IMG/VR virus record: IMGVR_UViG_3300027396_000101
Location: 1 to 20,830 of that record
Length of the DNA: 20,830 nt
Source of the DNA: a virus
Reading direction: 5' to 3' (one strand)
The notes under the pieces: generated by a model
The model's input: only the letters and a program-made list of their open reading frames with translations
Databases searched by the model: none
Told to the model about the DNA's origin: nothing
Made by a program: the position numbers and the translations under genes
Shown here: piece after piece, positions 1 through 20,830 of the stretch
How the letters are laid out: each line of letters starts with the position of its first letter
How positions within the stretch are numbered: the first letter of the stretch is position 1

Positions 1-2
1 TA

Positions 3-2663
3 AATGCAAAAACATCTAGCTGGATGGGTGCTAGAGGCCAAGATAGAAAAACAGCTATTGGAGACAACCAGTCAGCTCAAGAACGAGACAAAATGGTTGA
101 TCGTGCAGAAGAATTAATGAAAAAAGCTATTACTGCACCATCAGCTGCACCAGCTAAAGAAAGCATTGCAGAATCATTATTAGGTAGTTTTGGCTACAAA
201 GTTTCGTTACTAGAATACATTACACCAGAAGAACATGCAGAGTTAAAAGGGCTAGTACAAAAACTTACTCCTTTTGCAAAATCAGATCCTGATTCAGCAG
301 ACCTTGTTGCACAATTTAGAGCATACAATCAACAACGAGATGCGTTAATTGCACGTATTAAAGAAGTTATTGCTGCAATAAAACCTGCGGCAACAACATC
401 AACTGCACCGGCTGCACCAGCTGGAGGAGAACGTAGTGGAGGTGCTGGTACACCAGCAAATGAATCATTAGATAATGATTCAGAAATGTTAATGGAATTG
501 TCATTAACACCTCAAGGTCAAAAGGCAGGTGCTAAACTTTTTGAACCAGACTGGAAAGGTTATCTAAGTCCTGAACAAGTAAAACATAATCTCGCATTGT
601 TAAAGAAAGGACATGCTAAACTAGATTGGAGTGACCATTTAGGTAAAACAGTTAAAGACTGGGCTAATATGGCAACTTTTGATCTAGCGGACAAAGCAGC
701 GGCAGCAGCTAGTAGCGCATTTGATCCAAATACCACATACAAAAAAGAACGCGAAAAACAACAAGCGGCTGATAGAGCTTATAACTTAGATCCAAATGCT
801 TTGAATTTACGTTCAGCGGCAAATGCAGTTGGCTGGAAAATGGATCCAAACAATCCAGCTGGAAACATGACTATAGGTGACGTATTAGGCCTTGTAGGCC
901 CTGGCGCTATTACAAGTATGTTTAAAGTAGGTGTGAAAGGTGCTCAAAAACTTGGTATGGGTAAAGTCGGCCAGTTTGTTACAGGTACAGGTGCTGTAGT
1001 TGGTACTCAAAAAGCTGTTGATCAAATAGATAAAGCAGCCGGAGTAGATCCTCATCCAGATAACGTTCCGTCAAATAATCCGCAACCACCGAATCCACAA
1101 CCAGCTAATAACAAATTAAAATACGACGAAGAAGTTAAGAAAATTCAAGATTACTTAGTTGCACAATACGGTAGTGCAAAAAACATATTACCTCGCTTTG
1201 GTGCAGATGGAAAACTAGGCAAAGAAACTCAAGATGCTATTGCTCGTGCTAAGAAAGACGGAAAATTAACTGCTGACGGAAAAATACCTTCTGCACCAGA
1301 TCAAAGTAATGCAGAAACAGCTAGACTACAACGTCAAAATGATGCAGCTCCTTCAGCGTCAGAACCAGATCAAAGTAATGCAGAAACAGCTAGACTACAA
1401 CGTCAAAATGATGCAGCTCCTTCTGGTCCAACAACGGCTACAAATGCCATGGCAGATTTAGATCCAAAAGTAGTACAAGATGCTATGAAGAAATTAGGAA
1501 TAACACCTCCTAACATCACTCAAGAGCAGTTAGCAGCATTAATGGATGCTGTAGGAATTAAAGACGGAGAAGAAGTTGCAGATGCAGGTGCTGGAGCAAA
1601 TGCATCAAATGCTACGGCAGATACAACCGGTGGTCCAAATATGAGTGGCGGACAAGCCGCTCCAACTGTAATGGCAGGTGGTGGTGATGGCGGTCTTGTT
1701 CAAGGAACAACTAGAACAGCTGAATCGTCAGACCTAGCTCGCATACTGAAACTATCCGGCTTATATGAAGATGATGATCTTGAAGAGGATCGTATTGGCG
1801 GCGGCATGAAATTTGCAAGTTGGGTCATTGATCAAATGATAGCAAGCGGTCCAAGAGGACAACGACTAGCTAAACTTGCTAACGAACCTTTGGCATCCAA
1901 AGTTGCTAGTCCCGGTGAACTTCGTGCTGCAAGAAAAATGGCTAGCGATATTGAACGTGCAGGACAAAAAGGTACATCTGCTGCAGAGAAAGGTGTAGCC
2001 AATACAGAGAAGGGTGTAGCTAATGCAGAAAAAGGTGTAGCTAATGCAGAAAAAGGTGTAGCTAATGTAGAGAAAGGTGTAGCCGATGCAGAAAAAGTTC
2101 TTCCTAAGGTAGGAGACGAGGCTGTTTCTAAATTAACAGCAGATGCTGCTAAGGGAGAAGGATTACTTTATCAAGTTGGAAAATTAGGCGGACGTTTTGT
2201 AAGATTTATTAAGAACAATAAATTCTTAACTCTACTAGCCTTGTTGGCAGCATATGGAATTTACAAAATTGTGACAACGGACAAACCAGTCGAACCGCAA
2301 CCAGGACCAGGACCAGGACCAGGACCAGCACCTGGGCCAGCGCCAGTTCAACCGCAAGTAGATCCAAAAGAAGAAGAACGCAAACGTCAACTTTTAGATC
2401 TTGAAAAACTTCTTGCTCAATTATATGGTGGTTGGCCAACTGATCCAGAAACAGCTGAAACAATTAAGGCGGCTGTTGCAGCTGGTGCCAAGGCGCCAGA
2501 AGGATTTAAAGAAGGCGGCGTTCAACCTCAACCAGCGGCTACAGCAGGTGGTGATTCAAATGCTAGAGTTTTTGGTAGAGCCGGTGTTAGTGCAAGTGCT
2601 GAAGATCTAGCAAAAAAATCAGCTGCAACACCAACATATCCAGGTCAAGGTGTTCGAAGATAA
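3..2663 (+). CDS. Large repeat-rich phage protein with peptidoglycan-binding-like segment and one membrane helix (5' end probably outside window)
   Basis: I do not recognise the protein as a whole. The frame is open to the left edge and the first Met (position 24) has no ribosome site, so the gene probably begins upstream. Numbering from that Met, it has about 879 residues, rich in Ala, Gly, Pro and Lys. Residues ~367-423 resemble a peptidoglycan-binding repeat (hydrophobic/Gln pairs, then FGADGKLGKETQDAI, the DG.(F/L)G..T..A pattern). Two exact 20-residue copies follow, then a short segment RILKLSGLYEDDD, a run of EKGVAN heptads (~654-692), one membrane helix (~732-751), a Pro-Gly run and an Ala-rich tail. 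A virion protein that meets the cell wall or membrane, such as an internal or injected protein, is possible, but this is inference. The gene ends at a strong terminator, so it closes a transcription unit. Confidence 0.6.
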   Translation, partial: NAKTSSWMGARGQDRKTAIGDNQSAQERDKMVDRAEELMKKAITAPSAAPAKESIAESLLGSFGYKVSLLEYITPEEHAELKGLVQKLTPFAKSDPDSADLVAQFRAYNQQRDALIARIKEVIAAIKPAATTSTAPAAPAGGERSGGAGTPANESLDNDSEMLMELSLTPQGQKAGAKLFEPDWKGYLSPEQVKHNLALLKKGHAKLDWSDHLGKTVKDWANMATFDLADKAAAAASSAFDPNTTYKKEREKQQAADRAYNLDPNALNLRSAANAVGWKMDPNNPAGNMTIGDVLGLVGPGAITSMFKVGVKGAQKLGMGKVGQFVTGTGAVVGTQKAVDQIDKAAGVDPHPDNVPSNNPQPPNPQPANNKLKYDEEVKKIQDYLVAQYGSAKNILPRFGADGKLGKETQDAIARAKKDGKLTADGKIPSAPDQSNAETARLQRQNDAAPSASEPDQSNAETARLQRQNDAAPSGPTTATNAMADLDPKVVQDAMKKLGITPPNITQEQLAALMDAVGIKDGEEVADAGAGANASNATADTTGGPNMSGGQAAPTVMAGGGDGGLVQGTTRTAESSDLARILKLSGLYEDDDLEEDRIGGGMKFASWVIDQMIASGPRGQRLAKLANEPLASKVASPGELRAARKMASDIERAGQKGTSAAEKGVANTEKGVANAEKGVANAEKGVANVEKGVADAEKVLPKVGDEAVSKLTADAAKGEGLLYQVGKLGGRFVRFIKNNKFLTLLALLAAYGIYKIVTTDKPVEPQPGPGPGPGPAPGPAPVQPQVDPKEEERKRQLLDLEKLLAQLYGGWPTDPETAETIKAAVAAGAKAPEGFKEGGVQPQPAATAGGDSNARVFGRAGVSASAEDLAKKSAATPTYPGQGVRR
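1295..1423 (+). repeat. Two exact 60-bp direct repeats, period 69 bp
   Basis: Copies at 1295-1354 and 1364-1423 are identical at every base, separated by 9 bases. The period is a multiple of three, so the repeat stays in frame and duplicates the peptide PDQSNAETARLQRQNDAAPS. Exact identity at the DNA level, including third codon positions, points to a recent duplication. Confidence 0.95.
1983..2098 (+). repeat. 21-bp tandem repeat encoding AEKGVAN-type heptads
   Basis: About five and a half units of 21 bases encode variants of AEKGVAN. Units differ by single substitutions (AAT/GAT, GCA/ACA/GTA, GAG/GAA), so the array is older than the 60-bp repeat. The heptad period and alternation of charged and small residues suit a helical linker or coiled coil. 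Confidence 0.9.
2301..2346 (+). repeat. 6-bp CCAGGA-type repeat encoding a Pro-Gly/Pro-Ala linker
   Basis: Four exact CCAGGA units are followed by degenerate units (CCAGCA, CCTGGG, CCAGCG). They encode a PGPGPGPGPAPGPAP linker directly after the membrane helix, suggesting a stiff spacer between the membrane segment and the C-terminal region. Confidence 0.9.
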
Positions 2664-2679
2664 CATTTTTAAGCTCATA

Positions 2680-2708
2680 AAAACGGCAAATTTATTTTGC
2701 CGTTTTTT
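2680..2708 (+). terminator. Rho-independent terminator
   Basis: An 11-bp perfect stem (AAAACGGCAAA at 2680-2690 with TTTGCCGTTTT at 2696-2706) encloses a 5-base loop and runs into a T tract at 2703-2708. It lies 16 bases after the stop codon of the large repeat protein and separates it from the dsbA/polymerase unit. Confidence 0.92.
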
Positions 2709-2718
2709 GTCTTTGAGC

Positions 2719-2747
2719 TTGCATTACTAAGATAACTAATATATAAT
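2719..2747 (+). promoter_or_regulatory. Sigma70-like promoter for the dsbA-like gene
   Basis: TTGCAT (2719-2724) and a perfect TATAAT (2742-2747) are separated by exactly 17 bases. The box lies between the terminator and the AGGAG ribosome site at 2761. It is the form expected for transcription by the host vegetative polymerase; a T4 late box (TATAAATA) is not present here. Confidence 0.7.
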
Positions 2748-2771
2748 AGGCATTATTACTAGGAGATTTAC

Positions 2772-3029
2772 ATGGCTGGACGCAACTATGGCGCAGAAGA
2801 AAAGGCAAAATTGGAACGACTAATTAGCGAAGGTTCCACAGTATTACGTGAAATTGAAGATTTACAAGAAGGCCTAAAAGAAACTGTTAAAGCAGTTGCT
2901 GAAGAATTACAAGTAAAACCCAGTGTCATTAACAAAGCAATTAAAATCGCACACAAAGGCGATTGGCAGGCTTACAATGAAGATTGGGAAGAAATTGAAG
3001 CTATTTTGGATATTACAAAACGTATCTAA
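2772..3029 (+). CDS. dsbA: DsbA-like double-stranded DNA-binding protein
   Basis: An 85-residue acidic, helical protein, close in size to T4 DsbA (89 residues), a double-stranded DNA-binding protein that binds late promoter regions. The middle and C-terminal parts align by eye with T4 DsbA as I remember it: an Ile/Leu-rich helix, then AEELQVKPSVINKAIKI against the T4 segment with DELGVDGKMFNRLL, then H-K-x(8-11)-E-x2-E near the end. The start has a good AGGAG site 6 bases upstream. In T4, dsbA lies near rnh and gene 33; here it sits beside DNA polymerase, with an rnh-like gene at the far end of the window. It is the only gene between two promoters, so it may be transcribed strongly and alone. 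Assignment rests on pattern and size, not on an alignment search. Confidence 0.7.
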   Translation: MAGRNYGAEEKAKLERLISEGSTVLREIEDLQEGLKETVKAVAEELQVKPSVINKAIKIAHKGDWQAYNEDWEEIEAILDITKRI

Positions 3030-3041
3030 GTATAGTATAAT
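3013..3041 (+). promoter_or_regulatory. Sigma70-like promoter for DNA polymerase
   Basis: A perfect TATAAT (3036-3041) lies just after the dsbA stop. A weak -35 candidate TTACAA (3013-3018) lies 17 bases upstream, inside the end of dsbA. Transcription would start near 3048, immediately before the first hairpin of the polymerase leader. Confidence 0.6.
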
Positions 3042-3051
3042 ATATGGGTGC

Positions 3052-3104
3052 GGCAGGCCATAATCTGCCATATTAGGTATTTGCGAGCCGTAAATCGCAT
3101 GGAG
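3052..3104 (+). promoter_or_regulatory. Tandem hairpins before DNA polymerase: probable gp43 translational operator
   Basis: Two hairpins stand in the 85-base leader. Hairpin 1 pairs GGCAG (3052-3056) with CTGCC (3065-3069) around the loop GCCATAAT. Hairpin 2 pairs TGCGA (3082-3086) with TCGCA (3095-3099) around the loop GCCGTAAA. Both have 5-bp stems and 8-base loops, and the loops match at 6 of 8 positions (GCCRTAAW). Hairpin 2 ends one base before the ribosome site GGAG (3101-3104). T4 gp43 represses its own translation by binding a 5-bp-stem, 8-base-loop hairpin next to its ribosome site; that is established. That these hairpins do the same job here is inference from geometry and position. 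The loop sequence differs from T4 AAUAACUC. Confidence 0.7.
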
Positions 3105-3114
3105 AGAAAAATTT

Positions 3115-5781
3115 ATGTCTTATGTAGACGCTTGGTTTGACCGCGATAATGATATTATTCGTGTTGTTGAACGCAACAAAAAAGGCGAAAGAGAATTTAG
3201 AGATATTCCAGTTCGTCACACATTATATGTTAAAGACCCTAAGGGCAAACATATTTCAATCTACGGCGAAGCAGTAAGCCGTATCGTTTGTAAAAATACA
3301 AAAGAACTACGTAAAGAAATGGCCATTAATAGTGGCAAAACTCTATACGAAGCAGACATCAATCCAATCTTTGTTACACTAAGTGAAAATTATCTCAATC
3401 AAGATGCGCCTAAACTAAATGCTGCATTTTTCGATATTGAGGTAGACTTTGACCCCGAGCGTGGTTACGCAAGTCCAGATGATGCTTTCATGCCAATCAC
3501 TGCTATTGCAGTTCACCTACAATGGTTAGACACTATGGTATGTTTGGCTATTCCGCCAAAAGGTGTTAGCATGGAAGATGCTAAGGAAATGGTTAAAGAC
3601 TTTCCAAACACAATGTTGTTTGACAACGAAGCGGATTTGCTCATAGCATTTTTAGACCTAATACAAGAAGCAGATGTATTATCAGGTTGGAACAGTGAAG
3701 GCTTTGATATTCCATATACTGTTAATCGTGTTACCAAAGTCCTTAGCAAAGAAGATACAAGACGTTTTTGTTTGTTTGATCAATTTCCTCGTAAACGTGA
3801 ATATGAAAAATTTGGTCGTACTGCTACAACTTATGACTTAATCGGTCGTGTTCACGTAGACTATCTTGAACTTTATAGAAAGTACACATATGAAGAAAGA
3901 CACTCCTATCGATTGGATGCCATCGCGGAATACGAACTTGGCGAAAGAAAGACTCAATATGAAGGAACTTTGGACCAACTCTACAACAACGATTTTAAAA
4001 CGTTCGTCGAATACAACAGACAAGACTGTGCGCTATTGGACAGACTTGATAAGAAACTAAAGTTCTTAGACCTAGCCAACACACTGGCACACGAAAACAC
4101 AGTATTGTTACAAACAACAATGGGTGCTGTTGCTGTGACAGAACAGGCCATTATTAACGAAGCACATCGTAGAGGATTTGTTGTACCAAATCGTCCAAAG
4201 ATGAGCGAACGTGAAGATACTGCGGCCGCCGGTGCTTACGTTGCATATCCTAAAGAAGGTATTCAAGACTGGGTAGGATCATTAGATATTAACAGTCTTT
4301 ATCCAAGTGCCATTCGTGCGCTTAACATGGGTCCTGAAACTATTGTTGGTCAGCTACGTCAAACACTGACTGAAGATTTCTTGCAAAACCAAATGGCAAA
4401 AGGCAAGAGCTTTGCGGCAGCGTGGGAAGGTGTATTTGGATCATTAGAGTACACAGCAGTAATGAATCAAGAAATTGGAACTGACATTACCATTGACTGG
4501 GAAGATGGAACTAGTGATGTTGTTAGTGCCGCCGAAGTCTATAGATTGATTTTTGAAAGCAATCAGCCCTGGATGCTTTCAGCAAATGGCACTATCTTCA
4601 CTTATGAAAAGGAAGGAATTATTCCAGGGCTACTAAAACGTTGGTATGCAGAACGTAAAGAAATGCAGGCCAAGTTAAAGGAGGCTATAAATGCTGGTAA
4701 CAAAATTGAAGAAGAGTATTGGGACAAGAGACAGTTGGTCAAGAAGATTAACCTTAACTCGCTCTATGGCGCCATTCTTAATCCTGGCTGTCGCTTTTTT
4801 GATAAACGTATCGGCCAATCTACAACTCTTACAGGGCGACAGATCGCAAAGCATATGGCTGGAAAAGTCAATGAGATTGTTGCGGGAGAATATAACCACG
4901 TGGGTAAAGCAATCATCTACGGAGACACCGATTCCTGTTATTTCTCTGCTTATAAGACCCTAAAGAAAGAAATTGATGCAGGTCATATACCTTGGACTAA
5001 AGAAACTGTAGTTCAACTCTATGACCAAATTGGCGAAGAAGTAAACACAACATTTCCACAGTTTATGTTAGATGCATTCCATGTACCGAAAACACGCGGT
5101 GAAGTTATTAAAGCAGGCCGTGAAATTGTTGGTTCTAAGAGTTTGTTTATTACTAAGAAGCGTTATGCTGTTCTTTACTATGACAAAGAAGGCAAACGTG
5201 CAGACGTCGATGGCAAACCAGGCAAGATTAAGGCCATGGGTCTAGATCTTAAACGTAGTGATACACCTGAATTTATTCAAAACTTCTTAAGCGATGTCCT
5301 TGAAATGGTGTTAACTGGTGCTACAGAAGAACAAGTATTAGAACACATTACACATTTCCGTACAGCGTTTAAAGCTCGTCCTGGTTGGGAAAAAGGAAGT
5401 CCTAAGAGAGCAAATAACATTACTGAATATGAAGCTAAAGAAAAGAAAGCTGGTAAAGCCAATATGCCAGGACATGTCCGTGCAAGTATCAATTGGAATA
5501 CTTTGAAGCGTATGTACAACGACAAGTACTCGATGAATATTACAGACGGTGCTAAAGTTATTGTATGTAAACTAAAACAAAATCCTTTAGGATTTACTAG
5601 TGTTGCATATCCAGTAGATGAATTGCGTTTGCCACAGTGGTTCAAAGATTTACCTTTTGACCATGATGAAATGGAAGCAACTATTATTGATAACAAACTA
5701 TCCAACCTTATTGGCGTATTGAACTGGGATATTAAATCAACTGAGGAGAAGAACACGTTTAACAGCCTGTTCGAATTTTAA
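3115..5781 (+). CDS. 43: DNA polymerase, family B (T4 gp43 type)
   Basis: Replicative phage DNA polymerase with 3'-5' proofreading exonuclease. It has 888 residues, near the 898 of T4 gp43, so it is complete. Exonuclease motifs: FFDIEVDF (Asp107, Glu109), WNSEGFDIPY (Asp198) and YNRQDCALLD (Asp304). Polymerase motifs: A, SLDINSLYPS (Asp391); B, KKINLNSLYGA (543-553); C, YGDTDS (Asp604, Asp606); then the KKRY motif (681-684) that contacts primer-template. All catalytic carboxylates are present. The start at 3115 has GGAG 10 bases upstream. It would load on the clamp encoded about 0.8 kb downstream. Its leader carries two operator-like hairpins, suggesting autogenous control of translation. Confidence 0.98.
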   Translation: MSYVDAWFDRDNDIIRVVERNKKGEREFRDIPVRHTLYVKDPKGKHISIYGEAVSRIVCKNTKELRKEMAINSGKTLYEADINPIFVTLSENYLNQDAPKLNAAFFDIEVDFDPERGYASPDDAFMPITAIAVHLQWLDTMVCLAIPPKGVSMEDAKEMVKDFPNTMLFDNEADLLIAFLDLIQEADVLSGWNSEGFDIPYTVNRVTKVLSKEDTRRFCLFDQFPRKREYEKFGRTATTYDLIGRVHVDYLELYRKYTYEERHSYRLDAIAEYELGERKTQYEGTLDQLYNNDFKTFVEYNRQDCALLDRLDKKLKFLDLANTLAHENTVLLQTTMGAVAVTEQAIINEAHRRGFVVPNRPKMSEREDTAAAGAYVAYPKEGIQDWVGSLDINSLYPSAIRALNMGPETIVGQLRQTLTEDFLQNQMAKGKSFAAAWEGVFGSLEYTAVMNQEIGTDITIDWEDGTSDVVSAAEVYRLIFESNQPWMLSANGTIFTYEKEGIIPGLLKRWYAERKEMQAKLKEAINAGNKIEEEYWDKRQLVKKINLNSLYGAILNPGCRFFDKRIGQSTTLTGRQIAKHMAGKVNEIVAGEYNHVGKAIIYGDTDSCYFSAYKTLKKEIDAGHIPWTKETVVQLYDQIGEEVNTTFPQFMLDAFHVPKTRGEVIKAGREIVGSKSLFITKKRYAVLYYDKEGKRADVDGKPGKIKAMGLDLKRSDTPEFIQNFLSDVLEMVLTGATEEQVLEHITHFRTAFKARPGWEKGSPKRANNITEYEAKEKKAGKANMPGHVRASINWNTLKRMYNDKYSMNITDGAKVIVCKLKQNPLGFTSVAYPVDELRLPQWFKDLPFDHDEMEATIIDNKLSNLIGVLNWDIKSTEEKNTFNSLFEF

Positions 5782-5782
5782 T

Positions 5783-6556
5783 ATGAAATTTATAATTGCT
5801 GGTTACGGATTTGTTGGTAAAGCAGTTGCTAATGCATTAAAAGATCAGCACGAAATTGTTATACACGATCCGCAGTATACAGATTTTAAAATTATTGATC
5901 ACCACGATGCAGATGGCATCATTGTATGTGTTCCTACTCCTACAACAGAATATGGAATTTGCGATGCCAGCATAATAGCCGAAGTATTAGATTATGTCCC
6001 GGTGTTTATGCCTATTCTTATTAAGAGTACCGTGACACCTGGTATTGTAGAAGGCTTCAAAGAAATATATCCAGATCATAGTATTTGTTACAGTCCAGAA
6101 TTCCTAAGAGCCAATACAGCTGACAAAGATTTCTTAAATCAAAAATATGTTGTAATAGGTGGAGAGGATCCAGAATGTTTCTGGCAGGATCTATTTCAAA
6201 ATACATTGCCAAACTGTAAAATGATTTTAAACTGTACCGAAGAAGAGGCTTGTTTAGTCAAGTATAGTGTAAACAGTTTTTTAGCATTAAAAGCCAGCTT
6301 CTTCAATCAAGTCTATGACTTATGCGAAAAGACAGGCATGTCTTTTGAAACAGTTAGACATATTATATCACAAGATAATAGAATTGGTTCAGGGCATACA
6401 CTAGTACCTGGTCCAGATGGATACCGTGGCTGGGGAGGACATTGTTTTCCTAAAGACACACAAGCATTTATTCGATGGGCTAACACTATAGGTGCGCCAA
6501 TTAGTTTGGTTGAATCAGCAGTCGAATATAACAAAAAAGTAAGAAATGAGCCTTGA
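5783..6556 (+). CDS. Short UDP-glucose/GDP-mannose dehydrogenase-like protein
   Basis: The N-terminal NAD-binding domain begins at once with the GYGFVG fingerprint (residues 7-12). Further family signs are VCVPTPT, KSTVTPG, YSPEFLR, a central helix with LVKYSVNSFLALKASFFN, and the catalytic segment GGHCFPKD with Cys221. Family members oxidise a nucleotide sugar at C6 using two NAD+. Usual length is about 390-450 residues; this one has 257 and stops shortly after the catalytic Cys and dimer helix, so the C-terminal domain that helps bind the UDP-sugar is missing. No frameshift continuation is visible: the next gene's promoter starts at once. It may be a genuine reduced phage form or act on another substrate. 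It starts one base after the polymerase stop and has no clear ribosome site, so its translation is probably coupled. Confidence 0.85.
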   Translation: MKFIIAGYGFVGKAVANALKDQHEIVIHDPQYTDFKIIDHHDADGIIVCVPTPTTEYGICDASIIAEVLDYVPVFMPILIKSTVTPGIVEGFKEIYPDHSICYSPEFLRANTADKDFLNQKYVVIGGEDPECFWQDLFQNTLPNCKMILNCTEEEACLVKYSVNSFLALKASFFNQVYDLCEKTGMSFETVRHIISQDNRIGSGHTLVPGPDGYRGWGGHCFPKDTQAFIRWANTIGAPISLVESAVEYNKKVRNEP

Positions 6557-6581
6557 CTTTTACAAAAAACCTAAATATAAT
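6553..6581 (+). promoter_or_regulatory. Sigma70-like promoter for the sliding clamp
   Basis: TTGACT (6553-6558) and a perfect TATAAT (6576-6581) are separated by 17 bases: the closest match to the bacterial consensus in the window. The -35 overlaps the stop of the preceding dehydrogenase gene. The leader of the clamp message would be very short. Confidence 0.8.
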
Positions 6582-6601
6582 CACTAAACATGGAGAATCA
6601 T

Positions 6602-7333
6602 ATGAAAGATATTTTACAAGACTTGGTAGCACACACTCATAGCCTAGGATTTATTCCTTTGGTTAAAGTTAGTTCTACTGAACAAGCTACTGAAATCGAA
6701 GCTATGGCTGAAGACCGTTCAGTTATTGTTAATGCAAAAACAAAAACACCAGTTGATGAATTTACAGGTGTGTTTGGTATGCCGAACCTAAATAAACTAG
6801 ACATTCATCTTAAGTGTCCAGAATATAAAGAAAACGCTAAGATTAGTGTTACTAAAGCACAGCGTAACGGAGAAGAAATTCCTACAGGCTTACACTTTGA
6901 AAATAAAGACGGTGACTTTGAAAACGACTATCGTTTTATGAATACAGAAATTATTAACGAAAAACTAAAGTCAGTTAAGTTTAAAGGTGCTAAATGGGAT
7001 ATTGAATTTGAGCCAAGTGTTGCATCAATTCAACGTTTGAAGTTTCAAGCAAACGCACACAGCGAAGAAAGTGTGTTCCAAGTTAAAAGCGAAAACGATA
7101 ATCTAGTATTCAGTTTTGGTGATGCAAGTACACACGCAGGAGAGTTTGTTTTCCAATCAGGAGTTACTGGTAAACTAAAGCAAACTTGGTCGTGGCCGGT
7201 TGTACAAGTTATGAGTATTCTTAATTTGTCTGGAAACATTACTATGAAAATTGCGGATGTTGGCGCAATGATGATTACTGTAGACAGCGGTGTTGCTGTT
7301 TACGATTACATTTTACCAGCACAGAGCAAATAA
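6602..7333 (+). CDS. 45: Sliding clamp (T4 gp45 type)
   Basis: Ring-shaped processivity factor for DNA polymerase, also the mobile activator of late transcription in T4. The protein has 243 residues (T4 gp45: 228). It matches the clamp pattern as I know it from T4-like phages: an N-terminal helix, FGMPNLNKLDIHL, a middle segment with KFKGAKWDIEFEPS, and a C-terminal strand set with ITMKIADVGAMMIT and VYDYILPA. I chose the ATG at 6602 rather than 6590 because GGAG at 6592-6595 is then 6 bases upstream, while nothing precedes 6590. It has its own strong promoter. The clamp-loader genes 44 and 62, often close by in T4-like phages, are not in the window. Confidence 0.82.
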   Translation: MKDILQDLVAHTHSLGFIPLVKVSSTEQATEIEAMAEDRSVIVNAKTKTPVDEFTGVFGMPNLNKLDIHLKCPEYKENAKISVTKAQRNGEEIPTGLHFENKDGDFENDYRFMNTEIINEKLKSVKFKGAKWDIEFEPSVASIQRLKFQANAHSEESVFQVKSENDNLVFSFGDASTHAGEFVFQSGVTGKLKQTWSWPVVQVMSILNLSGNITMKIADVGAMMITVDSGVAVYDYILPAQSK

Positions 7334-7334
7334 T

Positions 7335-7688
7335 ATGAATACTACTCAAATAATTTCTGCTAATCTAGCCTTTTTAGTGCTAATCTATGTAGTGTATAGT
7401 CGAACTGGTTGGACTAAAGTAAAAGAGTGTTATGGCATGTGGTTTACTAGAGAATACTGGACAGACTATAATACTGTGGAATTCATTAGTTGGGCGGCAA
7501 AGGCTGTTATTATTATTCCAGGATTAATTTTTGGAATCAGTCTTTGGTACTTATATTTTTTAACTTTAGCAACTAGTTTAGCACTTATATGGGCTAGTAA
7601 TAAAAAGTTTTTACCTACACTAGTTGGGTTTAATACTATTTGGACTTGGATTAGTTGCATGGTATTGGCACAACACTTACTAAAATGA
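7335..7688 (+). CDS. Membrane protein, unknown function
   Basis: 117 residues with four likely membrane segments: ~5-21, ~50-68, ~70-87 and ~92-113. Charged residues are concentrated in the first loop (GWTKVKECYG and the following residues). It starts one base after the clamp stop and overlaps the next gene by an ATGA junction, so it belongs to the clamp transcript. I do not recognise it. Role in the host inner membrane is inference from hydrophobicity only. Confidence 0.7.
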   Translation: MNTTQIISANLAFLVLIYVVYSRTGWTKVKECYGMWFTREYWTDYNTVEFISWAAKAVIIIPGLIFGISLWYLYFLTLATSLALIWASNKKFLPTLVGFNTIWTWISCMVLAQHLLK

Positions 7689-7918
7689 AACTGCCTAAAT
7701 TATTTAGATGGACAGAATTTGAAACTATTCCCGAAGGAATAATGGCTCACGAAATTAAGGATGAGAAGATACGATTAGAAATTGCAGCCAACTATAATAA
7801 ACTATACAGGCCACCAATGACTCCGTTCACTCATCCAGAAAAATACGATCCTCTTAATCCTCCAACAGGTTGGGCATACGATCCGTATTATGAATGTTGG
7901 ATACAGCGAGATGAATAA
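7685..7918 (+). CDS. Small Pro/Tyr-rich protein, unknown function
   Basis: 77 residues, soluble, with no membrane segment. The start at 7685 forms an ATGA junction with the stop of the membrane protein; the in-frame ATG at 7655 lies inside that gene and is less likely. The C-terminal half is rich in Pro, Tyr and Trp (HPEKYDPLNPPTGWAYDPYY). No motif gives a function. It overlaps the start of the transglycosylase-like gene by 8 bases. Confidence 0.65.
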   Translation: MKLPKLFRWTEFETIPEGIMAHEIKDEKIRLEIAANYNKLYRPPMTPFTHPEKYDPLNPPTGWAYDPYYECWIQRDE

Positions 7919-9461
7919 AAATTTAACGGCGGCACAAAACGACTATGCATACTTTTTGCCAGCAACAAGCGGCTTCTATGCTACTTTTATCGGCAAACAG
8001 CGTTATGGCAATTATGTTGATCCAGCACGTATACCTGCTGTATGGAAAAATGGTGTTGAAAGTTTAAATTATCTAGATCCTGACAAAGGATTATTTTACT
8101 ACGATCATTGTTTGTATAGCGCAGGACATGCAAATCTAGACCTAAACAAACAAGACGACGGCGAGGATATGTTCCGTAATCGCAATCGTAATACTAGTTG
8201 GGTACTAGGTGATTCAGGCGGCTTCCAAATTGGTAAAGGTGTGTGGGAAGGGGACTGGAAAAATCCTAACTGTCCTAAAGCACAAAAGAAACGTGAACAA
8301 GTTCTCAAGTGGATGGATGCACTTATGGACTATGGTATGTGTCTCGATATCCCGGCATGGGTTGCTCGTAGTCCTGCTGGTCAAAAAGCTACAGGCATTA
8401 CAACATACGCAGAAGCAGTTCAAGGTACTTATATTAACAATGATTGGTTTGTAAACAATCGCAATGGTAATTGTAAATTCTTAAATGTTCTCCAAGGTGA
8501 AAATCATACTGATGCAGACGATTGGTATGATAGAATGAAAAAATATTGCGATCCTAAAGTCTATGGTGACCGTGCATTTAACGGTTGGGCTATGGGCGGA
8601 CAGAATATGTGCGATGTACACTTAGTCTTAAAACGACTAGTGGCACTGAGATTTGATGGACTATTAGAAAAAGGCCAGCAAGACTGGATGCATTTCTTAG
8701 GTACATCAAAATTAGAGTGGGCACTATTGCTCACAGACATTCAACGTGCTGTAAGGAAATATCATAATGAAAACTTTACCATCTCTTTTGATTGCGCCTC
8801 ACCGTTCCTCGCAACTGCAAACGGACAAATCTATGTCCAAACAGAAATCGAAGACAGGAAAAAATGGCTCTACAGAATGTTGCCGTCTATTGATGACAAA
8901 AAATATGCAACAGACACAAGGCTCTTCCAAGACGCAGTAATTCAGGATAACTTTTTCCAGTCATTTACAACTAGCCCTGTTATGGACGGTGTTCCTATTA
9001 AGGATATTTGTATATACAAACCTGGCGACCTAAATAAGATAGGCAAAGAAGGTAAAACATCGTGGGATAGTTTCAGTTATGCTATTATGATGGGTCATAA
9101 TGTATGGCAACATATCAATAGCGTACAAGAAGCTAATCGTCAATACGATGCAGGCTTATGTCCAAACATGTTAGTTGAAGAACGTTTCCAAAGAACCTAC
9201 TTCAAAGATGTAATTGAAGCTGTGTTTGCAACTTCTAACAGAGGCGATGCAGAAGCCATTATTGACGAATTTGACAGATTTTGGCAAGCAATACCTGGAA
9301 CTAGGGGTGCTGTTGGTAAGAAAACGGTTAATGCTAGTACCAAATACTTCGAATTGTTTGACGAAGTAGAAGAAGATAGTGTACAATCACATGACGACGG
9401 TGAATTCACCGACGAGGAAGAATCCAAATTAGACCAGCTAGAATTACAGGTAAAAGAATGA
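7911..9461 (+). CDS. dpdA: TGT/DpdA-like base-exchange transglycosylase (probable DNA 7-deazaguanine insertion enzyme)
   Basis: Related to tRNA-guanine transglycosylase (TGT) and to DpdA, which swaps guanine in DNA for a 7-deazaguanine base. From Met at 7911 it has 516 residues. Family signs: GDSGGFQIG (Asp101, the TGT substrate-binding/acid-base position), LNVLQG, GWAMGG (TGT GxAIGG), MHFLG, then ISFDCASPF with Asp294 at the TGT nucleophile position (FDC). A later MGHN (His396) matches the TGT zinc-binding His, but the CxCxxC zinc ligands of TGT are not visible in between. The C-terminus is acidic. FolE and QueE, which make the base precursor, are in the same window; this favours DpdA over a tRNA enzyme. 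The substrate is inferred. An alternative start at 7890 has no ribosome site. Confidence 0.75.
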   Translation: MNKNLTAAQNDYAYFLPATSGFYATFIGKQRYGNYVDPARIPAVWKNGVESLNYLDPDKGLFYYDHCLYSAGHANLDLNKQDDGEDMFRNRNRNTSWVLGDSGGFQIGKGVWEGDWKNPNCPKAQKKREQVLKWMDALMDYGMCLDIPAWVARSPAGQKATGITTYAEAVQGTYINNDWFVNNRNGNCKFLNVLQGENHTDADDWYDRMKKYCDPKVYGDRAFNGWAMGGQNMCDVHLVLKRLVALRFDGLLEKGQQDWMHFLGTSKLEWALLLTDIQRAVRKYHNENFTISFDCASPFLATANGQIYVQTEIEDRKKWLYRMLPSIDDKKYATDTRLFQDAVIQDNFFQSFTTSPVMDGVPIKDICIYKPGDLNKIGKEGKTSWDSFSYAIMMGHNVWQHINSVQEANRQYDAGLCPNMLVEERFQRTYFKDVIEAVFATSNRGDAEAIIDEFDRFWQAIPGTRGAVGKKTVNASTKYFELFDEVEEDSVQSHDDGEFTDEEESKLDQLELQVKE

Positions 9462-9712
9462 CACTACCAGACGAACGTTATCGTGCCGTTATACAGACTC
9501 GCAGATTTTTGTTAGACTTGTGCAATCCACAGCATACACCAAGAGTTCCTAAAATTATTAGAGAACATGCTCATTCTATGCTACGACACTACCCTAGTGA
9601 CTGGGATATGACTCGTGCCGCAGAAGGTGCGCCCGATGTGTTTCAAGAACGTATGGAAGCAGTTACAAGACTAATGGCTCAATATGAACAATCAAAAAAG
9701 GAAAAAATATGA
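9458..9712 (+). CDS. Small BPSL0761-like protein, unknown function
   Basis: 84 residues. The N-terminus (LPDERYRAVIQTRRFLLDL) and the later VPKIIREHAHSMLRHYPS closely resemble a small bacterial family labelled BPSL0761, as I remember it, whose members have R(A/T)xxxTRxFL and a LLRHYP segment. No biochemical role is known to me. It joins both neighbours by ATGA junctions, lying between the transglycosylase and an oxidoreductase. In bacteria such proteins are chromosomal, so this may be a gene taken from a host. Confidence 0.7.
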   Translation: MTLPDERYRAVIQTRRFLLDLCNPQHTPRVPKIIREHAHSMLRHYPSDWDMTRAAEGAPDVFQERMEAVTRLMAQYEQSKKEKI

Positions 9713-10587
9713 GAAGTTTAGTTGTTGGAATGGGTTTTGGCCAATTGTACAAATCCATTTTATTAAAACTCAACCACGAAGTTATAACGGTTGACGGGGA
9801 TATATCAAAAGGTGCCGACTTCCCAACTATTGAATCGGCTATTTTTTCTTATGGTAGATTTGATACTGTAAACATTTGTACTCCAAATTGTACTCACTTG
9901 GATATTGCAACTAAACTTGCCCCGTTTAGTAAAATTATTTTTGTTGAAAAACCTGGTGTTAAAGATAAAACATCGTGGCAGAGCCTGATTAACAATTTTC
10001 CAAATACTCGTTTTATCATGGTTAAAAATAACATGTGGCGAGATAACATATCTGAACTACAAACAAAAGCACAGTCTGCAAAATCGATTAAAATAAACTG
10101 GATTAACAAAGATCGAGTTCCAAATCCAGGTAGTTGGTTTACTAATAAAACATTAGCATATGGAGGAGTGAGCCGAGATTTAATGCCACACTTACTAAGC
10201 CTGTATGTTGCATTAAATCCTAATTGGCGAACAGATATGCTAAATGGCTATAGTTCCATGACTCGATGGAGTTTAGAAGATATTGCAAATACTAATTACG
10301 GAACTGTAAATGTTGACGGCGTTTATGATGTAGATGACAAGTGTCATTTTTCTTTTGCTAGTAAATGGAATCTTGAAGCAGATTGGCGTAGAATAACAGA
10401 AGAAAAAATAAACATTGAGTTTATAAATCAAGATAAATCAGTTGATATTATAGAGTTAGGACTATGTCCAGAATATGCATACGAATTAATGATTAAAGAT
10501 GCGATAGGAAACGTAGATAACGATAATTTCTGGAATGAACAATTAGAGATTGATTTGTGGATTCACGAAAGAATAGAAAATATATGA
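9709..10587 (+). CDS. Gfo/Idh/MocA-family oxidoreductase
   Basis: NAD(P)-dependent sugar-type oxidoreductase, 292 residues. The N-terminal Rossmann domain starts at residue 3 with LVVGMGFG, followed by VNICTPNCTH (54-63) and FVEKPG (78-83), the classic EKP motif. The C-terminal domain has GGVSRDLMPH (152-161), matching the family pattern GG...D...H (Asp157, His161), which bears the catalytic residues. Slightly shorter than the usual 330-380. It forms ATGA overlaps on both sides and is followed by a second dehydrogenase, so the two may act in sequence on one sugar or polyol. The exact substrate cannot be told. Confidence 0.82.
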   Translation: MRSLVVGMGFGQLYKSILLKLNHEVITVDGDISKGADFPTIESAIFSYGRFDTVNICTPNCTHLDIATKLAPFSKIIFVEKPGVKDKTSWQSLINNFPNTRFIMVKNNMWRDNISELQTKAQSAKSIKINWINKDRVPNPGSWFTNKTLAYGGVSRDLMPHLLSLYVALNPNWRTDMLNGYSSMTRWSLEDIANTNYGTVNVDGVYDVDDKCHFSFASKWNLEADWRRITEEKINIEFINQDKSVDIIELGLCPEYAYELMIKDAIGNVDNDNFWNEQLEIDLWIHERIENI

Positions 10588-11465
10588 TAGTTCGTTGCTT
10601 ACAAACATTGGGTCAAGGTCGTTTTGAAGAAGTAACATATGAACTTCCTTCATTAGGACCAACAGATATCTGCGTCCGTGCTATTATGACTGGTGTATGT
10701 CGTAGCGATATTGATATGATGCAAGGTAACTTTGGACCATTGCCTCTTAGTATGCAAGGACACGAAGGATTAGGACAAGTTGTAGACGTCGGGTCTGAAG
10801 TCACCAATGTAGAAAAGGGCAATTTTGTAGCCACTAGAGGCGAGCCAGCATACGCAGACTATTATAATGTTCGTAAAGATGAGTATGTACAAATACCAGA
10901 AGCACATCCTCGCTATATTATCGAACCTGTTGCTTGCGGAATCAACGCAGTAGATGTTGCAAATTGTTCTAAGCAAGACAAGATACTTATAATTGGAAGT
11001 GGATTTTTAGCGTGGGTAGCTTATCATACTTTAACTAAATTTAAACATTGCGAAAATGTAGATGTAGTAGGTTCTAGTAATATCGACTTATGGGGAGATA
11101 TACTATTAGTTAGTACTAGTGAAAGTTACGATGTAGTTATTGACTTGTCTGGAAAATATGAACTAGGCATTGATATAAACCTAAATAATAATGCGTCGAT
11201 TGTTGATGCTGTTGGCAAAGCCGTAAGTAAAGAAGAAGCCCAGCAACAACTTTGGAAGGCTTGCACTACAATCAAACCAAGTCCACGCAATTCAAATTTT
11301 CATCAATGTATGAAAGATGCAGTTTGGATGATAGAAAACGGTAAACTAGAGGTTGATAATTTTTGGACAAAAGGTTATAATAGAAACACAGAGTGGCAAC
11401 AGGCATTTGCGGATGGTGTGGATCGTCCAAATGGCTACAGTAGAGGTTATATCAAATGGGATTAA
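10584..11465 (+). CDS. Zinc-dependent alcohol dehydrogenase-like protein (MDR superfamily)
   Basis: Medium-chain dehydrogenase/reductase, 293 residues. Catalytic zinc ligands are visible: Cys39 in GVCRSD and His60-Glu61 in MQGHEGLG, with Glu114 in IIEPVACG as a likely further ligand. The Cys-rich structural zinc lobe of typical alcohol dehydrogenases is missing. The nucleotide fold begins at KILIIGSGFLA (133-143). The middle domain looks shortened compared with the usual ~340-350 residues. The start at 10584 makes an ATGA overlap with the Gfo/Idh/MocA gene; the ATG at 10557 lies inside that gene. Substrate unknown, probably a sugar or polyol given its partner. Confidence 0.85.
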   Translation: MIVRCLQTLGQGRFEEVTYELPSLGPTDICVRAIMTGVCRSDIDMMQGNFGPLPLSMQGHEGLGQVVDVGSEVTNVEKGNFVATRGEPAYADYYNVRKDEYVQIPEAHPRYIIEPVACGINAVDVANCSKQDKILIIGSGFLAWVAYHTLTKFKHCENVDVVGSSNIDLWGDILLVSTSESYDVVIDLSGKYELGIDINLNNNASIVDAVGKAVSKEEAQQQLWKACTTIKPSPRNSNFHQCMKDAVWMIENGKLEVDNFWTKGYNRNTEWQQAFADGVDRPNGYSRGYIKWD

Positions 11466-11998
11466 ACACTGAAGAACGACAAGGTGTTACATACTTTACA
11501 GGTTACGAAGTAGAGCATACTGTTGCTTATGGAATGTACACACTATTTGTAGTTGGTACACCTCCTCTAGAAGAAATACTACGTATTGCTGGAGACACAC
11601 AGGCATATCTAGATGAAAGCAAACGTATTAAACAAATTTACTTTGGCACCAGTCAAAGTTTTAATCCTAAATCCATCTCACACGAAGAATATAAACGCTG
11701 GGACGAAGTCATTGTAGGTTGTCTAAAGGAAGGTTACTGGGTAGCATTAGACTTTGGTGTAGAACACATCGAAGGTGTACTGGAATCTTGTTATAATGAA
11801 TATCCTAAATTTATTCCTATGATTAGTGTAAAGTTGCCCTACATTAATCAACTAAACTATAATGCAACACTTAAACTAGATGACCGTACATGGGGTGCTA
11901 CAAATCCCGGTGTATGGACACATCACTTACACAGCCTAATGAGTAAAGATAAATTTACATATTGGGATCAATATACGCAAGACAAAGAAATCAAATGA
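11456..11998 (+). CDS. Conserved phage protein, unknown function (possible paralogue of next gene)
   Basis: 180 residues, soluble. It contains alternating strand and helix segments: YTLFVVG, IKQIYFG, KRWDEVIVGCLKEGYWVALDF, then CYNEYPKFIPMISVKLPYI and a C-terminal NPGVWTHHLHSLM. No catalytic motif that I know. The central block shares a pattern with the following gene: KRW, a helix, a Gly, hydrophobic-LD-aromatic, then YP and a strand with IxV. The start overlaps the preceding dehydrogenase by 10 bases and the end overlaps the next gene by ATGA. Confidence 0.75.
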   Translation: MGLNTEERQGVTYFTGYEVEHTVAYGMYTLFVVGTPPLEEILRIAGDTQAYLDESKRIKQIYFGTSQSFNPKSISHEEYKRWDEVIVGCLKEGYWVALDFGVEHIEGVLESCYNEYPKFIPMISVKLPYINQLNYNATLKLDDRTWGATNPGVWTHHLHSLMSKDKFTYWDQYTQDKEIK

Positions 11999-12390
11999 AA
12001 ATTAAACAAGACATTCGACCTAACAAAATGATCTGGGTAACTTTCCGCAAGGAAGGTATTCATAAATATCCTGCGGCGCTAACAGATCCTGCGTTAGCAA
12101 CAGGAGACGAATATGACGTATCATTTTTGGGTTATCCTCATCGCCACATCTTTCATTTCAGGGTGTGGATCAGTGTGCAACACAATGACAGGGACATCGA
12201 ATTCATCCAATTCAAACGATGGCTCGAGTCGCTGTATAATGGTCAAGGTGCCGTTTTAAGCCTTGATTATAAGAGTTGTGAAATGATGTCTGACGATTTG
12301 TACGACATCATTGAGCAAAAGTATCCAGGCCGCGAGGTTTGGATTGAGGTCTCCGAAGACGGAGAAAATGGTTCATTCATAAAATACTAA
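11995..12390 (+). CDS. Conserved phage protein, unknown function
   Basis: 131 residues, acidic. N-terminal strand-rich part (IRPNKMIWVTFRKEGIHKYP; VSFLGYPHRHIFHFRVWISV) and a C-terminal alpha/beta part (FKRWLESLYNGQGAVLSLDY, then QKYPGREVWIEVSEDG). The C-terminal part appears related to the previous gene's central block. ATGA overlap at 11995 fixes the start; the ATG at 11962 lies inside the previous gene. I do not know a function. Confidence 0.75.
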   Translation: MKIKQDIRPNKMIWVTFRKEGIHKYPAALTDPALATGDEYDVSFLGYPHRHIFHFRVWISVQHNDRDIEFIQFKRWLESLYNGQGAVLSLDYKSCEMMSDDLYDIIEQKYPGREVWIEVSEDGENGSFIKY

Positions 12391-12402
12391 TAAGAGGCTA
12401 TA

Positions 12403-12675
12403 ATGGCTAAGAACTACAACGATTACAGTTACTTTGAAAATCGTCCCGATGTTGTCAAAATTTTTGATGACTTAGATAAACTTCTCGACTTCTGTCGATT
12501 TGAAATGCTTCCATATAACGAAGCAGATTTATATAATCGCCAATCTAGAGTATGGCAACAATACGAGCGTAGCACACGACCACGTAAGCCATGGAACGGT
12601 GAGAAAAAACAATGGAATGGCGAACGCAAGCCGTATCAAGGAAAACGTCACAATGGCGAACGTTTTTCTAATTGA
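12403..12675 (+). CDS. Small basic protein with Arg/Lys/Gly-rich tail
   Basis: 90 residues. The N-terminal half (DYSYFENRPDVVKIFDDLDK, then CRFEMLPYNEADLYNR) resembles small conserved proteins I recall from T4-like cyanophages. The C-terminal ~35 residues are basic and repetitive, with WNGEKK, WNGERK and HNGER units, which suggests nucleic-acid binding. AAGAGG lies upstream of the start. The end overlaps the glycosyltransferase gene by 23 bases, and the basic tail is encoded in that overlapping stretch. Confidence 0.75.
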   Translation: MAKNYNDYSYFENRPDVVKIFDDLDKLLDFCRFEMLPYNEADLYNRQSRVWQQYERSTRPRKPWNGEKKQWNGERKPYQGKRHNGERFSN

Positions 12676-13747
12676 TTTAGAAGCTGTAGAAACAAGGTAC
12701 ACGGGTCAATGGAAGACCCATGTACCACATCTTTTACGAAAGGCAGGTCATAATGTTCAAATTATCTCTGGTCCTACGGACATTCCTAGTGCCACTACTC
12801 CTGGCGCCTTTCTTAATTTTGGCGGCACTAATATCTATAAGTCTAGCCAAGTTGAGCAAATGGGGCGTTTATTTTGTAACGGAACCGTTTGTTCCGGTGA
12901 TCACTTTATCTTTACTGATGCTTGGCATCCTGGTATCATAAACTTAAAATACATGAGTGAGTTACTGAATATCCCAGTAACCACACATGGTTTATGGCAT
13001 GCTGGATCATACGACCCGCAAGACTTCTTGGGTCGTCTCGTTGGTAATAAGCCTTGGGTTAGACATGCAGAGAAAAGTTTCTTTGCAGCGTTTGATCATA
13101 ACTATTTTGCTACTAACTTTCATATCGACATGTTCCATCATAATTTACTCAATGACGGAATGGTTGAAAATCCTTGGGAAGAGGAAGATAAAGCAGATAT
13201 GTTAGAATCTAGCAAATATGTACGCACAGGCTGGCCAATGGAGTATATGGAAGATACATTAAAAATGTATAAGAATATGCCTAAGCGTAACCTTATTCTT
13301 TTCCCGCATCGCATCGCACCCGAGAAGCAAGTTGAGATTTTTCGAGACTTAGCTACACACTTACCGCAGTATGAATTTGTAGTGTGTCAGGATCAACAGC
13401 TAACAAAAAATGAATATCATAACTTGTTAGGCGAAGCAAAGATAGTGTTTAGCGCAAACTTACAAGAAACTTTAGGCATTAGTTGCTATGAAGGTGCGGT
13501 GGTTGACGCTATTCCTATGGTTCCGGACAGACTTAGTTACACAGAAATGTATTACGACACATTTAAGTATCCAAGTACTTGGACAGAAGATTTTAAATCT
13601 TACGAAGCATCTAGACCATTTTTATGCAGTAAGATTATACAGTTTATGGAAAACTATACAAAGTTTGTTCCAACTGTACACAAACAAGCGAGAGATTTAC
13701 ATGAACAATTCTTCAGCGCAGACAACTTACTCAAGCTCATCGGTTGA
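12653..13747 (+). CDS. GT-B glycosyltransferase
   Basis: 364 residues. The C-terminal half carries LFPHRIAPEKQVEIF (around His219) and the segment QETLGISCYEGAVVDAIPMV. In it Glu272 and Glu280 form the E-x7-E motif of retaining GT-B enzymes such as family 4. The N-terminal half opens with a strand and then GQWKTHVPHLLRKAGHNV, as in the acceptor domain. I place the start at 12653, with AAGGA about 10 bases upstream; longer upstream reading frames run through the preceding gene. Donor and acceptor are unknown: phage glycosyltransferases can modify DNA bases, virion proteins or host surface sugars. Nearby sugar dehydrogenases suggest a shared nucleotide-sugar supply. Confidence 0.8.
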   Translation: MANVFLIDLEAVETRYTGQWKTHVPHLLRKAGHNVQIISGPTDIPSATTPGAFLNFGGTNIYKSSQVEQMGRLFCNGTVCSGDHFIFTDAWHPGIINLKYMSELLNIPVTTHGLWHAGSYDPQDFLGRLVGNKPWVRHAEKSFFAAFDHNYFATNFHIDMFHHNLLNDGMVENPWEEEDKADMLESSKYVRTGWPMEYMEDTLKMYKNMPKRNLILFPHRIAPEKQVEIFRDLATHLPQYEFVVCQDQQLTKNEYHNLLGEAKIVFSANLQETLGISCYEGAVVDAIPMVPDRLSYTEMYYDTFKYPSTWTEDFKSYEASRPFLCSKIIQFMENYTKFVPTVHKQARDLHEQFFSADNLLKLIG

Positions 13748-14111
13748 TGTTTTAGATTTTTCATCATTGGATACTATTACTATTACACAACCGACAATTA
13801 TAGGCGGGGCAGGCGGCTTCGGTGGTGGCACTGGGTCATATAGCACGGTTACACTTGGTGGTAGCGGTGCTTCAGGAACATATACAATATCAAACGGTGG
13901 TGCTGGATCGATATCGATTGGTCCTATCACAAGCATAGATGTTAGTTTGTTCCCTACTGAATGGGAAAATAGTTTTCCCGACTGGAATAGAATTCAAAAA
14001 ATGTGCGAAGAATATCCCGGCCTCAAAATTGCTTTTGAAAAATTTAAAACAACTTATTTGTTAGTAAAGGATGACTATGATGCTCCACCGAATAAAAAAA
14101 TTCGTCCTTAA
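13701..14111 (+). CDS. Gly/Ser/Thr-rich small protein with conserved C-terminal segment
   Basis: 136 residues. The N-terminal two thirds are Ser/Thr/Gly-rich and probably beta-structured (SYSTVTLGGSGASGTYTIS), like virion surface or fibre repeats. The C-terminal third is helical: FPDWNRIQKMCEEYPGLKIA then FEKFKTTYLLVKDDYD. It overlaps the glycosyltransferase gene by 47 bases. I recall similar small proteins in marine T4-like phages without known function. A virion role is inference from composition only. The gene 14519-14839 has a comparable two-part design. Confidence 0.7.
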   Translation: MNNSSAQTTYSSSSVDVLDFSSLDTITITQPTIIGGAGGFGGGTGSYSTVTLGGSGASGTYTISNGGAGSISIGPITSIDVSLFPTEWENSFPDWNRIQKMCEEYPGLKIAFEKFKTTYLLVKDDYDAPPNKKIRP

Positions 14112-14562
14112 TTGGTTAGAGGCGCATGATCGAAAAAGAATTATTATGGATCGTCAGTGCAACGAGCCATTACTTACACGATACTACCTTTTTCTAAAAG
14201 ATCGTAAAACATTCCCGTTTAACGTATTCTTACATAAATTTCACAAAGGTGATCCTGGTGATGTACACGATCATCCTTGGCCATATGCAACACTTATACT
14301 TGCAGGCGGATACTACGAATGGGTTCCAGAATTTAATACTAAAGGCGAAATGATTGGTGAAATTCGTCATTGGAGAGGTCCTGGCCATTTTCGTGTTTGT
14401 AGTTCTAGCAGTTATCATCGAATTGAACTTCAAGAAGGGATAACTCCGTGGACTTTGTTTATGCCAGGTCCGCAAAAACGAGAATGGGGTTTTCTCGTAA
14501 AAAATAAATGGATCCATAATGAGTTATACTTACATAACAAACAACACAGCAGCAACATCTAA
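14077..14562 (+). CDS. Cupin-fold protein, possible metal-dependent enzyme
   Basis: About 161 residues. Cupin-like double-stranded beta-helix features: VHDHPWPYATLILAGGYYEW (metal-ligand His pair, then the Gly turn), RGPGHFRVCSSSSYHRIEL with a second His, and PWTLFMPGPQKREWGF. The His-x-His pair and the later His would form a metal site, so it could be an isomerase or dioxygenase, or a sugar-binding protein without activity. AAGG at 14067-14070 fits a start at 14077 or 14080 better than the ATG at 14071, which abuts it. It lies between two structural-type small genes and after the glycosyltransferase. Confidence 0.75.
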   Translation: MMLHRIKKFVLNWLEAHDRKRIIMDRQCNEPLLTRYYLFLKDRKTFPFNVFLHKFHKGDPGDVHDHPWPYATLILAGGYYEWVPEFNTKGEMIGEIRHWRGPGHFRVCSSSSYHRIELQEGITPWTLFMPGPQKREWGFLVKNKWIHNELYLHNKQHSSNI

Positions 14563-14839
14563 CATAACATTTGCTAACGGAACAACATCAAGCACATGGG
14601 TTAATCCTGTTTTAACTGTCCAAAATGCTCCAGCAGGATTAGAAGTTAAAGGCAACGTGATTATAAATGGTCAAGATTTGGAAGAACGATTAAAGACAAT
14701 TGAAAAGGTATTGACTATTCCTGAACGAGATGTTAAACTAGAAGCTAAACATCCAAAACTCAAAAAGATGTATGACGACTATATTAAGGAATTATCCAAA
14801 TATAGAATGTGGGAATCAATCAAAGGAGAAGAAGAATGA
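14519..14839 (+). CDS. Small two-part phage protein with conserved helical C-terminus
   Basis: 106 residues. A variable Asn/Thr/Ser-rich N-terminus (TNNTAATSNITFANGTTSST) is followed by GLEVKGNVIINGQDLEERL, TIEKVLTIPERDVKLEAKHP and a helical end with KKMYDDYIKELSKYRMWE. I recall this C-terminal pattern from several uncultured marine myoviruses. The N-terminus suggests a small beta-structured or trimeric domain, perhaps virion-associated. Overlaps the cupin gene by 44 bases and the next gene by ATGA. Confidence 0.7.
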   Translation: MSYTYITNNTAATSNITFANGTTSSTWVNPVLTVQNAPAGLEVKGNVIINGQDLEERLKTIEKVLTIPERDVKLEAKHPKLKKMYDDYIKELSKYRMWESIKGEEE

Positions 14840-15072
14840 GAGAATTACACCCAGACGTTGCTCACACAGCAAAAGAAATGGTTATTAAAGAAAGTGAAGG
14901 TTTTAGACTTCGCTTAGAAAAATGGGAAGCTATTAGTCCTAAAGGATTATTCAATATTGATTTAATCCAAGAAAGTCTAGGTAAAGATGGTGAAGTATGG
15001 CAATCTAGCACATATAATTTTCACATGACTAAAGAAGAATTGCAGTCATTGGCGTACGGGCTAACTGCATGA
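14836..15072 (+). CDS. Small conserved protein, unknown function
   Basis: 78 residues, soluble, mixed alpha/beta (GFRLRLEKWEAISPKGLFNI; EVWQSSTYNFHMTKEELQ). AAGGAG at 14822-14827 is 8 bases before the start, and ATGA overlaps join it to both neighbours. No known motif. Confidence 0.7.
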   Translation: MRELHPDVAHTAKEMVIKESEGFRLRLEKWEAISPKGLFNIDLIQESLGKDGEVWQSSTYNFHMTKEELQSLAYGLTA

Positions 15073-15560
15073 AGAAAGTTTACTATAGCTGGAAGCAAGT
15101 CGAAGGAGCAGTATTAGATATTGCTCGCCAAATGTCTGCACATAATTGGAAGCCAGACTATATTGTTGGTATAACCCGCGGTGGGCTTGTTCCTGCTAAC
15201 TTGTTGAGTCAATACACCGGTATTAAGATGCATACTCTTAATGTCAGTTTACGTGACGGCGAAGGCGGCGAAAGTAACTTGTGGATGGCAGAAGATGCTT
15301 TTAAAGGCAAACAAATTTTAATTGTAGACGATATCAACGACCAAGGATCTACAATTAATTGGATTAAACAAGATTGGCCTAGTGGCTGTTTTCCCGATGA
15401 TCCTAAATGGAAACAGATTTGGGGCGATAGTGTTCGCTTTGCTGTTCTAACACATAACTATGGTAGTAAATTTAAAGACCCAGACTATCATGTCTGGACT
15501 GTCGATAAACGAGAAGAAGACTGTTGGTTAGTTTATCCTTGGGAGGAATTTTGGTTATGA
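15069..15560 (+). CDS. Phosphoribosyltransferase (xanthine/hypoxanthine type)
   Basis: 163 residues. The PRPP-binding loop is clear: QILIVDDINDQGSTI at residues 82-96, with the hydrophobic-x-VDD-x(3)-x-G-S/T-T pattern of type I phosphoribosyltransferases. The N-terminal YIVGITRGGLVPANLL (31-46) is the matching substrate-loop region of Xpt/Gpt-like enzymes, including RGG. These enzymes join a purine base to PRPP to give the nucleotide. The base is not determinable; nearness to FolE and QueE raises the idea of a deazapurine-handling role, but ordinary purine salvage is equally possible. Confidence 0.85.
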   Translation: MKKVYYSWKQVEGAVLDIARQMSAHNWKPDYIVGITRGGLVPANLLSQYTGIKMHTLNVSLRDGEGGESNLWMAEDAFKGKQILIVDDINDQGSTINWIKQDWPSGCFPDDPKWKQIWGDSVRFAVLTHNYGSKFKDPDYHVWTVDKREEDCWLVYPWEEFWL

Positions 15561-15760
15561 TTAAAAGTATTTTAAAACTTATTTTAGGACTTAGTCTATT
15601 AGTAGCAGTTATTGTACTTGGTCCGCTTCTTGGTATTTGGTCTCTTAATACACTATTTCCAGTATTAGCAATACCTTATACATGGGAAACTTGGGCGGCA
15701 TTCTTATTATTATTTGGAAGCGCAACTGGTTTGCGTTTTGGTAGTAGGAAGAAAGAATGA
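15557..15760 (+). CDS. Small two-helix membrane protein
   Basis: 67 residues with two membrane helices (~5-27 and ~40-58) and a basic C-terminus (RFGSRKKE). The segment IWSLNTLFPVLAIPYTWETW is of a kind I recall in many marine T4-like phages. GGAGG at 15542-15546 and an ATGA junction fix the start. Function unknown; size and topology would allow a role in the host membrane, for example during lysis, but no specific sign supports that. Confidence 0.8.
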   Translation: MIKSILKLILGLSLLVAVIVLGPLLGIWSLNTLFPVLAIPYTWETWAAFLLLFGSATGLRFGSRKKE

Positions 15761-15945
15761 AAACTGAAACCGATTTAACTATCGAAGCTCTACAAGAAAA
15801 AATTGCCAAAGTGGATATAGACATGCGAGAATTGCAGTCCACAGGCGATGCTAGTCGAAAATTTGAAGTTCTCAGCGAATACAAAGCCTATTTAGAAGAT
15901 GAATTAAAAGTTTTAAAAAATGAAAAAAGAAATTCAAAAACATAA
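15757..15945 (+). CDS. Small coiled-coil protein
   Basis: 62 residues, nearly all helical and highly charged (IEALQEKIAKVDIDMREL; YKAYLEDELKVLKNEK), with hydrophobic residues at heptad-like spacing. ATGA junction upstream and 26-base overlap downstream. Function unknown. Confidence 0.7.
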   Translation: MKTETDLTIEALQEKIAKVDIDMRELQSTGDASRKFEVLSEYKAYLEDELKVLKNEKRNSKT

Positions 15946-16174
15946 AGTGTTTGGACAAGAATTTCTTTCTCCAGACGAAGAAAAACTCATTCGTTTACCA
16001 TGGAACGGACAAGACAAATATTGGTGGAACGAAGTATGCGCTGATGTTGTAGAAGTATTTGGATTACCAGGCGACAGGTTTACTAGTCATCCAACACCGG
16101 ATTATATGGATTTTCATTTTAAAACAAAAAAGGATGCGGACTTATGTCGTATAATGTTAAGCGAGAAGATATAG
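15920..16174 (+). CDS. Small conserved phage protein
   Basis: 84 residues, soluble. Features: KYWWNEVCADVVEVFGLPGD and DYMDFHFKTKKDADLCRIML, ending in a helix. It overlaps neighbours by 26 and 31 bases. The C-terminal segment reminds me of small proteins in other T4-like marine phages. No function known. Confidence 0.7.
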   Translation: MKKEIQKHKVFGQEFLSPDEEKLIRLPWNGQDKYWWNEVCADVVEVFGLPGDRFTSHPTPDYMDFHFKTKKDADLCRIMLSEKI

Positions 16175-16368
16175 AAATAGCACTTTTGGCTGTGGCTGTT
16201 TTTATAGCGTTTAGTCTTGTTTTTTATTTTGCTCCAAAAAGAGGCGATGTAGTTGTTATCGATTGTACTTGGAGTGAAATAAGTCCAGACTTTACTCCTC
16301 AAATGCGAGAGGCTTGTAGACAGGCAAGAGTAAAAAATTATCAAAAAGATGTACAAAAACCTAAATAA
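16144..16368 (+). CDS. Small single-pass membrane protein
   Basis: 74 residues: short N-terminus, one membrane helix (~11-29: IALLAVAVFIAFSLVFYF), then a polar C-terminal part with IDCTWSEISPDFTPQMREAC, which I recall in related marine phages. The two Cys residues could pair if this part faces the periplasm. Overlaps the preceding gene by 31 bases; a promoter for folE begins near its 3' end. Confidence 0.75.
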   Translation: MSYNVKREDIEIALLAVAVFIAFSLVFYFAPKRGDVVVIDCTWSEISPDFTPQMREACRQARVKNYQKDVQKPK

Positions 16369-16379
16369 TAGTGTATAAT
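16350..16379 (+). promoter_or_regulatory. Sigma70-like promoter for folE
   Basis: A perfect TATAAT (16374-16379) follows a -35 candidate TGTACA (16350-16355) at 18 bases. The -10 is convincing, the -35 only partly. It stands in the only non-coding interval of the right half and would start the folE-queE transcription unit. Confidence 0.55.
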
Positions 16380-16389
16380 ATACAAATAT

Positions 16390-16414
16390 GGCGATCCACC
16401 GCCTTAACTCGGAG
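16390..16414 (+). promoter_or_regulatory. Leader hairpin and ribosome site of folE
   Basis: GGCG (16390-16393) pairs with CGCC (16400-16403) around a 6-base loop, seven bases before the ribosome site GGAG (16411-16414). The stem is only 4 bp, so a regulatory role is uncertain. The site supports the TTG start at 16422. Confidence 0.4.
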
Positions 16415-16421
16415 AATTTAA

Positions 16422-17258
16422 TTGACAACAAAATTTACACCAGATCCTGTACTTAATACAGAAATTGACAGAACATTTAAACCTGATGTATACGAACCGC
16501 TAGGTAAACCTGTATACATTAAGAAAGAAACTGCACTTGATGCAATGGCAGGTGATGGAGGATATGAAGAAGCATATCTAGGAGATCATCTTCGCTTTAA
16601 GATGAAGCGTGAAGGTAAACGCTTTTGGGCTGGCGACAACATTAGCGATTATTTACATGAAGGCGACAAAGAACGCCTAATTGACGAGGCAACTGAAGCA
16701 TTTGAACTAGTGCTTGATCGTTTGCTGATTGATCGCGAAAACGATCCAAATAGTAAAGGCACAGCTCGACGCCTTGCTAAAATGTATTTTAACGAAATTA
16801 TGGCAGGTAGATATGAACCAGCACCAGACGCAACAGCATTTCCAAACGACACGACGGACCGTTACGAAGGTATGTTGGTTGTTCGTAGCGAGCTTCGCAG
16901 TATGTGTAGCCATCATCACCAACCCGTTACTGGCGTTGCTTATATTGGTCTTATTGCTGCTGAGAAACTTATCGGACTCTCAAAGTACACACGTATCGCA
17001 CAGTGGTGTGCAAGACGTGGAACTCTCCAGGAGGAACTTTGTAATGATATTGCTCGGGAGATCGAAAAAGCCACAGGAGCCAAAGACATAGGCGTATACA
17101 TTCAAGCTACACATGGATGCTGTGAAAACCGTGGCATTATGGCACATAGCTCGTTAACTCAGACTACTGTACTCAAAGGTGCGTTTAAAAACGACGCAGG
17201 TACAAAGAAAGAGTTTATGGATAATATTAAATTACAACAGGAGTTTGCGCCAAGATGA
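16422..17258 (+). CDS. folE: GTP cyclohydrolase I (FolE)
   Basis: Converts GTP to dihydroneopterin triphosphate, the first step to folate and to 7-deazaguanine bases. The C-terminal domain shows MCSHHHQPVTGVAYIG (zinc ligands Cys162 and His165), LIGLSKYTRIAQWCARRGTL, QEEL, and ATHGCCENRGI (zinc ligand Cys233). The usual CEHH is CSHH, and QERLT is QEELC, a variant I recall in marine T4-like phages. Length is 278, longer than E. coli FolE (222), owing to an N-terminal extension. The start is TTG with GGAG 7 bases upstream; the next in-frame Met is residue 42. Phage FolE beside QueE and a DpdA-like enzyme points to DNA modification rather than folate. Confidence 0.95.
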   Translation: MTTKFTPDPVLNTEIDRTFKPDVYEPLGKPVYIKKETALDAMAGDGGYEEAYLGDHLRFKMKREGKRFWAGDNISDYLHEGDKERLIDEATEAFELVLDRLLIDRENDPNSKGTARRLAKMYFNEIMAGRYEPAPDATAFPNDTTDRYEGMLVVRSELRSMCSHHHQPVTGVAYIGLIAAEKLIGLSKYTRIAQWCARRGTLQEELCNDIAREIEKATGAKDIGVYIQATHGCCENRGIMAHSSLTQTTVLKGAFKNDAGTKKEFMDNIKLQQEFAPR

Positions 17259-17476
17259 ACGATAGCCAATTAGAAAATTTATACGAACACTATTTAAAGT
17301 TTACAGATCAAATGTGCGTTGATCACAGTCCATTGGCTATTGCCGCAATTATGATGACGCAGGCGCTGTCAATTTATAAAACTGCACTAAGCCAAGACGA
17401 ATATGAAAGTATGGTTGATAGTATTTCTGCGAATAGAAATCAAGTTAAAAAGTTTGAGAGGCCTATAATACAATGA
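17255..17476 (+). CDS. Small conserved phage protein
   Basis: 73 residues, mostly helical. HYLKFTDQMCVDHSPLAIAA and IMMTQALSIYKTALSQDEYE form a block I recall in T4-like cyanophage genomes, typically annotated only as hypothetical. ATGA junctions join it to folE and to the next gene, so it is translated with folE. Confidence 0.8.
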   Translation: MNDSQLENLYEHYLKFTDQMCVDHSPLAIAAIMMTQALSIYKTALSQDEYESMVDSISANRNQVKKFERPIIQ

Positions 17477-17937
17477 AAATTCAAATTCCAGCAGAAGGCA
17501 TTTTAAAACGTAACGACTTTGGTAACAGTAAGTTCTATCAAGTAGTGTGTGGATGCGGTCAAGAATATCACGATCACAATGTAGAAATAGAAGCAGATGA
17601 AACAGGTGTAAATGTAAACATTTATGCTACTGCCAAAACTAACTATTGGTCAGAACTATTTGAAAAACGCTATGACATAGATAGCGTGTATTGGCAGGAA
17701 ATTGATTGGTTTGTAAAAGACATTATTAACGGCCTATGGACTCGTCTAAAAGTTACATGGGAGCTGTGGACTACTGGTGCAGTTCGTGTAGAAACAACTA
17801 TTAGTATGAGTGAACAACAAACACTCAACTATGCAGAAACTTTAAAAACTGCTATTGCAGATGTTAAGAACTTTAGGATTGAACGCAAGGAAAAATCTGC
17901 TGCGGCAAGAATAGCAGAACAAGGAGATTGTGTATGA
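17473..17937 (+). CDS. Conserved phage protein, unknown function
   Basis: 154 residues. The N-terminal part has VVCGCGQEYHDHNVEIE, with two Cys and two His that could bind a metal. A long middle region is rich in Trp and Tyr (NYWSELFEKRYDIDSVYWQE; WTRLKVTWELWTTGAV), followed by SEQQTLNYAETLKTAIADVK. It does not have the His motif of QueD, so it is not that missing enzyme. I recall proteins of this design in T4-like marine phages without known function. ATGA junctions on both sides. Confidence 0.75.
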   Translation: MKIQIPAEGILKRNDFGNSKFYQVVCGCGQEYHDHNVEIEADETGVNVNIYATAKTNYWSELFEKRYDIDSVYWQEIDWFVKDIINGLWTRLKVTWELWTTGAVRVETTISMSEQQTLNYAETLKTAIADVKNFRIERKEKSAAARIAEQGDCV

Positions 17938-18161
17938 ATACAGCAAAACAAATATCCGACGAACTAATTAATCGTATGAAAAATACCACCCTACAAAAAT
18001 TTGAAATTAAAAGAGAAGTAGGGGAAAATTGGATTCCAAATGGTACTGTTCCGTTTGATATCTACGCAACAAAAGGTGTAGCAACCTTTACTGTATGGGC
18101 AGAAAGTTATATTGATGCAGAAGATCAAATAACACAATACTTGGAAAAAGACGATGAGTAA
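17934..18161 (+). CDS. Small conserved protein, unknown function
   Basis: 75 residues: N-terminal helix (QISDELINRMKNTTLQKFEI) and a strand-rich C-terminal half ending in AESYIDAEDQITQYLEKDDE. AAGGAG at 17921-17926 is 7 bases before the ATG at 17934, which also makes an ATGA junction. Overlaps queE by 8 bases. Confidence 0.7.
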   Translation: MNTAKQISDELINRMKNTTLQKFEIKREVGENWIPNGTVPFDIYATKGVATFTVWAESYIDAEDQITQYLEKDDE

Positions 18162-19011
18162 AATTAAAATCGCAGAATTATTTTATAGCATACAAGGTGA
18201 AGGACGTTACATGGGTGTACCGTCTGTTTTCTTACGTACATTTGGCTGTAATTTTAAGTGTGCTGGATTCGGTATGCCTAAAGGAGAGTTAAGTAATGAG
18301 GTTGAAGACATTTTTATACAGCATGAAAGAAAACCTTATACAAAATACGAAGAACTTCCGCTTGTTAGTACAGGCTGTGATAGCTACGCTTCTTGGGATC
18401 CTCGTTTTAAAGATCTTAGTCCTATGCTTACAACAGATGGTATTGCAGAACGTATCTGCGAAATCCTTCCATTTAACGAGTGGCAGGACGAACACTTGGT
18501 TATTACAGGCGGCGAGCCATTGCTAGGGTGGCAACGTGCTTATCCGGATTTGCTCAATCATCCCAAGATGGAAGGTTTGAAAGAGATTACATTTGAAACA
18601 AATGGCACACAACTGTTAACAGAAGAATTTAAAAATTATTTGACAGATTGGGTATCTAAGGAAGACGTGTGGAGACAAATTACATTTAGTGTTAGTGCTA
18701 AGTTAAGTTGTAGTGGTGAAACTAGACACGAAGCAATTAAACCTGAAGTAGTATGTCAATACGAAGAAGTTGGTTACACTTATCTTAAATTTGTTGTGGC
18801 AACAGAAGAAGATGCGGAGGAAGCAATTGAAACAGCAGACATTTATCGTGAAAACGGTTTTACGGGTCCTGTGTATCTTATGCCTGTTGGAGGTGTTGAA
18901 AGCGTGTACACTCTTAATAATCGCCGTGTCGCAGAACTAGCAATGAAAAACGGTTTGCGTTATAGTGATAGATTGCAAGTACCGTTATTTAAAAATGAGT
19001 GGGGAACTTAA
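18154..19011 (+). CDS. queE: 7-carboxy-7-deazaguanine synthase (QueE), radical SAM, with insertion in the cluster motif
   Basis: Converts 6-carboxytetrahydropterin to 7-carboxy-7-deazaguanine using S-adenosylmethionine and a 4Fe-4S cluster. Signs: YSIQGEG (11-17), FLRTFGCNFKC (26-36), then TGCDSYASWD (73-82), VITGGEPLLGW (116-126) and FETNGTQ. The usual CxxxCxxC cluster motif is broken up: Cys32 and Cys36 are followed by Phe at the third position, and the likely third ligand is Cys75, 38 residues later, in a sequence like the canonical CDTxxxWD. Length is 285, longer than ordinary QueE (~210-245). Lies between a small conserved gene and an oxygenase. Confidence 0.92.
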   Translation: MSKIKIAELFYSIQGEGRYMGVPSVFLRTFGCNFKCAGFGMPKGELSNEVEDIFIQHERKPYTKYEELPLVSTGCDSYASWDPRFKDLSPMLTTDGIAERICEILPFNEWQDEHLVITGGEPLLGWQRAYPDLLNHPKMEGLKEITFETNGTQLLTEEFKNYLTDWVSKEDVWRQITFSVSAKLSCSGETRHEAIKPEVVCQYEEVGYTYLKFVVATEEDAEEAIETADIYRENGFTGPVYLMPVGGVESVYTLNNRRVAELAMKNGLRYSDRLQVPLFKNEWGT

Positions 19012-19709
19012 TGGAAGACATTAAGTTAAAAGACTTAATTTATATTGTAAAAAATGCACTGACAAAAGATCAGTGCGAATTGCTGATTAAAGAATATGAT
19101 AATAGGTCCAATGAAGCAGTTAAAGAAAGCTGCATTCATGCAGTAACAAATAAAATGACCACTTCAACTTTTAAACGAGTTGAACTTTTACCAGGAACAA
19201 TTACTTTTGATATTGTACACAATAAAATAAACAATATTATCGAGGAATGGATCGATCATTTAGATCAATTTAAATCCTTTCATCCGCCAGCACTAAAAAA
19301 ATTTTTAAGATTCTCTCATATGCACAGACTTATGAAGTATGAAGTTGGTGGTTGGATTCATCCTCACATCGATTGGGAAGAAATGATCCATGCTAGTTGC
19401 ACTATTGCTCTTAATTCAGACTATGAAGGAGGAGAGTTTCGTTTCTGGAATGGCAGACATGTTGTAAAATTAGAGCAAGGCGATGCCATGATATTTCCAG
19501 CAGATCCGTTTTGGGTACATGAGGTAACTGAAATTACAAAAGGTGCAAGGTATAGTACAAATACATTTATTCAAGCACTTCCAATTTTAGAAAGAGAACG
19601 AATGAGTCAGCTTATTTGGGATATGGGATTAATGGACCATCCATATCTGTATCGACATATTTTAGGAGAAAGCCATGAAAGAATGGTTCAAAAAAATTAC
19701 AGGGATTAA
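19011..19709 (+). CDS. 2-oxoglutarate/Fe(II)-dependent oxygenase (prolyl-hydroxylase-like)
   Basis: 232 residues. The iron triad is visible: HPHIDW gives His119 and Asp121, then His170 in FWVHEVTE, with Arg180 (KGARYST) placed to bind 2-oxoglutarate. EGGEFRFWNG and GDAMIFPAD between them match the strands of the P4H-type double-stranded beta-helix. The ATG at 19011 overlaps the queE stop (TAATG) and has a GGGGA site. Similar enzymes occur widely in T4-like marine phages; substrate unknown. Its position next to QueE makes DNA-base or protein hydroxylation worth considering, without direct evidence. Confidence 0.88.
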   Translation: MEDIKLKDLIYIVKNALTKDQCELLIKEYDNRSNEAVKESCIHAVTNKMTTSTFKRVELLPGTITFDIVHNKINNIIEEWIDHLDQFKSFHPPALKKFLRFSHMHRLMKYEVGGWIHPHIDWEEMIHASCTIALNSDYEGGEFRFWNGRHVVKLEQGDAMIFPADPFWVHEVTEITKGARYSTNTFIQALPILERERMSQLIWDMGLMDHPYLYRHILGESHERMVQKNYRD

Positions 19710-20103
19710 AAAATTAGAAGAAGAAAAAGCTCGCGCTGAACAAGAACGTGCTGAAGCATTAGCTCGTGCTGCTGAGGCCCAAGCAAGGGAGGAAGAAGCC
19801 AAACTCACTCCTAAAGAACGTGCAACTAAAAAAGGCGAGCCTTGGGTAGCTGTATTAGATACTAAAGTTAATAAAGATAATGTTCGTAATGGGTTTTTTG
19901 AACTTGATTGGAATGAACACTTTATTACCGAACTTAAAAAATCAGGATATGGTTTTGACGGCGACCCTGAAGAAGAAATTGTAGATCGTTGGTTTAGAGA
20001 CTTAGCAAGAAACATGTTAGCTGAAGAAGGTTTAGATACCACTCGAGGCGCTGGATATATTAATGTTACTAAGCTAGGTGGTGGAAAAGCTGAAGTAGTA
20101 TGA
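19675..20103 (+). CDS. Conserved phage protein with N-terminal coiled coil
   Basis: 142 residues. Residues ~10-48 form a highly charged Glu/Ala/Arg coiled coil. The rest is a conserved domain: EPWVAVLDTKVNKDNVRNGF, FELDWNEHFI, VDRWFRDLARNML and GYINV, which I recall as one of the most common unnamed proteins in T4-like marine phages. TTAGGAG upstream supports the start. Overlaps the oxygenase by 35 bases. No function known. Confidence 0.82.
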   Translation: MKEWFKKITGIKKLEEEKARAEQERAEALARAAEAQAREEEAKLTPKERATKKGEPWVAVLDTKVNKDNVRNGFFELDWNEHFITELKKSGYGFDGDPEEEIVDRWFRDLARNMLAEEGLDTTRGAGYINVTKLGGGKAEVV

Positions 20104-20678
20104 AAATAATCGAATCTAACGAATATATTGATTTATACGATTGGTCGTCGTTGATCAAGCAAGAAGACAACGAACAAATTAAAGATATTACAAAAGAAAT
20201 TATTGGGTCTGGAAATTATTTTACCAACAGTCCAAAATTTCAGACAAAACAAAATTTGTTTTCAAGAGAAGAACGTGTATTTTTAAAAATGAGACAAAGT
20301 TTCATTTACAGTTGCTTTATGTATCTTGACAGAGAAGTTCGAATAAAAAACATAATGAGTTGGGTTTTTATGACCAATAAAGAAACTGTAGAAGACAGAA
20401 ATGATTTGTGGCACAATCACCATGTAAGTGACAACAACGGAACTACTGATACATTAAGCGGGCTTTGGTATGTCTATGTTCCAAAAGTAGAAAATTTTGA
20501 AATGGCAGGTACAGAATTTTCAGTTAATCCTGCACCAAATTTTGAAGATACATATTGCCTAAAACCAAACAATTTGACATGGAGCATATATCCTAGTAAA
20601 CTGTGGCATAGACCCGGTATCTGTGATACTACAGAATATCGATTTGTTTTTGCCGCAGACATGGAATATTACAAATGA
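20100..20678 (+). CDS. Probable 2-oxoglutarate/Fe(II)-oxygenase-like double-stranded beta-helix protein
   Basis: 192 residues. The segment LWHNHHVSD (His105, His107, His108) is followed by LSGLWYVYVP and WSIYPSKLWHRPG (His170), with Arg181 in YRFVFAAD. The order H-x-H, SG-x-Y-Y-like strand, PS-x-L-x-H and R-x-x-x-A resembles a phage family of putative 2OG-Fe(II) oxygenases. The second iron ligand would be His, Asp111 or another residue, so activity is uncertain. ATGA junctions on both sides. Confidence 0.6.
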   Translation: MKIIESNEYIDLYDWSSLIKQEDNEQIKDITKEIIGSGNYFTNSPKFQTKQNLFSREERVFLKMRQSFIYSCFMYLDREVRIKNIMSWVFMTNKETVEDRNDLWHNHHVSDNNGTTDTLSGLWYVYVPKVENFEMAGTEFSVNPAPNFEDTYCLKPNNLTWSIYPSKLWHRPGICDTTEYRFVFAADMEYYK

Positions 20679-20830
20679 CATACATTTTGGTTGATACAGC
20701 CAACACATTTTTCCGTGCTAGACACGTTGTACAAGGTTCTAGCGATATTAAACTTGGGATGGCCTTCCATATTACCTTTAACAGTATTAAAAAGGCATGG
20801 AATGATTTTAACGGTAGCCATGTAGTATTC
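20675..20830 (+). CDS. rnh: RNase H / 5'-3' exonuclease (T4 rnh type), N-terminal part only
   Basis: Only the first 52 residues are inside the window. The start, YILVDTANTFFRARHVVQG, is the first metal-binding motif (hydrophobic-VD-x-x-N/S) of the FEN/PIN-type 5' nucleases, followed by a helix (SIKKAWNDFN) and the strand HVVF before the second acidic motif. In T4, rnh removes RNA primers from Okazaki fragments and lies near dsbA and gene 32. ATGA overlap with the preceding gene fixes the start. Confidence 0.8.
   Translation, partial: MTYILVDTANTFFRARHVVQGSSDIKLGMAFHITFNSIKKAWNDFNGSHVVF

Follow-up and report, generated by a model that had tools for sequence, protein, structure and literature searches.

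The DNA polymerases (gp43) of phages T4, RB69 and RB49 bind and repress their own mRNA, and T4 gp32 recognises an RNA pseudoknot (PMC3014915, PMC535899). A review of 2010 knew the gene 43 operators as hairpins only, and described the T4-type gene 32 pseudoknot as possibly the only viral pseudoknot used in translational autoregulation (PMC3014915). Here we describe a leader element before a gp43-like polymerase gene in a viral DNA from IMG/VR (record IMGVR_UViG_3300027396_000101), in which the window denotes the whole stretch of 20,830 nt that was analysed. A first-pass annotation of the window had taken this leader for a duplicated and diverged version of the T4 gene 43 hairpin; comparison with relatives points to a different fold.

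Results

The gene under the leader encodes a family-B DNA polymerase of 888 aa (3115..5781, plus strand, ATG at 3115), identified as T4/RB69 gp43-like by its matches to RB69 gp43 (E=4.8e-63), phrog_262 (E=1.3e-202) and Pfam DNA_pol_B. Upstream on the plus strand lie two hairpins, each with a 5-bp stem and an 8-nt loop: hairpin 1 (3052-3069) consists of GGCAG (3052-3056), the loop GCCATAAT (3057-3064) and CTGCC (3065-3069), and hairpin 2 (3082-3099) of TGCGA (3082-3086), the loop GCCGTAAA (3087-3094) and TCGCA (3095-3099). As RNA the loops read GCCAUAAU and GCCGUAAA, respectively. The annotation had reported just such a pair, with a shared loop, differing stems and the second hairpin at the ribosome site of the polymerase, and we found it as described. 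The Shine-Dalgarno sequence GGAGAG (3101..3106, plus strand) begins 1 nt past the second stem. The conserved unit extends 5' of the hairpins, to GGT at 3047-3049 and GGT at 3076-3078. Read as a pseudoknot, the upstream unit (3047..3069, plus strand) would pair GGU 3047-3049 with GCC 3057-3059 in a first helix, S1, and 3052-3056 with 3065-3069 in a second, S2, with loops L1 at 3050-3051 and L3 (AUAAU) at 3060-3064. The ribosome-site unit (3076..3099, plus strand) would likewise pair GGU 3076-3078 with GCC 3087-3089 (S1) and 3082-3086 with 3095-3099 (S2), with L1 (AUU) at 3079-3081 and L3 (GUAAA) at 3090-3094. Folding of the window leader as a single sequence did not predict the hairpins (z -0.57) and favoured other structure, and as such the case for the element rests on comparative evidence.

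A gene for a DsbA-like DNA-binding or transcription-regulator protein of 85 aa (2772..3029, plus strand; Pfam match just below the cut-off) precedes the element in the window and in many relatives. The promoter-like site ATTACA-18-TATAAT (3012..3041, plus strand), a consensus match only and of a kind whose count is not above chance, would probably place the 5' end of the mRNA at about 3047-3049, on the first base of pseudoknot 1. Elsewhere, the window contains genes for GTP cyclohydrolase I and a QueE-like radical SAM protein (16422-17258 and 18154-19011), as found in phages that make 7-deazaguanine, and an 879-aa ORF (24-2663) that contains long repetitive stretches of low complexity and has a weak peptidoglycan-binding match.

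The tandem element was present upstream of the polymerase in all 80 of the closest relatives, IMG/VR loci picked purely by polymerase homology (83-100% identity), and the hairpins are thus not a chance feature of one sequence; the annotation's placement of a duplicated element at the ribosome site of a gp43-family polymerase is borne out. At one of the loci (L037) an insertion separates the two, and the element lies 813-842 nt upstream of the polymerase. The candidate element is kept across hundreds of uncultured relatives. In an alignment of 60 distinct leaders, for which polymerase homology was the sole criterion, the stems covary strongly, with a covariation score of 0.395 against 0.129 when shuffled (0/500) and 0.017-0.123 when the pairing partners were slid; RNAalifold likewise supported covariation of S2. 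Changes on both sides were seen in 7 of the 10 stem pairs, and stem 2 occurs in relatives as TGCGA/TCGCA, TGTCA/TGACA, TGCAA/TTGCA, TGAGA/TCTCA and TGTGA/TCACA. The outermost pair of stem 1 is present in only 15 of these 60 leaders, which sets the conserved stem 1 at 4 bp. Covarying stems under a conserved loop are what the annotation had expected of an alignment of related leaders. It had explained the conserved loop by protein recognition, and here our data lead elsewhere.

On the 5' side of each stem, usually at a distance of 1-3 nt, stands a conserved RGY triplet that is complementary to loop bases 1-3. In the group of the window the triplet is GGY and the loop starts with GCC; among 122 tandem leaders the triplet of unit 1 was GGT 99 times, GGC 23 times and never GGA, by a counting rule that cannot return G at the third position. 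Wider searches found polymerase clades in which the loop starts with GCU, and there the triplet is AGY. Across 308 distinct leaders, GCC loops occur with GGY in 246 of 247 units and GCU loops with AGY in 51 of 52, the sole GCU exception being a spurious 3-bp hairpin; counted by polymerase, one of the two matched combinations was found in 209/209. On the tree of these 209 polymerases the triplet and loop traits each change five times, and they change together in 5/5 independent contrasts (sign test p = 0.0625, the minimum attainable for five). Since the start of the loop covaries with the triplet in this way, most of the loop conservation is accounted for by pseudoknot pairing together with an invariant AA. 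Folding by itself suffices to explain the conserved loop bases, which are not necessarily contacted by protein.

A set of 62 fixed-length units of the ribosome-site type showed covariation in S1 and in all five pairs of S2. All 496 of 496 cells were paired, S1 pair 1 was GC in 44 units and AU in 18, S1 pair 3 was UG in 57 and CG in five, and G-U pairs were tolerated, as expected for RNA. The covariation score was 0.525 against 0.225 when shuffled (0/500), in a set selected for at least 4 paired stem positions, a loop starting with GC and an XGY triplet, which biases its S2 percentage and S1 pairs 2-3 towards structure. This bias touches neither the identity of S1 pair 1 nor the alignment of 60 leaders selected by polymerase. 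From these alignments, an H-type pseudoknot of about 25 nt is almost certainly the best description of each unit. Covariation alone cannot tell helices that form simultaneously from helices that alternate, and a three-pair S1 would be weak by itself, a point against this reading; as the two helices use different bases, a pseudoknot is the simplest interpretation.

In a classical H-type pseudoknot the deep groove of S2 is spanned by a short L1, and along the shallow groove of S1 runs an L3 that contains A. The unit found here is laid out as S1 of 3 bp (RGY:GCY), L1 of mostly 1-3 nt, S2 of 4-5 bp, no L2, and L3 of usually 5 nt (NNAAN). The AA in L3 is invariant in the 60 leaders, which were aligned without a rule requiring it, and formed part of the search rule in the wider leader set; positions 4 and 5 of the loop are free to vary in the ribosome-site unit. 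Across relatives, the end of S2 lies 0-6 nt, most commonly 1 nt, from the Shine-Dalgarno core, and the start codon usually follows 9-16 nt past the ribosome-site unit. Two units were found in 77 of 210 distinct leaders and one in the other 133, and the single-unit clades retain only the ribosome-site copy. In many single-unit leaders (L300-L344, L246-L293, L376-L384) the place of unit 1, 25-60 nt upstream of the pseudoknot, is taken by a different recurrent hairpin, TCG-NNN-ACTTAC-NNN-CATGTAGA, whose stem varies (for example CTC/GAG, TAC/GTA or TTC/GAA). A motif resembling a T4-type late promoter, (A/C/T)TAA(A/G)TA, was seen 10-13 nt before the first GGY in 45 of the 77 tandem leaders.

The element occurs almost exclusively before the polymerase gene. 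Scanned with a one-unit model that had been built with the window's own two sites included, the window gave strong matches at the two leader sites only (next best E=1.6). Likewise, when ten virus records of 77-372 kb were searched with a one-unit model, every strong match fell at the polymerase leader, and a second model, of the GCU type, gave the same picture. Weak second matches in the large records were below or near chance level, and one that we inspected (L517) had no recognisable leader copy. In a pattern scan of IMG/VR that was blind to the polymerase, 77 of the 80 stretches listed led into a polymerase gene, 71 of them directly and six after one intervening gene (L094, L102, L103, L109, L122, L132); the other three (L086, L117, L131) were unrelated chance matches lacking the tandem context. 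A strict pattern of unit 2 plus Shine-Dalgarno sequence was not found in the 257 Gb of genomes of bacteria and archaea that were scanned, and a search of Rfam found no riboswitch or known leader even at a permissive threshold (E up to 10). The nearest polymerases of cultured phages are about 49-52% identical (Sinorhizobium phage Phosso), and the element is absent from six distant leaders, those of Phosso, Atu_ph07, 121Q, T2, a marine virus and a cyanophage.

Different genes can stand between the element and the polymerase. In 13 of 16 listed cases the intervening gene directly adjoins the polymerase start or shares 4 nt with it, and so it does in four more (L094, L102, L103, L122) with a small Cys-rich ORF in between; this is the layout expected for translational coupling. 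The small Cys-rich ORF, of about 46-66 aa and with a 4-nt start overlap, was also noted in L252, L255 and L362. In L291 a polymerase-like N-terminus (MSYVDAI) directly follows the element, the frame then ends, and the full polymerase starts about 0.8 kb further on, a gap that is possibly due to an intron or homing insertion.

No unit was found within 70 nt of the polymerase in 84 of 308 distinct leaders. A candidate unit lies further upstream in 15 of these, and 69 have none within the stretch examined. The element has therefore been gained or lost within the group, and is dispensable. Element-less leaders include starts that overlap or are coupled to the upstream gene and starts that are apparently leaderless. 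In four (L412, L416, L419, L422) a TATAAT-like box stands a few nucleotides before the polymerase ATG, which suggests leaderless mRNA in these lineages lacking the pseudoknot.

Discussion

The element is very probably a translational operator of some kind. Starting from what was observed (two covarying helices, their position, one target gene and a coupling geometry), we infer repression, the polymerase as the repressing factor, and cooperativity between units. The leader of the polymerase mRNA would form two minimal H-type pseudoknots in succession, of which the second lies directly against the Shine-Dalgarno sequence. A specific factor, most likely free polymerase that is not engaged on DNA, would bind the pseudoknot, the 30S subunit could then not load, and synthesis of the polymerase would stop. 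Two copies would probably raise affinity or lengthen the blocked region, and where a gene intervenes, translational coupling would pass the repression on to the polymerase. We regard autogenous control, with the polymerase as repressor, as the most likely version (probability roughly 0.58), as the element is gene-specific, gp43 of T4, RB69 and RB49 binds its own leader, and gp32 reads a pseudoknot.

Other readings have to be weighed against autogenous control through a pseudoknot. The one closest to the first-pass annotation, that these are a pair of simple hairpins which share ancestry with the T4 gene 43 operator and are read by the polymerase through a free 8-nt loop, has in its favour the same stem and loop lengths, the same gene, and the UAA in the loops, as in T4 (UAAC) and RB49 (UAAA). 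We think it very unlikely, as the loop GCC pairs and covaries with the upstream triplet, bases 4 and 5 of the ribosome-site loop are free to vary, and the T2 leader (AGCCU[AAUAACUC]GGGCU) has no upstream triplet partner and matches neither model. As such, the annotation's assignment holds for the gene, the position, the duplication and the covariation, and fails for the simple hairpin with an unpaired loop, and its proposal of diverged descent from a T4 operator finds no support in the T2 leader. An operator for some other protein, such as the phage single-strand binding protein, a RegA-like repressor or a host RNA-binding protein, has precedents in T4, where gp32 binds a leader pseudoknot and RegA represses several replication genes (PMC3014915, PMC535899). 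A general repressor should however have sites at several genes, whereas strong matches were confined to the polymerase leader, and control of the gp32 type sits on its own leader; this reading appears unlikely. At the level of DNA, the element could be a replication origin or a transcription-factor site, in keeping with its location at the end of the DsbA-like gene and near a promoter-like site, but it always lies on the coding strand just 5' of the Shine-Dalgarno sequence, tolerates G-U pairs and has crossing helices that covary, which makes such a role barely credible.

Small pseudoknots at the Shine-Dalgarno sequence are typical of preQ1- and SAM-type riboswitches, and a riboswitch that senses a small molecule, such as a nucleotide or a 7-deazaguanine, could control polymerase translation, with tandem aptamers providing cooperativity. 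The GTP cyclohydrolase I and QueE-like genes of the window would fit such a switch. Against it, the element serves one gene of one phage group, has no counterpart in bacteria by the strict pattern and no Rfam match, and shows few invariant bases beyond those that folding needs; moreover, GTP cyclohydrolase is missing in two element-bearing records (G020 and G022, both possibly fragments) and present in one that is element-less. We judge a riboswitch improbable, and a 7-deazaguanine riboswitch in particular was rejected, GTP cyclohydrolase being common in these phages yet not tied to the element. That a new class of minimal tandem pseudoknot riboswitch senses a (modified) nucleotide and sets synthesis of the replicative polymerase, with no protein repressor, would be a long shot. 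Of a similarly low order is a passive, ligand-free structure that protects the 5' end of the mRNA or tunes the ribosome site through stability or temperature. Unit 1 may indeed start at the mRNA 5' end, and an unrelated hairpin replaces it in some clades, but a passive structure would need neither the invariant AA nor exact pseudoknot pairing over deep divergence.

Under autogenous control, the leader structure would probably let the phage throttle the amount of its polymerase. With a minimal pseudoknot, in one copy or two, maintained before the polymerase gene in a large group of uncultured phages, translational autoregulation by a viral pseudoknot would have a second solution, independent of the first. 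It would also be a candidate compact system of recognition between RNA and polymerase. GCC/GGY and GCU/AGY variants occur naturally, some lineages have one copy, some two, and others have lost the element, which permits direct comparison of specificity, cooperativity and evolution.

Like the preQ1 and SAM/SAH riboswitches, the element is a compact H-type pseudoknot near the Shine-Dalgarno sequence; unlike them, it belongs to no curated Rfam family and has a single target gene in a single phage group. With the gene 43 operators of T4, RB69 and RB49 it shares a cis-acting RNA structure with an apical loop of about 8 nt that contains AA and touches the ribosome-binding site of a gp43-family polymerase gene. 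The T4-type operator however consists of a single hairpin, and nothing indicates a pseudoknot there (PMC3014915), whereas the element comprises pseudoknots, often in tandem, in which loop bases 1-3 are paired; the conserved bases differ from those of the AAUAACUC-like loop, and the T2 leader has no detectable sequence match. The gene 32 operator of T4, T2 and RB69 is likewise an H-type pseudoknot, with two stacked helices and short loops, in the 5' part of the leader of a T4-type replication gene, and serves autogenous translational repression, a role that we only propose for the element. It controls the single-strand binding protein and works together with a less structured stretch of more than 40 nt of UUAAA/UAAA repeats that includes the ribosome-binding site (PMC535899). 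In contrast, the unit described here is of about 25 nt, is often tandem, stands at the polymerase gene only, and directly abuts a Shine-Dalgarno sequence 0-6 nt past its end. A member of neither class, the element is a cross of the two, with the gene and place of the T4 gene 43 operator and the fold of the gene 32 operator.
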